DNA of 64,000 nucleotides from a virus, in the IMG/VR virus record IMGVR_UViG_3300009128_001633, positions 1-64,000 of that record, one strand, 5' to 3'. Below are positions 1 through 64,000 of this stretch, in pieces. How positions within the stretch are numbered: the first letter of the stretch is position 1; the number at the start of each line of letters is the position of its first letter. The translations under genes and the position numbers were made by a program. Below the pieces are notes generated by a model that was given only the letters and a program-made list of their open reading frames with translations, was not told where the DNA came from and searched no databases.

Positions 1-1
1 T

Positions 2-664
2 GACAAGAAAAAGAAAAAAGAGAGGAAAGTGAAGAAAGACAAAAAGAAGAAAAAGAAGGAGAAAGAAAAGAAGAAAATGAAGTCTTTCAAAAAGAAAGAC
101 AAAAATGTAATTGATAACGGAATCATCCCAGTTGAATATGCTGAGGTTATTGAAAAAATCACAGAAGACTTCGAACTGGAATGCGTACACAAATCTTCAA
201 TTACAACATTTAAAATCAACAATGTTATCGTCCTGTCTATCATTAAAGCCAAAAATTCCAAATCTGGCCTCGCATTTATGTTCAACGGAATGTCACCCAA
301 AAAGCTGAAAGACATAAAGGGCATTGTTAAACTCATTAAACTCCAGAAAGCAAGAGAGCCTTATGCATCACTTGCTGCTGTTGAACTCACCAGTAAGCTT
401 CCCTCTAACTTCAAAAAGGGTATGAAGCTTGCAATTAAGAGAGCTGAAAAGGCTGCAAAGGAACGAAAGGCTAAGGGTAAAGCACTTGCTGAAAAAGCTA
501 AAGAAAAATCCAGCAAGAAAAAGGACAAAAAGTCCGATAAGAAAAAGGACGATAAGAAAAAGGACGATAAGAAAAAGGACGATAAAAAGAAGGACAAAAA
601 GAAGGACAAAAAGTCCGATAAGAAAAAGGACGATAAAAAGAAGGACAAAAAGAAAAAGAAGTAG
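2..664 (+). CDS. Lys-rich protein with DKKKD-repeat tail (5' end outside window)
   Basis: I do not recognise the family. The frame is open to the window edge, so the true start may lie upstream; internal candidates are GTG at 29 and ATG at 77. A very basic N-terminal stretch is followed by a globular part of about 100 residues and then an alpha-helical, Lys/Ala-rich region. The C-terminal tail of about 50 residues is built from tandem Lys/Asp units (DKKKD-like), encoded by a 15-nt direct repeat. Such tails suggest nucleic-acid or polyanion binding, but that is inference. A strong terminator follows directly, so this is the last gene of its transcription unit. The HU-like and SSB proteins further on carry similar Lys-rich tails. 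Confidence 0.6.
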   Translation, partial: DKKKKKERKVKKDKKKKKKEKEKKKMKSFKKKDKNVIDNGIIPVEYAEVIEKITEDFELECVHKSSITTFKINNVIVLSIIKAKNSKSGLAFMFNGMSPKKLKDIKGIVKLIKLQKAREPYASLAAVELTSKLPSNFKKGMKLAIKRAEKAAKERKAKGKALAEKAKEKSSKKKDKKSDKKKDDKKKDDKKKDDKKKDKKKDKKSDKKKDDKKKDKKKKK

Positions 665-688
665 CACATAAACAATAAACACCAATCC

Positions 689-722
689 AAAGCGGGACAG
701 TCCTTGTCCCGCTTTATTTTTA
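689..722 (+). terminator. Rho-independent terminator
   Basis: A perfect 11-bp stem (689-699 paired with 705-715) with a 5-nt loop is followed by ATTTTT. It lies 24 nt after the stop of the Lys-rich gene and ends transcription of the upstream unit. Confidence 0.9.
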
Positions 723-748
723 TCATTTATCATAACAAGGAGACAAAA

Positions 749-1612
749 ATGAATTTCTTCACAAAAGAAGGGAATATTTTTGTACAAAAAGGCTTCAAAA
801 TCCCTCAAAAATCATTTACAACAGATATGAGTGGCAAAAACACATTCAATCCATCTAAAATGAGATGGTATAACACATTCGAAATATCACAATTTATAAG
901 ATTTATGATTGCTATACACTGGACAAAAAAACATTTTGATAAGTTGTTAAAATCTAACAAAAAGAGAAGATATGTTGCTGACTTTGGGTGCTCATGGTCG
1001 CAATTTTATTCATACTGGCGTAGCAATTGTAATTACTTTGGATGGCCACAGATAGCTTATCATGGCGTTGATGCAAACATAGATAGACTTGTGTTTGGCA
1101 AAACAACAATAACGCCAAAAAGAAATGATCGTTTTAAACATTACCTTGCAGATTTAACAGTACCGTTCAAACTTAAAAAACGTATGGACGTAATAGTGTG
1201 TCTGGAAACAATTGAACATGTACCAAAGAAAAAAGTTATTGAAGTTTTGAAAAACATTAAAAGAAATTTAAAACGTGACGGTGTTGCAATTTTATCATCT
1301 CCAAATCCAAGAAAAGATAAAGGTGAAGAATGGGCATGGGGTGAATCATCACATGGGGATCACAGCTATGAATGGAGTTTTGGAGAAATAACAAAGTTAT
1401 TACAAGATAATGTTGGACTAAAAATCATAGACTGTTGTGGATGCTTGCCGAGAAGAGAATTTAAGAACAGAACATCGTGGAAATCACCAAGAGATGCATT
1501 GGCAAGCAGACTACCACCATCACTTGTGAACAGTATTTTATGTACAATAGATAATATGGATTTATGCATACAATGGATGACAATTGTCAGAAAGAGAGGT
1601 ATTGACGAATGA
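749..1612 (+). CDS. Class I SAM-dependent methyltransferase
   Basis: This 287-residue protein has the Rossmann methyltransferase signature. The SAM-binding glycine loop is VADFGCSWSQ (about residues 76-85). The acidic end of strand 2 is YHGVDAN (104-110). The post-I/IV region is VIVCLETIEHVP, as in class I enzymes that act on small molecules or sugars. The start is ATG 749, preceded by AAGGAGA; an upstream in-frame TTG lies inside the terminator and is unlikely. The substrate is unknown. The next genes are a small ORF (ATGA overlap) and a possible glycosyltransferase, so modification of DNA or a glycan is possible, but this is inference. Confidence 0.75.
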   Translation: MNFFTKEGNIFVQKGFKIPQKSFTTDMSGKNTFNPSKMRWYNTFEISQFIRFMIAIHWTKKHFDKLLKSNKKRRYVADFGCSWSQFYSYWRSNCNYFGWPQIAYHGVDANIDRLVFGKTTITPKRNDRFKHYLADLTVPFKLKKRMDVIVCLETIEHVPKKKVIEVLKNIKRNLKRDGVAILSSPNPRKDKGEEWAWGESSHGDHSYEWSFGEITKLLQDNVGLKIIDCCGCLPRREFKNRTSWKSPRDALASRLPPSLVNSILCTIDNMDLCIQWMTIVRKRGIDE

Positions 1613-1827
1613 AATATATTAAAGACAAATATTATCACATACTTTCAGAAACAGACAATAAAGCTGCGGCACTATTAGTAGAATTGGTTAAAGCTGAGGC
1701 ACTTCTCAAACTAGCTAACCAATTAGAAAGATTTAATGATTTATTTGGATCACTTACAGTACCCGAAGCAGAAAATAGCGTTCGTAAGATGAAAGTCCAT
1801 TTAAGTGGAACTGTAGTGGGATCATAG
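1609..1827 (+). CDS. Small hypothetical protein
   Basis: This 72-residue protein is not recognised. The first 50 residues are predicted mostly helical, with an Ala/Leu-rich amphipathic stretch. The start codon overlaps the stop of the methyltransferase (ATGA), and the next gene begins 12 nt after its stop, which suggests translational coupling in one operon. Confidence 0.6.
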   Translation: MKYIKDKYYHILSETDNKAAALLVELVKAEALLKLANQLERFNDLFGSLTVPEAENSVRKMKVHLSGTVVGS

Positions 1828-1838
1828 GAGAAGCTAAA

Positions 1839-3059
1839 ATGAAGATAGGATATTTGAAATTCTGTATGCAGATGGAACTTGACATCACTAACGCTAAAGT
1901 TGGAAACATAGAAGGTCGTGCAACTTTGTTCCGTGCGATCATAGATGCTGGATGGGACTTAACATTATATTCACAAGTAACAAAACACGATGAAAATTTA
2001 TTAGCTGGATATGACATTAGAAATAACTATGGCATAGATAACAGATGGATACGATCAATTAAATATAAGCCTGACCAACCAGCTGACCAAGACACAAAAC
2101 TTTTGATAGTTGAAAATGGACCTGACAATTGGATGTTTAAAACAAGATACAATGATAATCAACCATTCATAAGAAGATGTGCCGAAGTTATGAATTCATA
2201 TTCAGGATTAGTATTCATATTTGGAATACATCCTGATGTGCCTTTTCCCCTGGATAAACTCGCTCATTGCAAAGTGGGATTTAATAGTAAACATAATGTT
2301 TATCGCAGAGGAAAAGGAAGTCACGTAGATCATGGTTGGGCATCATATGATGAAATTTGCAAACACAAAAAACTCATATTTTTCAACCAAGCTTATAATC
2401 AAGAAAAATATCTAGACAATTATGATAGGAAAAGGCAAGGTTATCGAAAACACAAAGTCAAATTTTACAGGCTTCCAATATTGTATGGCAGATGGTTACT
2501 GCCAAAATACATTAGAGACACTCCTTATCGTGAAGAAGTTAAGCTTGAATTTGTTTATTTGGGATATCCACGCTATAGAGAAAAAGAATATAGATATTAT
2601 TTATTTGATCAAAAATTTAGAATTGATGCATGGGGACCGTGGCATAAGAAAGCTAACTTGGAATTTAATCAAGAAGCAAGTGAACATGGTACCGTTGTTC
2701 ATAATTTTCTACCCGCTCAGGTGATGTGTACAGATATATATTGGCAAGCACATCTTTCATTTGGATTAATATCACAAAAACTCCAAGAATGTGGATGGGT
2801 AACGCATAGGACACTAGAGACTATCCAGTCTGGTTGTATATTGTTAGGCATACATGGAGTTGATGGAGTTGATGATTATCTTTATCCAGCATTTCAAATG
2901 TCAAGTAGAAAAGAACTGGGAGCAAAAGTTAAACAAATATTAAGTTTAAATCACAAGAAAAAGAAACAATTATGGAGAGATCAATTTGAAAAGATAAAAA
3001 AATATGATGGTAAGTTTATGCTAAAATATTTAATGAAGATTTTTAGAAAAGAATCATGA
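1839..3059 (+). CDS. Putative GT-B-like glycosyltransferase
   Basis: A 406-residue protein with no certain family assignment. It begins with a Rossmann-like strand (MKIGYLKF). Near residues 320-350 it has WVTHRTLETIQSGCILLG, resembling the C-terminal donor-binding segment of GT-B enzymes (a Glu on a helix followed by a small-residue strand). A basic, Trp/Tyr-rich central part could bind nucleic acid or sugar. It has a good Shine-Dalgarno (AGGAG) 6 nt upstream. Because it follows a methyltransferase in the early region, far from the late carbohydrate island, DNA-base glycosylation is possible but unproven. It could also be an unrelated phage enzyme. Confidence 0.4.
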   Translation: MKIGYLKFCMQMELDITNAKVGNIEGRATLFRAIIDAGWDLTLYSQVTKHDENLLAGYDIRNNYGIDNRWIRSIKYKPDQPADQDTKLLIVENGPDNWMFKTRYNDNQPFIRRCAEVMNSYSGLVFIFGIHPDVPFPLDKLAHCKVGFNSKHNVYRRGKGSHVDHGWASYDEICKHKKLIFFNQAYNQEKYLDNYDRKRQGYRKHKVKFYRLPILYGRWLLPKYIRDTPYREEVKLEFVYLGYPRYREKEYRYYLFDQKFRIDAWGPWHKKANLEFNQEASEHGTVVHNFLPAQVMCTDIYWQAHLSFGLISQKLQECGWVTHRTLETIQSGCILLGIHGVDGVDDYLYPAFQMSSRKELGAKVKQILSLNHKKKKQLWRDQFEKIKKYDGKFMLKYLMKIFRKES

Positions 3060-3232
3060 ATAATATAACATACAAAGCTTTTGAAATAATATGTGCAATA
3101 ATTATAATATATTTGATAATGTGCAATATTATGTTTTCATTTAATCATCCAAACTTAAATCAATTTCAGCTATTTAGACATCCAATAGAATTTCTTTTAT
3201 GGGATAGAGTGAATGGGGGGGAAAATGAATAA
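3056..3232 (+). CDS. Small single-span membrane protein
   Basis: A 58-residue ORF whose ATG overlaps the end of the previous gene. It has one strong hydrophobic segment (about residues 11-28, IICAIIIIYLIMCNIMF) and a polar C-terminus. Its stop overlaps the ATG of the following GIY-YIG gene. Position and coupling support a real gene; the function is unknown. Confidence 0.5.
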   Translation: MNNITYKAFEIICAIIIIYLIMCNIMFSFNHPNLNQFQLFRHPIEFLLWDRVNGGENE

Positions 3233-3521
3233 AAATATCTGGCAAGTATATTTATTAAAATGTTATAAAGATGGGACATATTATTGTGGCATAACCAATG
3301 AAATAGTTAGCAGACTACTAAGACATCATAATGGTACGGCTTCTAAATATACAAGAGGAAGAGGACCATTTAAACTTCTAGCAATAACTGGACTTATAAC
3401 AAGAAGCAGAGCACTTAAAATAGAACATCTTATAAAGAAAACTAAAAAGAAAAATAAAATAATGAAAATGATATTAATATCGAAAAAGATTGAAAGAGAA
3501 AGGATGGAAGATGAAAAATAA
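3225..3521 (+). CDS. GIY-YIG nuclease domain protein
   Basis: A 98-residue, single-domain GIY-YIG protein resembling the UPF0213/YhbQ group. It shows the signature pair VYLLKC (about residues 8-13) and YYCGIT (18-23), followed by the RLLRHHNG and KYTRGRGPF segments and an arginine on the following helix. In this superfamily the Tyr and Arg residues act in metal-dependent phosphodiester cleavage. No extra DNA-binding domain is seen, so it need not be a homing enzyme. The start is ATG 3225 after a G-rich Shine-Dalgarno, with another in-frame ATG at 3213. The C-terminus is very Lys-rich. Confidence 0.8.
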   Translation: MNKNIWQVYLLKCYKDGTYYCGITNEIVSRLLRHHNGTASKYTRGRGPFKLLAITGLITRSRALKIEHLIKKTKKKNKIMKMILISKKIERERMEDEK

Positions 3522-3711
3522 TGGCGCGGACTTAGAAACTGTAAATAACTTGACAAGCATTTTAATTATATTTCTAAAAGATAGACCAGAAAGTTTAATA
3601 GAGAAAACAACAGCATTAAAATCCGCTGCACATATGATAGATGAATCAATACTCTCAACATCATCAGCTATGAATTTGAAAAAAATCTTTGAAAGCATAG
3701 GGAAAGGATAA
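3511..3711 (+). CDS. Small hypothetical helical protein
   Basis: A 66-residue ORF starting at ATG 3511 inside the end of the GIY-YIG gene, with AGGATGG as its ribosome binding site. It has an aliphatic helix near residues 12-20 but no clear membrane segment or known motif. It is tightly packed between neighbours on the same strand. The function is unknown. Confidence 0.5.
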   Translation: MKNNGADLETVNNLTSILIIFLKDRPESLIEKTTALKSAAHMIDESILSTSSAMNLKKIFESIGKG

Positions 3712-3716
3712 TTAAA

Positions 3717-4343
3717 ATGAAAAAGAAACCATTGTTAGAAATATTTGATAACCTAAAATATCCAGAATGCTTCAGTGGGTTCTATTTATTAAGAACTGGA
3801 TGGATAGAACTAGATTTAGTGGCAAGATTAAAATGCTATCAATGCGGAATTTACAAAAGAGCAATATTATGTCCACCATATCTATGGCAAACATATTCTC
3901 AATTTAAAACATTTAAATCAACAAGAAAATTCATAGATAGTTTTGATTTCGTGGCTATTTTCATATGGAAAAATGATGGAACTAAATCATGGAAAATTAA
4001 CAAATCTGAACTAAGCCACGTGACTTTTAAAAAGAAAATGGGTAGAAGTCTAAAGGGTACAGAAAGTGGACAAGCAAGAGAAATAACTATGCTTATGAAA
4101 AAGTATAGAAGGGAGATTAAGAAAAATGGATATGATAACTTTTGTTTCATCCCCGGACATTGTGACTTATGTGGGCGTAAGTGTCCTAATCGCGACAACC
4201 CTCCTTGTAAGAGGAAAGGAATGCCTAGTATGGAATCTGTTGGGATTGATGTATATAAACTACTTGAAAAGATAGAAGTAGAATACGAATATCCTGTAAT
4301 TAATTATATGACTAATGTTACAATGATGTTAGTAAAGAGGTAG
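3717..4343 (+). CDS. DUF2284-like metal-binding protein
   Basis: A 208-residue protein with the two Cys clusters typical of the DUF2284 predicted metal-binding family. The first is CYQCGIYKRAILCPPY near residues 40-55. The second is CDLCGRKCPNRDNPPC near 150-165, followed by MPSMESVGIDV. The ferredoxin-like spacing suggests Fe-S or Zn binding; the biochemical role of the family is not established. Such genes are usually chromosomal in anaerobes and archaea, so a phage copy is somewhat unusual. The gene sits 6 nt after a small ORF and belongs to the same operon. Confidence 0.75.
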   Translation: MKKKPLLEIFDNLKYPECFSGFYLLRTGWIELDLVARLKCYQCGIYKRAILCPPYLWQTYSQFKTFKSTRKFIDSFDFVAIFIWKNDGTKSWKINKSELSHVTFKKKMGRSLKGTESGQAREITMLMKKYRREIKKNGYDNFCFIPGHCDLCGRKCPNRDNPPCKRKGMPSMESVGIDVYKLLEKIEVEYEYPVINYMTNVTMMLVKR

Positions 4344-4424
4344 AAATATGGAAATGAAATATTAGGGATTCAACTAATGTAATTGTAGAATGGGAGAATA
4401 TATTTTAAAAAAGGAGGAAGAAAA

Positions 4425-4871
4425 ATGCCAAACGGACACAGAAAAAGACCATTGAGTGAATTCGGAAAACATGATTATGCAGATCATGGAACATCAAGCT
4501 GTAAATATGGATGCGGATGTTGGGCGGGGTCAACCATGTCAGGTGGTCCAGTCGGAATAGACCCATTCGGACAATGTCATGAAAATGTACCCGACGAGAG
4601 CCGTGACACAGACTATGAAGATCTCGTAAACGGACGTATTGATAAACTTGAATCTGAAGTGTATAGACTTAAAGAATTTGAAGAGATAGTTATCAAAAGT
4701 AGAGAAAATTCAAAGGTTAATTTAGTTCAGGAAAACAGCGAAATTAGATCAAAAATAAATAGGTTGTCACATTTTATACATAATACATTTAAAGAAATTG
4801 ATACACTTAGTGACAAACATGATAAACTAAGGAAGGAAATTATGGAGCATGAAGAAGACAACAGTGGTTAA
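4425..4871 (+). CDS. Hypothetical protein, Cys/Gly-rich N-terminus and coiled coil
   Basis: A 148-residue protein. Residues 20-50 are rich in Cys, Gly and His (SSCKYGCGCWAGS), possibly metal-binding. From about residue 65 to the end it is a charged coiled coil with Leu/Ile heptads. The ribosome binding site is strong (AAGGAGGAAG). The gene overlaps the start of the DUF4326 gene by 23 nt. No family is recognised. Confidence 0.65.
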   Translation: MPNGHRKRPLSEFGKHDYADHGTSSCKYGCGCWAGSTMSGGPVGIDPFGQCHENVPDESRDTDYEDLVNGRIDKLESEVYRLKEFEEIVIKSRENSKVNLVQENSEIRSKINRLSHFIHNTFKEIDTLSDKHDKLRKEIMEHEEDNSG

Positions 4872-5151
4872 CTGTAAAAGAGAAGAATACGATATATTAA
4901 TAGATAGAAAAACACCATATGGTAATCCATTCGTAGTTGGAAAAGATGGAGATCGCAAAACAGTTATTAAAAAACACAAAGATTGGTTATCAGGTAAAAA
5001 ATTTAAGAAGTTCTTGCAAAAAAGAAGAAAATATGTCTTACAACGAATACCATTAATGCAAGGAGAACGCTTAGGATGATGGTGTGACCCATCGCCGTGT
5101 CACGGTGATACGTATGCTGAGTTAGCAGATGCATATAAGGAGAAGGAATAA
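4849..5151 (+). CDS. DUF4326 protein with in-frame UGA at a conserved Cys codon
   Basis: The N-terminal part (76 codons) matches DUF4326: VVNCKREEYDILI, then TPYGNPFVVGKDGDR, then a helix ending in HKDWL. Translation would stop at TGA 5077-5079 right after ERLG. The same frame continues with WCDPSPCHGDTYAELADAY and ends at TAA 5149-5151. DUF4326 proteins normally end with an LG-C-WC-x-P-x-x-CHGD motif, so the TGA sits exactly where the first Cys is expected. Either the UGA is read (Sec or read-through), giving 100 residues, or the gene is a recent nonsense mutant or contains a sequence error. TGA is an ordinary stop elsewhere in the window. The coordinates given cover the full read-through frame. 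Confidence 0.7.
5080..5108 (+). promoter_or_regulatory. SECIS-like hairpin downstream of the in-frame UGA
   Basis: A 7-bp stem (5092-5098 with 5102-5108, one G-U pair) closes a GUC triloop. Counting the U of UGA as 1, the loop bases are G23, U24 and C25. G23 and U24 are the loop positions required in the E. coli fdhF SECIS element. The stem partly coincides with codons for the conserved CHGD motif, so it may be chance. No selenocysteine tRNA is visible in the window. Confidence 0.25.
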
Positions 5152-5153
5152 AT

Positions 5154-5462
5154 ATGGATAATGGCAGAAGAGATTTTATAAAAACAATGGCACTAACAAT
5201 AGTTGGATCTACACTCATTGGTATAAGGTTTCCTGCTGAAGATTTCCTTTTAACGAAACCAAAATTTTTTGATAAATCTGTAAATATAGTCGCAATAAAT
5301 TTTGAATCTGGCATTCAACTACAGTTTTCTGTTGCTAGGAATGTATGTCCGATACTTGAATTAGAAGATGTTATAAAAGTAAACTGCAATCATGGTAGTC
5401 AACAATTAATTAAAAACCAATCTTTTACAATAACAAATATAGAGGAGATTAGTGATGCATAA
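5154..5462 (+). CDS. Protein with twin-arginine (Tat)-like signal sequence
   Basis: A 102-residue protein whose N-terminus (GRRDFIK, residues 4-10) followed by a moderately hydrophobic stretch (TMALTIVGSTLIGI) matches the Tat signal consensus. No clear signal-peptidase site is seen, so it could be an N-terminal anchor. The remainder is a small beta-rich domain with two Cys residues. Tat-type signals are uncommon in phage proteins. The function is unknown. It follows the DUF4326 gene directly, with AGGAGAAGG as ribosome binding site. Confidence 0.6.
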   Translation: MDNGRRDFIKTMALTIVGSTLIGIRFPAEDFLLTKPKFFDKSVNIVAINFESGIQLQFSVARNVCPILELEDVIKVNCNHGSQQLIKNQSFTITNIEEISDA

Positions 5463-6000
5463 TTTTAAACTAGTAGAAAGGTTTACAATAAAGAAACCAA
5501 CATTAGTTCTAGATGAAAAATCTTTAAACTGTTTTTTATACCAGTTTAAAGAAGGTGGTTTTTCTATAAAGCAATTCACAGATTGGTTAGAAGGGAAAAT
5601 AATAGATGTGTTTGAGTTTACTGGAAGATTTGGTAAAAGCACAACATGTCCTTGGTGTGATAATGTAATTTATAGCGTTGAAGATTGTGCAAAAGATCAT
5701 AAAAAGACAGAAGAAGATGTTGAAACAATTAAACTATCAAATCACTTATATAAGCTACAATTAGAATATACAAGGAATGGCAATTATGATGCACTACACC
5801 TCTTAATGAACAAATCGTGTCAATATTGTATTAATCCAACCATTAAAGGTCGTGAAGGTAAATGTGCAATACCTGAAAGTTCTCGTAATAAACCACGCAG
5901 TGTTAGAACATTAGGTCTAGGATTCAGAGGGTTTAACCATAAAAAGTATGGGTCAAATACTGTATGCATACTGTATAGACGTAAACCAATAAATAAATAA
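5455..6000 (+). CDS. Hypothetical Cys-rich, probably zinc-binding protein
   Basis: A 181-residue protein with a CPWC knuckle (near residue 66), further single Cys residues, and a CQYC pair near residue 123 followed by a basic C-terminal part. This suggests one or two zinc sites. The start ATG 5455 overlaps the end of the Tat-signal gene. No family is recognised, and the role is unknown. Confidence 0.6.
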   Translation: MHNFKLVERFTIKKPTLVLDEKSLNCFLYQFKEGGFSIKQFTDWLEGKIIDVFEFTGRFGKSTTCPWCDNVIYSVEDCAKDHKKTEEDVETIKLSNHLYKLQLEYTRNGNYDALHLLMNKSCQYCINPTIKGREGKCAIPESSRNKPRSVRTLGLGFRGFNHKKYGSNTVCILYRRKPINK

Positions 6001-6013
6001 GGAGGGCAATAAA

Positions 6014-7066
6014 ATGATAGACTTAATAGAGAATGAAACAAAAAACTTTAAAAATCTCAAAAGATTCAAAGAGTACGTTAAAGACCAAGATGTAAGAAAA
6101 CGTGAAAGATTAGTACAATTTTCTGATTGGGAAATGGGTAAAAATGGTTTAAGATTAAAAACAAAAAAAGGAAAATTCACAACATTTCCAATAAGAGATT
6201 CTGGTATGAAAACTTTGCTCCGAACTTTTCAAATGCCAGTTAACTTTTACTATAGAAAATCACCAACCGATATGCTAGTTAGAGACATAAACAGAATGAG
6301 AGATGAATATTCACCAGATAGTGAATTTATTGTTTTCTTACAAAAACCAGAAAACGGTGGTAGAAAAGAAGTTAGAGCAGTAGCCAAACCAAACACAAGA
6401 CATGTAACTGATCATATCACACTTCTTGATAGTACAGACCTTAATAAAAAATTATTTGAACGAGCATCTTATAGCGATCTAGGAGTAAGGATCACAACGT
6501 CAGACGAATCTAAAGCAATAAAAGTAACAAAGGGTGATATAATTAATATGGGCGTAGAACTAATGTATTCAGACGTAGGATTTTTTACAACTTCTGGCAA
6601 CCCATTTCTTAATAGATTAGTTTGTACAAATGGAATGGTTATGAAAGAAAAAAATCCATTATTAACAAATTTCACTATGTCATTCGGTCCAAGAATGACT
6701 GAAGAAAACTTTTTATCAACACTAAATCACAATATAGATACAGTTGAAGCAGATACAAAGATTTTAAAAAGAACATTTAAATCAATGAAAAGTAATCCTG
6801 TGATGGCTCTTCCAATGGGTCTTTCACAAATGAAAAAGATAAGATCTGCCATAGGTATAGAAAAATTTGATGCACATGAAAAATTATCAACTAAAATAAT
6901 GGAAGGTGAAACAGAAAAAAGAATGATAAATACTGATCTTGAACTATATTCAGCACTTGACGTTGTAACCAGAATGGCTAAGGGATATGATTATTTAAGT
7001 CGCAGAAGAATAGAAGGACTTGCAGGTGGATTAATATTAATGAGTGCAGAGAGTTTGCCAAGCTAA
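6014..7066 (+). CDS. DUF932-like phage/plasmid protein
   Basis: A 350-residue protein with the general layout of DUF932 proteins: an N-terminal region that handles a query peptide-like segment, then a central core with TSGNPFLNRLVCTNGMV (near residues 195-211), the family hallmark being an Arg-Leu-Val-Cys-x-Asn-Gly motif. These proteins are widespread in large phages and plasmids, where their biochemical function is not firmly known. It has a strong ribosome binding site (AAGGAGGG). The stop overlaps the start of the next gene. Confidence 0.6.
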   Translation: MIDLIENETKNFKNLKRFKEYVKDQDVRKRERLVQFSDWEMGKNGLRLKTKKGKFTTFPIRDSGMKTLLRTFQMPVNFYYRKSPTDMLVRDINRMRDEYSPDSEFIVFLQKPENGGRKEVRAVAKPNTRHVTDHITLLDSTDLNKKLFERASYSDLGVRITTSDESKAIKVTKGDIINMGVELMYSDVGFFTTSGNPFLNRLVCTNGMVMKEKNPLLTNFTMSFGPRMTEENFLSTLNHNIDTVEADTKILKRTFKSMKSNPVMALPMGLSQMKKIRSAIGIEKFDAHEKLSTKIMEGETEKRMINTDLELYSALDVVTRMAKGYDYLSRRRIEGLAGGLILMSAESLPS

Positions 7067-7434
7067 TGAATAAAATAATAGGAATAGTTGGATCTAGAAA
7101 AAGAAATAGTACGAAAGATTACAAAAAAGTTAAACGCAAATTTCTTTTTTTATATGAAGGTGGCGATTTCATTTGTTCAGGAAAATGTCCAAAAGGAGCT
7201 GACAAATTTGCTGTAATCTTAGCAAGCTTATTTGTACCTCCGGAAAATAGGTTGTGGTTTCCACCTAATTGGAACAAATATGGTAAATCAGCAGGATTTA
7301 TAAGAAACACAAAAATAGCAAGAGTTTCAGAATATCTCATAGCTTGTGTAACAAAAAATAGAAAAGGAGGCACTGAAGATACTATTGAAAAGTTTATTAA
7401 ATTTCATGGAAAGGAGAATTTGTACATACTGTGA
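7066..7434 (+). CDS. SLOG-fold DUF2493/YspA-like protein
   Basis: A 122-residue protein of the DprA/LOG-like SLOG superfamily. It begins with IGIVGSRKR, the phosphate-binding glycine turn. It then has SGKCPKGADKFA, a WFPPNWNKYGKSAGFIRN segment, and a conserved TKNRKGGTEDTI motif. SLOG proteins bind nucleotides or nucleotide derivatives; the role of phage copies is unknown. The start overlaps the stop of the DUF932-like gene (TAATG), so translation is probably coupled. Confidence 0.8.
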   Translation: MNKIIGIVGSRKRNSTKDYKKVKRKFLFLYEGGDFICSGKCPKGADKFAVILASLFVPPENRLWFPPNWNKYGKSAGFIRNTKIARVSEYLIACVTKNRKGGTEDTIEKFIKFHGKENLYIL

Positions 7435-7673
7435 AACCAATAAAAAAGATTTTTACTAGAGCGTTCAGTATTGTATTTGCCGGAGGTCCAATTCTATAGC
7501 TTCAGTGGGAAAATATTCAAAGCATGACAATCTATGATGTTATAATGATGATACTATTTATGTTGGTAGTATTTTCATGGTTATTTTTTGTATTTTATTC
7601 TTTCATGGGAGATGGATTCATAAAAGTTCTAGATCTTAACCTTTTAAAGAAAGGAAAAACTTTTGAAATTTAA
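7431..7673 (+). pseudogene. Small membrane protein interrupted by an in-frame amber codon
   Basis: One frame from GTG 7431 to TAA 7671 encodes about 80 codons but contains TAG at 7497-7499. The first part (22 codons) is basic with a weakly hydrophobic end. The second part starts at ATG 7524 and encodes 49 residues with one strong membrane segment (about residues 7-27). Neither half has a convincing ribosome binding site of its own; a GGAGGT at about 7480 precedes the TAG. It may be a broken gene, a read-through gene, or two separate peptides. TAG is used as a normal stop elsewhere in the window. Confidence 0.35.
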
Positions 7674-7686
7674 TAAGGAGGAAAAA

Positions 7687-7947
7687 ATGAATGATAAATC
7701 AAGACAAGTACAAAGAAGACCAGGAATTTATCCAGAATGCGATGTTGATGGATGTGGTGACCCAGTACAATACGAGATTGGATTAAAAAGCAGAATAGTA
7801 TTCAAACTATGCAGATTTCACGTTGAACCTGGAAGAGATAAGCTGGATGAATTTACAGTGGAATATTTAAAACTTGAACAGAAAATGCATAAAGAATTAC
7901 GAAGTGCCATAAGGGGTTTACCACTAAGAAAGGGGATGGAACAATGA
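7687..7947 (+). CDS. Small zinc-finger-like protein
   Basis: An 86-residue protein starting at ATG 7687, after AAGGAGG. It has the pattern C-x4-C (ECDVDGC) and then C-x3-H (LCRFHV) about 20 residues later, consistent with a single zinc site. The C-terminal half is helical. It overlaps the thymidylate synthase-like gene by 4 nt. Its function is unknown. Confidence 0.6.
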   Translation: MNDKSRQVQRRPGIYPECDVDGCGDPVQYEIGLKSRIVFKLCRFHVEPGRDKLDEFTVEYLKLEQKMHKELRSAIRGLPLRKGMEQ

Positions 7948-9146
7948 AAAATGAAATAATATACGCAGAGATTTCTAAAGACATAAATGACTCTTTTGAA
8001 ACAGCATTATGTAACTTAAATGAAATAGAAGATGAAGATGCACTAATGATAAGAGGCAAATCAGTAAAGGAAATAGTTGATTACAAATTTGTTATAGAAA
8101 ACCCAATAAGAAGATTTTTGACGTGTCCATATAGATATAACAACATAATGGCAACAGTCGCAGAAGTCTTATGGGTTTTTTCTGGAAGAAACGATCTTGG
8201 ATATCTTAGCTACTTTCTGCCAAATGCAGCAGACTTTAGTGATAACGAAGGACAAACTTGGGGAGGAGCATATGGACCTAGATTAAGATATTTTTCTATA
8301 TTTAATAGGGATTATGCATATGATCCAGAATCCATGCCATCAAAAATCCCATCGTATGATCAGATTAAAAACGTTATAGAAACTTTAAAAGAAGATCCAT
8401 TCTCACGACAAGCAATAATAGAAATTGCACAACCAGACGTTGACTATGATCACAGAATTAAAACAAAGGATAGACCATGCACATTATTCATTCAATTTCT
8501 CATAAGAGATGGCAAGCTAGATTGTTTTGTTAAAATGAGATCAAACGATGTTATGTGGGGATGTTATAATATTAATGTATTTGAATGGACTTTTCTTCAG
8601 GAAATAATAGCTGGAATTTTAAATGTAGAAGTTGGATACTATAACCATAATGCAGTATCTTTTCATCTATACATGTCAATGAATGACAGAGTCCAAAAGA
8701 TGATAAATGCAAAAAAGTATAATGTGTATAATGTTGAAAGAGTGTTAATACAACCAATTAAGTTCGCACAACTTGATGGGTTCTATATCGCAACTGAACA
8801 TTGGATGAGATGTATAGAAAAATCAATTGCTGATCCTAAATGGGAATATAATGAAGAAGATGCGTATAATTATCTTGGAACAAATACAATGCCATACCTA
8901 CATTACTTGAATTTGGTTCTTGCTTTTATTGCCATGAAACAAAAGAAATATGAAAAAGCATATCAGCTTCTATGCTTCATTGATCAATGGGACATATTAA
9001 TAGCTGGACTAGAATATTTCATTCGTTATATTAAAAGAAATACAGATGACAATACAGAACGTAATATGATAAACAAAATATCAAACCAATCAAACATGAC
9101 ACAAGATAGTTTTAAATTCATAATAGGATTATGGGATGAAGTATAG
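7944..9146 (+). CDS. Thymidylate synthase-family enzyme (TS or dUMP hydroxymethylase)
   Basis: A 400-residue protein, longer than a typical thymidylate synthase of about 265 residues. Core motifs are the dUMP-phosphate-binding SRQAIIEI, the catalytic Cys in RPCTLFIQF, the RSNDVMWGCYNINVFEW segment and the YNHNAVSFHLYM segment. The Asn in CYNI corresponds to the residue that selects dUMP in E. coli ThyA and is Asp in dCMP hydroxymethylases, so dUMP is the likely substrate. Whether the product is dTMP or hydroxymethyl-dUMP cannot be told from sequence alone. It shares the early block with a dCMP deaminase, which makes dUMP, and with PyrE/PyrF. Confidence 0.8.
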   Translation: MKNEIIYAEISKDINDSFETALCNLNEIEDEDALMIRGKSVKEIVDYKFVIENPIRRFLTCPYRYNNIMATVAEVLWVFSGRNDLGYLSYFLPNAADFSDNEGQTWGGAYGPRLRYFSIFNRDYAYDPESMPSKIPSYDQIKNVIETLKEDPFSRQAIIEIAQPDVDYDHRIKTKDRPCTLFIQFLIRDGKLDCFVKMRSNDVMWGCYNINVFEWTFLQEIIAGILNVEVGYYNHNAVSFHLYMSMNDRVQKMINAKKYNVYNVERVLIQPIKFAQLDGFYIATEHWMRCIEKSIADPKWEYNEEDAYNYLGTNTMPYLHYLNLVLAFIAMKQKKYEKAYQLLCFIDQWDILIAGLEYFIRYIKRNTDDNTERNMINKISNQSNMTQDSFKFIIGLWDEV

Positions 9147-9155
9147 GAGAAACAT

Positions 9156-11840
9156 ATGAAGTCAAAGGAGATGAATAAGATAATACATGAAAATACAGAC
9201 ATAATAATAACTAAAATAAGTAAAAGAAAAGGAGATGAATTTGCATTAGCTAAATCAAGCATTGGAAATTTATTTATATACGATGCCAAATACACTTTTA
9301 GAGAATTAAAAGAAACCAACATACCAATCCATGTCTATAATAGCATTCCAGATGGAAGAATAAAAATAATTTTCATCTGGAATGCTAAACCATATCTAGT
9401 TAACATAGAAGACATTATAACAAAACCCAGAATAAATAGAAAATTAAAGTTAGCAATATTTCCAGTTCAACTTTCCCGTCTTAAACTCCTCAAAAAACAA
9501 GAACAACCAAAAAATCAAACCAAATTTATACACACGCATGTCCATACAGATCATAGTTTAATTGATGGAATCAGTACATGCATTTCTTATGTAAATAAAG
9601 CAAAAAACTTAGGAATGCCAGCAATAGCAATAACTGATCATGGTAATATTTCTGCACATCTATATTTGCAGTTAGAAGCAGAAAAATTAGGAATAAAACC
9701 AATATTTGGCGTAGAGGCATATGTTGTTCAAGATGCAACAATACACGATAGTGATCACAGATCTAACAACCATATAGTTTTATTAGCTAAGAATAAAACT
9801 GGATATAAAAACATTTTGACACTACAAAAACTATCTTGGTCCCCAGAAAACTTCTATTACAGACCAAGAATAGGTTATAAAACTCTCAAAAAATATCATA
9901 AAGGTTTAATTGCTTTAACTGCATGTATTAAAGGTTTGATGGGCTTAGACATCTTAAATGGAGAGCTCAGCGTGGCATATAGGACAGCCAAATGGTTAAA
10001 AAAAGTTTTTGGTGATGACCTATACTTGGAAATACAATTACATAATATATTTGATAATCAGGGTAATGATCTCCAAAAAATATATAACAAAGAGTTAATA
10101 AAAATGTCTAGAAAATTAGACATAGAACTTGTATTAACAAATGATGTGCATTATGCAGATAAGGGTATGCACAAAGTACAAGAAAAAGTAATTAAAATGA
10201 AAAGTGATTCTGATCTCGCGGATGCGTATTGTAGATCAATATGGTTTAAGAGTTTAAAAGAGTTAACAGAAACAAGAAAAAATGAGTGTAGTTATATAAA
10301 AATTCCAACATTCAAGAAAGCTGTCTCAAATACACTTAAAATAGCAGATAAATGTAATTATAAAATACCAACAGGAGGCCTTAGAATACCATCCATAGAC
10401 ATAAGTGAATTTCCTGGACATAAATCGTGGATGACCGAAGAAGATTATTTAACACATAGAATAAAAAAAGGAATAAGAAAAAGAGTAAAAGAAAACAAGA
10501 AAAAATTAACATCAGAATATAGTGAACGTATAAAAATAGAAATGAATGCATTTATTAAAATGAAAGTTATATCGTACATATTAATATATGATGATTTAGT
10601 ACGTTTTTTAAAGAAAAAAGGATGCCTCTGCTCATTAAGAGGTTCTGCAAATGGAAGCATTGTTCTATGGTTAATAGGATTGTCAATAGTTGATCCTATA
10701 AAGTTTAATATTTTGTTTGAAAGATTCATTAGCCCTGCAAGAATAGAGGCTGAAATGGCAGACATAGATATTGACCTTGATATTTCACATGAATATAGAG
10801 ATGTAGCTATTAACTATTTAAAAGAAAAATATGGCGAAGATCATATATGTATAGTTGGTACATTTGGTAGAACACAACTAAAAGCTTCTGTTAAAAACAT
10901 GGCAAGAGTTGAGGCAATTAAAATCAAGAAGCGTATTGATAAAACAAGAACAAAAACTAAAATTAAAAAACTAGAGAAAAAACTAGAACAATTCTCATAT
11001 AAAGAAATAAATAAAGTTACAAAACTTATGCCATTGGAATTTGATAAACTAAAAGATTCATCTGTATCTGATTGGTATAAAAAAAATAAAAAGTGGTTAA
11101 AGAAATACATAAAACCGATATTGGGCAACGTGTATTCAGAATCATTACATCCTGCCGGAATAGTAATTTCGCCAGAACCATATCATGAGTGGCTTCCTGT
11201 GAGAACAAACAAGCTTTCACAGGCAAAAGGTGGGCATAGGGTATTCGCCACACAATGGGAAAACTCACACACAAGTGTAGAACATCTAAATGAACGTGGT
11301 GTGATGGTTATGGATATATTAGGTGTGAAAACCTTAACAATCGTCGATGAAACTCTCAAACTAATAAAGAAAAGACACGGTGAGAAATTGAAGCTTGAAG
11401 CAATACCACTTAATAACAGAAAGACTTACAAAACATTATCAAAAGGTGAAAACCTTGGTATATTTCAACTGAGTGAAGGATTTTTAAAACCAATATTAAG
11501 ACAAACAAAACCAGACAATATAGAGGATATAATATTCATGGTTGCCGCAGATCGCCCAGGACCTATGGCATCCGGTGCGTTCGACCATTATGCAAAAAGA
11601 AAACATGGTAAGGAAAAAGTTAAGGTCCCACACCCATCTATGAAGATAGTGTTAAAAGATACTCTTGGTGTACTAACATACAGTGAACATGTTATGAGAA
11701 CAGCAACCTTTTTCGCAGGAATGGATCCAATTGATTCTGAAAAAATGAGGAAAGTTGTTAAGTCAAAAAATCCTGCAGATTTTATAAAATTTAAAGAAAA
11801 GTTTATTTCAGGAGCAATAAAAAAATGGACAAAAAAATAA
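9156..11840 (+). CDS. dnaE: DNA polymerase III alpha subunit, N-terminal fragment
   Basis: This 894-residue fragment carries the first two thirds of a DnaE-type replicative polymerase. An unusual N-terminal extension of about 123 residues precedes the PHP domain (HTHVHTDHSLIDG at 126-138, AITDHGN). The palm follows with the catalytic pair in ADIDIDLD (about 534-541), and a third acidic residue lies in MDILGVKTLTI. The reading stops after FISGAIKKWTKK, where family members continue into the fingers. The missing continuation is found in frame-broken form from 12725 on. The stop overlaps the start of an inserted small gene at 11825. The fragments would have to assemble to form an active enzyme. 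Confidence 0.9.
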   Translation: MKSKEMNKIIHENTDIIITKISKRKGDEFALAKSSIGNLFIYDAKYTFRELKETNIPIHVYNSIPDGRIKIIFIWNAKPYLVNIEDIITKPRINRKLKLAIFPVQLSRLKLLKKQEQPKNQTKFIHTHVHTDHSLIDGISTCISYVNKAKNLGMPAIAITDHGNISAHLYLQLEAEKLGIKPIFGVEAYVVQDATIHDSDHRSNNHIVLLAKNKTGYKNILTLQKLSWSPENFYYRPRIGYKTLKKYHKGLIALTACIKGLMGLDILNGELSVAYRTAKWLKKVFGDDLYLEIQLHNIFDNQGNDLQKIYNKELIKMSRKLDIELVLTNDVHYADKGMHKVQEKVIKMKSDSDLADAYCRSIWFKSLKELTETRKNECSYIKIPTFKKAVSNTLKIADKCNYKIPTGGLRIPSIDISEFPGHKSWMTEEDYLTHRIKKGIRKRVKENKKKLTSEYSERIKIEMNAFIKMKVISYILIYDDLVRFLKKKGCLCSLRGSANGSIVLWLIGLSIVDPIKFNILFERFISPARIEAEMADIDIDLDISHEYRDVAINYLKEKYGEDHICIVGTFGRTQLKASVKNMARVEAIKIKKRIDKTRTKTKIKKLEKKLEQFSYKEINKVTKLMPLEFDKLKDSSVSDWYKKNKKWLKKYIKPILGNVYSESLHPAGIVISPEPYHEWLPVRTNKLSQAKGGHRVFATQWENSHTSVEHLNERGVMVMDILGVKTLTIVDETLKLIKKRHGEKLKLEAIPLNNRKTYKTLSKGENLGIFQLSEGFLKPILRQTKPDNIEDIIFMVAADRPGPMASGAFDHYAKRKHGKEKVKVPHPSMKIVLKDTLGVLTYSEHVMRTATFFAGMDPIDSEKMRKVVKSKNPADFIKFKEKFISGAIKKWTKK

Positions 11841-12208
11841 TAAGAACACCAATTGCCAAAATTAAAAGAACACCTTATCTAAAGAAAACAAAGAATAGAT
11901 GGTTTAAGAAAAATCTTGTAACTATGAAAGGTGGTTATGACATATGGAAATGCACAGAGTGCGGATACGAAGAAAAAACTATTCTAAATAGAAAATGTGA
12001 TTGCCCAGAATGTTCAAAAAAAGATTTGAAAGGAAAACCACTTGGATGGTGGAGAACAATTTCATCAAAAAACAAAAGGTGTCCAAAATGCAAAAGGAAA
12101 GGAAAAGTTGTTCCTAAAAAAGGACATCCTCTAAGTGCTTATTGGATTGAACAAATTAGAAACGATGAATCGTTGATGTGCTGTACGCACAAATGTCTTG
12201 AGTCATAA
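11825..12208 (+). CDS. Zinc-ribbon protein inserted in the polymerase gene
   Basis: A 127-residue basic protein. Cys pairs occur at KCTECGYE, CDCPEC, RCPKCKRK and CCTHKC, consistent with two zinc ribbons. The start (ATG 11825) overlaps the last codons of the DnaE N-terminal fragment and uses GGAG upstream. It is the first of three small genes that separate the polymerase halves. There is no endonuclease motif such as GIY-YIG, LAGLIDADG or HNH with all its residues, although a Cys-rich HNH-like role cannot be fully excluded. Confidence 0.65.
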   Translation: MDKKIIRTPIAKIKRTPYLKKTKNRWFKKNLVTMKGGYDIWKCTECGYEEKTILNRKCDCPECSKKDLKGKPLGWWRTISSKNKRCPKCKRKGKVVPKKGHPLSAYWIEQIRNDESLMCCTHKCLES

Positions 12209-12220
12209 GGAGGTGGTAAG

Positions 12221-12478
12221 ATGTTAGTAACTTTTTTTAAAAATGACAAACAAATATTTCAATTAAAAACAGATCTTGTTCCAGCAAAAAATGAAATTGT
12301 TAGTTTTATAAATAACAATAATAGAATAACATATGAAGTTATTAACTGTGAAAACGTATACGAAGTTATAAAACAAGGAGAAGTTCATGTGATAACATCT
12401 TGTAATATTTCTGTAATAGAAATAGCTAATCAACCTGAAAAGGAGAAACGTAATGACAATATATCTAATGAAGTGTAA
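12221..12478 (+). CDS. Small hypothetical protein (in polymerase insertion)
   Basis: An 85-residue beta-rich protein without recognisable motifs. It has a strong ribosome binding site (AAGGAGGTGG). It overlaps the next gene by 26 nt. It is the second gene between the two halves of the polymerase coding sequence. Confidence 0.6.
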   Translation: MLVTFFKNDKQIFQLKTDLVPAKNEIVSFINNNNRITYEVINCENVYEVIKQGEVHVITSCNISVIEIANQPEKEKRNDNISNEV

Positions 12479-12722
12479 AGAATGCAAATCAATAAAAAAT
12501 ATAGGTAGCAATGGAATGATAAACATTGTTACACAAAAGGAAGATATTTTTAAAGAAGAGTGGGTATGCAAGGAATGCTGGCCTGAATCAATTTCTGATT
12601 GGGAATATTATCACAAAGTAACAAAAGAAGAAAAAACAACAACAAGAAAAAATCCAGCTGAAATAATTAGGACACAAGAAGAATTAACAATGTCAGTACA
12701 TGATGACATTGAAGGAGAATAG
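12453..12722 (+). CDS. Small zinc-binding hypothetical protein (in polymerase insertion)
   Basis: An 89-residue protein with MKCKECKSI at the start and VCKECWPE about 35 residues later, two CxxC knuckles that likely share one zinc. The C-terminal half is charged. The ribosome binding site is AAGGAGAAA. It is the third gene of the insertion; its stop lies 2 nt before the ATG of the next polymerase fragment. Confidence 0.6.
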   Translation: MTIYLMKCKECKSIKNIGSNGMINIVTQKEDIFKEEWVCKECWPESISDWEYYHKVTKEEKTTTRKNPAEIIRTQEELTMSVHDDIEGE

Positions 12723-12724
12723 TA

Positions 12725-12823
12725 ATGGATCAAAATGGATATGGAACACCAGATGAAATAAGGAGGATTGCGGAAAGCGTATGGGAGGAAATGATGGGTT
12801 TCTCCAAATACGCTTTCCCGTAA
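12725..12823 (+). pseudogene. dnaE: DNA polymerase III alpha, middle fragment (32 codons)
   Basis: The ATG at 12725 has a good ribosome binding site (GAAGGAGAAT). The fragment reads NGYGTPDEIRRIAESVWEEM followed by MGFSKYAFP. This corresponds to the DnaE segment that follows the end of the 9156-11840 fragment (in E. coli, the region leading to GYGFNKSHS). It ends at TAA 12821-12823, exactly inside the highly conserved F-N-K-S-H motif region. It is too short to fold alone, so it is either a joined product with the next fragment (frameshift or bypass) or a remnant. Confidence 0.75.
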
Positions 12824-12831
12824 AAAAAATG
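12814..12831 (+). promoter_or_regulatory. Candidate recoding or stop-restart site in the polymerase gene
   Basis: TTTCCCG forms an X XXY YYZ slippery heptamer in the reading frame, directly before TAA 12821-12823. A run of eight A and then ATG 12829 follow. Removing the 11 nt from 12821 to 12831 would join CCG to AAA and restore the family motif (YAFP-KAHATSYA) in one frame. Frameshift, reinitiation or a recent 11-nt insertion are all possible. Confidence 0.45.
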
Positions 12832-13680
12832 AAAGCTCACGCCACATCTTACGCTATTCTAGCAAATGCAACACAATTCTTAAAAGTAAAGTATCCTATA
12901 GAATTTTTCTGTTCACATCTCCAACAAGCTGTTGATGAAAATTATAATCTAATCAAAAATGTTGCAAAAAGAAAATATGGTGTAAAATTTTATATGCCAG
13001 AGATAAATAAATCATCTGATAAGTTTACTATATATGACAATAAAATAGTATGGTCACTATCAAGTATGAAAGGAGTAGGCTTAAAAGCTGCAAAAGAAAT
13101 TATATCAAAGCAACCATTTACAAGCTTTCATGACTTCTTTGAAAGAATTAACAAAAGAATTGTCAATATAAAAGTTGTAAAAGTTCTAATAATAGCAAAT
13201 GTATTTAGGGAATTTGGAAAAAGAAACAGAATAGCAAAAATATATGGTAAACTTAGAAAAGACAAAGAATATCTAAAAATGACTAAAGAAGAATGGGAAT
13301 TAGAAGCAAGTAAGGTAATGACTTATTTCAAACAATCTGTAAGAGACTTATTTCCAACTAAAACAAAGTCTGCCATAACGTATGAAGAATTTTCAGAAGC
13401 AAAAATTGGGAAGAGGGTCATAGTAGCAGGAATAATAGAAAACTATCGTGAAATAAACAGTAAACGTGGTATGATGATTTTAATGAAAGTCTCTGACTCT
13501 GGAGAAAATTTTGCAATTGTTTGTTGGAACAATTTTTATAATAGACTATCTGAAAACGGAATAAAATTAGATAATGGATTAGCAGTAAGGGTTTCTGGTT
13601 ATAAAAACCTCTCTAACTTAGAAGAAGAACAAATAACACTTGGCAGAGAATCAGGTGCATATGTGAAAGTATTAACATAA
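12829..13680 (+). CDS. dnaE: DNA polymerase III alpha subunit, C-terminal fragment
   Basis: From ATG 12829 the protein (283 residues) starts with KAHATSYAILANATQF, the DnaE motif normally reading KSHSAAYA. It continues through the fingers (KYPIEFFCSHL), the helix-hairpin-helix region (SSMKGVGLKAAKEI) and an OB fold (KRVIVAGIIENYREI to IVCWNNFY). No ribosome binding site is seen close to ATG 12829. An upstream ATG in this frame at 12781 would add unrelated residues. A -1 slip at T TTC CCG (12814-12820) in the previous frame would fuse the two pieces. The gene ends the polymerase block; an 82-nt gap with a palindrome follows. Confidence 0.85.
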   Translation: MKAHATSYAILANATQFLKVKYPIEFFCSHLQQAVDENYNLIKNVAKRKYGVKFYMPEINKSSDKFTIYDNKIVWSLSSMKGVGLKAAKEIISKQPFTSFHDFFERINKRIVNIKVVKVLIIANVFREFGKRNRIAKIYGKLRKDKEYLKMTKEEWELEASKVMTYFKQSVRDLFPTKTKSAITYEEFSEAKIGKRVIVAGIIENYREINSKRGMMILMKVSDSGENFAIVCWNNFYNRLSENGIKLDNGLAVRVSGYKNLSNLEEEQITLGRESGAYVKVLT

Positions 13681-13697
13681 AATGTACTTTTTTATTA

Positions 13698-13745
13698 TAA
13701 CTTTATATCTGATTTTGTATAACTATAAAGTTAGTTAACTTTATA
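13698..13745. repeat. Palindrome with three TAACTTTATA copies (possible operator or promoter region)
   Basis: The 82-nt gap between the polymerase and the next gene is very AT-rich. It contains a near-perfect palindrome: TATAAAGTTA (13724-13733), GT, then TAACTTTATA (13736-13745). A third copy of TAACTTTATA lies at 13698-13707. Repeated and inverted 10-mers suggest a protein binding site or a weak hairpin; there is no U-tract typical of a terminator. Confidence 0.4.
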
Positions 13746-13762
13746 TAGGAAGGAGGTGAATT

Positions 13763-13954
13763 ATGCCAGAAGGCTATGAAAAATTAAGAGATAAATTTAT
13801 AAAGGATGGTATGAACGAAAAAGAAGCAAAAAAGAAGGCAGTAAGAATATGGAATGCACAAAATCCCGACAACCCTGTGACGAAAACTCATGAAGACTTT
13901 AGACATCTTGACTTGGAGGGAATAGAAGATGACAGACCTATTAAACTTCTTTAA
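13763..13954 (+). CDS. Small conserved phage protein
   Basis: A 63-residue protein of a type common in phages: EGYEKLRDKFIKDGMNEKEA, then KKKAVRIWNAQNPDNPV. The first 45 residues form a helical, charged domain whose pattern recalls small proteins beside capsid or replication genes. The function is unknown. The ribosome binding site is AAGGAGGTG. The last 26 nt overlap the HD-domain gene. Confidence 0.65.
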   Translation: MPEGYEKLRDKFIKDGMNEKEAKKKAVRIWNAQNPDNPVTKTHEDFRHLDLEGIEDDRPIKLL

Positions 13955-14624
13955 AACGGTAAGGAGGCTTACATTTATTGAACGATGTTCTAATATCCTG
14001 CACATACATAAAAGTACGGTTTCTGATCATTCGTTTTATGTCGCATTATATGCAATGGTATTTGCAGATATGGAAAATTATAAAATATTAAATGAAGTAG
14101 GAGAAGCAATTGGAAATGGAGTTGGCAATGATAAAAAACTTTCGAAAGAAAAAGTAAGAAATTTATTATACAATACATCGGAAGTTGTTAAACGTTCCCT
14201 AATACATGATTTAGAAGAGTCATTGACTGGCGACATTTTGTATCCAGTAAAGCATGAAGTAAGACCTGCCAAACTACTTTTAGATCAAGCGATTCAGAGT
14301 ATTGTTAATAACGAATTGTTTGAAAGCATACCAGATTACTCAACAAAAAAATATTATAAAATCCTTTGGCAAAAATCAAAAGATAACTCAAAAGAAGGTA
14401 GATTAGTTGCTGCAATGGATAAATTTGAAATATTAATGTATTCATTGCAAGAAATTTTGCTTGGTAATAAACAATTTGGAATTATTTTCAAAACTGCTTT
14501 TGATATCTTAAGAACTGAATTCAAGAGCATAGAAACGCTACAGGGCGTTTTGGATTCTATTGAAAAGGAGGTGAGTACATACGGTCTTAATCTAGTTTCA
14601 CAAAAAGATGTTAATAATGAATGA
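13929..14624 (+). CDS. HD-domain phosphohydrolase (YfbR-like 5'-nucleotidase)
   Basis: A 231-residue HD-superfamily protein. The metal-binding motifs are the first His in SDHSFYVALYA (about residues 35-45) and the HD pair in SLIHDLEESLTGD (about residues 97-109). A conserved later Asp lies in AAMDKFEILMYS. E. coli YfbR and phage relatives dephosphorylate deoxynucleoside 5'-monophosphates, which fits the neighbouring nucleotide-metabolism genes. An insertion of about 25 residues after the first His separates the motifs more than usual. The start overlaps the preceding gene and has GGAGGG upstream. Confidence 0.75.
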   Translation: MTDLLNFFKTVRRLTFIERCSNILHIHKSTVSDHSFYVALYAMVFADMENYKILNEVGEAIGNGVGNDKKLSKEKVRNLLYNTSEVVKRSLIHDLEESLTGDILYPVKHEVRPAKLLLDQAIQSIVNNELFESIPDYSTKKYYKILWQKSKDNSKEGRLVAAMDKFEILMYSLQEILLGNKQFGIIFKTAFDILRTEFKSIETLQGVLDSIEKEVSTYGLNLVSQKDVNNE

Positions 14625-14639
14625 ACAAGGAGGGTTTAA

Positions 14640-14984
14640 ATGATTCTACTCGATGTAGCCAAAAAATTAAAAGAAGGTGAATATGAGGATGTTCCAACAG
14701 CAGATCTTGTAAACGTTTTAAGAGATGGTTTTGAAGAAATAAAGAAACTCGCACTGGAAGAAGGTGAAGGGTTTACATTACAAGTTCCAAAGTTTGGTAC
14801 ATTTAAAGTTAAAAAACAACAAGCTAAGACTGGCTTTAATCCTCAAACGAAAAAGAAGATTAAGATACCTGCAAAACTCGCATTTAAACTACAAGCTTCT
14901 TCTGTGTTTAAAGGCGAACTTGCGGAAATAAAAGTTAGCAGTAGTGAAAAAAAGAAAACAAAAAAGAAGAAGAAAAAGAAATAA
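14640..14984 (+). CDS. HU/IHF-like DNA-binding protein with Lys-rich tail
   Basis: A 114-residue protein. Residues 1-95 follow the HU/IHF fold: two N-terminal helices, VPKFGTFKVKKQQAKTGFNP (the start of the DNA-binding arm), then KIPAKLAFKLQASSVFKG. The FGTF and NPQT motifs are the family hallmarks. The last 14 residues are almost all Lys. The protein would bend and compact phage DNA or act as a cofactor in replication or recombination. It has AAGGAGGG as ribosome binding site and is followed by a strong terminator. Confidence 0.9.
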   Translation: MILLDVAKKLKEGEYEDVPTADLVNVLRDGFEEIKKLALEEGEGFTLQVPKFGTFKVKKQQAKTGFNPQTKKKIKIPAKLAFKLQASSVFKGELAEIKVSSSEKKKTKKKKKKK

Positions 14985-14988
14985 ACAT

Positions 14989-15039
14989 AAAAATGCGGTA
15001 ACTTAGAGGATGGTATCTTCTGAGTTCCCGCATTTTTTG
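14989..15039 (+). terminator. Rho-independent terminator
   Basis: A long hairpin follows the HU gene. AAAATGCGG pairs with CCGCATTTT, then after one mismatch AACTTAGA pairs with TCTGAGTT. The descending strand runs into TTTTTT. It separates the HU gene from the SSB operon. Confidence 0.85.
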
Positions 15040-15059
15040 TTTAAAGGGTTAAATATGCT

Positions 15060-15566
15060 ATGAAAAAAGAAGATCTTAAAGATGTAATGGAAATTGATCT
15101 AAGTGAAGAAGGTCTGTCGTTTGATGCTGTTGAATTATATGAACAGTTAGTTGTATCAGACGACATAGATGAAGACTTAGATAAAACTCATGTACTTTAT
15201 TCATTTTGTGTTATTTTGGGTGAAGAATTTAATCACATGGCTGAAGTTGCCGAAGCTAAATTAAACAAATGGGTTGGAGCAAAATGGACTAAATTAAAAA
15301 ATTCAACGAGAAGAAAATACACTGACCATGATGCCAAAAAGAAAATAGAAGGTTCTAACAAATTTGTTAGAGAAAAAATAAAAATATCAAGATATCGCAA
15401 ACTATATAAACAGTTAGCTTTCGGTGGTGGGAAGGCATTGGAAATAAAAGCTAATAATCTAAGACAAAAAATATTTAGAATAAGTAAGGCACTTGATGAT
15501 GATTTTAATGTGAGAGATAATGATGTTGGTCAATTCATTAAGTCTAAACTAAAAAAGGAGGATTAA
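15060..15566 (+). CDS. Hypothetical protein upstream of SSB
   Basis: A 168-residue, mostly helical protein with an acidic N-terminus (residues 1-45) and a basic middle and C-terminal part. No motif is recognised. Its gene is directly followed by the SSB gene, 5 nt between stop and start, after a shared AAGGAGG. A role with SSB, for instance as a loader or recombination mediator, is possible by position only. Confidence 0.6.
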   Translation: MKKEDLKDVMEIDLSEEGLSFDAVELYEQLVVSDDIDEDLDKTHVLYSFCVILGEEFNHMAEVAEAKLNKWVGAKWTKLKNSTRRKYTDHDAKKKIEGSNKFVREKIKISRYRKLYKQLAFGGGKALEIKANNLRQKIFRISKALDDDFNVRDNDVGQFIKSKLKKED

Positions 15567-15571
15567 AGAAG

Positions 15572-16687
15572 ATGGGCGTAAAAATGGGAAAAACAAATAT
15601 GAAAGACATAAAAAAGGACAAAAAAGAAAGAGGTAGTAAAAGGAAAGGTAGCTTCGGAAAATTCCATGCATTTAAGACCGGAACCACATTCATAAAAATG
15701 CTTCCACCGGTAGAAAACATGACAGTACCGTGGATAGAAACAAAGAAACATTTTAGTCTTGGAAAAAGTCTAAAAGGTTTTTCACCATGTACTGAAACAG
15801 GAAAAGATTGTTTCATATGCAAAAAAGTTAGAAAAGGTGAAAATGCCAAAAAGAAAGCAACAAGAGAACTAGCTACAAAAAGAAGTGTATCAATGTCAAA
15901 CACATTTCAAATGATTGATGTAACACCACTATATACAAAGAAAAAGAAAAAATGGGTAGCTGATAATCCACCCCCGAATTGTTGGGGTAAAGTTAAAATA
16001 GATGAAGATGGAGATTTTGTTGGAAAGTGCCAGAAGTGTTCGTGGAACGCTTCATGCCAAGAAGGTGTTACAAAAGGTAGTTTAAGTGGACAAAGAATAG
16101 ATGATCTTTCAGAATTTTTTAGTAAAGAAGTTGATATAACTGATTTAAGGGAAGGCAGAAATATTAAGGTTGTTAAGAAAGGTAAGACTTTTGGCAACAT
16201 ATCATATTCTGTAGATGCAAGTGAAAAATATAAGTGGAAAGTTCCAAAAGAAATGAAAAAGTTTATAAAGAAAAACTTCATTGATCTAGTTGAAGCAACG
16301 AAACCAGCAACATCACAAGAAACAGAAGATGCTTGGAAAGGTAGGACAGAATCTGATGATTTACCAGAATGTTTTGGCGATTTTAAAGAAGGTAAAAAGA
16401 AATGTAAAAAATGTGAGTACAAGGATATATGTTCTGAAGAAAAAGGTCTAGCCGATGATGATGATGATGATGACGACGATGATGACGACGATGATGCATT
16501 AAAAGACATGAATAGAAAAGAATTAAAAGAATTTATTAAGGTCAACAAACTAAAAATTAAGACAAAAAGCAAAAAAGACAAAAAGATAGTAAAAGAAATC
16601 GAAAAAGCACTAAACAAAAAGAAAGGCGAAGATATAAAGAAGAAACTAAAAGACAAAGCAGGTAAAAAGAAGAAAAATAAAAAGTGA
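15572..16687 (+). CDS. gp32-like single-stranded DNA-binding protein with Asp14 linker and HeH domain
   Basis: A 371-residue protein resembling the T4 gp32 family. The N-terminal segment KFHAFKTGTTFIKMLPPVE is followed by TVPWIETKKHF and SPCTETGKDCFICKK, a Cys cluster likely to bind zinc. More Cys pairs lie at GKCQKCSWNASC and KKCKKCEYKDIC. Residues 295-308 are fourteen consecutive Asp. A short HeH/SAP-like motif follows (MNRKELKEFIKVNKLKIKTK), then a Lys-rich tail. Acidic tails in SSBs usually recruit partner proteins; here the acidic run is internal. The gene precedes the dCMP deaminase and recombinase genes. Confidence 0.75.
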   Translation: MGVKMGKTNMKDIKKDKKERGSKRKGSFGKFHAFKTGTTFIKMLPPVENMTVPWIETKKHFSLGKSLKGFSPCTETGKDCFICKKVRKGENAKKKATRELATKRSVSMSNTFQMIDVTPLYTKKKKKWVADNPPPNCWGKVKIDEDGDFVGKCQKCSWNASCQEGVTKGSLSGQRIDDLSEFFSKEVDITDLREGRNIKVVKKGKTFGNISYSVDASEKYKWKVPKEMKKFIKKNFIDLVEATKPATSQETEDAWKGRTESDDLPECFGDFKEGKKKCKKCEYKDICSEEKGLADDDDDDDDDDDDDDALKDMNRKELKEFIKVNKLKIKTKSKKDKKIVKEIEKALNKKKGEDIKKKLKDKAGKKKKNKK

Positions 16688-16751
16688 GGCACTTATTATG
16701 CCAACAACAGAATTTGAACTATCTATAAGAATGGATACAAAGGAGAAAAAA

Positions 16752-17270
16752 ATGGATGATAACGAAAAAAAGGGAATACTTAAACGTGGAATGAAAAGAC
16801 CAGACTGGGATCAATATTATCTAAATTTAGTTCCACTAATTGGCAAAAGAGCAACATGTGATAGAGGAAGAAGTGGAGCATTACTTGTAAGAGACCACAA
16901 GATTATAGCAAGTGGATACGTTGGAAGCACTCCAGGAGAACCACACTGTGACGATATTGGTCACGAAATTATTACAGTTTGGCATCACGATACAGGTAAA
17001 AAATCAGATCACTGTGATAGAACTCTTCATGCAGAAGAAAATGTAATACTGCAATGTGCTGAATTTGGGATACCTGCAAAAGGGAGTACATTGTATTGTT
17101 GGATGACACCATGTTTTAAATGTGCAAGAAGAATAGTTAGAGTTGGAATAGTTAGAGTTGTTGCAGTGATGAGGTATCACGATGAAAAAAGAACAATAGA
17201 CCTTTTTGGAAGAAGAGGGATTGAATTTAAGGTGTCTACAGATAAAGTAGAGGATTATAAAAATGAGTAA
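16752..17270 (+). CDS. dCMP deaminase
   Basis: A 172-residue deoxycytidylate deaminase, converting dCMP to dUMP. The zinc and proton-shuttle motif is LHAEENVILQ, and the second zinc motif is TPCFKCARRIV. An extra Cys/His-containing segment (PHCDDIGHE, then DHCDRT) matches the second zinc site seen in T4-like enzymes. The start chosen is ATG 16752, with AGGAG 6 nt upstream. ATG 16698 in the same frame would add 18 residues without family support. The product feeds the thymidylate synthase-like enzyme at 7944-9146. It overlaps the recombinase gene by 8 nt. Confidence 0.9.
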   Translation: MDDNEKKGILKRGMKRPDWDQYYLNLVPLIGKRATCDRGRSGALLVRDHKIIASGYVGSTPGEPHCDDIGHEIITVWHHDTGKKSDHCDRTLHAEENVILQCAEFGIPAKGSTLYCWMTPCFKCARRIVRVGIVRVVAVMRYHDEKRTIDLFGRRGIEFKVSTDKVEDYKNE

Positions 17271-18363
17271 CTATAGAAAAAAGCTGATTAAAAACATAAT
17301 TAAACAAGGTGTTAAAAAATATGGTGAAGACTCAACTTTTATATTGTCTTCTGACGATGTGACATCCGTTGTTAAAAAAACCATATCAACTAACTCCCCT
17401 GAACTGGATAGAATACTTGCTAAAGATCAAGAAGGTAATTTTGGTATGCCAGTTGGTAGAATTATTGGAGTTAGTGGTAAGGAAGCAAGTGGTAAAACTA
17501 CCTTGATGATAATGTTAATGAAGAGAATACAAGAATTAGGTGGCATTGCTTCTTTAGTAGAAACAGAATATGCTTTTGATCCTGGATATGCAGAAGAACT
17601 TGGACTAAATGTAAATGAGTTAATATTGTCACAACCAAAATATCTTGAAGAAGCACTCGATATGATAGCTCTTCATGTTAAAATGTTTAGAGAAGCTAAG
17701 GCAGAATATTTAAAAGAAGAAGATGAAGAACTAGATATCCCAATGTTTGTTGGCATGGACAGTATAGCAGGAGTTCCACCCAAAGCTGAATTTGAAGCAG
17801 ATAGTTATGAGGCGGAACAAGCCTTGGGATTACATGCAAGGAGATTATCAAAGTTCTTCAGGAAGATAACAAGATCAATAGCCAGAGAACAAATATGTCT
17901 TGTATGTACAAATCAACTTAAAACAAATACTTCTGTGAGATTCGGTAATAAAGATACAGAGATAGGAGGTAAAGCATTAAAATTCCATGCTTCATTGAGA
18001 CTTGACATAAGACATGCAGGTTTCATAAGACCGTCAAAAGATGCTGACCCTATTGGTATTGAAGTCTTAGCTAAAACCGTTAAAAACAAGTGTATGCTGC
18101 CATATAAGAAAGTGACAGTACCGCTGATATTTGGTGAAGGTTTTAGTTACACACAAGGACTATTTAATGCATTGCTTGAAGCAGGAATTATAAAAAAGAG
18201 CAAAAATACATTTAGGCTTAAATATAAATTAGGAAAAAGTAAACGAGTGTTGCAAATAGCTTATAAGAAAAACTTCATAGAAGCATTAGATGAATTAATT
18301 ACAGATACACCAAGATTAAAACGTGTATTTGAAAAAAAGTTAAACAAAACGTTAGAAGAATAA
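17263..18363 (+). CDS. RecA/UvsX-like recombinase
   Basis: A 366-residue RecA-fold ATPase. The Walker A motif is GVSGKEASGKTT (about residues 67-78). The Walker B strand is PMFVGMDSIAG. The catalytic Glu lies in VETEYAFDP. The L2-like region is NQLKTNTSVRFGNKDTEIGG. The protein should form filaments on single-stranded DNA and drive strand exchange, working with the gp32-like SSB and the SbcC/SbcD pair encoded nearby. It is close in length to T4 UvsX and E. coli RecA. The tRNA-like RNA gene starts 5 nt after the stop. Confidence 0.93.
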   Translation: MSNYRKKLIKNIIKQGVKKYGEDSTFILSSDDVTSVVKKTISTNSPELDRILAKDQEGNFGMPVGRIIGVSGKEASGKTTLMIMLMKRIQELGGIASLVETEYAFDPGYAEELGLNVNELILSQPKYLEEALDMIALHVKMFREAKAEYLKEEDEELDIPMFVGMDSIAGVPPKAEFEADSYEAEQALGLHARRLSKFFRKITRSIAREQICLVCTNQLKTNTSVRFGNKDTEIGGKALKFHASLRLDIRHAGFIRPSKDADPIGIEVLAKTVKNKCMLPYKKVTVPLIFGEGFSYTQGLFNALLEAGIIKKSKNTFRLKYKLGKSKRVLQIAYKKNFIEALDELITDTPRLKRVFEKKLNKTLEE

Positions 18364-18367
18364 TTAT

Positions 18368-18500
18368 GTCCCGGTGGCGGAAATTGCAGACGCAACGAAT
18401 TACCTAAGTTGATGGGAAATAGTGGGTAGGGTCGTAGGACGACAGGCCGAGTCCATGGCATACTGAAACCATCGTGCAGGTTCGAGTCCTGCTCGGGACA
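18368..18500 (+). ncRNA. tRNA(Leu)-like RNA with enlarged variable region
   Basis: The ends form a 7-bp acceptor stem (18368-18374 with 18493-18499, one G-U pair) and an A discriminator; CCA is not encoded. A GCG/CGC D-stem (18377-18379, 18391-18393) encloses a Leu-like D-loop that lacks the usual GG. The T-arm is perfect (18476-18480 with 18488-18492, loop TTCGAGT). A 6-bp variable-arm stem (18410-18415 with 18469-18474) encloses about 53 nt, which itself can form GTCGT/ACGAC and TAGT/ACTG helices. The anticodon arm position has only a weak CAAC/GTTG stem with an 11-nt loop, so no anticodon can be assigned. It may be a non-translating tRNA-like RNA, a decayed tRNA, or a tRNA with an insertion. 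Confidence 0.6.
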
Positions 18501-18516
18501 TTAAGGAGCTTATATT

Positions 18517-18645
18517 ATGGAAATCTTTGATAAAAACATCCATAGAGACGAATTTATATTAGATAATGATCGATGGATAGATGATCTTGAACAAGCTTAC
18601 GAACTACACAGGTTTGAAGATGAAATTCAAAACGATATTGCTTAA
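18517..18645 (+). CDS. Small acidic hypothetical protein
   Basis: A 42-residue acidic peptide starting at ATG 18517 with AAGGAG upstream. Asp and Glu make up about a third of the residues and no motif is recognised. Its end overlaps the start of the SbcD-like gene by 26 nt, suggesting translational coupling, since that gene has only a weak ribosome binding site. Confidence 0.5.
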   Translation: MEIFDKNIHRDEFILDNDRWIDDLEQAYELHRFEDEIQNDIA

Positions 18646-19771
18646 AAGCAAAGATATTCATGACATCAAAGTTAAAAATGGATTTATAGTCATAGGCGAT
18701 ATCCACTTATTTAATTCATATCCATATAGTTTGCATTCTGATCTAATATCATCAAGACTAAAAGATTTGTCTAACGTACTAAAAGAAGTTAGCAAGGTTC
18801 GTAGACGTTTAAAACTCCCACTTGTGCTTAATGGTGATACAATTCATTCTGGTATATTAGATTATCCAGTAGAACTTATATTAACTGAATTTTTATTAAG
18901 AAACAGTAAAGGAACAGTTCTGATTAACCTAGGCAACCATGATTTGGATGGAGAAGTTAGCGTTTTAGACCCACTCATTAAATTTAGCGAGAATAACTCA
19001 CATATTGTATTTACAAAATCTCAAATATATAATATAAATAAAGTAAACTATTGTTTTATGCCGTTCATGACAGAAGCACAAGCTATAATTAAATTAAAAA
19101 GACTTGCTAAAAAAGTAGAAGATCATGAAACTAACATACTATTTATCCATAACTCATTTTCTGGTTCATCGTTTCCATCAAATGTTAAGAGTAAATCTGG
19201 ACTAAGTCAGAGATTAAAAGAACTTAAAAAATTTGATCTCATAGTCGCAAGCCATATACATAAATATCAGAAAATATGTAATGGTCGTGGCTTCTATACA
19301 TCGTCACCAATACCGTTAAATTTTGGTGAAAAGGATAAAGAACATGGATACCATATAGTTGATTTAGAAAAGCATGTAAGATATTTTGTTATACCAAAAG
19401 CACCAAAATTCAGATATATTAACGTATCAAAGATGCTTGAGATGAACGTGGACAAAATAAAGAAAAAAGTTAGTGGCAATATAATATGTGTTAAGATAGA
19501 TAGGCCAGAATATATGTCTGAAAAAAGCTCCATCAACAAGAAATTAACAAAGTACGGAGCATTATTTGTAACATTTAAAAATGAATTAGTCAAAAGCGTA
19601 GAAAAAAAGGCTGATATTAAATTAGTTAACGACTTAACATCGGTTGTTAGTTCTTACTCTAAAATTATAGCCAAGAAATTTCATCTAAAAAGAAAGGAGG
19701 TGGAAAAACAAGGATTAAGAATATTAAATAAAGCAAAGAAACAAATCTCAAAGGAGAAACAAAGGAGATAG
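18620..19771 (+). CDS. sbcD: SbcD/gp47-like nuclease subunit
   Basis: A 383-residue calcineurin-like phosphoesterase related to SbcD, Mre11 and T4 gp47. Metal-binding motifs in order are VIGDIHLF, LNGDTIHSG, NLGNHDLDG, LFIHNSF and ASHIHKYQ. It should act as a Mn-dependent nuclease at DNA ends with the SbcC-like ATPase encoded at 20250. The start ATG 18620 is favoured because an upstream TTG would add residues unlike the family. It precedes three small ORFs and then sbcC in the same operon. Confidence 0.88.
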   Translation: MKFKTILLKSKDIHDIKVKNGFIVIGDIHLFNSYPYSLHSDLISSRLKDLSNVLKEVSKVRRRLKLPLVLNGDTIHSGILDYPVELILTEFLLRNSKGTVLINLGNHDLDGEVSVLDPLIKFSENNSHIVFTKSQIYNINKVNYCFMPFMTEAQAIIKLKRLAKKVEDHETNILFIHNSFSGSSFPSNVKSKSGLSQRLKELKKFDLIVASHIHKYQKICNGRGFYTSSPIPLNFGEKDKEHGYHIVDLEKHVRYFVIPKAPKFRYINVSKMLEMNVDKIKKKVSGNIICVKIDRPEYMSEKSSINKKLTKYGALFVTFKNELVKSVEKKADIKLVNDLTSVVSSYSKIIAKKFHLKRKEVEKQGLRILNKAKKQISKEKQRR

Positions 19772-19773
19772 AA

Positions 19774-19968
19774 ATGGACTGTAAAAAAATCAACGTTATA
19801 CCTGAAAAGAAAGCTGTTACACTTGTCTTCAAAGACATAGCACAAACATTGTCCATGATATGGAGACTTGTTTTCAAATTATTCAAAAGCTATGGCAGTC
19901 TAGGAATACCAGTTAGAATAACTGGTGAGGAATATAATGAAATAAGTTACTCAGACAAAAAGAAATAG
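19774..19968 (+). CDS. Small hypothetical protein
   Basis: A 64-residue protein with an amphipathic or weakly hydrophobic central segment (TLSMIWRLVFKLF). It has a strong ribosome binding site (AAAGGAGATAG) overlapping the end of the sbcD-like gene. No family is recognised. Confidence 0.5.
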   Translation: MDCKKINVIPEKKAVTLVFKDIAQTLSMIWRLVFKLFKSYGSLGIPVRITGEEYNEISYSDKKK

Positions 19969-19969
19969 C

Positions 19970-20167
19970 ATGATAGCAATGCTGACCATATTTTATTTAT
20001 GTCCGGGAAGTCAGGATGGTTGCCATAGTATTATAGATGCTGAATTTGAATTAGATATACATGAAGTTAGTAATGATGCTCACCAAACTTTTTTAGAGGA
20101 ACATGGATGGTTGTTGATTGGAGACATGGCATATTGTCCAGTATGTAGATATGAATTGCATGATTAG
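19970..20167 (+). CDS. Small Cys-containing hypothetical protein
   Basis: A 65-residue protein with two Cys in the N-terminal third (LCPGSQDGC) and a CPVC knuckle near the end, which could form one zinc site. It starts 1 nt after the stop of the previous ORF. Its function is unknown. Confidence 0.5.
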   Translation: MIAMLTIFYLCPGSQDGCHSIIDAEFELDIHEVSNDAHQTFLEEHGWLLIGDMAYCPVCRYELHD

Positions 20168-20179
20168 GGGGAAGAGGTT

Positions 20180-20266
20180 TTGAAGAAAAATTTAGATACA
20201 ATAGGAACATTTAACGCACACAAACTATTCCAAAAAAGTAGAAATCAAAATGTTGCAAATAGATAA
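20180..20266 (+). CDS. Possible short leader peptide before sbcC
   Basis: A 28-residue ORF with a TTG start preceded by GGGGGAAGAGG. It is polar and basic. It overlaps the ATG of the SbcC-like gene, which lacks a clear ribosome binding site of its own, so this ORF could serve for translational coupling. Confidence 0.3.
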   Translation: MKKNLDTIGTFNAHKLFQKSRNQNVANR

Positions 20267-22196
20267 ACTTAAACTAACAAACTTCATAGTATATAAAAAA
20301 CAAACATTCAACTTTTCAGAAATGTTTGATGATACAAATTTATTATTAATCTATGGTAAAAATCTTGACGATACTTCTTTTGCAAACGATAACGGAGCAG
20401 GAAAAAGTATAATATATGAAGCACTACTATTCTTATTATGTAATAGAACCACTAGGAATAGTAACAAAAATCTATTAATCGGTAAGTTTGCAACTTCAAT
20501 GAATGTTGAAGGAACTTTATTAGATGATTCTGGTACAGAATACTGGATAAAAAGATACAGGAAAAACAAAGTATATGTAAATGGTGTAAGATTTAAAATT
20601 AATGGGAAAGAAATAAAGAAGGGAACTCCAACAGAACTATCTAACTTCATTTTAAATGCTTTAGGTATATCATACAGAAGAATAATAAACACATCTATAT
20701 TTGAAAGTAATGATGAAAGGTCGAGATTAATTTATTTAGGTGACAAAGATGGCAAATCACTGCTTTCTCAAATGAAAGGTCTTGGCATATTTAATAGGTG
20801 TGAACAAATAGCCAAAGACGAATTAAAAGATGTAGAAAAAAATACAGAAATTATTAAAAATGATATAGACAAACTTAAAACGCTAATAAATAGAATTAAA
20901 AATGAAAAAGAAATAAATAAAAAATTAAGTAGAAGTTTTGAAAAAGATAGAAAAGAAAAAATATCGGAACTTAAAAATAAGTTGTCGTCATCCAGCAAAT
21001 TGGCTAAAAAAGAAGAAGATGAAAGAAATAAAGAAATAGAAAATGAAACTAAAAAATTAAACGATTTCAAAGATAAGAAAAAAAGAATACGTAGTCTTGA
21101 AAATACTAATGAAAAACTAAAAGAAACAAAAAAATCAATAAAAGCATATGAAGAGCAAATCACAATACAAAAACTAACAATAAGAAACAACAAACAAATA
21201 GTAAAAGATTTAAAAAGTAATAGAGAAATGGTGGGATCTGTATGTGATTATTGTGGCAACGAAGTTAAAAAGAAAAATCTAATTAAACATTTAGAAAAAA
21301 CAAAAAGATTTATAAGACTAACAAAAACTAATTTAGAAGCGTTTGAAAGTAAACTAAATTCATTGAAGAAAACTAGAAAGAAACTAGAAAGAAAAATAGA
21401 TAAAAGAAAAAAAACAAGAGAAGCTAATAATTTGCTTGATGCCAAAATAAACTCAATTGTAAATAACATAGAAACATTTAAAAAATGGTTAGAAAAATTA
21501 GAAAAATCACAAAAAAAGCTTAAAAAATCGTTAAAGAAATCGTTAAAATCTCTACAAGAACAGGAAAATACACATGAAAAGTTGATAAGAAAACTAGATA
21601 TAGAATTAAGTGCAACCAAAAAAGACAAAAATGTTTTAAAAGAACAACTCAACAAACTTAAAATAAAGTTCAAATATAAAAATGCATGGTATAATGGGTA
21701 TGGTAAAGAAGAGATACAATCATTTGCATTACAATCAACTGTAAATGAACTGAATGAACAAATGTCAAGAGTATCAGAAGAATTAACTAATGGTACTGTA
21801 GATATAAAACTATTAACACAAAAGACTCAAGGCAACAAGAGGATAAGAAATGTATTTGAATTTAGTATTAGCGATCTTAATAAAAAAGATCTTCCATTTA
21901 AAGAATGGTCCAAAGGACAGAAAAAGAGAATAGAAATAATAGTAAGTTTTGCATTAATGAACTTAGAAAATAGTTTACTAATGGAAGTGTTTTTAGATGA
22001 ATTGTTTGATGGAATAGATCAAGTTGGTATTGTTAAAATTAAAGAAATGTTGGAACGCAGAGGTAGTAAAGATAATAGAAGATTCATAATATTTTCACAC
22101 TCAAACAATGTAAAGCAGTTATTCACAAACAAAGCTTATGTGGAATTAAAAAACGGAAGGAGTAGATTATGGACACAGAAACATTTAATAAGGTAG
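20250..22196 (+). CDS. sbcC: SbcC/gp46-like ATPase
   Basis: A 648-residue Rad50/SbcC-type protein. The Walker A is ANDNGAGKSII (about residues 45-55). Two long coiled-coil arms flank a zinc-hook-like CDYC motif near residue 331. The ABC signature is WSKGQKKRIEIIV, and the Walker B is EVFLDELFDGID. It is short compared with E. coli SbcC (over 1000 residues) but close to T4 gp46, about 560. With the SbcD-like protein it would process DNA ends for recombination-dependent replication. Its last 28 nt overlap the next gene. Confidence 0.9.
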   Translation: MLQIDKLKLTNFIVYKKQTFNFSEMFDDTNLLLIYGKNLDDTSFANDNGAGKSIIYEALLFLLCNRTTRNSNKNLLIGKFATSMNVEGTLLDDSGTEYWIKRYRKNKVYVNGVRFKINGKEIKKGTPTELSNFILNALGISYRRIINTSIFESNDERSRLIYLGDKDGKSLLSQMKGLGIFNRCEQIAKDELKDVEKNTEIIKNDIDKLKTLINRIKNEKEINKKLSRSFEKDRKEKISELKNKLSSSSKLAKKEEDERNKEIENETKKLNDFKDKKKRIRSLENTNEKLKETKKSIKAYEEQITIQKLTIRNNKQIVKDLKSNREMVGSVCDYCGNEVKKKNLIKHLEKTKRFIRLTKTNLEAFESKLNSLKKTRKKLERKIDKRKKTREANNLLDAKINSIVNNIETFKKWLEKLEKSQKKLKKSLKKSLKSLQEQENTHEKLIRKLDIELSATKKDKNVLKEQLNKLKIKFKYKNAWYNGYGKEEIQSFALQSTVNELNEQMSRVSEELTNGTVDIKLLTQKTQGNKRIRNVFEFSISDLNKKDLPFKEWSKGQKKRIEIIVSFALMNLENSLLMEVFLDELFDGIDQVGIVKIKEMLERRGSKDNRRFIIFSHSNNVKQLFTNKAYVELKNGRSRLWTQKHLIR

Positions 22197-22513
22197 TAGA
22201 AGAACAGATTGAAATATGCAAAGAAACACTTGGTTTAAAAGAAAAACAGTATGCTCCAGGAAGAGATAGGTTAGAACAATTTAAAAAAGGTGATGCCATA
22301 ATGCATAGAACGCCATTACAAACTCTTTCTGGTATGTTATTCAAACACACAACTAAACTTTATGATATGCTGGAAGGGGTTATTAAAGACCCTTCACTAG
22401 AACAATGGAATGAAACCATAAAGGATCATATAAATTATTTGTTATTAGCTAAAGGTTTAGTTGTGGAAGAAAGGAGAATAAACTATGATAATAAAAGGCC
22501 CACTATTATATGA
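22169..22513 (+). CDS. Conserved phage protein of unknown function
   Basis: A 114-residue helical protein. The pattern EKQYAPGRDRLEQFKKG, then TLSGMLFKHTTKLYDM, then WNETIKDHINYLLLAKG is recalled from small phage proteins that share charged His/Asp positions with MazG-like or DUF1599-type nucleotide-associated folds, but I cannot assign it firmly. It overlaps sbcC at its start and the next gene at its end. Confidence 0.55.
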   Translation: MDTETFNKVVEEQIEICKETLGLKEKQYAPGRDRLEQFKKGDAIMHRTPLQTLSGMLFKHTTKLYDMLEGVIKDPSLEQWNETIKDHINYLLLAKGLVVEERRINYDNKRPTII

Positions 22514-22865
22514 CCCAAGGACAAACAAATTTAATGGAAGATCATCAAATCCCGCACTAATACTTTTTGATATGACTGAAAGGACTAAAGCAACAGTAAA
22601 TAATAATTTTGAAAGTGCAATTTGTAAAATTGCTGATTTTTGTGACAAGGAAAACTTAGAAGTAAATATGGCAATAGGAGGAAACAACAACATGACAGAT
22701 TTAGTTAATCAAGGCAAAGGCAATATGCTGAAAATATGGGGAACAAACAACGAAATAATATTGAGAGAAATTTACAATGTGTGTAAAGAGAATAATGAAG
22801 ATTTTTATAATCCAAGTGAAAAGTTTCGTAATGAAATAATAAAAGAAAGGAGAAACATTAAATGA
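22485..22865 (+). CDS. Hypothetical protein
   Basis: A 126-residue protein without recognised motifs. The N-terminal 30 residues contain Pro- and Gly-rich turns (KGPLLYDPRTNKF), and the remainder is helical and charged. It overlaps both neighbours (28 nt before, ATGA after), so it is part of the same translationally coupled operon. Confidence 0.55.
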   Translation: MIIKGPLLYDPRTNKFNGRSSNPALILFDMTERTKATVNNNFESAICKIADFCDKENLEVNMAIGGNNNMTDLVNQGKGNMLKIWGTNNEIILREIYNVCKENNEDFYNPSEKFRNEIIKERRNIK

Positions 22866-23494
22866 AATGGGAAGTAACTGAACTAACAGAAAAGGTTGAC
22901 CGAATAAAAATACTAGCAGACAAAGGTTTAAATCCGCCAAGAATGTTTTATATACCAAAATACGACGAGAGTAACATAAAAGAAGCTATGGTTTGGGCAG
23001 CAGATATTCATGCAAAAGAACCAAAACAGATATTTAATATAAGGACATATCAACGTGCAGGAGATAAAGAATCACTACAAACAAAACATTATACTGATAT
23101 AACATTTGATAAGTTGCCAGAGATACTTCCTGAAGCCTTAAACAAATTTATTTGTATGATAGACGCAGAAACACCAGACGATGGACGTGTAGCTGGAAAC
23201 ATAATAATATCAGTTGAAGAACTTAGAGGTAGACCAGACAATATAGTCATAGAATACTGTGAAAAAAAGGTAAGGGCTATGGTGAGAGACGCAGATAAAC
23301 ATATAGCAATTCCTATAAATCAAAATTTAGTTGGAAAACTAAATAATGCTGTAACAGAAAGTATATTAAATGAAGTCATTAAAAAGGTAAAAATGGCAAA
23401 GTTATTTGATGTTATTGTTGAATGGACCTACTTTTGCAAACCATCTGGAATTCTTGGTGAGAACATAGTATGGTGGGAATATCGTAAGTATTAG
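22862..23494 (+). CDS. Hypothetical protein (weak ATP-grasp-like pattern)
   Basis: A 210-residue protein. A Leu-rich helix with ILADKGLNPPRMFYIP is followed by alternating strands (NIIISVEELRG, NIVIEYCEKKVRA). The order, an initial helix naming a 'lazy' Pro turn and then a long beta-sheet region, vaguely recalls ATP-grasp or PEP-synthase N-terminal parts, but no catalytic residues can be named. It starts with an ATGA overlap. The function is unknown. Confidence 0.5.
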   Translation: MKWEVTELTEKVDRIKILADKGLNPPRMFYIPKYDESNIKEAMVWAADIHAKEPKQIFNIRTYQRAGDKESLQTKHYTDITFDKLPEILPEALNKFICMIDAETPDDGRVAGNIIISVEELRGRPDNIVIEYCEKKVRAMVRDADKHIAIPINQNLVGKLNNAVTESILNEVIKKVKMAKLFDVIVEWTYFCKPSGILGENIVWWEYRKY

Positions 23495-23503
23495 GAGATA
23501 CAA

Positions 23504-23740
23504 ATGATAGGCAAACCTATAAATTGGAAAGCAATAACTACTTTTAATAAGTCCAAAAATACAAGAGACCTTATTAAGAAATTAAGATCAACAAAAGGTC
23601 TTTCATATAAACAGATAGCTATAATACTTGGTATCTCCAAATCTGCAGTATGGAATAAAGCACAAAAACTTGTAGAAGAAGGAAAATTAAAAACATTTGA
23701 ATTAACAAGAACCAAAAAGGAGGGCAAAAATGGAAAGTAA
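23504..23740 (+). CDS. Small helix-turn-helix protein
   Basis: A 78-residue protein whose central part, GLSYKQIAIILGISKSAVWN (residues 33-52), is a clear helix-turn-helix resembling resolvase or sigma-type domains. It probably binds DNA as a small regulator. Its end overlaps the pyrF gene, placing it directly before the pyrimidine pair, so it could regulate that unit. A related helix-turn-helix protein is encoded at 32131-32700 on the other strand. Confidence 0.7.
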   Translation: MIGKPINWKAITTFNKSKNTRDLIKKLRSTKGLSYKQIAIILGISKSAVWNKAQKLVEEGKLKTFELTRTKKEGKNGK

Positions 23741-24398
23741 AATAATCTTACCATTAGATGGAATGACAATTAGTGAAACGACAAACATTGCTTCACAAAC
23801 TAAAGGAAAAGTGTGGGGTTTTAAAGTTAATGATCTTTTAATAGATCATGGGTTAGAAATTGTTAGAGGTCTAAAAACATTTGGCAAAGTAATGGCGGAT
23901 CCTAAATTATACGATATACCAAACACAATGACCAATTCAATTAAAAAACTAACAAATGCCGGAGCAGACATCATCACTGTTCATATGGAACCAAAATATA
24001 AACCACCATCTGAATATCTTCAAAAAATAGCAGGAGTAACTATATTAACAACTATGGATGACAATAGATGTGAAGATGTTTATGAAGCTCCTGCAGTTGA
24101 AATTATTGAATATTTTAAAGAAGACGCTGTTGATCTTGGGTATGGATATTTAGTGTGTTCAGGAGGAGATTTAAAAGATCTACATTTTAATGGTTGTTAT
24201 ATTAAAAAAATATGTCCCGGAATAAGACCCAAATGGGCTATAGTTAAAGATGATGATCAGAAAAGAATAACGACACCAAAACAAGCAATAGAATTAGGTG
24301 CAGATCTTCTTGTTATAGGCCGTCCAATTACACAAGCTAAAGATATAATTAAAGCATTGGATTTAACAAATAAAGAGATAGAGGAGGCATTAAAATGA
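23730..24398 (+). CDS. pyrF: Orotidine 5'-phosphate decarboxylase
   Basis: A 222-residue OMP decarboxylase, the last step of UMP synthesis. Signature segments are ILPLDGM at the start, DPKLYDIPNTMTNSI (the catalytic D-x-K-x-x-D-I-P-x-T region), ADIITVHME, and the phosphate-binding end CPGIRP followed by GADLLVIGRPITQA. All expected catalytic residues appear present. The ribosome binding site is AAGGAGGGC. It is translationally coupled to pyrE (ATGA overlap). De novo pyrimidine genes are rare in phages. Confidence 0.9.
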   Translation: MESKIILPLDGMTISETTNIASQTKGKVWGFKVNDLLIDHGLEIVRGLKTFGKVMADPKLYDIPNTMTNSIKKLTNAGADIITVHMEPKYKPPSEYLQKIAGVTILTTMDDNRCEDVYEAPAVEIIEYFKEDAVDLGYGYLVCSGGDLKDLHFNGCYIKKICPGIRPKWAIVKDDDQKRITTPKQAIELGADLLVIGRPITQAKDIIKALDLTNKEIEEALK

Positions 24399-25018
24399 GA
24401 AACGAAGAATATTTAATAGATCTTTTAGAGAAAGCAAATGTAATTAAATATGGACATTTTGTCGGCACATCAGGAAAACACTTAGATACATATGTTCTAA
24501 AAGATGCTATAATAAGAAACGGAGAAGCTTTTCCAGAAATTTGTAATGAATTGGCAAGATTAATAATAAGAAATATACAAAACTGGAAAAGGGTACATTT
24601 TCTAACAGGACCTGCGACAGTCGGTGCTGTATTTGCTGGAATAATTGGGTTTATATTAAATAAGCCATTCGTTTTTCCAGAAAAAGAAAATGTATCACCA
24701 ATTGAAGTGGAACCTGATGGTTTGATAAATGATACTAGAATGGTTTTTCGTCGTGGACACAACAGAGCAATAAAAGGTAAAAGTTTAATAATTGTAGAAG
24801 ATGTTGCAACAACCGGAGGGTCAATAACTAAAACAGCAAATGCTATAAGTGAAAATGGAGGGATCGTGATAGGAGTTGCACTAATATGGAACAGGTCAAA
24901 CTTTCATTTACAAGGTGTTCCAACATTTTCTCTTATAAATAGAGAACTTGATAGTTGGAAAAAATTAAATTGTCCTATGTGCATGAAGGGTATTAAAATA
25001 GATGACATTAAAGCTTAA
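24395..25018 (+). CDS. pyrE: Orotate phosphoribosyltransferase-like protein
   Basis: A 207-residue type I phosphoribosyltransferase. The PRPP-binding motif is LIIVEDVATTGGSITKT (about residues 131-147). An upstream GTSGKHLDTYVLKDA region resembles the orotate-binding N-terminal segment of PyrE (SGRKSPYYVD-like), and TGPATVGAVFAG matches the GPA-x-G loop. With PyrF this gives orotate to OMP to UMP. A different purine or pyrimidine base cannot be excluded, but pairing with pyrF favours orotate. It overlaps the next ORF by 17 nt. Confidence 0.85.
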   Translation: MRNEEYLIDLLEKANVIKYGHFVGTSGKHLDTYVLKDAIIRNGEAFPEICNELARLIIRNIQNWKRVHFLTGPATVGAVFAGIIGFILNKPFVFPEKENVSPIEVEPDGLINDTRMVFRRGHNRAIKGKSLIIVEDVATTGGSITKTANAISENGGIVIGVALIWNRSNFHLQGVPTFSLINRELDSWKKLNCPMCMKGIKIDDIKA

Positions 25019-25238
25019 GATAAAACCAATAAATATTTTATGGACACCAGAGATTAATAAACTTAGATTAAAATGCAAATGTGGAAAGTTGTTTACAAGT
25101 CCAGTAAATAGATGGAAAGCTATATGTCCATCGTGTGGTACAAGAGAATCAACGTCATTGTTAAGGAATATATTAGCTAAAAGGTTTTGGAGGAAATATG
25201 CCAAAAAAGAAAAGATTAACAAAAGCAGAAAAAGATGA
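25002..25238 (+). CDS. Small zinc-ribbon protein
   Basis: A 78-residue basic protein with CKCGKLF (C-x-C) followed about 16 residues later by CPSC, a zinc-ribbon pattern. The C-terminus is strongly Lys/Arg-rich. It overlaps pyrE at the start and the RuvC-like gene by 41 nt at the end. A DNA- or RNA-binding role is likely but unproven. Confidence 0.6.
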   Translation: MTLKLKIKPINILWTPEINKLRLKCKCGKLFTSPVNRWKAICPSCGTRESTSLLRNILAKRFWRKYAKKEKINKSRKR

Positions 25239-25836
25239 TGTTTTTAAAATCAACAGAAGAATATTGAAACATCATTTTAGAAATAGAAAAGAAATTATAG
25301 GTCTTGATCTTGGCACTCATATTACGGGATTATATAATAATAAATTTGGGTCACAAATATGGTCAGGTGGTGGAGATCCCAATATATATGCAAGAATATC
25401 AATTATTAAAAAAGAATTTCTTGTGTACTTATCATTCAAAAACTCCAAAAAGTGTTTTTTTCTTATAGAAGATTATGCTTTTTCTAGGAGTAAAATGGTT
25501 CAAACAGCTGAGTTGGGAGGCATTATAAGAGTTTTATTATATGAGTCTGGCATGCCATACTTAACAATTGCTCCCAATACACTAAAAAAGTTTGTCTTAG
25601 GACCAAGTGAGCACCAAAAAAAGGGTAGTCAAAAAGCACCCGTCATGGTAGAGGTACTCGATAGATGGGGTATTAAATTTACTGACGACAATGCATGTGA
25701 TGCATATTGCATCGTAAAATTTATGGAATATTTAAGAGTATACATCCTAGGTGGAGAAATAGACAATAGATCATTACTAAAATGGGAAGAACAAATGTTT
25801 TATGATTTTGCAGTAAATAGGGGGATACCAAAATGA
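25198..25836 (+). CDS. RuvC-like Holliday junction resolvase
   Basis: A 212-residue RNase H-fold nuclease. The motifs are GLDLGTHITGL (first catalytic Asp), FFLIEDYAF (Glu), and DDNACDAYCIVKF at the end of the fold (final Asp pair). Between them lies APNTLKKFVLG, followed by KGSQKAPVMVEVL, as in RuvC-type resolvases. It would cut branched DNA during late replication or packaging. The N-terminal 35 residues are basic. The ribosome binding site is TTGGAGGAA. Confidence 0.8.
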   Translation: MPKKKRLTKAEKDDVFKINRRILKHHFRNRKEIIGLDLGTHITGLYNNKFGSQIWSGGGDPNIYARISIIKKEFLVYLSFKNSKKCFFLIEDYAFSRSKMVQTAELGGIIRVLLYESGMPYLTIAPNTLKKFVLGPSEHQKKGSQKAPVMVEVLDRWGIKFTDDNACDAYCIVKFMEYLRVYILGGEIDNRSLLKWEEQMFYDFAVNRGIPK

Positions 25837-26059
25837 CTGTTGAACTAAATTTTTCCTGTAATTTGTGTGAGCTTCCTTCTGATAATGAAGGTGTAACTAT
25901 GATATTTGAAATAGACCAAAATAACGAACATAATGCTATAATGCTCCTAAATGGAGTTTAGTAAGAGTTGTAAAAGGAATGGTTAGAAATACTTCAAATC
26001 AAATAAAAGACATACACGTTTGCAAGCATTGTCATAAAAAGATAAAATTTGCTAAATAA
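25833..26059 (+). pseudogene. Zinc-ribbon gene broken by an 8-bp tandem duplication
   Basis: From ATG 25833 a frame with CNLC near its start reads to TAG 25971-25973 region after LLNGV. The other half of a zinc ribbon (VCKHCHKKIKFAK) is encoded in a different frame ending at TAA 26057-26059. The sequence ATAATGCT occurs twice in tandem at 25930-25945. Deleting one copy joins the frames (EHN-APKWSLVRVVKG) and gives a protein of about 72 residues with two CxxC pairs. It is thus a slippage-type duplication, either in the phage or in the assembly. Confidence 0.7.
25930..25945 (+). repeat. 8-bp tandem duplication (frameshifting)
   Basis: Two adjacent copies of ATAATGCT. Removing one restores the frame of the zinc-ribbon gene that contains it. 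Confidence 0.8.
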
Positions 26060-26061
26060 AA

Positions 26062-26100
26062 AGGGGAGCCTGAAGGGAGGGCGTTTCCCCAGACTCCCCT
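26062..26100 (-). terminator. Terminator for the - strand transcripts
   Basis: AGGGGAG (26062-26068) pairs with CTCCCCT (26094-26100), extended by CTG/CAG after one mismatch. Read on the - strand the hairpin is followed by TTTTTATTT, so it ends leftward transcription of the carbohydrate island. Confidence 0.75.
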
Positions 26101-26136
26101 AGATGGGACATGATGGCCGATTACCATGCCCCACCG

Positions 26137-26180
26137 TCGCCGACTGACAGAATGGAGCCTACCAGTCGGCGATTCCTTTT
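26137..26180 (+). terminator. Terminator for the + strand transcripts
   Basis: TCGCCGACTG (26137-26146) pairs perfectly with CAGTCGGCGA (26163-26172); the descending arm is followed by TTCCTTTTA. It overlaps the last codons of the converging - strand glycosyltransferase gene. Confidence 0.75.
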
Positions 26181-27160
26181 ATTTTTGAAGCTAAGTTGTC
26201 TACCACTTTTTGAAGACTGAAATATTTTTGATAAAACTTTCTAGGCTTAAATTCACGTTCCTTATCAAGAACATACTTCAAGGCATGAACAAAATCACTG
26301 CCATCTATTCTGACACAAGAGTCATCATAAAAATAATCATCCCATATATATAGTCCATCATTATCTCTAACAACAACTGGTATATCCATGCATAACATCT
26401 CTGGAATAACTCTTGGGCAACTATCACCTTCACTACAACAAACGCCTACCCTTGCCATACAAGCTAATTCAGGAATATCTTTACGAGGAACCCATCCATT
26501 AAACGTTATATTTAAATCTAAATTTTTAGCCAATTCAATAATCTCAGGATCAGTATTACCTATTTGTAATATTTTCAACCCACTGCCATCCATTATTTCA
26601 AGAAACCATTTATGACCTTTTATCTTTTTTTGTTTAGCATTAGCGATAAAAACAACATCATAGATTTTTTCTTTAGAAATAGGATAAAATATATTCCCAC
26701 AAGCAGGTTTTAAAAACTTGTGAACCTCATACCCACTATCTTTTAGTTCCAAAAATTGTTTTCTACTGTCAGCCAATACAAGGTTATAATCCGTAAGGTC
26801 TCCATTGGCCTTTGGGTTAAATCTAGCTTTAAAAATAGCCCCATAGTATAGCTTAAAAGCCTTTGAACATGCTTGCATAACCGGCATGTATTCTTTGAAT
26901 CCACCACGACTAAATATGAAATCAAAGTTCAAATTATCTATCGGAAATTCTCTCCACCACCATTCAATGAAATCATCCAAATATCTAACTGATCTAGGAC
27001 CACCATTCCACATCCATATTTCACTGTGGTTAAACTCAAACTTTTTATGTAACATAAAAAACAACCATATCCACATGTCATCAACTTCATATATAGAATC
27101 AAACATTATTCTTTCTTTATCTTTTGGAACTTCCTGTCTTAACATTAGTCCGGTCTTCAT
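26159..27160 (-). CDS. GT-B glycosyltransferase
   Basis: A 333-residue glycosyltransferase of GT1/GT4 type. The C-terminal donor domain is recognisable from VVFIANAK, then ILQIGNTDPEI, the FNGWVPRKDIPELACMARVG segment (typical 'G-x-x-x-x-x-x-l-y-x-x-a' region), and CPRVIPEMLCMDIPVVVRD with the conserved Glu that contacts the nucleotide sugar. The N-terminal domain is aromatic-rich. It is the last gene of the - strand unit and overlaps the wecB gene by 4 nt. Confidence 0.75.
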   Translation of the reverse strand: MKTGLMLRQEVPKDKERIMFDSIYEVDDMWIWLFFMLHKKFEFNHSEIWMWNGGPRSVRYLDDFIEWWWREFPIDNLNFDFIFSRGGFKEYMPVMQACSKAFKLYYGAIFKARFNPKANGDLTDYNLVLADSRKQFLELKDSGYEVHKFLKPACGNIFYPISKEKIYDVVFIANAKQKKIKGHKWFLEIMDGSGLKILQIGNTDPEIIELAKNLDLNITFNGWVPRKDIPELACMARVGVCCSEGDSCPRVIPEMLCMDIPVVVRDNDGLYIWDDYFYDDSCVRIDGSDFVHALKYVLDKEREFKPRKFYQKYFSLQKVVDNLASKIKGIADW

Positions 27161-28245
27161 AGTTCACTCCTACTTATTATTTCAGCTATTTTAGCTCCCG
27201 CCATACCATCTCCAATTGCTTTTGATTCCAATTGATCTTTTCTTTTAAAAGCATAAGAAGCCCTTTCGCTTATTGCGTTCGGATTAACACCAACTAAATC
27301 AACGTGACCAGATTTAACTAGATTATCCCACTCTGTTACATTTCTTAAAACAATACATGGCACACCGAAGAATGCTGATTCCTTCTGTACTCCACCAGAA
27401 TCTGTTATTATAACTTTTGCATTTTTCTCCAATGACAACATATCGTTGTAACCAACAGGATTTATGACAAAAAAATCTTTAGTCATCCTAAATAACTTAT
27501 CCAACCCAATATTTTCTATAGCTTCCATTGTCCTGGGATGCATTGGAAAAACAATAGGACATCTACCAATACAAAGCATTAATAATCCTTCAACTATTTG
27601 TTTGAGATTGTCATTATCTGGAGAAGTATTTATTTCCCTATGAACAGTGACCAATATATACTTTCTTTTTTCAACTTCTAATTTATTAAGTATATTGTCA
27701 ACTATCTTGTCTTTAAATTGAAGAAACATATCATACATTACATCACCAACTAAATAAACATTTGATTCTATTCTTTCATTCGATAAATTTTCCATAGATT
27801 CAATAGTTGGACAAAAAAGAATCTCAGACATGTGGTCTATTACTATTCTATTCATTTCTTCAGGCATCATTTCAAAACTTCTCATACCTGCTTCTATATG
27901 TATTAGTGGAATTTCCATCTTACAACAAGCAACTGCTCCAGATATAGCTGAATCTGTATCACCAAAAACTATGACATAGTCAGGTGAATCCATTTCTATT
28001 ATTTTCTTTATTTCAGTTATTGTTTGTGAAAGTCTTAACATGCGATTTTCTCTAGACACATTAAGCATATATCTACATTTACCATTCATATTAAAATCAT
28101 TAAAAAATATATCTGACATATTTTCATCATAATGATGACCAGTATGTATTAGTTTTTCTTCTATTCCATACTCTTTTAAATGTTTAGAAATTCCAGCAGA
28201 TTTTATGAATGTTGGTCTAGCACCAATAACAGTAAGAACTTTCAT
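27157..28245 (-). CDS. wecB: UDP-N-acetylglucosamine 2-epimerase
   Basis: A 362-residue non-hydrolysing UDP-GlcNAc 2-epimerase, giving UDP-ManNAc. The motifs are VIGARPTFIKSA at the start, HTGHHYDENMSDIFF, VFGDTDSAI, HIEAGMRSF, TVHREIN, and ITDSGGVQKESAFFGVPC at the UDP-binding C-terminal domain. The residues usually involved in catalysis (Asp, Glu, His) are present. The length matches the family. It supplies a precursor for the modified sugar presumably made by the island. Confidence 0.93.
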   Translation of the reverse strand: MKVLTVIGARPTFIKSAGISKHLKEYGIEEKLIHTGHHYDENMSDIFFNDFNMNGKCRYMLNVSRENRMLRLSQTITEIKKIIEMDSPDYVIVFGDTDSAISGAVACCKMEIPLIHIEAGMRSFEMMPEEMNRIVIDHMSEILFCPTIESMENLSNERIESNVYLVGDVMYDMFLQFKDKIVDNILNKLEVEKRKYILVTVHREINTSPDNDNLKQIVEGLLMLCIGRCPIVFPMHPRTMEAIENIGLDKLFRMTKDFFVINPVGYNDMLSLEKNAKVIITDSGGVQKESAFFGVPCIVLRNVTEWDNLVKSGHVDLVGVNPNAISERASYAFKRKDQLESKAIGDGMAGAKIAEIISRSEL

Positions 28246-28811
28246 TTTATTATTCCTTTAAACAAAAATATCTTAGAATTCTTTTTATGGTTCATTAATA
28301 TAACCTGCATTGATTCAAAGTCCACAACTTCTTTATATCTATCAACAACAAGCTCAACTGTTGCAAAATATCTAACATGAGAAGCAAAATCCCTGTTAGG
28401 CACAGAACATATTATTGTAGATCTCTTAGGTATGCTTTTTAGAACTTCTATGTCTTTAGTTATGTGTTCAAGAACCTCCAAACATACGAATATCATATCA
28501 CTTTCATATAATTTTAATATGTTAACATCTAATAAATTGCTACAAATAAATTTATAATCTGAAACACGATTAATTGCCTTGCTTATAACTTCTTTAGAAA
28601 AATCAATGCCTATATAATTCTTATAGTTTTTCTTTGAAAGCATTTCAGCAAAAAAACCAGCACCACAACCAAGATCCACTATGGTTGGACAAAAATTTGA
28701 TGACGGTAAATAATTAATGACTTGTTCATATAACTTAAAATAACGCTTAAATCTATTTCCTTTTATATAACCATCACCAGTATAATATTCTGGACCTCTT
28801 TCAGTTCCCAT
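28242..28811 (-). CDS. SAM-dependent methyltransferase
   Basis: A 189-residue class I methyltransferase. Motif I is VDLGCGAGFFAEMLS (about residues 44-58), followed by YIGIDFSKEVISKA and FVCLEVLEHITKDIEVL. It resembles UbiG/Methyltransf_11-type enzymes acting on small molecules or sugars. It sits between a glycosyltransferase and WecB, so O- or N-methylation of a sugar is likely by context. The start overlaps the preceding gene. Confidence 0.8.
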   Translation of the reverse strand: MGTERGPEYYTGDGYIKGNRFKRYFKLYEQVINYLPSSNFCPTIVDLGCGAGFFAEMLSKKNYKNYIGIDFSKEVISKAINRVSDYKFICSNLLDVNILKLYESDMIFVCLEVLEHITKDIEVLKSIPKRSTIICSVPNRDFASHVRYFATVELVVDRYKEVVDFESMQVILMNHKKNSKIFLFKGIIK

Positions 28812-29748
28812 ATAATTCCTCTGTAATAATATCTGTCATTTGTTTCACTCTCACCTCACAACTGTGATTTTTTCTAACAAATTTCATGCCATTATTAGCT
28901 ATTTTTTCTCTCTCATTATCATTTTCTGGTTTTATATAATACAATATTTTCTCTTTAAAATCATCAAAACCATCATAAACAACAAAATGCTTACCATCTT
29001 CATAACCGAGCCTATTCAAATCTTTTGGTCTATCAGCTAAAAGAAAACCACCACAAGCAAGAGTTTCAGTGTATCTCATACTAAATGATTCAAAAATATT
29101 ATTACTTGTAACTACTATTTTTGAACGATTAATTGCCTTAACTAATCGTTTATGTATCACTCTTTTAACTATTGAATTTAAATCCATATTAATCAATATA
29201 TCACGAATGATATGCCTATATGGATAAACTTCTGGTCTAACTGTATAAGCGACTAATACATCACTATCTTTAGAAATATCTAATTTTCTAAAGACGTTTG
29301 TATCTACAGAAAATGGTAAAAAACGAATCTTTTTACAAGCCTTATGTTCTTTTAAAAGATTAACTGCTGGAGTAGTAATACCAAATATAAGATCATAGTT
29401 ATTCTCTTCAAAAAAAGCACGTTGTACATCTGCTCTTATTCTTATTCTTCTTTTGCTAATATCACTTATGCGAATATAATCGACTGCTACATGAATCCTT
29501 TTTATATCTGACACTTTACTTATATCTTTAAATTTTAAACTATATTTCAAACCATATGTCATAATCAAATCTGGTTTTGAGTTACAGTACCTATCTATAA
29601 CTTCCTTAGTAGTAAAACTTTCATCAAAATCAGGATATCCTTCACCCCAGTAAACAACTTCATGATGTTTACTAATTTCGTTTCTGAATAATTGATGTCC
29701 CCAATTATATCTACTAATTTGATTGGGACTTAACAATAATATCTTCAT
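28801..29748 (-). CDS. CgeB-like glycosyltransferase (paralogue 1)
   Basis: A 315-residue protein of the CgeB/spore-maturation-type glycosyltransferase group. Its C-terminal part contains VVTSNNIFESFSMRYTETLA and then CGGFLLADRPKDLNRLGY, where the Glu contacts the sugar nucleotide. N-terminal residues KILLLSPNQISRYNWGHQLF form the first GT-B domain. It is a clear paralogue of the enzyme at 33592-34515, sharing the SNNIF, CG-FLLAD and DGKH segments, so the island arose partly by gene duplication. Confidence 0.75.
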   Translation of the reverse strand: MKILLLSPNQISRYNWGHQLFRNEISKHHEVVYWGEGYPDFDESFTTKEVIDRYCNSKPDLIMTYGLKYSLKFKDISKVSDIKRIHVAVDYIRISDISKRRIRIRADVQRAFFEENNYDLIFGITTPAVNLLKEHKACKKIRFLPFSVDTNVFRKLDISKDSDVLVAYTVRPEVYPYRHIIRDILINMDLNSIVKRVIHKRLVKAINRSKIVVTSNNIFESFSMRYTETLACGGFLLADRPKDLNRLGYEDGKHFVVYDGFDDFKEKILYYIKPENDNEREKIANNGMKFVRKNHSCEVRVKQMTDIITEELYGN

Positions 29749-29749
29749 A

Positions 29750-30268
29750 CTATATCCTTTCGTCTTCTCTAACTTCTCCTATTTTAGTTGCCGGTCTACC
29801 TCTATATATGCAATTAGGACTTGTATTTTTAGCCACCAATGATCCAGCTTGAACCATAGAGTTTCTGGCTATTCTCACTGATGGCATGATAATAACTCCT
29901 GCACCTATGCGTGTTCCGCATTCAATATATGGAGGTTCTGATAATGGCTTATAATGTCTGGCATGAGATATTTCTTTTGTGTTAGTAGTTACGACACCCA
30001 TTCCAATGAAAACATTATCTTCAATTACACAACCTTTACATATGTTAGAGAATTGCATAACTCTAACATTTTGTCCAATACGAGCTCCTTCGGCTATAAA
30101 ACAAAAGGATCTAACTTCCGACTTATTGCCAATTATAACACTAGGTCTAATAACAGTGTGATGACCAATGAAACAATCATTCCCAATATTTGTATCTTCT
30201 GATACCACTGCACCATATTCTATTCTTGTATAATTCCCTATTATAGCCAAATCACTAATCTCATTCAT
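29750..30268 (-). CDS. Hexapeptide-repeat acyltransferase (left-handed beta-helix)
   Basis: A 172-residue protein made almost entirely of hexapeptide repeats (IGNYTRIEYGAVV, IGNDCFIGHHTVI, IGNKSEV, IGQNVRV, IEDNVFIGMGVV), ending with AGSLVAKNTSPNCIYRGRPA. This is the left-handed parallel beta-helix of sugar O- or N-acetyltransferases. An extended loop near residues 100-118 carries His and Tyr residues that may be catalytic. The acceptor is probably an amino sugar. It is directly adjacent to another such gene. Confidence 0.85.
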   Translation of the reverse strand: MNEISDLAIIGNYTRIEYGAVVSEDTNIGNDCFIGHHTVIRPSVIIGNKSEVRSFCFIAEGARIGQNVRVMQFSNICKGCVIEDNVFIGMGVVTTNTKEISHARHYKPLSEPPYIECGTRIGAGVIIMPSVRIARNSMVQAGSLVAKNTSPNCIYRGRPATKIGEVREDERI

Positions 30269-30269
30269 A

Positions 30270-30779
30270 TTAGCTCCTTAAAAGGAATACCTCTTTTTCA
30301 GTAACATCTCGTAATTTCCTAGCTGGAATTCCAACGTATAGACCATACGGTTCTGTGTTCTTATTCACAAGGCTACATGCTCCAATGATACAATTCGAAG
30401 CAATTTTCACTCCATTCATAATAACAACGTCATCACCAACAAAGCAACCATTACCAACAATTAATGGGTTTGAAATAGCTCTTTTATTATAGATTGTTTC
30501 AACCCCAACTGAAAAATATACATTATCTTCAATTATAACATTTCTTGCTATAACTGATTTATATCTTAAAGTGACATTATCACCAATAACATTACCACCA
30601 GATGATATAACATAACTATCTATAAAAACATTATTACCTATTCTTGTCCCTTTTTTAAGAAACACATGATTGCAAATTTCAACATTATATCCAACAACAA
30701 CATTTTCCTCAATAATATTAAAATGTCCAATTTTTAAACCATTACCACTCATGAATGAATTGTGTATTATGTTATACAT
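30270..30779 (-). CDS. Hexapeptide-repeat acyltransferase
   Basis: A 169-residue left-handed beta-helix protein. The repeats are IGHFNIIEENVVVG, IGNNVFIDSYVI, IGDNVTL, IEDNVYFSVG and VGDDVVIMNGV, with the end IGACSLVNKNTEPYGLYVGI, the usual closing element. It is a paralogue of the neighbouring enzyme, so each may use a different acyl group or position. It overlaps the amidohydrolase gene by 8 nt. Confidence 0.85.
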   Translation of the reverse strand: MYNIIHNSFMSGNGLKIGHFNIIEENVVVGYNVEICNHVFLKKGTRIGNNVFIDSYVISSGGNVIGDNVTLRYKSVIARNVIIEDNVYFSVGVETIYNKRAISNPLIVGNGCFVGDDVVIMNGVKIASNCIIGACSLVNKNTEPYGLYVGIPARKLRDVTEKEVFLLRS

Positions 30780-31551
30780 GATTTAATCTCCCGTATATTG
30801 TTAATACATTTTCATAAAACAATCCATTCTTAACTTCATCAGTAATATTAGATAAATTAATGCAATATATAGCCATTCTTAAATCAGCATATGGTTCATC
30901 AGATCCAAATATGATTTTACGTTTTCCTAATTTATCTACAGCTTTTTCAATAAGCCACGGAAGTTTAACAGAAGAAGTATCCAGATATACATTATCTAAT
31001 CTCTCAATATATAATAAGTCTATGGCTCTTTCAATAAGATCTGCTGCATTGCCGCCAAGATGAGCAGCAATAAAATTTATAGTCTTAAATCTTTTGGCGG
31101 CATCTATCAAATACTTAATATCACTTCGCCAATGTCTTCCGCAATGTACTAATATTGGAAGACTAAATTCAGCAGCACACTCGAGAAAATCATCCATTTC
31201 CGGAACATCAAAGGTTGTTTCAGATATACTAGGATGATATTTTAGACCGCATATTATATCATTATAAAGAGATATCTGTTTCAAAGTCTCACTATCTTTT
31301 GGATCAATAACAAGTAACGGATAAAAAACTACTGGAAAAGACCATTTAGAATACTCTTCAATGAATTGCATATTCAGTGTAGAACTCTTCACTATATTAG
31401 ACAAATTAGGCATAACTACAGATCCATAAATACAATTTTCCATTTCCATAATTAATTCATGATAACTTTTTAACGAAAAGAACCTTTCTGTTTTTTCAGT
31501 TTTTCCTATATGTACATGACTATCAATTATAATGTTTTCAACTTTTTTCAT
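30772..31551 (-). CDS. Amidohydrolase-family (TIM-barrel) hydrolase
   Basis: A 259-residue metal-dependent hydrolase of the amidohydrolase-2 type. The motifs are IIDSHVHIG (metal-binding His-x-His), GLKYHPSI, ILVHCGRHW, FIAAHLGG and IIFGSDEPYADL (final Asp). Family members are decarboxylases or hydrolases. Inside a sugar-modification cluster it might remove or hydrolyse an acyl or lactam group, but the substrate is unknown. Start and stop both overlap neighbours. Confidence 0.8.
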   Translation of the reverse strand: MKKVENIIIDSHVHIGKTEKTERFFSLKSYHELIMEMENCIYGSVVMPNLSNIVKSSTLNMQFIEEYSKWSFPVVFYPLLVIDPKDSETLKQISLYNDIICGLKYHPSISETTFDVPEMDDFLECAAEFSLPILVHCGRHWRSDIKYLIDAAKRFKTINFIAAHLGGNAADLIERAIDLLYIERLDNVYLDTSSVKLPWLIEKAVDKLGKRKIIFGSDEPYADLRMAIYCINLSNITDEVKNGLFYENVLTIYGRLNHV

Positions 31552-32174
31552 AACCTATCTTCCTCCAGAACTTCACCTTTTTCTTTTGCAGGACTACCAA
31601 AAACTATTTTATTTTCAGGAACATCTTTCGTGACTACAGATCCGGCACCAATAATAGCATTATCTTTTATTATAACTCCTGGAAGAATACTTGCCATGTT
31701 TCCAATTCTCACACCTCTACCAATAGTAGGACCTATCAAGTTTTTACCATGACCGCTTCTTTTGAATCGCATCTTATAATCATTAGTAGTGCAAACCATA
31801 GGTCCAAGAAAAGTATAGTCACCAATAACAGTAAATTTAGTAATGTGACACTGAGCATTAATACCGCAATTATTACCAATCCTAGTATCTCCTTCACAAT
31901 TAACTAATCCTCCTACATAAGTATTGTTCCCTATTATGGTACGAGGAAGGATGATTGAATTATGACCTATGAATACTTTGTTTCCAAACTTACATCCTCC
32001 GTAAATAACACAACCAGATGAAAGTCTACACCAATCACCCAACTCAATTCTTCCATTTAATGGAAGTATATCCACAAAAGATACAGTTTCATCTATCGAA
32101 ACATTATCGCCAACTTTCAAGTAGTTACGTTCAATTAGATGTTTGAATTTTTCTGGTATTTTCGGAACTAACAC
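31548..32174 (-). CDS. Hexapeptide-repeat acyltransferase
   Basis: A 208-residue left-handed beta-helix protein with repeats such as LGDWCRLSSGCVIYGG, FGNKVFIGHNSII, IGNNTYVGGLVN and IGNNCGINAQ, ending with IGAGSVVTKDVPENKIVFGS. The start is taken as GTG 32174, because AAGGAG lies 8 nt upstream. Upstream in-frame TTG 32207 would overlap the previous gene by 77 nt; GTG 32174 overlaps it by 44 nt. It belongs to the acetyltransferase set of the island. Confidence 0.8.
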   Translation of the reverse strand: MLVPKIPEKFKHLIERNYLKVGDNVSIDETVSFVDILPLNGRIELGDWCRLSSGCVIYGGCKFGNKVFIGHNSIILPRTIIGNNTYVGGLVNCEGDTRIGNNCGINAQCHITKFTVIGDYTFLGPMVCTTNDYKMRFKRSGHGKNLIGPTIGRGVRIGNMASILPGVIIKDNAIIGAGSVVTKDVPENKIVFGSPAKEKGEVLEEDRL

Positions 32175-32700
32175 TTCCGCTACTCCTTCTTTCTCTAACA
32201 CTAACAATACTAAAAACAGCTGGTTTTGAGATATGTACTAATTTAGCTAATTGTCCATAAGAAAAACCCATTTTCTTTCTCAGAATATATATCTCATCTT
32301 TTTGTTTTTTATTTAATTTCCATGTTGCTTTATTACTAACACGAAATCTATTTTTAGAATAAAAATAATTTTTTGTACTCTTCACTGGACCAACACTTTT
32401 TTCTTTAACTCTGCTGAGTAAATGTTTTATCCGATCATATATTTCCCTTATTTCTCTAAGTGCTTTATTATAAGAAGGATCGTTAACACCTAAACTGTTA
32501 TGTATTTTCATAACCTTTTTTCTATACAACCAATCTGCCCAACTTAATTGTTCGCCAATACATAACTTGTCATCTATATTAACAACTTCTTCTTCAAGAG
32601 CACCTAATGCGACAAAACACTTTTTCTTATTTAATGACTTTCTAACAACACTATATTTAACTTTCTTAGAAGGAAGTAGAGTATCCATATTATATACCAT
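32131..32700 (-). CDS. Helix-turn-helix protein in the sugar island
   Basis: A 189-residue basic protein. A helical middle part is followed by a C-terminal helix-turn-helix (MGFSYGQLAKLVHISKPAVF, about residues 145-164), similar to the domain of the small protein at 23504-23740. It also resembles endonuclease-associated DNA-binding modules seen in phages; no nuclease motif is evident. It could be a regulator or part of a selfish element that entered the island. The end overlaps the acyltransferase gene. Confidence 0.6.
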   Translation of the reverse strand: MVYNMDTLLPSKKVKYSVVRKSLNKKKCFVALGALEEEVVNIDDKLCIGEQLSWADWLYRKKVMKIHNSLGVNDPSYNKALREIREIYDRIKHLLSRVKEKSVGPVKSTKNYFYSKNRFRVSNKATWKLNKKQKDEIYILRKKMGFSYGQLAKLVHISKPAVFSIVSVRERRSSGSVSSENTRKIQTSN

Positions 32701-33595
32701 ATACAGATTTTAATTTATCACCAATAGCTTTATAACTATGGTGATTTTCAACCCATAATCTAGTGTTTTTCTTGCATGAAAGTAGCTCCGAATTATTGAA
32801 TTTAAGAAATTCTTTTAAGACACTTCTTAGTTCATTAATGTTATTAGCCACAATCAACTCAGGATTATTATTGTATTCTCTAACATATCTATTGTAACTA
32901 TTAAAATTAGTTATTACTAATTTTCCAAGAGCAGCAGCTTCTAACGCAGACACACCCCATTCACCTAATCTCATCTGCTCTATATAAATATCACATTCAT
33001 TAACTCTTTCCATTTGCTCCTTCCAAGTAACTCTTTCTATAGAAAACCTGTATATGAATCTGCTTGCAACATCTCTATTGTGCTTTAATTCACTTATTGC
33101 TTTATTAACTATATTTGAACCTTTCGTATCAGCAGAAGATGGATAATGACCTACAATTATTTTTTCACCTTCATTGAAGGAATAATCAGGCTTAATAGCT
33201 TCAATGTCTACAGCAGGAAGAACCCACTTCTCATTCTTGGCTCCCCTACCTAACAGATCACCAGTTTGTATTAATGTTCTTTCTACAATGGGATTAAATA
33301 CAGCATTTACTTTAGCAGGATTATCTCTATAGTGACCACCACCATGAAAAACAAACACTCTTTTTTTAGATAAATCAATACCGGTATCTATATAACTACT
33401 ATGCATAAATTGTATAATGTCTGCTTCCTCAGCATAGTGTCTAACGTTTTCTAATGCAAAAGCTTTGTTTGGGTATTTATAGTAGTTAGGAGATTTACCC
33501 AACATTACAGCATCAACGCCAACTTTCTGTAGACACATGGAAAATGTGTACCCCAAATTAGCCCAATCATTTTTTGCAAGTAACAAAACTCTCAT
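32690..33595 (-). CDS. GT-B glycosyltransferase
   Basis: A 301-residue glycosyltransferase. The N-terminal domain starts MRVLLLAKNDWANLGYTF, and the C-terminal domain contains IIVGHYPSSADTKGS (donor domain start), CDIYIEQMRLGEWGVSALEA and ALGKLVITN, with the conserved Glu in SALEAAALG. The start is ATG 33595, where AGGTGG lies 5 nt upstream; ATG 33604 has no spacing. Its start overlaps the CgeB-like gene. Confidence 0.75.
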   Translation of the reverse strand: MRVLLLAKNDWANLGYTFSMCLQKVGVDAVMLGKSPNYYKYPNKAFALENVRHYAEEADIIQFMHSSYIDTGIDLSKKRVFVFHGGGHYRDNPAKVNAVFNPIVERTLIQTGDLLGRGAKNEKWVLPAVDIEAIKPDYSFNEGEKIIVGHYPSSADTKGSNIVNKAISELKHNRDVASRFIYRFSIERVTWKEQMERVNECDIYIEQMRLGEWGVSALEAAALGKLVITNFNSYNRYVREYNNNPELIVANNINELRSVLKEFLKFNNSELLSCKKNTRLWVENHHSYKAIGDKLKSVYGI

Positions 33596-34515
33596 TTCAT
33601 CCACCTCTCACAAACAAGATCTGTGAATTTATCAACCATGACCTTATTATTATAATGTTTTCTAACAAATTCCATACCATTATTGGCAATCCACTCACGT
33701 TCGTGTTCTTGCTCTAAATAATATAGTATTTTTTTTCTCAAATCATTAAGACCATTATAGATAACTAAATGTTTTCCATCAATGTAACCAAATTCTTTAA
33801 GATCCTCTGGTTTATCAGCTAATAAGAAAGATCCACAAGCCATCACTTCAGTATATTTTCTACTTAGTGATCCAAAAATATTATTACTTGTGACAACTAT
33901 CCTTGAATAATTAATATCATCAACATATTGACTAACTGTTGTTTTATTACGTTTATAAGATACATTCATGGTTGATAACATATCCAACAACTTAGCTCTT
34001 AATGGATACACATCATCACGAATTGTGTATCTTGCACAAACATCATACTCTTTAAAAAAATTAAGTCTCTTTCTAAACACCTTAGTATTTACAGAAAATG
34101 GCATCAAAAAAGATTCTCTGCAAGCACCACATTCAACAACATATTTTCCCATATATGACACTGGAACAAATGCTAAATCATATTTACTTCTTTCCATATA
34201 TTCTTGATATTGCGGCTGACATCCTCTATAATTACCCTTCGGTGGAAAATAATCAACAAGATAAATAAGTTTAGGTATAGTGACCTTATCCATATCTATT
34301 TCAAATGGCATTCTGAACCCATACTTAAATATAATATCAGGCTTATATTGGCTAACAACATCTGTAATTGGCCTGTTTTCATCATAACCATCTCTAAGTG
34401 GACCCCACCATATAACCTCATGATATTTTGCAAACTCACTTACAAAATAGTGATGACCAAGCAAATTCTGTTTCCCAACCTTCAACATATCTCTTACAAT
34501 TAACAATATTCTCAT
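33592..34515 (-). CDS. CgeB-like glycosyltransferase (paralogue 2)
   Basis: A 307-residue paralogue of the enzyme at 28801-29748. It shares VVTSNNIFGSLSRKYTEVMA, ACGSFLLADKPEDLKEFGY, DGKHLVIYNG and the C-terminal EWIANNGMEFVRKHY. N-terminal RILLIVRDMLKVGKQNLLGH forms the GT-B acceptor domain. The two paralogues probably use related donors with different acceptors. It overlaps both neighbours by 4 nt. Confidence 0.75.
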   Translation of the reverse strand: MRILLIVRDMLKVGKQNLLGHHYFVSEFAKYHEVIWWGPLRDGYDENRPITDVVSQYKPDIIFKYGFRMPFEIDMDKVTIPKLIYLVDYFPPKGNYRGCQPQYQEYMERSKYDLAFVPVSYMGKYVVECGACRESFLMPFSVNTKVFRKRLNFFKEYDVCARYTIRDDVYPLRAKLLDMLSTMNVSYKRNKTTVSQYVDDINYSRIVVTSNNIFGSLSRKYTEVMACGSFLLADKPEDLKEFGYIDGKHLVIYNGLNDLRKKILYYLEQEHEREWIANNGMEFVRKHYNNKVMVDKFTDLVCERWMK

Positions 34516-35099
34516 TTTTTTATAAATAACCTTGTGCGTAGTTTTAATCTTCTAAAAACACTATTAAATTCATGTGCATAGAATCCAAACAATATTTTTC
34601 TCACTTCATCAGCATAATTATTAAACACTTCAGTTTCCCAATCATGAACACCGAGCATATCCCCAGATTTTAAATATTCAGCATACATAATTATTTCTTT
34701 ACCTTTATCACCATTATCACAATATAAAAATTTTCTACGAGGATTTGAAAGTAAAGAAACTAATAATTCATTTTTTTTATTCAAAATATTATCAACTATA
34801 AAAACTACATTACTATTAAACCCTTTTTCAACTAATTCAGTAATATCTTCGCTTGTAACTAACCCTCTGATTTTTTTACTTTCATATATAGAATTATTAT
34901 CAAAAGAATATAGTAGAATGTTTTCATTACATTCATGCAATAATAAAGTAAACCCTCCAGTTCCTGTTCCCAATTCTATAATGATTTCAGGATCACGAAG
35001 TCTCACAGCATTTCTGATATATTGTTCAACTTCTTTTTCATGACACATTAACGCTTTCAACTCTGGAAAATATCTACTTTTATAAAAGTTTCTAATCAT
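34512..35099 (-). CDS. Methyltransferase-fold protein
   Basis: A 195-residue Rossmann-fold protein with EIIIELGTGTGGFTLLLHE (about residues 39-57), typical of SAM-binding motif I, and FLYCDNGDKGKEIIMYAEYL, resembling the cephalosporin-hydroxylase/macrocin-O-methyltransferase-like group, where an Asp binds metal. GDMLGVHDWETE further supports that group. The substrate is probably a sugar of the island. It overlaps its neighbours by 4 nt. Confidence 0.7.
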   Translation of the reverse strand: MIRNFYKSRYFPELKALMCHEKEVEQYIRNAVRLRDPEIIIELGTGTGGFTLLLHECNENILLYSFDNNSIYESKKIRGLVTSEDITELVEKGFNSNVVFIVDNILNKKNELLVSLLSNPRRKFLYCDNGDKGKEIIMYAEYLKSGDMLGVHDWETEVFNNYADEVRKILFGFYAHEFNSVFRRLKLRTRLFIKK

Positions 35100-35611
35100 T
35101 TTTTCACCATAGATTTAGCTGGAATACCAATAACTATATCACCTTCCTCAACGTTTTTTATCACAAGTGACATTGCTCCAACAACAGCATTCTCATCAAC
35201 AACAACTCCTGGCATTATAGTTGACCCTGCACCAATATACGCACCATCGCATATGATAGGAGGTAATTGAACACCTTTTACTTTACCTCTTAAAGTCATA
35301 ACCATTGGACCAATAAAGACATCATTTCCTACAACAGTGCCGTCGGCTATGGATGCCGACGGCTTCCATTGTATGCGATTACCAAAAGAAGAATCAGTAC
35401 CGGTTTTACAATAATGATCAATGAAAACATTATTACCTATTTTTGTTCCTTCCTTTAATAAAACCCAATTTTCTAATGTTACATCATCACCCACAATAAC
35501 ATTTTTTTCTATAACACACCAGCATCCAATCTTAAAATTACTTCCATGCTTAAAAGTAGGATGTACCGCATTGTTACCATAGCCCTCAACTTCTTTCCAA
35601 TTTTCTAACAT
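35096..35611 (-). CDS. Hexapeptide-repeat acyltransferase
   Basis: A 171-residue left-handed beta-helix protein (IGCWCVIEKNVIVG, LENWVLLKEGTK, IGNNVFIDHYCK, VGNDVFIGPMVM, IGAGSTIMPGVVV). The end is VGAMSLVIKNVEEGDIVIGI. A short loop replaces part of the extension seen in paralogues. It likely transfers an acetyl group to an amino sugar, possibly after deacetylation by the PIG-L protein encoded next to it. Confidence 0.85.
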   Translation of the reverse strand: MLENWKEVEGYGNNAVHPTFKHGSNFKIGCWCVIEKNVIVGDDVTLENWVLLKEGTKIGNNVFIDHYCKTGTDSSFGNRIQWKPSASIADGTVVGNDVFIGPMVMTLRGKVKGVQLPPIICDGAYIGAGSTIMPGVVVDENAVVGAMSLVIKNVEEGDIVIGIPAKSMVKK

Positions 35612-36204
35612 AACGCCCTCCTATATATTAACTTTCTTACAATAAATGCTTCTGCATATGCTTTTTCTGCATCTGTAATCAATGATGCCCAATATGCTTC
35701 TTTTTTCTTTATTATATTGATTTTTATAGTCTTCCTTTCAATTTGAGATTTAAAATGTTTAACAAGTTTTAGTTTTAAATCAAAATCTATTAAACTAAAC
35801 ACATTCGGATGAAAATCATATGCACTACCACTATCATATATGTATGTTGTTATATATTTTTTTCTACCAACCGACATGCCTATCCTAGAAGCTCTTATGT
35901 GATGTTGATGAGTATCCTTTTTAAATGGGACAAAGATAATATCAGGATGAAGATCATCTAATTCCTTTATAACGGAATGATCTTCATCCATACTACAGAA
36001 TGTAATGATATTAAACCTAGAAAATACATTAGCTTCTAACTGTTCTAAATATCTCTTCTTAGGATCTCCGGCCAAATCATCATCACTATTAGTTATACCA
36101 ACAACAACTTTATCACCTCTCATTACATGCATATATAATGTTCCACCACAACTCATCTCAGCATCATCGTAATGTGCTCCGACTGCCAATATGGTTTTAC
36201 TCAT
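35605..36204 (-). CDS. PIG-L/LmbE-family deacetylase
   Basis: A 199-residue Zn-dependent N-deacetylase. The metal-binding motif is VGAHYDDAEMSCGGTL, with Asp-Asp in the A-H-x-D-D arrangement; a later HQHHIRASRIG segment supplies the third ligand. Family members remove acetyl groups from GlcNAc derivatives. The start is ATG 36204, with GGAGGG and 3 nt spacing. It pairs functionally with the acyltransferases: deacetylation followed by new acylation. Confidence 0.85.
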   Translation of the reverse strand: MSKTILAVGAHYDDAEMSCGGTLYMHVMRGDKVVVGITNSDDDLAGDPKKRYLEQLEANVFSRFNIITFCSMDEDHSVIKELDDLHPDIIFVPFKKDTHQHHIRASRIGMSVGRKKYITTYIYDSGSAYDFHPNVFSLIDFDLKLKLVKHFKSQIERKTIKINIIKKKEAYWASLITDAEKAYAEAFIVRKLIYRRALC

Positions 36205-36395
36205 ACACCCTCCTTCATCCAATCTTTTATTTTTTTATAATCATTTTTAGTCCACTTTTCTTCTTTAGGATACACACAATATTTCGTACAATCAGGATGC
36301 ATATCTCTAATGTTCTTCTTGTCTTGCTCGGTCAAAATAACCATCACCGGCTCTTTCTCTCTATCATAAACTTTATTACCAACTTTTACTTTCAT
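36201..36395 (-). CDS. Small conserved phage protein
   Basis: A 64-residue protein, VKVGNKVYDREKEPVMVILT, then EQDKKNIRDMHPDCTKYCVY. This resembles a small conserved protein common in phages, with a Cys-x3-Cys pair that might bind metal. Its function is unknown. It overlaps both neighbours by 1-4 nt in the island operon. Confidence 0.65.
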   Translation of the reverse strand: MKVKVGNKVYDREKEPVMVILTEQDKKNIRDMHPDCTKYCVYPKEEKWTKNDYKKIKDWMKEGV

Positions 36396-37138
36396 TAGAA
36401 GTTATACCCCCCCTCATATGGTTTTTGATATTTTGCTGGTCTACCAAAATAAATCCCAGGTTTTTCTATATTTTTCATGACTAATGAACCCATTCCGATA
36501 ATGACATTATCACAAATACTTACACCGTTTTTTATCGCAGTAGTTGCACCTATCCAACAATTCTTACCAATTGTAACAGAACCACATATATGAACTGCTC
36601 CTGCTATAACTGTATTCTTACCTATGTAGCAATTGTGACCAACATTTGATTGAACAGCAATTTTGACACCATTTTTTATTATCGTTGAATCCATAGCTGC
36701 TCTATGCACTATTGCATGAGCTCCTATTTCAACATTATTACCAATGACAACATTTCCAACATGTATGAATTGTACTTTGCTTCCATCTGGACAATTAGCA
36801 AATTTGAATCCCTCAACACCAAGAACTGCTTTTGGATGTATTCTACAATTATTACCTATAAAAACAGATTGTATATCGAGTTTCATTCTACTTTTATTTA
36901 TTTCATTATGTGTTACAGTAAACTCATAATCAGGATCATCAACAAAACAAATGTTAAGACTTTTATCTAAATTCAAACAGTTTCTCATATTTTTTGGAGC
37001 ATATATAATAACATCAAACTCTTTACACTTATCTAATAGGTGTAGATAACTAAGATCTCTTATGAATGTCATACAGCCATCTCTTGGTTTTAATAATGAA
37101 CATGTATCAGTGTATTCTTTTTCAACTTTATACATCAT
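36395..37138 (-). CDS. LpxD-like left-handed beta-helix acyltransferase
   Basis: A 247-residue protein. N-terminal residues 1-70 form an LpxD-like alpha/beta region, then IHPKAVLGVEGFKFANCPDG leads into hexapeptide repeats (VIGNNVEIGAHAIVHRAAMD, IGKNTVIAGAVHI, IGKNCWIGATTAI, IGMGSLVMKNIEKPG). The His in GAHAIVHRAA resembles the catalytic His of LpxD. It is somewhat shorter than LpxD (about 340). The start ATG 37138 has GGGAGGG upstream; another ATG lies at 37150. Confidence 0.8.
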   Translation of the reverse strand: MMYKVEKEYTDTCSLLKPRDGCMTFIRDLSYLHLLDKCKEFDVIIYAPKNMRNCLNLDKSLNICFVDDPDYEFTVTHNEINKSRMKLDIQSVFIGNNCRIHPKAVLGVEGFKFANCPDGSKVQFIHVGNVVIGNNVEIGAHAIVHRAAMDSTIIKNGVKIAVQSNVGHNCYIGKNTVIAGAVHICGSVTIGKNCWIGATTAIKNGVSICDNVIIGMGSLVMKNIEKPGIYFGRPAKYQKPYEGGYNF

Positions 37139-37890
37139 ACGCCCTCCCATGATAAAAATTGATTTTTACTTGGTTTGTTGTAACCCATTTTCTCTCTCCA
37201 GTATCTACCACGTTTACCATCAACTAATGCATGATCTCCTGGATTGCCATATATGGCATAATCCCATTTCATAACTAACTGACTAAGGATTGGATCTTTT
37301 CTACGAAACTGCTTTTCTGGATTTACATCTCTTCTCATTAGTGGCAAAGCTTCTTTCATAAAAGATGTTCTTATTAAAGAAGGATTTAGAGAGAACGAAT
37401 TTCCTGGGCTTTTAGATATACAAAAACCATCATGAACATCAAAAAACAAACCACTAACTTCAACTATCCTTTTCGTATATGACTTTAGTTTTCTATTACA
37501 AAACCTTATAGAAGCCACACTATTATTTTTTTTCATAATTCGTATTAGACGACTTATATCCACATCCCTAAATATTTGCCAATCATCTTCTAAATGAAAA
37601 AAATAATCAGATTCAACTTGATTCCATGCCCATATAACTGCGTTAGGGAAAGATGGCTTTGGTGATATGTTATATATAACATTTTTTCTGTTAAAAAATT
37701 TGTAACACATCTCAAGAACAACTTGTGGTATATGATTTTCACCAACAACATCTATATTTATAATAAGCCTATAACTACCTTTTTCTTTAAAGACACGTTT
37801 AGTAAATGTTTCAAGTGTTCTTTTGACTATTTTGGGACGTATAACAGAAGTCATAGCTATGTCAATTTTTTTATTCAATTTCATCTCCAT
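37135..37890 (-). CDS. GT-A glycosyltransferase (GT2-like)
   Basis: A 251-residue GT-A fold protein. The N-terminal strand IDIAMTSVIRPKIVKRTLE starts the nucleotide-binding domain. A DxD-like motif appears in YFFHLEDDWQIFRD, where E-D-D-W matches the metal-binding acidic cluster of GT2-type enzymes. Later GNSFSLNPSLIRTSFMKEA is the acceptor-loop region. Alternative starts at TTG 37896 and ATG 37884 exist. It overlaps the LpxD-like and GT-D genes. Confidence 0.7.
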   Translation of the reverse strand: MEMKLNKKIDIAMTSVIRPKIVKRTLETFTKRVFKEKGSYRLIINIDVVGENHIPQVVLEMCYKFFNRKNVIYNISPKPSFPNAVIWAWNQVESDYFFHLEDDWQIFRDVDISRLIRIMKKNNSVASIRFCNRKLKSYTKRIVEVSGLFFDVHDGFCISKSPGNSFSLNPSLIRTSFMKEALPLMRRDVNPEKQFRRKDPILSQLVMKWDYAIYGNPGDHALVDGKRGRYWREKMGYNKPSKNQFLSWEGV

Positions 37891-38668
37891 TTCCAAATTG
37901 GAATGCTAACTCATTATTGTCACTAAAACAGCACATAGTAGACATTCGCTTATCTATCCTTCTAGTAACCCAAGCATCAACAACTTTACCAACATCTATG
38001 GACCTACCACCATTTCTACGTATTTCACCACTATAAATCCGGCCTAATTCACCAGAAGCTAATATCCAAAGATCATAATCATTTGCCTCTTTTCTTATTT
38101 CATCTATAATACTATCATATGAAACATCATAATGATTACCAAAAAATCCAGGAATTAGTTTAACTGTAACAGATCTTGTATGTCTTGATAAAATTCTGTC
38201 AACCCTATAATAATTTGATATACAACATATGGAACGATGTCTAATTGTTTCAATTAGATTATGTCTAGCATTTTCAGCAAATAATAAAATACCCATTTCT
38301 GGACTACAAAACTTTCTGTTAATATTAATTCCTATCTCTGAATAAATTTCCTTCCATTGAGATAACAATTTCCAATTATCAGGTGATGTTTTGCCTCTTT
38401 TTTTATGAGTTTTTTCAATAAAATAGAACTCAGGAGAATCAATATAATCAGCTTCGTTCGCACTATTTATCCAACTTTTTATTAAATTTTTAAAAAAGAA
38501 ATGAGGAATGCCCTCCTGTCTACTGGTGGAATAGTCTGTGGTTCCATCTATAAATCTTTTCATGACCTTTAAACCACCATCATTAAACCTAATCATTGAA
38601 AATGGACTCCTAGAAACAATAGCCACTTGAAGATCACGAACAACCTCAGATACAGTTGACAATTTCAT
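37871..38668 (-). CDS. GT-D-like glycosyltransferase (DUF1792)
   Basis: A 265-residue protein whose N-terminus contains SPFSMIRFNDGGLKVMKRF, close to the S-x-x-R-x-G-D-G-E motif of GT-D (DUF1792) enzymes. The usual Glu after DG is Gly here, which is unusual. The second half contains CCISNYYRVDRIL and YDLWILASGELGRIYSGEI, as in that family (third domain with G-x-x-G). It would transfer a hexose, probably in the same glycan pathway. Confidence 0.6.
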   Translation of the reverse strand: MKLSTVSEVVRDLQVAIVSRSPFSMIRFNDGGLKVMKRFIDGTTDYSTSRQEGIPHFFFKNLIKSWINSANEADYIDSPEFYFIEKTHKKRGKTSPDNWKLLSQWKEIYSEIGININRKFCSPEMGILLFAENARHNLIETIRHRSICCISNYYRVDRILSRHTRSVTVKLIPGFFGNHYDVSYDSIIDEIRKEANDYDLWILASGELGRIYSGEIRRNGGRSIDVGKVVDAWVTRRIDKRMSTMCCFSDNNELAFQFGNGDEIE

Positions 38669-38677
38669 TTTAAACTC

Positions 38678-39724
38678 CTAAAGCACAGATTCAAATATGG
38701 TTTGCATTTTTATAGCATTGTCTTTAACACTACCAATTTTTTCATGCAGTAATTGTTTTAAATTAGATTTATGATTATTGGCCAAATCCAAATTTTCAGC
38801 GTACATAAATATTGAATGAATCGCATCAGGAATGCTTATATAATTAAGTGATGTGAAATTGTTTATAGCATAATCACTTACACCTGACTTAGTGCAATCT
38901 CTAACAACTAAATTACAATTGCATAATCCAGCTTCCATTGGTGGTATATGTAGTCCTTCAAGTATGGTTGTTGAAAGCCATATATCACACAAAGACATAA
39001 TTTCGATTTTCTTCTCAAATGTAGGTCTTAAGAAAAACTTAAACGGAATATAAGATAAACCATCAACAACTTGAGGCATGAGTGTTTTATCTCCAAATAA
39101 AATTAACTCATGTAATAAACCAATTGTTTGAAGATGATAAGCCATTTGCAATATATCCATAAACTTTTTTGTATGTTTGTCCATATAATACAAAGCACCA
39201 ATGGTAACTTTTCCCGTAGGACTTTCAGTCATACCATGCTTTAGACAAGAAAATATTTCATCTATAGGTAATCCCGGATATTGAATTTTAGAATCAACAA
39301 GACAAACATCATTAAGCATTCTTTTTAACCACTCTGAATTAACAAGAAGATTTAATCCTGATTTATATTTTTTAAAAAGTTGCTCCTCTGGATTAGCCCA
39401 CGTTTCATGTCCCCTTATCCAATAAAACTTATTTTTCATTGATAAATGTGGATAACTAACCGTACTTTCCACTGTATTACATCCAGTGGCTACAATTATA
39501 TCATATTTCGGCCATCTACTAACATCTCTATCTATACCTGTGACAAAATGTTTCAAACGTGCAGGTATTTCAAACCAAGTAAATCTATCTGGACTATCTA
39601 ATAAAATTTTAACACTATGGCTTAATTCATCCAAAGCCATAGCCATTCTTGCTATTGATTGACTACCTCCATTATTGGCAAGCCCACATGAAACCAAATT
39701 GAATGCTATATTAATTCCTGGCAT
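38678..39724 (-). CDS. GT-B glycosyltransferase
   Basis: A 348-residue glycosyltransferase. The N-terminus INIAFNLVSCGLANNGGSQS contains the loop between strand and helix that binds donor or acceptor in GT-B folds. The C-terminal domain has KVTIGALYYMDKHTKKFMD, DIWLSTTILEGLHIPPMEA and the following helix with the conserved Glu. The start ATG 39724 has GGAGGT 7 nt upstream; ATG 39742 does not. A degraded copy of its N-terminus lies just upstream (39776-39823). Confidence 0.75.
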   Translation of the reverse strand: MPGINIAFNLVSCGLANNGGSQSIARMAMALDELSHSVKILLDSPDRFTWFEIPARLKHFVTGIDRDVSRWPKYDIIVATGCNTVESTVSYPHLSMKNKFYWIRGHETWANPEEQLFKKYKSGLNLLVNSEWLKRMLNDVCLVDSKIQYPGLPIDEIFSCLKHGMTESPTGKVTIGALYYMDKHTKKFMDILQMAYHLQTIGLLHELILFGDKTLMPQVVDGLSYIPFKFFLRPTFEKKIEIMSLCDIWLSTTILEGLHIPPMEAGLCNCNLVVRDCTKSGVSDYAINNFTSLNYISIPDAIHSIFMYAENLDLANNHKSNLKQLLHEKIGSVKDNAIKMQTIFESVL

Positions 39725-39775
39725 AAAATTACACCTCCGCAAAATTACTAAAACACTGGCCTTCTCATATTGTGA

Positions 39776-39823
39776 TTAACAATTTCTCAATCCACAATTA
39801 ACAAGGTTAAAAGTTACATCCAT
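39776..39823 (-). pseudogene. Remnant resembling the start of the neighbouring glycosyltransferase
   Basis: A 15-codon ORF (ATG 39823 to TAA) reads MDVTFNLVNCGLRNC. It resembles NIAFNLVSCGLANN at the start of the glycosyltransferase at 38678-39724, located 52 nt away. It may be a leftover of a tandem duplication; the match is short. Confidence 0.35.
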
Positions 39824-41676
39824 ATTCTACCCTCCTTTACTTGCTCTGCAAATTTCAAAACTTCCTCTACACACTTTTCTTTGTTAATTATATAGCCTAT
39901 ATCACTTTTTAAGCCTTCGAAAAATCCAGCAAATGTTTTAGCCCAATTTTCCTCAATCATGTGTCTCTTCTTTTCATGACCAACAATGAAAGAAGGTATG
40001 CCGCATAATAAAGAAATTTTAGATAATCCAGACTGAGGACCAAATGTGAACATTGCTTTATTGAGATTACAAAAAGCAACCAATATATCTAAGGTTTCAT
40101 TATCATTAAAGTAAACAAGATCACGATGCACTATCTCATCTTTTAGTTCATATGCACCGCTCTTAGAGCCAATTGATATTAATAAATGATTAGGAAACTT
40201 ATTACGCAATTCATGGCAAAGATCTACATAAAACCTATATGATAAATTCCTGTCACCATGTATTCCTTCTCTTCTTCTGGGAAAAATTAATATGCTATTA
40301 TCTTTGCCACACAATTTTCTAACATAATCTCTAGCTTTTTTACTTGAAATATACGGCGTATAAAACTTATTGGAAACATATTTCACTTTATCAAAACTAT
40401 TAAAAATATCGCATTGTGGATAAATCTTACTTAATATTGAAGACATTTTTTTACCAACAAAACGATTATTTATATTATGAGGATCTATCATGAAATGTTG
40501 TTCTGCTGACATATTTTTTGTCATTTCTTTAATTTTATCTGGCAATTCAAGTAAATCATCACAACAATCTCTATAAAATACAAATTTAGCTTTTGAAGTT
40601 ATGACTATTAATCTTCTCCACGGATGTTTTTCTCTAAACTTTTTAACAAAAGCAACTAAATATTGAGTCCAACCAACTTCACCAACATCACAAAACAGTA
40701 ATGGGTCATCATTGTAAAATCTACTTATGGGATGCGATGCTCGATCTTCCCTTACAACCTTTTCATCAAAAATAATAGGCTTATCTATATTACCAAACCT
40801 AATTATTTCATCTATACATTTTTTATGATTATTTAATCTGTATTTACCATTTACTCTCTTAACAACATGAAATCCAACTCTTGTATTCATCCAATTATCA
40901 TCGATCATATGTCTTTTCTTTTCATGCCCCATTATGAATGTTGGTACACCGCACATTAAAGAAATTTTTGGTAACGAAGATTGGGAACCAACAGCAAAAT
41001 CAACTTTTTGATACACACATGCTGCTATCATTAAATCCAAACTTTGTAGATCAGACCAAGTTGTTAGATCTACAAAATTGTCGTACTTAATATTAGAATC
41101 GATATGATGGGATCCAACCACTGAACCCATGGCTGATACTGTATGCATGGGATAGTCGTTGCATAGTCTATTACACAAATTTATATAAAATTTTTCTGTC
41201 AAATTTCTATTGCCAAACTTACCTTTTCTTTTTCTTGGAAAAACTAATATTAATGGTTTATCACTAAAAAGATTTTTGCATGTTTTCATTGCTTTTTGAG
41301 ATGAATTGAACCTATACGGCATTCTTTTATTAAAAAAAGCACCATATTCATTAACAACTTCATAACTATCACGGAAATGTTTGTTTATATATTTAAAAAG
41401 TATGTCATTCGTTATGCATTTTTTCTTTTTATGTGAATATAAATGCGTACCGTCTTGATCAAGACTACTATCGTTTATATTATCAAATATTTTATCAGGA
41501 ATTGGTATCCTTTCAATTTTTATGCCGTTATACAGTACAAAACGCTCTGGAAATGTACAAACTGCTATCTTGCGGTTGTCATTTATGAGAAGCCAGTTCA
41601 TATGAGCAGTTAACGGCAAGCTCCAACCTAATTCACCAACATCATAAAATAATAATGGTTTCTTTTCATTTCCCAT
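39814..41676 (-). CDS. Two-copy glycosyltransferase-like protein with internal duplication
   Basis: A 620-residue protein formed by two homologous halves of about 310 residues. Matching segments include LLFYDVGELGW and LLFCDVGEVGW, ILVFPRKRKGKFGNRNLTEK and ILIFPRRREGIHGDRNLSYR, and ISLMCGVPTFIMGHEKKRHM and ISLLCGIPSFIVGHEKKRHM. The fold resembles GT9/GT-B (heptosyltransferase-like) with a sugar-nucleotide pocket near the KKRHM region. The start is ATG 41676, with GGGGGAAG upstream. It overlaps the GT9-GT8 fusion gene. Confidence 0.65.
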   Translation of the reverse strand: MGNEKKPLLFYDVGELGWSLPLTAHMNWLLINDNRKIAVCTFPERFVLYNGIKIERIPIPDKIFDNINDSSLDQDGTHLYSHKKKKCITNDILFKYINKHFRDSYEVVNEYGAFFNKRMPYRFNSSQKAMKTCKNLFSDKPLILVFPRKRKGKFGNRNLTEKFYINLCNRLCNDYPMHTVSAMGSVVGSHHIDSNIKYDNFVDLTTWSDLQSLDLMIAACVYQKVDFAVGSQSSLPKISLMCGVPTFIMGHEKKRHMIDDNWMNTRVGFHVVKRVNGKYRLNNHKKCIDEIIRFGNIDKPIIFDEKVVREDRASHPISRFYNDDPLLFCDVGEVGWTQYLVAFVKKFREKHPWRRLIVITSKAKFVFYRDCCDDLLELPDKIKEMTKNMSAEQHFMIDPHNINNRFVGKKMSSILSKIYPQCDIFNSFDKVKYVSNKFYTPYISSKKARDYVRKLCGKDNSILIFPRRREGIHGDRNLSYRFYVDLCHELRNKFPNHLLISIGSKSGAYELKDEIVHRDLVYFNDNETLDILVAFCNLNKAMFTFGPQSGLSKISLLCGIPSFIVGHEKKRHMIEENWAKTFAGFFEGLKSDIGYIINKEKCVEEVLKFAEQVKEGRIWM

Positions 41677-43570
41677 TTGCTTCCCCCAACATTTCATCTA
41701 ATTTTTGTAGAGTGTTAAAAAATTTTGGATATAATATATCAATTACACTTCTCATATTCTCAACCCTTGGATATTCATGAGCAAAATGCATAATATAAGC
41801 TTCTGTTTTATTTGGATTTTGACCTCTGGAAGTAAACCCATTTATTTCCATACCATTAAACTTTTTATCAAGTGGAAAAAACTTATACCCATTTCTAAAT
41901 AAATTAAAGTTCAAAAGAGTCTGGTCTTTAAATTGAGAATTAAACCTTTCTCTTAACTCTGGATTACTAAACAGACCTTTATGGTGTTTAGAAAATAACA
42001 ACACTCCAGAATTGAAGTATCCAGAATGCCAACCAACAAAACCTAATGCTCTTTGAACTTCCATTGCTTCATCGTATCTATTTAGATTACCCCATATACC
42101 ATCAAAATTATCTGCAACAGCAGCAACATGATCGAAAGGTACTATATTAAATAAATCTGGACAATCAGGATGAATAACTATGTCTACATCTAAATATAAT
42201 ATCCTATCATATTTATCCAAAAACTCAGCCATTTGAAATTTTTCTAAATTTGGGTACATGCCATTAATTTTTTCATCATCAATTACTATAACCTCTGCAT
42301 TTGTCTTACTACCATAATTCATAAAACAATCTAGCGTAACCCCCAACATCTCTTTTGCTTCATCACCAATAGCCAACGTAACTATTGCTCTTTTTTCATC
42401 TACATCATGCTCAAGTTGTTTAGACTTAGGTGTCATATGCTTTGTTACACTATATAATGGCAATAACTCATTGTTAATTGTATCAACAATAACATCTGGC
42501 TCTATAACCACTAAACATGGACTATAGCCATCGGATAGAGCATGACGACATGGTCTATTGCCATGCAAAAAACATGGAGAACAGTTTGTCGCACCATCAA
42601 TACCTATTGCATTATCGAAATATTTAATCCTGAGTTCACTTGGTATCGGACCAAATAATCCAATCATTGGTTTGTTAAGTGCTCCCGCTATATGTAACCC
42701 CGAAGTGTCTGCCCCAACAAATATGTTACAACAATTTATTATTGAAAATAAATGTTTTAAAGAAAGACAATGACGAGCAAAGTTAAATGACATCTTTTCG
42801 TCACACATATCGTATCTATTTATTAATTCAGTAACATTAGGTTCACCTATTATTACTGTTTTTATATCTTGTGCGTTCAATAGTGAAACGAGATGCTTGA
42901 ATTTTTCTAACGGATAATTCCTCAATATTGTTGAAGTTTGTAACTGAATCCCAACAACAGGATAACCTTCAGCTAAACCCAATCCTTCAAAAGTTATTGC
43001 CACATCATGATCTATGTCAGGGTTGAAATGTATTTCAGGTATTTTATCGATTCTTGGAAAATCATCATGATTCATTGAGAACGCTTTTATAAACAAATCA
43101 TAAATATTTATAGTAGTTGAATCCACTGTTTTTGTTTCAACTAAACCTTGAAAAAATATTGTATAATCTGATTCGTTTACTATTTCGAGTGGATATGGTA
43201 GGTGTACATATTTGTCAACAAAAGGATTGTTGACAAACAATTCACTGTACATTTCAGAACTGCCAACTATAACTTTACACGAAGGATTTCTTTTCTTTAT
43301 GATTTTAATAGGGACCATCATTGCCATAAGGTCCCCAATACCAGAAGTTCTAAAAGCAAATATTGTTTTACCTTCTAAATTCTGACCAGTATATGGCTTC
43401 ATGTATTTATAAAAACTAAGTTCTTCACTTATAGCCCTTTCACCATATACAAGCTTTATTTCTGTTATCAACCTTTCATCCAAAATGTAAAACTTGCCCT
43501 TATCGACCTTAGTTGAGTCTCCCTTCGACAGAGGTAAATCTATATCTGTCGTAAATGAAAATATTCTCAT
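41666..43570 (-). CDS. Fusion of GT9 (heptosyltransferase-like) and GT8 glycosyltransferases
   Basis: A 634-residue protein. Residues 1-375 match GT9: FAFRTSGIGDLMAMMVPIKI, GVQ-like donor region, and FVGADTSGLHIAGALNKPMI, then GLFGPIPSELR, with a Cys-rich insert (CSPCFLHGNRPC). Residues 390-634 match GT8: AIVTLAIGDEAKEMLGVTLD, the DxD motif in RILYLDVDIVIHPDCPDLF, and GFVGWHSGYFNSGVLLFSK. Such a fusion would make two linkages with one protein. It is the first gene of the main island on the - strand and follows a small hypothetical gene. Confidence 0.8.
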   Translation of the reverse strand: MRIFSFTTDIDLPLSKGDSTKVDKGKFYILDERLITEIKLVYGERAISEELSFYKYMKPYTGQNLEGKTIFAFRTSGIGDLMAMMVPIKIIKKRNPSCKVIVGSSEMYSELFVNNPFVDKYVHLPYPLEIVNESDYTIFFQGLVETKTVDSTTINIYDLFIKAFSMNHDDFPRIDKIPEIHFNPDIDHDVAITFEGLGLAEGYPVVGIQLQTSTILRNYPLEKFKHLVSLLNAQDIKTVIIGEPNVTELINRYDMCDEKMSFNFARHCLSLKHLFSIINCCNIFVGADTSGLHIAGALNKPMIGLFGPIPSELRIKYFDNAIGIDGATNCSPCFLHGNRPCRHALSDGYSPCLVVIEPDVIVDTINNELLPLYSVTKHMTPKSKQLEHDVDEKRAIVTLAIGDEAKEMLGVTLDCFMNYGSKTNAEVIVIDDEKINGMYPNLEKFQMAEFLDKYDRILYLDVDIVIHPDCPDLFNIVPFDHVAAVADNFDGIWGNLNRYDEAMEVQRALGFVGWHSGYFNSGVLLFSKHHKGLFSNPELRERFNSQFKDQTLLNFNLFRNGYKFFPLDKKFNGMEINGFTSRGQNPNKTEAYIMHFAHEYPRVENMRSVIDILYPKFFNTLQKLDEMLGEANGK

Positions 43571-43579
43571 TTTGCCCTC

Positions 43580-43945
43580 CTAACTTAAATTGTATTTAAT
43601 TATCTCTATATCCCCATTCACCACCCCCTCTTGACTTACAATAATTTCATTAGACATATATGTTGCGAATCTATTAACTATTATCTGATGTGGCATGTTT
43701 AAGACATCAGATAATAGTTTTAACAAAGAATTTGCAATAACACTTTGAATTGAGCATTCCCTACGCAACTGAACAAAACCTTCTTTCATGTCAAGACTAT
43801 CTTGTGTAGATGAGATTTTAAAATTAACAAAATCTCTAGCAATTACTGATATCATTTGATTCGTTCTATAGTCAGATTCAGTTCTACTAAGACTTTTTGA
43901 TCTTGGCGGTTTTTTCTTTCCAACTTTACTCCTATTTTTACCCAT
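43580..43945 (-). CDS. Hypothetical protein
   Basis: A 121-residue protein with a very basic N-terminus (about 25 residues, KNRSKVGKKKPPRSKSLSR) followed by a mixed alpha/beta part. No motif is recognised. It is co-directional between the putative lysis region and the glycosylation island and may be virion- or lysis-associated. Confidence 0.5.
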   Translation of the reverse strand: MGKNRSKVGKKKPPRSKSLSRTESDYRTNQMISVIARDFVNFKISSTQDSLDMKEGFVQLRRECSIQSVIANSLLKLLSDVLNMPHQIIVNRFATYMSNEIIVSQEGVVNGDIEIIKYNLS

Positions 43946-43964
43946 ATCGCCCTCCTAAAGTTAA

Positions 43965-44198
43965 TCAATAACTTTCTAACTTTTTTTCCTTCTTCGGCTC
44001 TTCACTTAGCATATTGTATAATTTCTCTATATTTTTTACAGAATCGTTACCTTCGAATCCAACAGAGATTTGCATACCTGCTGGAGTATATGTCTTTGTA
44101 ATATGAGCTTTTTCAACACGCTCACCCTTAAACAATACAGTAAAACATCCAGATAACAATAACGACAATAATATTATACTAAGCAGTAATTTTTTCAT
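43965..44198 (-). CDS. Small lipoprotein
   Basis: A 77-residue protein with a typical lipoprotein signal. MKKLLLSIILLSLLLSGC has a basic N-terminus, a hydrophobic core and a lipobox (LSGC, Cys18). The mature part of about 60 residues is polar and charged. Small phage lipoproteins can be outer spanins, and this one lies near the putative lysis genes, but no proline-rich spanin signature is seen. It overlaps the previous gene by 20 nt. Confidence 0.75.
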   Translation of the reverse strand: MKKLLLSIILLSLLLSGCFTVLFKGERVEKAHITKTYTPAGMQISVGFEGNDSVKNIEKLYNMLSEEPKKEKKLESY

Positions 44199-44955
44199 AA
44201 TATTCTATTAACACTCCTATTACGCCGACCTTCTGACCATAATCATCGTTACCATCATGATCTCTATAGAGTTTCAACATAACAGTTTCACCCGCTACTA
44301 AATCTGTCACTGTAACTGTATTACTTAATGGAGTCATAAAAATATCATATTGAGCATGTGTCATTCCAGTTTCATTAGAAGCAATCTCATCACCAAATGT
44401 ACCATTCAAAGAATCTCCATCTCCTATTGAATATCCACTTAGTTTAAATTCAACTTCTTCGTTGCTGGGACCAGTCGCATTGGTTACTAAACATTTGACA
44501 ATGAATTTTATTCCTGAAGATGCTATGATATTGGTTGGCACTTCCCACCCATAAACTAGATCCTCACTAGAATCATTAGCAAAAGTTCTAGCAGATATAG
44601 CACCATTACCACTTGTGTAATTAGAAGCACTATCCGGCGGAGAAGATCCGTTTAGCCAATCTCTTACGGGAATAAAACTATACGTCTTTCGTATAGTTAC
44701 AGGGCCAACAGAAGTCCAATCTGTTCCATTCCATGCCACTTCGTCATTAGCATAGAATGATTGACCAGTGTTTGTCTTAGTACCGTCGTTATCTGTAACA
44801 TCAGCGGTTACTCTATAAAACCAACCAGTTTCAACAGCGGCAGATGTTGGAAAATCAGCAGCAACACCAATTGCGCCCTTAAACTGTAAAGGAGAAGATA
44901 TGTTCTGGACTTGATCAAAACTTCCAGAAATTGGATTTATCGTATGCTTTTTCAT
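44179..44955 (-). CDS. Virion surface or tail protein (jelly-roll-like C-terminal module)
   Basis: A 258-residue protein with an N-terminal segment starting KKHTINPISGSFDQVQNIS (typical for phage structural proteins carrying repeated parameter strings), a middle FYANDEVAWNGTDWTSV repeat-like stretch, and a C-terminal beta-rich module. That module shares its general layout (S-x-x-D-x-L-x-G-T-x-G, then T-V-x-D-L-x-x-G-E-x-V-x-L-K-L-Y-R) with the fibre proteins at 56280-58311. It probably decorates the virion. Confidence 0.55.
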   Translation of the reverse strand: MKKHTINPISGSFDQVQNISSPLQFKGAIGVAADFPTSAAVETGWFYRVTADVTDNDGTKTNTGQSFYANDEVAWNGTDWTSVGPVTIRKTYSFIPVRDWLNGSSPPDSASNYTSGNGAISARTFANDSSEDLVYGWEVPTNIIASSGIKFIVKCLVTNATGPSNEEVEFKLSGYSIGDGDSLNGTFGDEIASNETGMTHAQYDIFMTPLSNTVTVTDLVAGETVMLKLYRDHDGNDDYGQKVGVIGVLIEYYEKITA

Positions 44956-44966
44956 TTATATACCTC

Positions 44967-45194
44967 CTAACTATAGGAATATCCTGCTCTTTCATCCCAC
45001 TCTTTGTCAAACTCATTAGTACCATCTGCAAATTGAACATCTGTGACGTTGCCATCACCATCAACTGTTACTTTTCTAATTTGCCATTCTGTATCACTTG
45101 TGGCAGTTCCTGGAGCAGCATATCCTATATAAACAGGATTACCACCAGAATACGTCGCTTTCATAGTCAGTGAAGTCTCTTGAAACGGTAACAT
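44967..45194 (-). CDS. Small conserved virion-associated protein
   Basis: A 75-residue beta-rich protein (YSGGNPVYIGYAAPGTATS, then TEWQIRKVTVDGDGNVTDV). Similar short proteins are seen beside fibre genes in phages. The ribosome binding site is strong (AAAGGAGGTGG). The 67-nt gap upstream contains AT-rich sequence that may hold a promoter, but no consensus can be named. Its function is unknown. Confidence 0.6.
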   Translation of the reverse strand: MLPFQETSLTMKATYSGGNPVYIGYAAPGTATSDTEWQIRKVTVDGDGNVTDVQFADGTNEFDKEWDERAGYSYS

Positions 45195-45261
45195 TTTTCC
45201 ACCTCCTTTAAATTAGTATAATATAGTTAATATACAAGTTAAGAAGCTAATTTATAATAAA

Positions 45262-45909
45262 TTAATTTTTCAAATTCCCATCATTCAATCGCATCATGAA
45301 CTTAGCTATCCTTCTATCTGAAAACCACCATGACACACAAGTTACTGTCAAATAAATAGCAGCATCAACAGATAACATCACTATTTTAACAGCTTGTTCA
45401 ACAGTCCATTGATGATTAGAAACTTTTAATATGCCCAATGCTTCCGTTAATATTTTACCAAAAACAATAATAAGAAAAATTGTAATTCCAGGTCTCATTA
45501 AGTGTTTTATGAAATCAACAAGTCCGAAAGCAAAAGCAACAATAGTGGCAATTGGAATTGTAAAATATCTAGGCCATCCCTCTACTTCCATCATCTTAGT
45601 CATAAAAGAAGCCTTAAACAAAGAAACCATAGCATTCTTTTGACTTTGCATAAATGATTCAGCTTCTTTAAGATTAATAGCACCTTCAATTTCTGACTTC
45701 TTGATCTGCATATTCATATCAGCTTCGGCCATAGCATAAATATGATCTTGTCTATCTGCCTTAATTTCAAGCTCTTTCAACTCCATCTTTTGCTTGTGAG
45801 CCTGTTTTTGTTTGAAATAGTTAAATATGTTGGAGAACAATGATCCAAAAATACCAGTTACGACTCCTCCAACAGGTCCACCGAAAATAGTTGCTAATGT
45901 TGATAACAT
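45262..45909 (-). CDS. Holin-like membrane protein
   Basis: A 215-residue protein. A Gly-rich N-terminus (ATIFGGPVGGVVTGIFGSLF) is followed by a charged coiled coil (about residues 33-85) and three membrane segments: FTIPIATIVAFAFGLVDFI, GITIFLIIVFGKILTEALGIL and VKIVMLSVDAAIYLTVTCVS. The arrangement resembles phage membrane proteins of lysis cassettes. It directly precedes (1 nt) a DUF5675-like gene, as in a lysis cassette. The assignment is by topology and position only. Confidence 0.5.
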   Translation of the reverse strand: MLSTLATIFGGPVGGVVTGIFGSLFSNIFNYFKQKQAHKQKMELKELEIKADRQDHIYAMAEADMNMQIKKSEIEGAINLKEAESFMQSQKNAMVSLFKASFMTKMMEVEGWPRYFTIPIATIVAFAFGLVDFIKHLMRPGITIFLIIVFGKILTEALGILKVSNHQWTVEQAVKIVMLSVDAAIYLTVTCVSWWFSDRRIAKFMMRLNDGNLKN

Positions 45910-46328
45910 TAGAATTCCTCCCTTATTTTAAGTAAATACGTTTCACCGCACATAATTCTCATAAACTTCTTTACTATTGGGCGAGAACACAAAACAGCTT
46001 CTTGCCCTTTTAGCTTTCCAAGATATTTTCCTAATAACTGGCATCCATTTGTATGTGTAAATAATCCTAAAGAAACATCTCCACATAGATTCCCAGAATG
46101 TTGTAATATATATAATCTGCCGGGAACATTTGTAATATGATAAGTTATCCCATATTTAGGAGATTCTCTTAGCTTAACCAAATAATCTCCTACTGGAATG
46201 CAAGATATACTTCTTACATTATTTCTCCATGGCAATTCACCAACAAAAAAAGAAAACTCAGGAATTATAATACGACCAAACGTCCCATGATCTGATTTTT
46301 TGATTCTTATGTGTATTACTTCTATCAT
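45909..46328 (-). CDS. DUF5675-like protein (lysis region)
   Basis: A 139-residue protein. The arrangement resembles DUF5675, with LPWRNNVRSISCIPVGDYLV near the N-terminus and YGITYHITNVPGRLYILQHS. The latter ends in the G-x-x-x-I-H-x-G-N-like region (QHSGNLCGD) and CQLLGKYLG. The family is common in phages close to lysis genes; the activity is not established. The start is ATG 46328, which overlaps the stop of the preceding gene; AGGGG lies upstream. Confidence 0.65.
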   Translation of the reverse strand: MIEVIHIRIKKSDHGTFGRIIIPEFSFFVGELPWRNNVRSISCIPVGDYLVKLRESPKYGITYHITNVPGRLYILQHSGNLCGDVSLGLFTHTNGCQLLGKYLGKLKGQEAVLCSRPIVKKFMRIMCGETYLLKIREEF

Positions 46329-46726
46329 TATATATCCCCTAGACATTCTGGTTTAACACTAAGTGCAGATGGATAAGGAGACCCGTTAAAAAATTTATCA
46401 ACTTTTCTATCAAAATCACTATCAATGTATAAAAATTTTAGTTTATAATCAAATATAACAAAAGGTTGTTTCATTTTAACTCCATTACAAACAAGAAAAA
46501 CAGCATTAAAAGCACAATTATCATTTTTATCATGATAATGATGCAATATTGCATCATTAGGACTTATATTACGAACTAGACTAGTGAAAACAATATTATA
46601 TCCACTAAGATCTGGCATAAAACGTTTATCAGAAGAATCAACATTATGTGGAGATGAAAAAACTATGAAGGGATAAAAAAAACATAAAAACAAAATAAAC
46701 AACGAAAATCTTTTTAAAGTACACAT
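46328..46726 (-). CDS. Secreted hypothetical protein
   Basis: A 132-residue protein with a signal sequence (LKRFSLFILFLCFFYPFIVFSS, residues 4-25) likely cleaved after FSS-P. The mature domain is compact with few recognisable features and two Cys (CAF...VCNG). It is probably exported to the periplasm. It is placed in the putative lysis region, translationally coupled to the DUF5675-like gene. Confidence 0.55.
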   Translation of the reverse strand: MCTLKRFSLFILFLCFFYPFIVFSSPHNVDSSDKRFMPDLSGYNIVFTSLVRNISPNDAILHHYHDKNDNCAFNAVFLVCNGVKMKQPFVIFDYKLKFLYIDSDFDRKVDKFFNGSPYPSALSVKPECLGDI

Positions 46727-46752
46727 AGTTATATCTCCTGTTTTGCTATGAA

Positions 46753-47229
46753 CTATCTTATGTTTTTGTTACTAAAAAACTTAAATATTTTTTCATATTT
46801 TTTTACAATCCATCTACTAAAACCATTAGCAATTTTTAAATCTCTTAATCTACAATAAATATGCAATGGATTTAAAAAATGACTAAAACCACCTTTCCTT
46901 AAAACAAATTTCTCAAGAAACATACGATAAATCATTGTGATCATTATTAAAAATGTACCAATCACAATAAATAAATCTTTTACTTTCCAATACCATCTAT
47001 GCAAAAAATCAAAATCATAAAACGTACTTCCAATTCTACCGTAAACTAACATGTAATAATGTAATACAATCCCCGCCATGGTTATTCCTACAGAAAAATA
47101 TACATGACCAATACTTCCACGTTTAACCCATTTTCTTGTCCAATCCCAAACAAACAAACATAAAGTTATATAAGAAAACAAAGATATTGAAATATAACTC
47201 CAAAGAGTCCAATCATTTAGCACATCCAT
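46753..47229 (-). CDS. Three-span membrane protein
   Basis: A 158-residue protein with three clear hydrophobic segments: YISISLFSYITLCLFVWDW, VYFSVGITMAGIVLHYYMLV and LFIVIGTFLIMITMIYRMF. The C-terminal quarter is basic and cytosolic by the positive-inside rule. The start is ATG 47229 after GGGGGAGG. Holin or another membrane-disturbing role is possible, but there is no family match. Confidence 0.55.
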   Translation of the reverse strand: MDVLNDWTLWSYISISLFSYITLCLFVWDWTRKWVKRGSIGHVYFSVGITMAGIVLHYYMLVYGRIGSTFYDFDFLHRWYWKVKDLFIVIGTFLIMITMIYRMFLEKFVLRKGGFSHFLNPLHIYCRLRDLKIANGFSRWIVKKYEKIFKFFSNKNIR

Positions 47230-47404
47230 TAGACATCCTCCCCCACTTATTTTCACCATTAAGAGTAACTTCAGCATTCTCTAATAAACAGTTAGCATTT
47301 TTAATCGATTTTTTTGTTTCACTTATGACCTTTAACACTTCTTCTCTTGATGTTCTTAAAGGCTTCCTCCACAAATGAAATTCTATATTCCCAAATAGTT
47401 TCAT
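47213..47404 (-). CDS. Small hypothetical protein
   Basis: A 63-residue polar protein with a helical middle (SREEVLKVISETKKSIKNAN). It overlaps the start of the membrane protein gene and follows another small membrane protein gene. No function can be assigned. Confidence 0.5.
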   Translation of the reverse strand: MKLFGNIEFHLWRKPLRTSREEVLKVISETKKSIKNANCLLENAEVTLNGENKWGRMSNGCAK

Positions 47405-47419
47405 TTTTCGTTAACTCCT

Positions 47420-47644
47420 TTACGGTTTTTGGATGACTTTCATAATACCATCAAGTACACCTGAAAAATGATCTACCGAAGTCCTAACATCCTTAAATGT
47501 ATCCTGCATATCACCAATGGTACTCCAAGCCTTATCAGCTTCTTTTTCTCTTGCTTTTTCTTGCCAATATATAACAACTAAAAGACAAAACATACCAACA
47601 AGAGGCAATGGAATAACATTAAAAGCATCAGCTAACCATTTCAT
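47420..47644 (-). CDS. Small membrane protein with coiled coil
   Basis: A 74-residue protein with one membrane segment near the N-terminus (NVIPLPLVGMFCLLVVIYW) followed by a charged helical, coiled-coil part (KAREKEADKAWSTIGDMQD). This layout resembles inner-membrane spanins or pinholins. The start is ATG 47644, which has AGGAG at proper spacing; ATG 47650 is too close to it. It lies in the putative lysis region. Confidence 0.5.
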   Translation of the reverse strand: MKWLADAFNVIPLPLVGMFCLLVVIYWQEKAREKEADKAWSTIGDMQDTFKDVRTSVDHFSGVLDGIMKVIQKP

Positions 47645-47653
47645 AAACATCTC

Positions 47654-47854
47654 CTATATTACAAACATTTTACCATTCTCTGTTATGTCAATTGTGGCAG
47701 TTTCAACTATGAATTCTCCACCGACTATTAGCTGTTCATATTCATCTATTGTTAATGTTCCACTTGCTATTTTCCAATCCGTCACATTTTCAGCAGCATG
47801 TTCATCAGCATCTAATGTGCCATCAATGTCAAGAGATGTAGTTTGTATAGCCAT
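47654..47854 (-). CDS. Small structural-type protein (MAIQTT start)
   Basis: A 66-residue acidic protein, MAIQTTSLDIDGTLDADEHA, then a beta-strand region. The N-terminal MAIQTT is shared with the coiled-coil protein at 51655-52185, suggesting common ancestry of these N-terminal anchors. It is likely a minor virion component. The gene follows the GHKL ATPase gene. Confidence 0.5.
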   Translation of the reverse strand: MAIQTTSLDIDGTLDADEHAAENVTDWKIASGTLTIDEYEQLIVGGEFIVETATIDITENGKMFVI

Positions 47855-47864
47855 AATGAATACC

Positions 47865-49109
47865 TCATAATGATGTCTTACTTAAAACTAATGAACAAAT
47901 ATCAAGAACTGCCTTCAGATGTCTGACTGTAAGTTCTTTTACACCACTTTTCGCTATTGCTAATTCATACAACACAACGAATAACAATTTCTGCAAATCA
48001 TTCAATATCGCAGAATTGATTCTTATTTCCTTACCAACTAATTTAGCATCCGAACTAAGAAAATTATACGGATTAATAACTATGTTTGAATCAACAATGG
48101 CGACCAATTTTCTACAAACACTAAGATTTCCATCTTCATCATCGCTCAGAATACTCTTGCTAATCATAACTTCCTTCTTTTCATCCAATGCTTCAACAAC
48201 TTTAGCATCTGTATTAATAAATTCTGCAAGAATATTTGTTAAATCTTTTGGAAAAGATACAACAACATATTTATCAATTGATTTAAGCCTTTTAGAAGCA
48301 GATTTATCAACAGAAAGAACAGCATTGTTGCCATATTCTTTGTAAAAAGCTTTTTTCCAACGACCAATGTTTTCCTTTTGAATTGAAACTAAATCAGCAC
48401 CATATTCACCTTTTTTAGTCCTGACGGCCTTGTAAAAAGTTCTTATTAGAGAAACATCATCTACGGAAGACCATATATAACCAATACACCTTCTTATATC
48501 ATACGGATCAGCAACATTTCCTTCATCTAATTTTATAAAAGGAGAATTATAACTATATCTATATTGACTTATTCCCTGACAAAATATGTCTCTGACATAC
48601 AAACCTGAAGGTCTTTCTGCAACTATCTGTCCTTTGTTAGAAGAAAAAATTATTCTTTTATCACCTTTCTTAATTATTCTATTTTCAAAAACATCACCAT
48701 TATACCCTTTTATGAAAACAGTTGTTCCATTCTTATGTTTAGCGTTATTTGTATATTCAACAGCAAAAACAGATTCATTTTCTATTTCTTCAACAACAGA
48801 TGATATCAACAAATCACCAGTATGGACTTTGACAACATAACCATTACGCAGAAACACTATCATCGCTATTTTTAAACCTTCTCCATGTTTACCTCTTGGA
48901 TTTTTAATCTTCTTATCCGTAACACCTAATATCAAATGTTTGAAGCTGAAACCATTACCATTATCAAATATGGTGACACCTTCAAGAGATTTTTTAACAA
49001 TAAAATACCCCGCTTCATCAAGCGAATTTTGATAAATCTCTCTAAAAGCTTCCCAAAATCCCCAATTTTTACGATATTGAATGCTTATTGGATATACTAT
49101 TTTCTCCAT
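47865..49109 (-). CDS. GHKL-type ATPase domain protein
   Basis: A 414-residue protein. The N-terminal 150 residues show the Bergerat fold: the N-box FREIYQNSLDEAG (about 21-33, Glu-Asn-Asp), the G1 box VTIFDNGNGF (45-54) and the G2 loop PRGKHGEGLKIAM (71-83). GHKL proteins include Hsp90, MutL, gyrase B and histidine kinases. No kinase H-box or MutL signature is seen. The rest of the protein is unassigned. Its location among structural, lysis and glycosyltransferase genes is unusual. The start follows the GT2 gene by 2 nt. Confidence 0.75.
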   Translation of the reverse strand: MEKIVYPISIQYRKNWGFWEAFREIYQNSLDEAGYFIVKKSLEGVTIFDNGNGFSFKHLILGVTDKKIKNPRGKHGEGLKIAMIVFLRNGYVVKVHTGDLLISSVVEEIENESVFAVEYTNNAKHKNGTTVFIKGYNGDVFENRIIKKGDKRIIFSSNKGQIVAERPSGLYVRDIFCQGISQYRYSYNSPFIKLDEGNVADPYDIRRCIGYIWSSVDDVSLIRTFYKAVRTKKGEYGADLVSIQKENIGRWKKAFYKEYGNNAVLSVDKSASKRLKSIDKYVVVSFPKDLTNILAEFINTDAKVVEALDEKKEVMISKSILSDDEDGNLSVCRKLVAIVDSNIVINPYNFLSSDAKLVGKEIRINSAILNDLQKLLFVVLYELAIAKSGVKELTVRHLKAVLDICSLVLSKTSL

Positions 49110-49111
49110 AA

Positions 49112-49888
49112 CTAATATCTTTCTGGATACTTTTCTTTTAATAAACTTAAATTATGTTTCCGCAATTTCTCATATTCATCATCATTAAACATAATTTTAA
49201 ATGTAGCTTTTGAATGGTGTATTACATAACAACTTAATGCTAATGCTAATTCTAAGCCACTCTGTTCTAATCTCCTTGCATAATCATCGTCATCACCTAG
49301 CCCAACACCAAACCTTTTATCCAAAAGCCCGACCCTCTTGATCGTTTCTCTACGAAATGCGACACAAAAGAAAGCCAACATGCCTCTAATTCTTAAAAAA
49401 GTTGACCCATATTTATCTTCTAAAATCTTATTACATTCTTTGAGATTATTTGGATTATCAAATTTCGGCAAATCATAAACTAGTTTTTCCCTCACCCTAC
49501 CAAAATATTGCCAATCATGATCATTTGAATTAATTGGACCACATGCACCTATGTCCGGATTATTAAGTGGAGACAAAAGTTTTTGAATCCATCCATCACT
49601 AACAACAACATCATTATTCATAAAAATAACATATTTTCCATTAGTAGCTTTTATGCCTTGATTCAAACCACTAATCCACCCTAAATTTACATTATTATTA
49701 ATTACATTCACCCAACTATGCTTCTTTAACCTATCAAGATATTGACACGTACCATCAGTGGAATTATTATTTATAATAGTCAATTTAAAATTCATTCCTC
49801 CACTACCATGAAGCATTGAAGTGATACACCTATGAGTATATTTTAAATTATTCCACACTGGGATTAATATATCTATATAGCTACCCAT
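49112..49888 (-). CDS. GT2 glycosyltransferase
   Basis: A 258-residue GT-A enzyme. N-terminal DILIPVWNNLKYTHRCITSM is typical for family 2. The metal-binding DxD is in YVIFMNNDVVVSD, reading N-N-D-V as in many rhamnosyl or GlcNAc-type enzymes. The later LDKRFGVGLGDDDDYARRLE gives the acidic E/D-D motif of the acceptor region. It lies among tail genes and could glycosylate the nearby fibre proteins. Confidence 0.85.
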   Translation of the reverse strand: MGSYIDILIPVWNNLKYTHRCITSMLHGSGGMNFKLTIINNNSTDGTCQYLDRLKKHSWVNVINNNVNLGWISGLNQGIKATNGKYVIFMNNDVVVSDGWIQKLLSPLNNPDIGACGPINSNDHDWQYFGRVREKLVYDLPKFDNPNNLKECNKILEDKYGSTFLRIRGMLAFFCVAFRRETIKRVGLLDKRFGVGLGDDDDYARRLEQSGLELALALSCYVIHHSKATFKIMFNDDEYEKLRKHNLSLLKEKYPERY

Positions 49889-49890
49889 TT

Positions 49891-50928
49891 TTAATTCCTC
49901 TTATTACTTATATCCACAACTTCTTCATATAATTTTAGATATTTCTTCGTTGCATTATCCATGCAAAAGTTTTCTTGAGCATATTTAAGTGTTTCATTAA
50001 AAACATTTTCTGGATTATCATTTATGTTTTTCCAACATTCATAAATTGCATTTGCTATTGAAACTGGATCCATAACAATGGCATGATATCTAGTATATCC
50101 ACCACGATATGAAACGACCGGAATGCCCATAGCCATAGCTTCCAAAGTATCTCTACTAGTTATACCATTTATGTTTGAATTAAATGAAATATCGGCACCT
50201 CTTAAAAATGGCCTTAAATCCCTTAACTGTAGTTGAACATTTTCACAATATATGCTTAAATTTTTTGCTTTCAATATTGTTTCTCTCCATAATGAAACAT
50301 CTGTAAGTCTGATGCAAAATATGTTCAACCTTGCCTTGGGGATTAACTTTATAACTTCAGACATAGACCATAATAAAGACATAGGAGTTTTATTAAACCG
50401 TATGTTGGCAGTAGATATTATTGCTGGTCTATAGTCATATTCCCACTTAAACCCATCAGGATTAAATCTTTGCAGATCAACAGAATCCTGTATGAACACT
50501 AAATTATTACCACGCTCATACATTTTCATTATATAATAATCAGACTCATTTATTGCAACAACTTTGTCAAATCGTTCTAAAAACGAAATATGTATATCAA
50601 ACTTTTGCTGACCAGTTTGAGTTTCTAACATAACCATATATTCAGCAGTTCCATGCATAATTGCTATATTACCATGTTTCCTAACATAAGGAACTAACTT
50701 CATCGGAACTGACCTATGCACGACCCAAACATCACATTCGTGTGCGTTTTTCCAAGGTTTACAAACAATACCACGATCAGTAAACCTTTCTGGATCTGGG
50801 TTTTCTTCATCGCAGTTTATTAAAATAGAATCCAATTCAGCTCTACGTTCACAAGTAATCTGGTCTATAACAAATTCGTGTAATCCAGATCTCCTTGGAG
50901 CCCATAAGCTAAAGTGAGCTATTTTCAC
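49891..50928 (-). CDS. GT-B glycosyltransferase (GT4-like)
   Basis: A 345-residue protein. The start is GTG 50928, with GGGAGG upstream; TTG 50934 is an alternative. The C-terminal donor domain shows RPAIISTANIRFNKTPMSL (donor-binding start), LRPFLRGADISFNS, and GITSRDTLEAMAMGIPVVSYRGG, with the conserved Glu in TLEAMAMG. It overlaps a GT-A gene and is followed by a GT2 gene, so three glycosyltransferases are adjacent here. Confidence 0.8.
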   Translation of the reverse strand: MKIAHFSLWAPRRSGLHEFVIDQITCERRAELDSILINCDEENPDPERFTDRGIVCKPWKNAHECDVWVVHRSVPMKLVPYVRKHGNIAIMHGTAEYMVMLETQTGQQKFDIHISFLERFDKVVAINESDYYIMKMYERGNNLVFIQDSVDLQRFNPDGFKWEYDYRPAIISTANIRFNKTPMSLLWSMSEVIKLIPKARLNIFCIRLTDVSLWRETILKAKNLSIYCENVQLQLRDLRPFLRGADISFNSNINGITSRDTLEAMAMGIPVVSYRGGYTRYHAIVMDPVSIANAIYECWKNINDNPENVFNETLKYAQENFCMDNATKKYLKLYEEVVDISNKRN

Positions 50929-51655
50929 TATCAACCTCCCTAAAGAACCTTTTCCACTTTATCATCTTCTTATATTGCTTCCACTCATTTTTACAAAATA
51001 AGTTAAAATCTTTTTCAGGTTCATCAATTTCTACATTCATAGCACCTAAACAAAAACCAAAAATTCCAGCAAGAATGAAACCACTTTTTTCATTTAACCA
51101 TTTTTCGCACAATATGTTGAAATGTTCAAAATCTACATCAAAGAAAGAAGCAAATTTTTGACCAGTTCCATAAAATCTTTTAAAATACCCTTCTTCAGAA
51201 ATTTCAGGCATATGTATTCCTAAATTTCTACAAATCTTATGCTCCTCATATCCCCATTTTTGTTTTATACTTCCCAAAGCCCATCTATCCCAGCCTATTT
51301 GATTTTTTATTTCTATATCTTTAATATAAGCTGTCTTCCATATGCGTACACCATATATTGTTGTTTGTAAAGTTACATCAAATAAACTACCAATGACAGA
51401 AGCAACATTTATCCTAGATATTATTTTATATAGTACATCTATTGCACTTGGAAATAAAATACAATCAGAATCCAATATTATTAAGTATTCATAATTACAT
51501 TCATTTATAGCCTCTGATACAGCATTATATAATGGCTTATTTTCTATAATACGAATACTAAACTTTTTAAACGTTTGATGTTGGAGAGAGTCGATGCATT
51601 TATTAAAACGACTCTCTCCAACAGTCAATATTACTATTTCTAGCTGTTTATTCAT
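50909..51655 (-). CDS. GT-A glycosyltransferase
   Basis: A 248-residue protein. N-terminal EIVILTVGESRFNKCIDSLQ and the DxD-type motif YLIILDSDCILFPSAIDVLY (D-S-D) indicate a GT2-like fold. The central part is divergent from common families. It starts adjacent to the coiled-coil fibre gene (1-nt overlap) and ends inside the GT4 gene. Confidence 0.7.
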   Translation of the reverse strand: MNKQLEIVILTVGESRFNKCIDSLQHQTFKKFSIRIIENKPLYNAVSEAINECNYEYLIILDSDCILFPSAIDVLYKIISRINVASVIGSLFDVTLQTTIYGVRIWKTAYIKDIEIKNQIGWDRWALGSIKQKWGYEEHKICRNLGIHMPEISEEGYFKRFYGTGQKFASFFDVDFEHFNILCEKWLNEKSGFILAGIFGFCLGAMNVEIDEPEKDFNLFCKNEWKQYKKMIKWKRFFREVDSENSSL

Positions 51656-52185
51656 TATGCAACCGAAACATCATTCCATCTAAATACAAAATCTCCAGCA
51701 GAATCTCTACGAATATCCGTAACACGATATTCTTCAGAAACTGGTATTGACTTAATGTATTGTTCTAAACTAACTTCACTCTCGGCTTTTCGTGCCATTG
51801 AAATAGCTTTTTCAGCTTCTGAATCGACAATAACAGCATATGACTCTGCTATATCGGCTATTGAATCACCAACGACACCAAAAGACTCTCCACGACGTGC
51901 AATCGAGATAGATTTCTCACCTTCAGACTTGGCAAGTTCAGTTTCTGAATCAACAATAACAGCATATGACTGTGCTAACACAGCTATTGATCTTGCTTCA
52001 GAAGGATCAGTAGAAAGATCAGCTTCCGACCTAGCTTCACTGGCTTCATCTTCAGCTATTCTTGCAATTGATATTGCCTTCTCAACTTCCGATTTTGAAA
52101 GTTCAGTTTCTGAGTCAACAATAGTAGCATATGACTTTGCAGTAGAAACATCATTTGGATCAAACTTAGTAGTTTGTATTGCCAT
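51655..52185 (-). CDS. Coiled-coil fibre-stalk protein with repeated segments
   Basis: A 176-residue protein. After MAIQTTKFDPNDVSTAKSYA come three related segments of about 40 residues (SYAxIVDSETELxKSE and EKxISIAR) forming heptad-like coiled coils, typical for a trimeric fibre stalk. The C-terminus, EEYRVTDIRRDSAGDFVFRW, resembles the C-terminus of the protein at 53325-53510 (YTVVRIKREADGQFALEW). The gene is next to three glycosyltransferase genes, so the protein may be glycosylated. Confidence 0.65.
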   Translation of the reverse strand: MAIQTTKFDPNDVSTAKSYATIVDSETELSKSEVEKAISIARIAEDEASEARSEADLSTDPSEARSIAVLAQSYAVIVDSETELAKSEGEKSISIARRGESFGVVGDSIADIAESYAVIVDSEAEKAISMARKAESEVSLEQYIKSIPVSEEYRVTDIRRDSAGDFVFRWNDVSVA

Positions 52186-52186
52186 A

Positions 52187-53308
52187 TCATACCTCCATAA
52201 TCTTAATTATGTCACTAACCATACTATCTAATTGATAATCTCTTAAATGAGAAAACTTCTCCTCATAAGCATGTTCACCAACTTTCTTGACACTATGGTT
52301 GAATAATTCTTTATTTTTTAAGTAACTATATAACTCTTTGTGACTTTCTGATTTAAGGGAGACCTCTCTCTTTAACGCTTCCTCTAAACCATCACAAAAC
52401 TTTTGCCAACTAAACTGTTTAATTTTTACCAATCCAGATCTAGAAAGAATTACTCTAAGTTCACCATTATTTTTCAAAATACTATAAAACCTAGCTATTG
52501 TTTCTGGATTTACGTCAGGAATAACTAACGCTGTCTCATTGTTTATGGCAAAATTAGTAGTTCCAGCACTTGTACAAATAACTGGAGTTCCACACGCCAT
52601 CGCTTCAGCAGCAGTATTACACCATCCAGCAAGACCTTCGGCACTTATGAAAATATCAGCTTTACTATACATTTCCCTTAAACTATCTTGCGGTGGATTA
52701 ACGTAATGTTCTATTTCTAATGGTGTGTCATACTTCCATTTCTGTACATCATATAGCATTAATACTGGTGGATCTTTAACTAATTCTAATGCCTTAACGA
52801 TATTACCAGTATTTTTCCATCCACGATCAAACTTTGCATAAATAAGAACTCTAAATTTATCATCTTTCTCAACTTCAACAGGATAAAATTGCTCAAGATT
52901 CACACCACCACTTATTGTATAACCTTTATTATTGAACTTTTGTGGAAACCTTTTCTCCCAACCATTTGAAACACCTATTAATATATAATCACTTTTAATA
53001 TCATATGTACCAATACCATACCTTCTTGTATATGGAAAAATAATAAAAACAAATTTCTTTTGAGCATTGCATCTATCAAATATATCTAATGAAGGTGCAT
53101 CACCACACATAAGCACTTCATGTTTAACACTATGTACATTTTCAATTGGTGACAATTTACCATTATATTTAAACCAATCTGGAGGAGAACCATCACTGTG
53201 ATATATTGTATAATCATATCCCCTGATAACCATCTCATTACCTATCTCAAGAAATCTCTTAACTCCTCCGTATAATTTCAAATGTGGTAATATAACGCTT
53301 ATTTTCAT
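52187..53308 (-). CDS. GT4 glycosyltransferase
   Basis: A 373-residue GT-B enzyme. ISVILPHLKLYGGVKRFLEI gives the glycine-rich acceptor loop. GVSNGWEKRF, GVNLEQFYP and FRVLIYAKFDRGWKNTGNIV mark the start of the donor domain. ADIFISAEGLAGWCNTAAEA and MACGTPVICTSAGT contain the E-x7-E motif. It is a standard family 4 layout and length. It lies between two fibre-associated genes. Confidence 0.88.
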   Translation of the reverse strand: MKISVILPHLKLYGGVKRFLEIGNEMVIRGYDYTIYHSDGSPPDWFKYNGKLSPIENVHSVKHEVLMCGDAPSLDIFDRCNAQKKFVFIIFPYTRRYGIGTYDIKSDYILIGVSNGWEKRFPQKFNNKGYTISGGVNLEQFYPVEVEKDDKFRVLIYAKFDRGWKNTGNIVKALELVKDPPVLMLYDVQKWKYDTPLEIEHYVNPPQDSLREMYSKADIFISAEGLAGWCNTAAEAMACGTPVICTSAGTTNFAINNETALVIPDVNPETIARFYSILKNNGELRVILSRSGLVKIKQFSWQKFCDGLEEALKREVSLKSESHKELYSYLKNKELFNHSVKKVGEHAYEEKFSHLRDYQLDSMVSDIIKIMEV

Positions 53309-53324
53309 TTTGCCCTCCTAAGAA

Positions 53325-53510
53325 TTAAATCGGACTATCATCCCATTCCAAAGCAAATTGTCCATCGGCCTCTCTTTTAATCCTAACAACAGTATATTGT
53401 CCAGGATCTGGAATTGACTGTACTGCTCTCTGTAAAACAAGTTTATTAGCATCTGTCAATAGTCTACTTTCATCATCATTAACTTGTGTACTCATTCTTA
53501 CTTGAGACAT
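53325..53510 (-). CDS. Small fibre-associated protein
   Basis: A 61-residue protein. Its C-terminal half (QYTVVRIKREADGQFALEWD) resembles the C-terminus of the coiled-coil protein at 51655-52185, so the module was probably duplicated. The N-terminal half is polar and helical. It is likely a short virion component. Confidence 0.55.
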   Translation of the reverse strand: MSQVRMSTQVNDDESRLLTDANKLVLQRAVQSIPDPGQYTVVRIKREADGQFALEWDDSPI

Positions 53511-53519
53511 AATAAACTC

Positions 53520-53765
53520 CTAACTACTTTTTATATAATGAACCCATAAAGTGTCAGCCGGAACAGGAGTTGACAATGGTGCATTAGTCATAACGAAACC
53601 ATTAAGATTACCATTTTCAGCATAATCAGTATCTCTGATTTGTAATAAACCATTCAAATATACTTCTAGAGATTCAGTAACAAAAGTATATGAACAAGAG
53701 AATGTTTTATTAGAACCATCTATCGTTCCTGATGGTGTTTCATGAAATTCATGTTCGTGAGTCAT
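53520..53765 (-). CDS. Tail/fibre module protein
   Basis: An 81-residue protein. HEHEFHETPSGTIDGSNKTF then LEVYLNGLLQIRDTDY is a beta-rich module also found in the C-terminal part of the protein encoded at 53773-54192 (HDHVCEIPTGLINGTNTEF, FMNGLQLQYNIDY). The start ATG 53765 avoids a long overlap in an implausible upstream extension of the frame. The module may be a carbohydrate-binding or adapter domain of the fibre. Confidence 0.6.
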   Translation of the reverse strand: MTHEHEFHETPSGTIDGSNKTFSCSYTFVTESLEVYLNGLLQIRDTDYAENGNLNGFVMTNAPLSTPVPADTLWVHYIKSS

Positions 53766-53772
53766 AACAAAC

Positions 53773-54192
53773 CTACATAGTTGATTTAAGATAAATACCC
53801 CAAACAACATCACCACTCTCAGGAGCAGTCGTAAAAATAACCTTATTACTCTGCACTCGCTCCTGATAATCAATATTATATTGCAACTGCAAACCATTCA
53901 TAAAAAGCCTGACTGACCTTCCGACAAACTGTTGAGAAAAAATAAATTCAGTATTAGTGCCATTTATTAAGCCTGTTGGTATCTCGCACACATGATCATG
54001 ATCAACAAGGAAACCATAGAAACTAACCTCATAATCAAGCTCATTAGAAAGCTGTTCAGCGACAATTCCAACTTGTGAAGTTGTTACATTATAATTAATC
54101 TCATTTTTGTCAATCTCATAAGTTAATGTTTGAGCTGACAGAAATTCATAATTAATCTCATTTGTTATCTGTTCTGAAACTATTTTTCCCAT
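53773..54192 (-). CDS. Tail/fibre protein with duplicated module
   Basis: A 139-residue protein. The N-terminal half has short beta repeats (NEINYEF, KNEINYNV, NELDYEV), and the C-terminal half is the HDH-x-P-T-G-x-I-N-G-T-N module shared with the gene at 53520-53765. It is adjacent to another beta protein and is likely a fibre component. Confidence 0.6.
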   Translation of the reverse strand: MGKIVSEQITNEINYEFLSAQTLTYEIDKNEINYNVTTSQVGIVAEQLSNELDYEVSFYGFLVDHDHVCEIPTGLINGTNTEFIFSQQFVGRSVRLFMNGLQLQYNIDYQERVQSNKVIFTTAPESGDVVWGIYLKSTM

Positions 54193-54470
54193 TATACTGC
54201 CAACACTTCTATATTTTCATCTATGATGGTATATATCTCAGTATCCTTAGTGACAACCCAAATAAATTTATACTCTCCAGCAGCAGCAGTGACATTAGAA
54301 AAAGTAATTGTGTAATAAATTTGATTACCAGAAGCTCCAGCATTAGTAGTATCGACAATAGTTGTTCCACCTTTTGTAATTTTTATAGTAGCAGAATCTG
54401 GCTCAAAATCGGCATTATCTAAGTATAACGCTAAAGTTATTATTCTCGCATCACCGACATAAAGTTTCAT
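54192..54470 (-). CDS. Ig-like beta-sandwich virion protein
   Basis: A 92-residue protein. Alternating strands (ARIITLALYLDNADF, ATIKITKGGTTIVDTT, EYKFIWVVTKD) suggest an immunoglobulin-like or beta-sandwich fold, as found in fibre and tail decoration proteins. It ends 1 nt into the next gene. The assignment is by pattern only. Confidence 0.5.
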   Translation of the reverse strand: MKLYVGDARIITLALYLDNADFEPDSATIKITKGGTTIVDTTNAGASGNQIYYTITFSNVTAAAGEYKFIWVVTKDTEIYTIIDENIEVLAV

Positions 54471-54472
54471 TT

Positions 54473-54982
54473 CTAATCTCCAATCGTAGGATCACTAGGC
54501 CATCTATTACTTTGAACTTCATCTATAACCTCAGTATTCCAATTAAATTCAACAAGACTATCATAATCATTAAGAGCATTTATTTCATCTTCAATTGTAT
54601 TAGATAAAGCTCTGACATTACTTCTAAAATCAGAAATATTTTTTGGAACATCAATGCTTTCAACACTCCTTATTACATACCAATCTGTATTATTAAGAAG
54701 AGATTTAGCTTGTTCTTTAACTTTTTTAATTAACATACCTTTAAGATCATCAATGGACATTTTCGGTTCTATCTTATGAACTCTAGTAACAACTCCATTT
54801 AATTCAGAATCAACATGACTAACGGATTTATAGTAAATTTGATTAAATCCTTTTTCTACAAATTGTTTGATGTTAAGTTCATCAAGTGTATCTGGTTTAT
54901 CAAAAATATTTGATTTGTGAAACTTTCCATCTAATATAAACTCTTTTCTATTAATCACTCTTCCATCTGGTAATAACCACAT
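54473..54982 (-). CDS. Possible tail fibre assembly protein
   Basis: A 169-residue protein. The C-terminal part (LLNNTDWYVIRSVE, then SDFRSNVRALSNTIEDEINA and SLVEFNW) resembles tail fibre assembly or DUF4376-type chaperones, which share a T-D-W-x-V-x-R-x-x-E motif and a final W-P pair (RWPSDP). The N-terminal part is unassigned. It follows a small gene and has AAGGAGGA as ribosome binding site. Confidence 0.55.
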   Translation of the reverse strand: MWLLPDGRVINRKEFILDGKFHKSNIFDKPDTLDELNIKQFVEKGFNQIYYKSVSHVDSELNGVVTRVHKIEPKMSIDDLKGMLIKKVKEQAKSLLNNTDWYVIRSVESIDVPKNISDFRSNVRALSNTIEDEINALNDYDSLVEFNWNTEVIDEVQSNRWPSDPTIGD

Positions 54983-55000
54983 TTGTTTTTTCCTCCTTTA

Positions 55001-55312
55001 TTATAATACTTTATCAGGATCCCAGTTATCCGTTCCTTTTGGAACAACCTGAAAACAATCCTTATTATCCACTACTCTCTGTATGCCATTAGGATGCAAG
55101 GACTCAAGTTCCTCCATATTCATAATATACCTTCCATCCGGAACATATTCCTGATCTTCATCCACGGCAACCAAACAAGAAACATCTTCAATTTCATCCA
55201 TTTTCATTATCGCTGCAAGACATTGATTACCTCTATTAACAACATAAGTACCACCATCCCTAATATTAGAACAGGATAGAGGATTTTTCAGTCCAATGAT
55301 TACCATTTCCAC
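55001..55312 (-). CDS. Hypothetical protein
   Basis: A 103-residue, acidic beta-rich protein starting at GTG 55312 (ATG 55306 is an alternative). No family is recognised. It lies immediately after the mosaic fibre gene. A 20-codon ORF overlaps both genes. Confidence 0.45.
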   Translation of the reverse strand: MEMVIIGLKNPLSCSNIRDGGTYVVNRGNQCLAAIMKMDEIEDVSCLVAVDEDQEYVPDGRYIMNMEELESLHPNGIQRVVDNKDCFQVVPKGTDNWDPDKVL

Positions 55313-55362
55313 TTACGTCCGTTCCAGCGCCATTCCCTTCCTCTATCATCTCTATGCTGCAT
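55300..55362 (-). CDS. Possible coupled micro-ORF, Trp/Arg-rich
   Basis: A 20-codon ORF whose ATG (55362) overlaps the stop of the fibre gene and whose stop overlaps the start of the next gene. The C-terminal part is rich in Trp, Arg and Lys (EWRWNGRKWKW). There is no ribosome binding site. It may be a coupling peptide or meaningless. Confidence 0.25.
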   Translation of the reverse strand: MQHRDDRGREWRWNGRKWKW

Positions 55363-56269
55363 CGTCTATTAAAAGGTCTGTTGACATCAAATGATAAAAT
55401 AAATTTCCGCTCATACTTTCAGCTCCATGCCCTGTCATTATATAATTTTTCGTAAAATCACCATTGGCAAATCCCCATGCGGCAGCACTATCCCATGACC
55501 AGGTCAGGTCTGACTTTTTTGTGGGCTGCCCATTGACGCCGCTGCCTCCTGTCCCATTCTGAAAGCCAATGACAAACTTGGAACCGGTTACATTATACGC
55601 TACAAAATAGACGACCCCACCGCCGACATCCACGGCGGTATCTCCCGTATGGTTACCGGTCTGAACGGTAGCATCCATCACATTAACGTTTATAAAACTG
55701 TTTGCTGATAATACTGCAATGGCAATATGATCAGTAGCCCACACACCTTCTAAATTGATCCAGGAAGGGTTGTTGTCGGTAAGGGTAACGTTAGAAATCT
55801 TGGTGATTATAGTACAGTTACCGCCACCATTAGCAGCGAAGTTATTGCAAAGACCGGTTGTGAACGAAAAATAATCTTCCGCATCCAACGCCCTTGACGG
55901 TGGTGATCCTGTTGCCCCAGCTATGCTGGCACCTGCATCCGTAAAAACAAGATCAGCTCCAGCAGCAACGCCCTGAGATGTTTCATTCGCATTGGCCGAG
56001 GTGTTCTCCATCATACAGAGGTTTATAGCCTCGCTTGCCCCACCATTAGTAAGGTCAAGCCCGCTTTCTGTTGATTCGTCCCAGTTGACATACAGCGACG
56101 TGCCACCTCCAAAAGCTTTCCTCCTATGTGATAAAACTGGTTGAACATAACCATTATTATTTTGAAGAATTTTTTTAACTGTACCAGAACTTAAAATATT
56201 TCTTTGAAATGGGAATAGCCCTTTATGAATAAGATCCAATGTAAAATTTTTAAACTTATCAAGTATCAT
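55352..56269 (-). CDS. Fibre/adhesin with high-GC, probably transferred C-terminal part
   Basis: A 305-residue protein. N-terminal residues 1-50 (LDKFKNFTLDLIHKGLFPFQ) are encoded by AT-rich DNA. The remaining 250 residues, beta-rich with GGGTSLYVNWDESTESG and VYFVAYNVTGSKFVIGFQNG, are encoded by clearly more GC-rich DNA (about half G+C over stretches of 55,480-56,110), unlike the roughly one third of the surroundings. The C-terminal part resembles concanavalin-A-like or jelly-roll adhesin domains. Such a mosaic is usual for phage receptor-binding proteins that swap tips. Confidence 0.65.
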   Translation of the reverse strand: MILDKFKNFTLDLIHKGLFPFQRNILSSGTVKKILQNNNGYVQPVLSHRRKAFGGGTSLYVNWDESTESGLDLTNGGASEAINLCMMENTSANANETSQGVAAGADLVFTDAGASIAGATGSPPSRALDAEDYFSFTTGLCNNFAANGGGNCTIITKISNVTLTDNNPSWINLEGVWATDHIAIAVLSANSFINVNVMDATVQTGNHTGDTAVDVGGGVVYFVAYNVTGSKFVIGFQNGTGGSGVNGQPTKKSDLTWSWDSAAAWGFANGDFTKNYIMTGHGAESMSGNLFYHLMSTDLLIDDAA

Positions 56270-56279
56270 CTTAAACCTC

Positions 56280-57059
56280 CTACCAAGCTGCTACAGCTTT
56301 ATCTACTTTATATTGAATCCAACAACCAAACAACCATGCATCTTCTGTCATGTCGTCTGTTCCGCTCACATTTCTAGATACTTTGAATAAAACAAGATCT
56401 CCCAACGCTGGAGTACCACCAATTGTTACAGCAGGAGTTGGCCCGGACACATGTAGATCAGCATCTTTACCTGCCAAAACTGTATCTGAAATTACTTCTC
56501 CTGCATCACCTAATGCAACATCTATGGCATCATCATCACTAATTGCCTGACCTGCAATTTGCCATTCTACAGTATCTGCAGCAGAACAAGCAGAATCACC
56601 TGGAGCCCAATAGAACTTGACTTTAATGGTTCCACGATCCCAATTCTCAGGCATGGCAAACTTGAAATTTACAAATTCCTCAGTTGCCCCATCAAAAGCA
56701 AAATAATCTAGATCCCAATCATTTGTTGTAAATTCACTAGAACCAGATTCAGCACCATTAGTTGTTCCTGTAAGCATTGCTCCAGCATCTATATATATAT
56801 TTTGATACTGCAAAAGATCACCTAATCCATCAGCAGTTATAGCTCTTGCAGTATCAGTCATGGCGATAATTTCAGCATTAGTTGCTATTTCTATTTTACC
56901 TTTAACAGTAGTTGAAGCATCAGCAACTCCTCCCATTAATGTTTCTGTTCCAGCATCATCCTTTTGATACATTAATCCATCTGATTTTGGATATATAGAA
57001 ACTCTATTAGATGCAGGAGTATCAGGAGCAGCTTGCTCCGTCATTACTATTTTACCCAT
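56280..57059 (-). CDS. Tail fibre/adhesin (copy A)
   Basis: A 259-residue protein. N-terminal TPASNRVSIYPKSDGLMYQK is typical of phage fibre attachment segments. The C-terminal module of about 160 residues (YFAFDGATEEFVNFKF, VKFYWAPGDSACSAADTVEW, HVSGPTPAVTIGGTPALGD, DDMTEDAWLFGCWIQYK) is almost identical in layout to that of the adjacent gene at 57073-58311. It is probably receptor-binding or a capsid/tail decoration. Confidence 0.7.
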   Translation of the reverse strand: MGKIVMTEQAAPDTPASNRVSIYPKSDGLMYQKDDAGTETLMGGVADASTTVKGKIEIATNAEIIAMTDTARAITADGLGDLLQYQNIYIDAGAMLTGTTNGAESGSSEFTTNDWDLDYFAFDGATEEFVNFKFAMPENWDRGTIKVKFYWAPGDSACSAADTVEWQIAGQAISDDDAIDVALGDAGEVISDTVLAGKDADLHVSGPTPAVTIGGTPALGDLVLFKVSRNVSGTDDMTEDAWLFGCWIQYKVDKAVAAW

Positions 57060-57072
57060 AATAAATATCTCC

Positions 57073-58311
57073 TTATGACCAAGCTGTTACTGCTTGATTT
57101 ATTTTATATTGTATAGCACAACCGAACAACCATGCATCCTCAGTCATATCGTCTGTTCCACTCACATTTCTACTTATCTTAAATAATATAATATCATCAA
57201 GAGCAGGAGTTCCACCTACGGTCACAGCAGGAGTTACCCCAGAAACATGTAGGTCATCATTTTTCCCTGCTAAAACAATATCTGATATGACTTGAGTTGT
57301 CCCAAGCGTAGCATCAATTGCATCATCATCACTAATTGCAACACCACCAATCTCCCACTCAACAGTATCTGCAGCAGTACAAGCACTGTCTCCAGGAGCC
57401 CAATAGAACTTGACTCTTATTGTACTGCGATCCCATGCTGATGGAAATCTAAATTTAAAGCAAACAAATTCCTCAGTTGCCCCATCAAAAGCAAAATAAT
57501 CAATCTTATGATCATTTGTTGCATATTCGTTGGATCCAGATCCTGCTCCATTAGTTGTTGTTGCAACCATTGCTCCAGCATCTATGTATATTTCTTGATA
57601 TTGTAAAATGTCAGCTACAAGATCAGCAGTAATGTATCTAGTAGCATCTGTCATAGTTAAAAATTCTGCCTGAGTAGCCAACTCAACAATACCCTTAGCT
57701 GTAGCTGAGGCATCATCGTATATTCCAGTATTGTATTGTGGTTGTCCATAAAAAACACCACTTAAAGAACCATCCAAAACAGCATCTTGTATGACTATTG
57801 ATGTTGAAGATGTATAAGTAGAACTAACAACTCTAGAATATTGTGGAGCTCCAGCAACTCCCGAAAAATAAACTGGTCTTCCGACTGTATAGACAGCTGT
57901 CTGATCACCTGGAAGTGTAAACGTTGTCGTGTTAACATACGTTGCAGTTTCACCTTCCGTAGACCACCATCCAGATGCAGGAGCAGAACCTTTTAGTGTA
58001 CCATCTTCATTTAATGCTTGATCAAGTCTAGCATCTAAAGAAGCAGCCGTTCCACGAGCTTCTATTACTTCATCATTAATAGCAGACTCATAATCTATAT
58101 CTTCCCAAGTAGCACCATTGTACTTCTTTAACATACCATTTGTGCCAAGATCAGTACGATAACATAATTGCCCTGCAACTGGACTAGAAGGGTAAGAAGT
58201 TCCAGAGAAACTACTAACAAGAGCAGCTATATGATCCCTTATGATTTGATACAATTCTCCAAGTGTAGTCACCCCACTCTCAGGCTTAGTTGAATTATAA
58301 GTTTGTGACAT
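57073..58311 (-). CDS. Tail fibre/adhesin (copy B)
   Basis: A 412-residue protein. N-terminal SQTYNSTKPESGVTTLGELY is followed by a segment with SPVAGQLCYRTDLGTNG, typical for fibre proteins. The middle has YSRVVSSTYTSSTSIVIQDA-like strands. The C-terminal 160 residues are a paralogue of copy A, with DHKIDYFAFDGATEEFVCFK, HVSGVTPAVTVGGTPALDD and WLFGCAIQYK. It ends 13 nt before copy A, so the tandem arose by duplication. Confidence 0.7.
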   Translation of the reverse strand: MSQTYNSTKPESGVTTLGELYQIIRDHIAALVSSFSGTSYPSSPVAGQLCYRTDLGTNGMLKKYNGATWEDIDYESAINDEVIEARGTAASLDARLDQALNEDGTLKGSAPASGWWSTEGETATYVNTTTFTLPGDQTAVYTVGRPVYFSGVAGAPQYSRVVSSTYTSSTSIVIQDAVLDGSLSGVFYGQPQYNTGIYDDASATAKGIVELATQAEFLTMTDATRYITADLVADILQYQEIYIDAGAMVATTTNGAGSGSNEYATNDHKIDYFAFDGATEEFVCFKFRFPSAWDRSTIRVKFYWAPGDSACTAADTVEWEIGGVAISDDDAIDATLGTTQVISDIVLAGKNDDLHVSGVTPAVTVGGTPALDDIILFKISRNVSGTDDMTEDAWLFGCAIQYKINQAVTAWS

Positions 58312-58323
58312 TTTTTGACCTCC

Positions 58324-61300
58324 TTAAAAACCTTTAATTCTAAATTTAACTGTACCATCTGATGTATTTCCATCGGAATCATATAACTTAACATCGAAAA
58401 CGGTAAGCGTATCATTGCTCATCACAGGATAAAGACCAGTAGATCCAATAACCGTTATACCAACAACATAATGATCCTGAAATGTTAGCCCAAAATCAGA
58501 TGACATATTAAAAGTTGTCCCACTGGCAGATACACTCTGATTAGAAGATACATAATCAATATCAGGAACATCAACTGTCATTGCCAATTTCGTAAACTTT
58601 AAATATGAAGTAGTATTGTCTAATTCAAATGCAAACTTTATTTGAAAAGTTCTAGCCTCAACTTCTACAGACGATGAATATGGCAACCAAGATTCTCCAG
58701 TTGGATCAGCTCCTGTGGAATATCTATAGTAATAGCTTAACGCCAGTTCAGAAGTTATACTTATATCCGTATCATTAGGATATGTTGTATCCAATCTATC
58801 AGGATATGTAAGATCAGTAGTTGATATGTTTTGTGATTCCCATTCAGTGTCAAGTTTTATACTTATATCATCGCTAATGGTACAATCTATAATTTCTGTT
58901 ATATATGAACCAGTTAGAACAGAATCACCTTCGTAACTTGTTATGTCTGGATTAGCAGTTGTGTCAAGCCAACCAGTAATAATTTCGTCATCATCCAGAA
59001 ACGCATGTGGTACTCCCAAATATGGCGTTGAAGCAGCAACAAATAAACAATTATCCTTAGTTCCAGGACATGGAGTTGGGCTTAGAGTTATTTCATCTCT
59101 TGTTATAATTACGTTAAGATTATTTAAAACATTTCTAACAGTTAAACTAACAGAATCTTCTGTGCTTGACTCATTTCCACTGTCATCAACAGCTTTGATC
59201 ATGTAAATCTTGCTACCATCACTTGTTGGCATGAAATCATAACTATTCTGTTGAACGAGATTGACGACAATTGTTCCAGCTCCCCATGTTGGCCCTTCTT
59301 TTATTCTGTACCCATCCCTATCAACATCAGTTATGTGATCCCAATTAAAATATACCCTCCTATCACTGTCTTGATAAACTGTAAAGTTTTCAACATCATC
59401 TGGCTTAGCTTGCTTCCATCTAATTGTTATTCTCTCAGTTGTTACGTTTTCAACAGAATCAGTTGCTCCGGTTAAATCAGATACTCCAACAACAGCTATC
59501 TCATACTGATTATTCATTTGCCAATTATCAGATGAAATAAAAGTATTTTCACTTGTTTCACCTAAATATTGCCAAAATGCATCATCGGCAGTCAAATTTT
59601 TCCTATGTATTCTCCAAAAACCCTCAGCAGAACCAGAAGTCTGTTCCCAAGTTATATGTAATTCAGATACATAAGCACCACCTTTATTGAATCTTAATCT
59701 CTCAGCAATATCGAGTTCAGTCGCGACAGGATAGACAGTTAATGCAGATTCTGTTAAATAAGTTGGTGTACCCTCCACATACATGGAAGCATTATACTCC
59801 GCACCTTGTATTGTTCTTTTAAGTTCACCATTTCTACTTATTGCAGATATTCTGAAATTTTTGTACTCAGAACCATCTACACCAAATAGAAAAATATCAT
59901 ATTTCTCAGGAGTTATTGTCCAAGTTCCGCTAATGGTTAGTGTATCAGTTGTTGTATTTGAAGTTGTTACAGTTTGTTCTTCGAAAGTATCTGTATCAGA
60001 ATCACGGATATGAATTTTATATGTGCTAACAGCATCTAGTGTAACTTCTTTATCTAATGTAACCGTATTAGAAGTAGCTGATACAACTCTGCCACTATAT
60101 CCCCATTGTGGAAGGTCACATTGAAATGCAATCACATCACCTATTTGACACCCTATTGCGTCAACATCGGCATCAAAACTAATTGCTCTTATTAGATACA
60201 AATTGCTTTTTAATAAAAAATCACCAAATTTCCAAGCACGATCATAATTGATACATCCATGTAGTGTTATTTGAGCCTTCTTCACAATTAAAGCTGTATT
60301 GTAATCATTGCCATATACAGGAAATGTTTCGCGTTGATAACTCCTATCTTCATCAAAGTATGTCACTTCTACCATATTTGCCCTATCTTCTAATGGCAAA
60401 TAGTTTATTTTAACAGAATCAGTATAAACATTAGCTGTACTGAACCATTGTCTCACAGTATCAGTTTTATCAATCACACATGAAAACTTAGTACCCTTCA
60501 TAACAACTGACCCATGACCCATTTGACCAACTTGTGCAAGAGCAGACCATATACTCATCTGTGAATCAAAATATATATCTACGGTGTATCCATAAGTATC
60601 ACAATGATTAGCCCAAACTAAAAAATCAGCATATATTATTCTTGAATAATCAACTCCCTCCAAATGATGAACATCTAAACTAGACCCATCATAATTTATA
60701 TCGTAGACAGGACGTGTAAGTATATCATAGGAAGCCCATGCTGGATTATCAGAACTTTTAGCAACCCATTCAGTCCCATCATGTACAGGGACATATCCTC
60801 TATCAGCAATACAGGTTACAGTTGGCCGATTTCCAGATATTTGCGAAGTGGCAAGGACTCTAACTCCTAACAATGCTGTACTTGGATAAGTAAAATCATC
60901 TGGAATTAATTCGGATATACCAACAAGATAAGTCTTATTAATATATCTTGCAGTTGTTCCACCAAACGAAGAAACTTTAAATCTTGCTTCATATTGACCA
61001 ACAGGAAGGTTTCTAATAGTATATGTCCTTTTTACAGAACTATTTGAAGCATCAACTATGTTAACATAACCTCCAGCACCTCCGGTATTTATATACCTTG
61101 TATGATCTGCAGTCCACCAGGTAGGTTGATTCATCGGACTTTCAGTGATCTTAACTTCAACTGGTTGTCTTCCTATACCAGTTATCGTTACGGAAACATT
61201 ATACCCAGAAAAACTACCCCAAAGTCTCCAACCACTTGTTGTATCACCACTTGGATAGGAACCTATACGATAATATACTGGCTGATTATTAGCTGCATTT

Positions 61301-62448
61301 GGAAGTTGATTAGTTGCTAATGTAAACGTTATATAATCACATGGATCAACAAACAAAAAGCCTCTTTGGGTATAAGTGGAATTAGTATATGAAGTAATTC
61401 CACCTTCACCAGAAGCAAAATTAACCCAAGATCCAGCGCCAACGATCCTATATTCCATTATAATCTCAACATTAGTGGAATTAATCGACCCATCAGCTGC
61501 AGAATAAAATAGCCCATTAGGACACGTTATTTCAAATCTTAAACCCTCGGCACTATCTCCTTCTGTTTGTTTTGTAATATATGAACCAGTAGTTAATTCA
61601 ACAGAATATGATTGCCTATTAAAAGTATCACCAAAATACTGTAGACATAGCTGGTCAGTTCTACCATGAGTAGCATTTTGCCAAGCATCTGTATAATTAC
61701 CTATTGGTTGTTTATTCAGTTCAACACTACTCGCGCTAATTATACACCCTTCACATAATGATTGTAGAATATTTATATATTGATTATTACCAGATTGCTC
61801 TATGAATCTATTTATTATATTACCCGCAATTCTACGTTTACCATACAGTCGTGGAATAGGAAACCCTTGATTCTGAAGGTTTCCCATATCACCCCAACCA
61901 TATGTCTGTGTTTGGTCCATCTCACCAAGAGCTCCGGCATGAGTGGCGGCGGTAGCTCCAAGAGTAGGCATGGTTGGAGGAGTTATCGGAAATAAAGCAT
62001 TTACTATTAATCCTCCAACAGTAGCGACTACTGCTGCCGCAGTAGCAGCGACCCAGACTGGATAGAATTTAGCTGCTGCACCATAAGTCAAAATTGTAGC
62101 AATTGTAATTACTATAAATCCAATAATCCTAGCAACACTATTACCACCACCATGAACTCTTGATATAACAACTATTTGATCACCAGGATTTGGACAAATG
62201 TGTACCGCATCATAGCTATCAAGAACACGACCATTTACAGAATAAGCAAGCTCTATACTGCTTTTAGTAATAAGATTTAACTCAGAAACATATTCACTTA
62301 CTGGTTTGGCTATTTCAAAAGGAACTTTAAACTCTTTTTTATCACGTGGATTAAACGGATTATAGAGAATGGTTATACGAACCCTCTCCCTATAAATAAC
62401 AGGCAAAAATTCTTTATTACCTTCACTATTTAGAATTATTGCTTCCAC
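58324..62448 (-). CDS. Tail tip attachment protein J-like (central fibre, host specificity)
   Basis: A 1374-residue protein in the position of lambda gpJ, directly after the NlpC/P60 and L- and M-like genes. The N-terminal part contains a Gly/Ala-rich hydrophobic region (AARIIGFIVITIATILTYGA, about residues 105-165) and GQ-like beta parts; GFPIPRLYGKRRIAGNIINR resembles the J-type domain. Further on there are fibronectin-III-like units around residues 900-1080 (ELHITWEQTSGSAEGFWRIH, RVYFNWDHITDVDRDGYRIK). The start is GTG 62448 after AGGTGG; TTG 62469 is an alternative that would overlap the previous gene by 44 nt. Confidence 0.85.
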   Translation of the reverse strand: MEAIILNSEGNKEFLPVIYRERVRITILYNPFNPRDKKEFKVPFEIAKPVSEYVSELNLITKSSIELAYSVNGRVLDSYDAVHICPNPGDQIVVISRVHGGGNSVARIIGFIVITIATILTYGAAAKFYPVWVAATAAAVVATVGGLIVNALFPITPPTMPTLGATAATHAGALGEMDQTQTYGWGDMGNLQNQGFPIPRLYGKRRIAGNIINRFIEQSGNNQYINILQSLCEGCIISASSVELNKQPIGNYTDAWQNATHGRTDQLCLQYFGDTFNRQSYSVELTTGSYITKQTEGDSAEGLRFEITCPNGLFYSAADGSINSTNVEIIMEYRIVGAGSWVNFASGEGGITSYTNSTYTQRGFLFVDPCDYITFTLATNQLPNAANNQPVYYRIGSYPSGDTTSGWRLWGSFSGYNVSVTITGIGRQPVEVKITESPMNQPTWWTADHTRYINTGGAGGYVNIVDASNSSVKRTYTIRNLPVGQYEARFKVSSFGGTTARYINKTYLVGISELIPDDFTYPSTALLGVRVLATSQISGNRPTVTCIADRGYVPVHDGTEWVAKSSDNPAWASYDILTRPVYDINYDGSSLDVHHLEGVDYSRIIYADFLVWANHCDTYGYTVDIYFDSQMSIWSALAQVGQMGHGSVVMKGTKFSCVIDKTDTVRQWFSTANVYTDSVKINYLPLEDRANMVEVTYFDEDRSYQRETFPVYGNDYNTALIVKKAQITLHGCINYDRAWKFGDFLLKSNLYLIRAISFDADVDAIGCQIGDVIAFQCDLPQWGYSGRVVSATSNTVTLDKEVTLDAVSTYKIHIRDSDTDTFEEQTVTTSNTTTDTLTISGTWTITPEKYDIFLFGVDGSEYKNFRISAISRNGELKRTIQGAEYNASMYVEGTPTYLTESALTVYPVATELDIAERLRFNKGGAYVSELHITWEQTSGSAEGFWRIHRKNLTADDAFWQYLGETSENTFISSDNWQMNNQYEIAVVGVSDLTGATDSVENVTTERITIRWKQAKPDDVENFTVYQDSDRRVYFNWDHITDVDRDGYRIKEGPTWGAGTIVVNLVQQNSYDFMPTSDGSKIYMIKAVDDSGNESSTEDSVSLTVRNVLNNLNVIITRDEITLSPTPCPGTKDNCLFVAASTPYLGVPHAFLDDDEIITGWLDTTANPDITSYEGDSVLTGSYITEIIDCTISDDISIKLDTEWESQNISTTDLTYPDRLDTTYPNDTDISITSELALSYYYRYSTGADPTGESWLPYSSSVEVEARTFQIKFAFELDNTTSYLKFTKLAMTVDVPDIDYVSSNQSVSASGTTFNMSSDFGLTFQDHYVVGITVIGSTGLYPVMSNDTLTVFDVKLYDSDGNTSDGTVKFRIKGF

Positions 62449-62851
62449 CGACCCACCTATAATATCCAATTATCATATTTTTCCAAAAAGGATTATCAAG
62501 TCTATCAATCATTGAACTACTATACCTTTTTAACGTATGTATGAAATCACCATTACCTATACATATTCCAACATGACCAACAAAACTTGTTTCACCATCC
62601 AAATCCCTAAATAATATTAAACACCCATCTTCTGGCTCGTTTAATTCCTCCCAATCTTCATGTATTTTTGAATATTCAACAAATTCATTAAATTTTTCTG
62701 TATCTCCAGCACTTATATTGGCATCAGGTATATTCATACCATACCTTTTAAACACTTGTATTGCAAGACCAGCACAATCTAAAGCCACTTTTGGATCACG
62801 ACCTCTATTTTTAAACGGTATTCCTACTAAATCACTAACATCTATTGACAT
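62426..62851 (-). CDS. NlpC/P60 peptidase-domain tail protein (lambda gpK-like)
   Basis: A 141-residue NlpC/P60 cysteine peptidase. The catalytic Cys is in VALDCAGLAIQ (about residue 26). The catalytic His is in SFVGHVGICIGNGDFIHT, with a second polar residue in IHT. It corresponds to the C-terminal domain of lambda gpK, which lies between L and J, so it may act in tail-tip assembly or local peptidoglycan cleavage during DNA entry. The MPN-like N-terminal domain of gpK is absent. Confidence 0.88.
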   Translation of the reverse strand: MSIDVSDLVGIPFKNRGRDPKVALDCAGLAIQVFKRYGMNIPDANISAGDTEKFNEFVEYSKIHEDWEELNEPEDGCLILFRDLDGETSFVGHVGICIGNGDFIHTLKRYSSSMIDRLDNPFWKNMIIGYYRWVGGSNNSK

Positions 62852-62859
62852 AATATCAC

Positions 62860-63507
62860 CTATTCATTAGCAGCATATAAACCACCTTCTGGAATTCCTG
62901 GAAAACCACCAAACGGTAACGTATCAGAATCAGCAAACCTTAATCTGCAATTAGCTAATGTTTTATTACATTCCTGATAAGCATCTCCGGTGTATCCACA
63001 TCTAACATCAGTTCCAACCGGATAATTAAATTTAAACCTACACCAACTTCTAAGATACCTATTATCCGGAAATTGAACTTGAAATAAATTGGCAGCAGAC
63101 AACGACACATTTATCCACTGATTATCTGCATGCGAAGAGGTTACTGTAAAAGTTTCTTCTATTGCGGGATTTGCTTCACCTAAATTATCAGAATGAACGA
63201 CATATAGCGTACAATCACAACCAACAAGACCTTTTTCGCCTTCCATATAGACCATCAAAGCTCGTGTTACGTTACCGACTCTAATATTCAATATAGTATG
63301 TTCGCCACCCTTTTCCTCTTTAAGATCATCAATTACAAGAGGAAACTTTTGATATGTTTGCCCATCCCAAACTATATCATCTGTATTTTTAGCTAATCTA
63401 ACATGCGTAGTTCCATCAGAAAGAGTTAGATCAATTAAAATAATCCAAGCACCAGACGAACTTAGTTTATTCTTTTCAGCTAAATATGCACTTGATAATG
63501 TTAACAT
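62860..63507 (-). CDS. Minor tail protein L-like (Fe-S cluster)
   Basis: A 215-residue protein matching the lambda gpL group: the N-terminal DLTLSDGTTHVRLAKNTDDI region and a C-terminal Cys-rich region, SWCRFKFNYPVGTDVRCGYTG, then CNKTLANCRLRF. The four Cys residues fit the [4Fe-4S] site known for gpL. It lies 2 nt after the M-like gene. The protein forms part of the tail tip. Confidence 0.85.
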   Translation of the reverse strand: MLTLSSAYLAEKNKLSSSGAWIILIDLTLSDGTTHVRLAKNTDDIVWDGQTYQKFPLVIDDLKEEKGGEHTILNIRVGNVTRALMVYMEGEKGLVGCDCTLYVVHSDNLGEANPAIEETFTVTSSHADNQWINVSLSAANLFQVQFPDNRYLRSWCRFKFNYPVGTDVRCGYTGDAYQECNKTLANCRLRFADSDTLPFGGFPGIPEGGLYAANE

Positions 63508-63509
63508 AA

Positions 63510-63860
63510 TTATTCCTGAGCTAAATCAAACTCACATGACCAATAATCATCGTTTTCATTTGGTTTATATACTATTGGAGCCATAAATGTCACATCATAA
63601 ACTGTATTATCCATTGGATTAGTCCAATCAAAATTCCCAGCAAAGTTAATAGTTGTTTGCTCAAATGTTTTTAAAGTATTCTTGTCAGCAGTTGGCAATA
63701 CTTCATATGCAACATGCCACTTCTGTGGGGTTCTTGTATACCTTGCTCTCTTCTGAACATATCCAGCTTCAAAAGGAGACCTTATTACAGGATCACTAAC
63801 AACAGTTTCTTTCCATGCTTTAACAGACGGTTTTTCAGTTAATGTTGGAAAAGTTGGCAT
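63510..63860 (-). CDS. Minor tail protein M-like
   Basis: A 116-residue protein with the lambda gpM/DUF2460-like pattern: FPTLTEKPSVKAWKETVVSD, then GYVQKRARYTRTPQKWHVAY and IVYKPNENDDYWSCEFDLAQ. It lies between the tape-measure end and the L-like gene, as in lambda (H, M, L, K, I, J order). It is a tail-tip component. Confidence 0.8.
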   Translation of the reverse strand: MPTFPTLTEKPSVKAWKETVVSDPVIRSPFEAGYVQKRARYTRTPQKWHVAYEVLPTADKNTLKTFEQTTINFAGNFDWTNPMDNTVYDVTFMAPIVYKPNENDDYWSCEFDLAQE

Positions 63861-63862
63861 TT

Positions 63863-64000
63863 TTACCTCGCATTCATTGTATCACGAAACTGCTTTGATG
63901 TTTGTTGTTTACTAACAACAACATCTATTATCATACTTTGAAAATCTATTTTTGGAATAACATCAGCTGCTTCAAGGTTTTCACCTGTATTATTAATTAC
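63863..64000 (-). CDS. C-terminal end of a probable tape-measure protein (partial)
   Basis: A partial ORF open to the window end, coding for 45 residues that finish with VVVSKQQTSKQFRDTMNAR before TAA. Position directly upstream of the M-like gene corresponds to lambda H (tape measure). The remainder lies beyond the window, so the assignment is by synteny only. Confidence 0.5.
   Translation of the reverse strand, partial: VINNTGENLEAADVIPKIDFQSMIIDVVVSKQQTSKQFRDTMNAR

Follow-up and report, generated by a model that had tools for sequence, protein, structure and literature searches.

The stretch of viral DNA that was analysed (hereafter the window) comprises positions 1 to 64,000 (64,000 nucleotides) of the IMG/VR virus record IMGVR_UViG_3300009128_001633. 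On its plus strand, positions 4849-5151 hold a gene of the DUF4326 family (Pfam PF14216), which begins with ATG at 4849, is preceded by a possible ribosome binding site (GGAG, 4844-4847) and is interrupted by a single in-frame TGA at 5077-5079, after which the frame stays open up to TAA at 5149-5151. A gene for DUF2284, a predicted metal-binding protein, lies shortly before it (3717-4343) and is also present in a related phage (L005), and a small protein matching phrog_289, which looks SLOG-like, is encoded about 2 kb away (7066-7434); a similar-looking ORF lies near a remnant of a DUF4326 gene described below (L050), and fusions of DUF4326 with Macro, SLOG and NADAR domains have been reported (PMC7824862).

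When the TGA is read as a residue, the gene encodes a protein of 100 residues (MKKTTVVNCK...GERLG-U-WCDPSPCHGDTYAELADAYKEKE), and a profile search matches it to PF14216 with 83.3 bits against a curated cut-off of 25 (E 2e-23), over profile positions 3-79 of 82 and with an alignment (residues 6-88) that runs across the TGA. The 23 codons behind it (5080-5148) hold the rest of the family motif (WCDPSPCHGD). In 52 aligned members the residue at the position of the TGA is an invariant cysteine (Cys77), together with G25, N26, P27, C79, C84 and H85, although the three UGA forms were entered with Cys in that alignment. The CxC motif is kept by all 80 closest viral relatives (many of which were found through a pattern that contains it) and by the DUF4326 genes that could be read from bacterial genomes. 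The idea that the truncated product of 76 residues is the functional protein and the extension a relic is very doubtful, since, although a start site and a 76-codon frame exist, such a product would lack four residues that are invariant in all 52 aligned members (C77, C79, C84 and H85) and would leave the conserved extension and its hairpin unexplained.

The hairpin behind the UGA codon

Directly behind the UGA, the segment 5091-5098 (ATCGCCGT) pairs with 5102-5109 (ACGGTGAT) around a GUC loop (5099-5101), forming a stem of 8 bp with a folding energy of -9.7 kcal/mol. The sequence-only reading that first drew attention to this locus described a stem of 7 bp, and correctly placed the G and the U of the loop at positions 23 and 24 counted from the U of UGA. 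The hairpin fits the bacterial SECIS model as stated in PMC13188914 (a loop of 3-9 nt, a stem of 4-16 bp, G in the first two loop positions, a spacing of 16-37 nt and a minimum free energy of at most -7.5), with a spacing of 19 nt. Position 17, on the other hand, is not U, which would be a difference from the fdhF element. No Rfam family was found above threshold in the window, and only weak minus-strand chance hits were found around the gene.

Part of this structure is forced by the protein, given that the T-G-T at positions 22-24 is the codon of the invariant Cys84 and that CCN...CAYGGN pairs by itself. Three controls were therefore performed to establish whether the hairpin is more than the motif requires. 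Synonymous recoding with the codon usage of the phage reaches the observed hairpin in 0.9% of cases; of 71 distinct Cys homologues only one (L218) has as good a hairpin; and of 436 TGAs of this phage that sit in a comparable reading frame, 4 have one as good, this one included. These figures alone are not decisive, because the window was chosen by a reading in which the hairpin had already been seen. Folding of a longer segment (52 nt) against dinucleotide shuffles was not remarkable (z -0.55), so the signal lies in the geometry and place of the hairpin and not in overall stability. The exception among the Cys homologues, L218 (gene at 1501-1758, with TGC at the site), has a very strong GUC-loop hairpin (-13.3 kcal/mol) at nearly the same place as in the window, which may be due to chance or may be a relic of a former Sec codon. 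A scan of the whole phage for other Sec candidates gave three further TGAs with a hairpin, none of them with an evident protein family motif, although these were not searched by homology.

Recurrence of UGA in other DUF4326 genes

The sequence-only reading proposed a phage selenoprotein or read-through gene, considered a nonsense mutation equally possible, and asked whether the UGA and the hairpin recur in related phages. They do recur, and its proposal of a selenoprotein is supported. Exact pattern scans for U-x-C-x-P-x-x-C-H over the IMG/VR viral contigs and, in a stricter form, over one genome per bacterial and archaeal species identified a full-length, otherwise intact DUF4326 gene with TGA at the same codon in L014 (IMGVR_UViG_3300036760_000361) and another in L078 and L112 (3300012363_000001 and 3300009088_000002), which are identical over 3571 bases and count once. 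The proteins of L014 and L078 are 42% and 30% identical to that of the window, and both genes have hairpins with a CGUGU loop at positions 20-24. The energy of the hairpin is -7.7 in L014, while in L078 it is -7.4 for the hairpin alone and -11.6 for positions 4-45. A truncated remnant with TGA at this codon is found in L050, a contig of a Clostridiales MAG; it has lost its upstream part and has no good G-loop hairpin. Of 154 genomes of the class of this MAG, 11 had a DUF4326 match and only the L050 remnant had TGA, and 399 genomes of its phylum gave no other match. Nearly all other pattern hits are chance or have no DUF4326 frame.

To estimate the base rate, the same kind of scan was made at neighbouring codons. 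With TGA at the Trp codon between the two cysteines it gave one DUF4326 gene (L252), which has no hairpin, and with TGA at the second Cys of the CxC motif it gave two, L287, without a hairpin, and L289 (IMGVR_UViG_3300031539_000005), with an 8-bp stem and a GAU loop (-10.3). TGA by itself is thus found at neighbouring codons too, and L252 and L287 look like plain nonsense mutations or errors. What separates the groups is the hairpin, which is present in 3 of 3 full-length genes with UGA at the first Cys (window included), in 1 of 2 at the second Cys and in 0 of 1 at Trp. Hairpins as good as those of L014, L078 and L289 are matched by 0.03%, 3.0% and 0.3% of synonymous recodings, respectively, and their ranks among the TGAs of their own contigs are 2/223, 32/575 and 2/637, the rank of L078 in its GC-rich contig being only moderate. 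Of the 71 Cys homologues, 3 reach the hairpin of L014 and 3 that of L078. When all six cases other than the window are taken together, including those without a hairpin, the combined p is 1.4e-4 (recoding) and 1.8e-3 (rank). It should be noted that the hairpin score and its limits were a simplified version of the published model, fixed before these sequences were ranked against their genomes but after their folds had been seen.

In a tree of 77 proteins the UGA forms are scattered among Cys forms (one origin in 0% of bootstrap trees), so independent origins are likely, although the tree has few columns and weak support. L252 is the sister of L218 in this tree. L002 is a Cys form, as is the DUF4326 gene of Brevundimonas phage vB_BpoS-Polewnik (L329, ON529863.1:9481-9717), which is intact but unannotated in the public record.

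The main alternative is a nonsense mutation or an assembly error in a decaying or dispensable gene, in which the hairpin would be a by-product of the conserved motif and chance codon choice. A change of one base is enough to turn TGT or TGC into TGA, two TGA-bearing homologues lack a hairpin, and the gene is dispensable, since the related phage L005, with similar gene order, has no DUF4326 gene in the corresponding stretch. However, the gene has no other lesion, the same codon is TGA in two further diverged lineages, the hairpin excess holds in sequences that played no part in the sequence-only reading, and none of 80 close viral relatives has an in-frame stop before the CHGD motif. There are no read data and the Sec competence of the host is unknown, but this explanation is considered unlikely.

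Decoding machinery and the proposed role of selenocysteine

None of the viral contigs holds tRNA-Sec over threshold or SelB, and the 95.9-kb phage has no tRNA gene at all; the tRNA-Sec-like hits in the sequences G003 and G004 are ordinary tRNA-Asn and tRNA-Thr. In contrast, the MAG with the L050 remnant has a tRNA-Sec over the Rfam threshold and a SelB over the NCBIfam cut-off. TGA ends many of the long genes of the phage, so the code is standard and general reassignment is excluded. Reading of the UGA at this site as cysteine or another ordinary amino acid, by a UGA-decoding tRNA-Cys or a Sec-tRNA carrying Cys (such tRNAs appear to exist), with the hairpin still acting as a recoding signal, would agree with the Cys found at position 77 in the other members, but it is highly improbable, given that the phage has no tRNA gene and that the hairpin is best explained by SelB.

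If Sec is inserted, the host must do it. The host is unknown; the DnaE-type polymerase of the phage suggests a bacterium, and the nearest terminase is that of Brevibacillus phage Emery, at 33.5% identity. The gene for DNA polymerase III alpha (DnaE) is split into two genes with small unrelated ORFs between them (9156-11840, 12725-12823 and 12781-13680), and in L005 it is split at the same place. In the window the C part meets TAA (12821-12823) directly behind TTTCCCG (12814-12820, a U_UUC_CCG slippery heptamer) and continues in the -1 frame, which makes it a candidate programmed frameshift, or else a small insertion next to a run of A.

Taken together, these observations suggest that the gene probably encodes a phage selenoprotein of the DUF4326 family, decoded by the Sec machinery of a host whose competence is inferred, and without evidence so far at the protein level. 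According to this proposal, during infection of a selenocysteine-decoding bacterium the host SelB-GTP-tRNA(Sec) complex binds the hairpin when the ribosome reaches UGA 5077 and inserts Sec at residue 77, the first residue of the CxC...CH motif of the family, so that the phage supplies only the gene and its cis signal; where Sec is not inserted, a 76-residue product without the motif would be made.

In an AlphaFold2 model (pLDDT 92.5), whose predicted fold matches viral DUF4326 models, residue 77 is the last of a strand (74-77), followed by a loop that leads to Cys84-His85 and a helix. DUF4326 has been placed in the rhodanese-phosphatase superfamily and proposed to act on terminal phosphates of ADP-ribose or its breakdown products (PMC9503650). 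By this classification the region would be the active site and Sec would be the catalytic or redox-active residue, a role that is inferred, since sequence and fold searches of the PDB gave no usable relative and only weak sequence matches point to DUF488-N3a (E 0.00096 for L289; 5 of 52 members). The inference is in line with known rhodanese-like selenoproteins, one of them with a CxU motif (PMC13188914). As in bacterial selenoproteins with a SECIS behind the UGA, such as fdhF, the UGA stands at an otherwise conserved Cys, but here the gene is phage-borne, belongs to a different protein family and has no Sec genes on the same contig.

The decoding mechanism is known, while DUF4326 as a selenoprotein family, and its phage setting, appear to be new. 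No paper that links DUF4326 with selenoproteins and no report of a phage selenoprotein was found, subscription papers and preprints being outside the search, and a 2026 review of the prokaryotic selenoproteome does not mention phage or virus, nor DUF4326 in the passages searched (PMC13188914). A broader reading, which is somewhat more likely than not, is that phages of several unrelated lineages have repeatedly turned a conserved Cys of DUF4326 into selenocysteine, at either position of the CxC motif, making a class of phage selenoproteins that exploit the Sec machinery of the host, perhaps for faster turnover of ADP-ribose-type signals in host-phage conflict.

If the proposal is true, it adds a selenoprotein family that lives mainly in phages, and it would show that phages use host selenocysteine decoding and would tie such phages to selenium-using hosts. 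Gene callers that stop at UGA truncate or miss such genes. The exchange of UGA for Cys also points at the functional residue of a widespread uncharacterised viral family, a homologue of which is found in about 2000 of 50,697 phage records.
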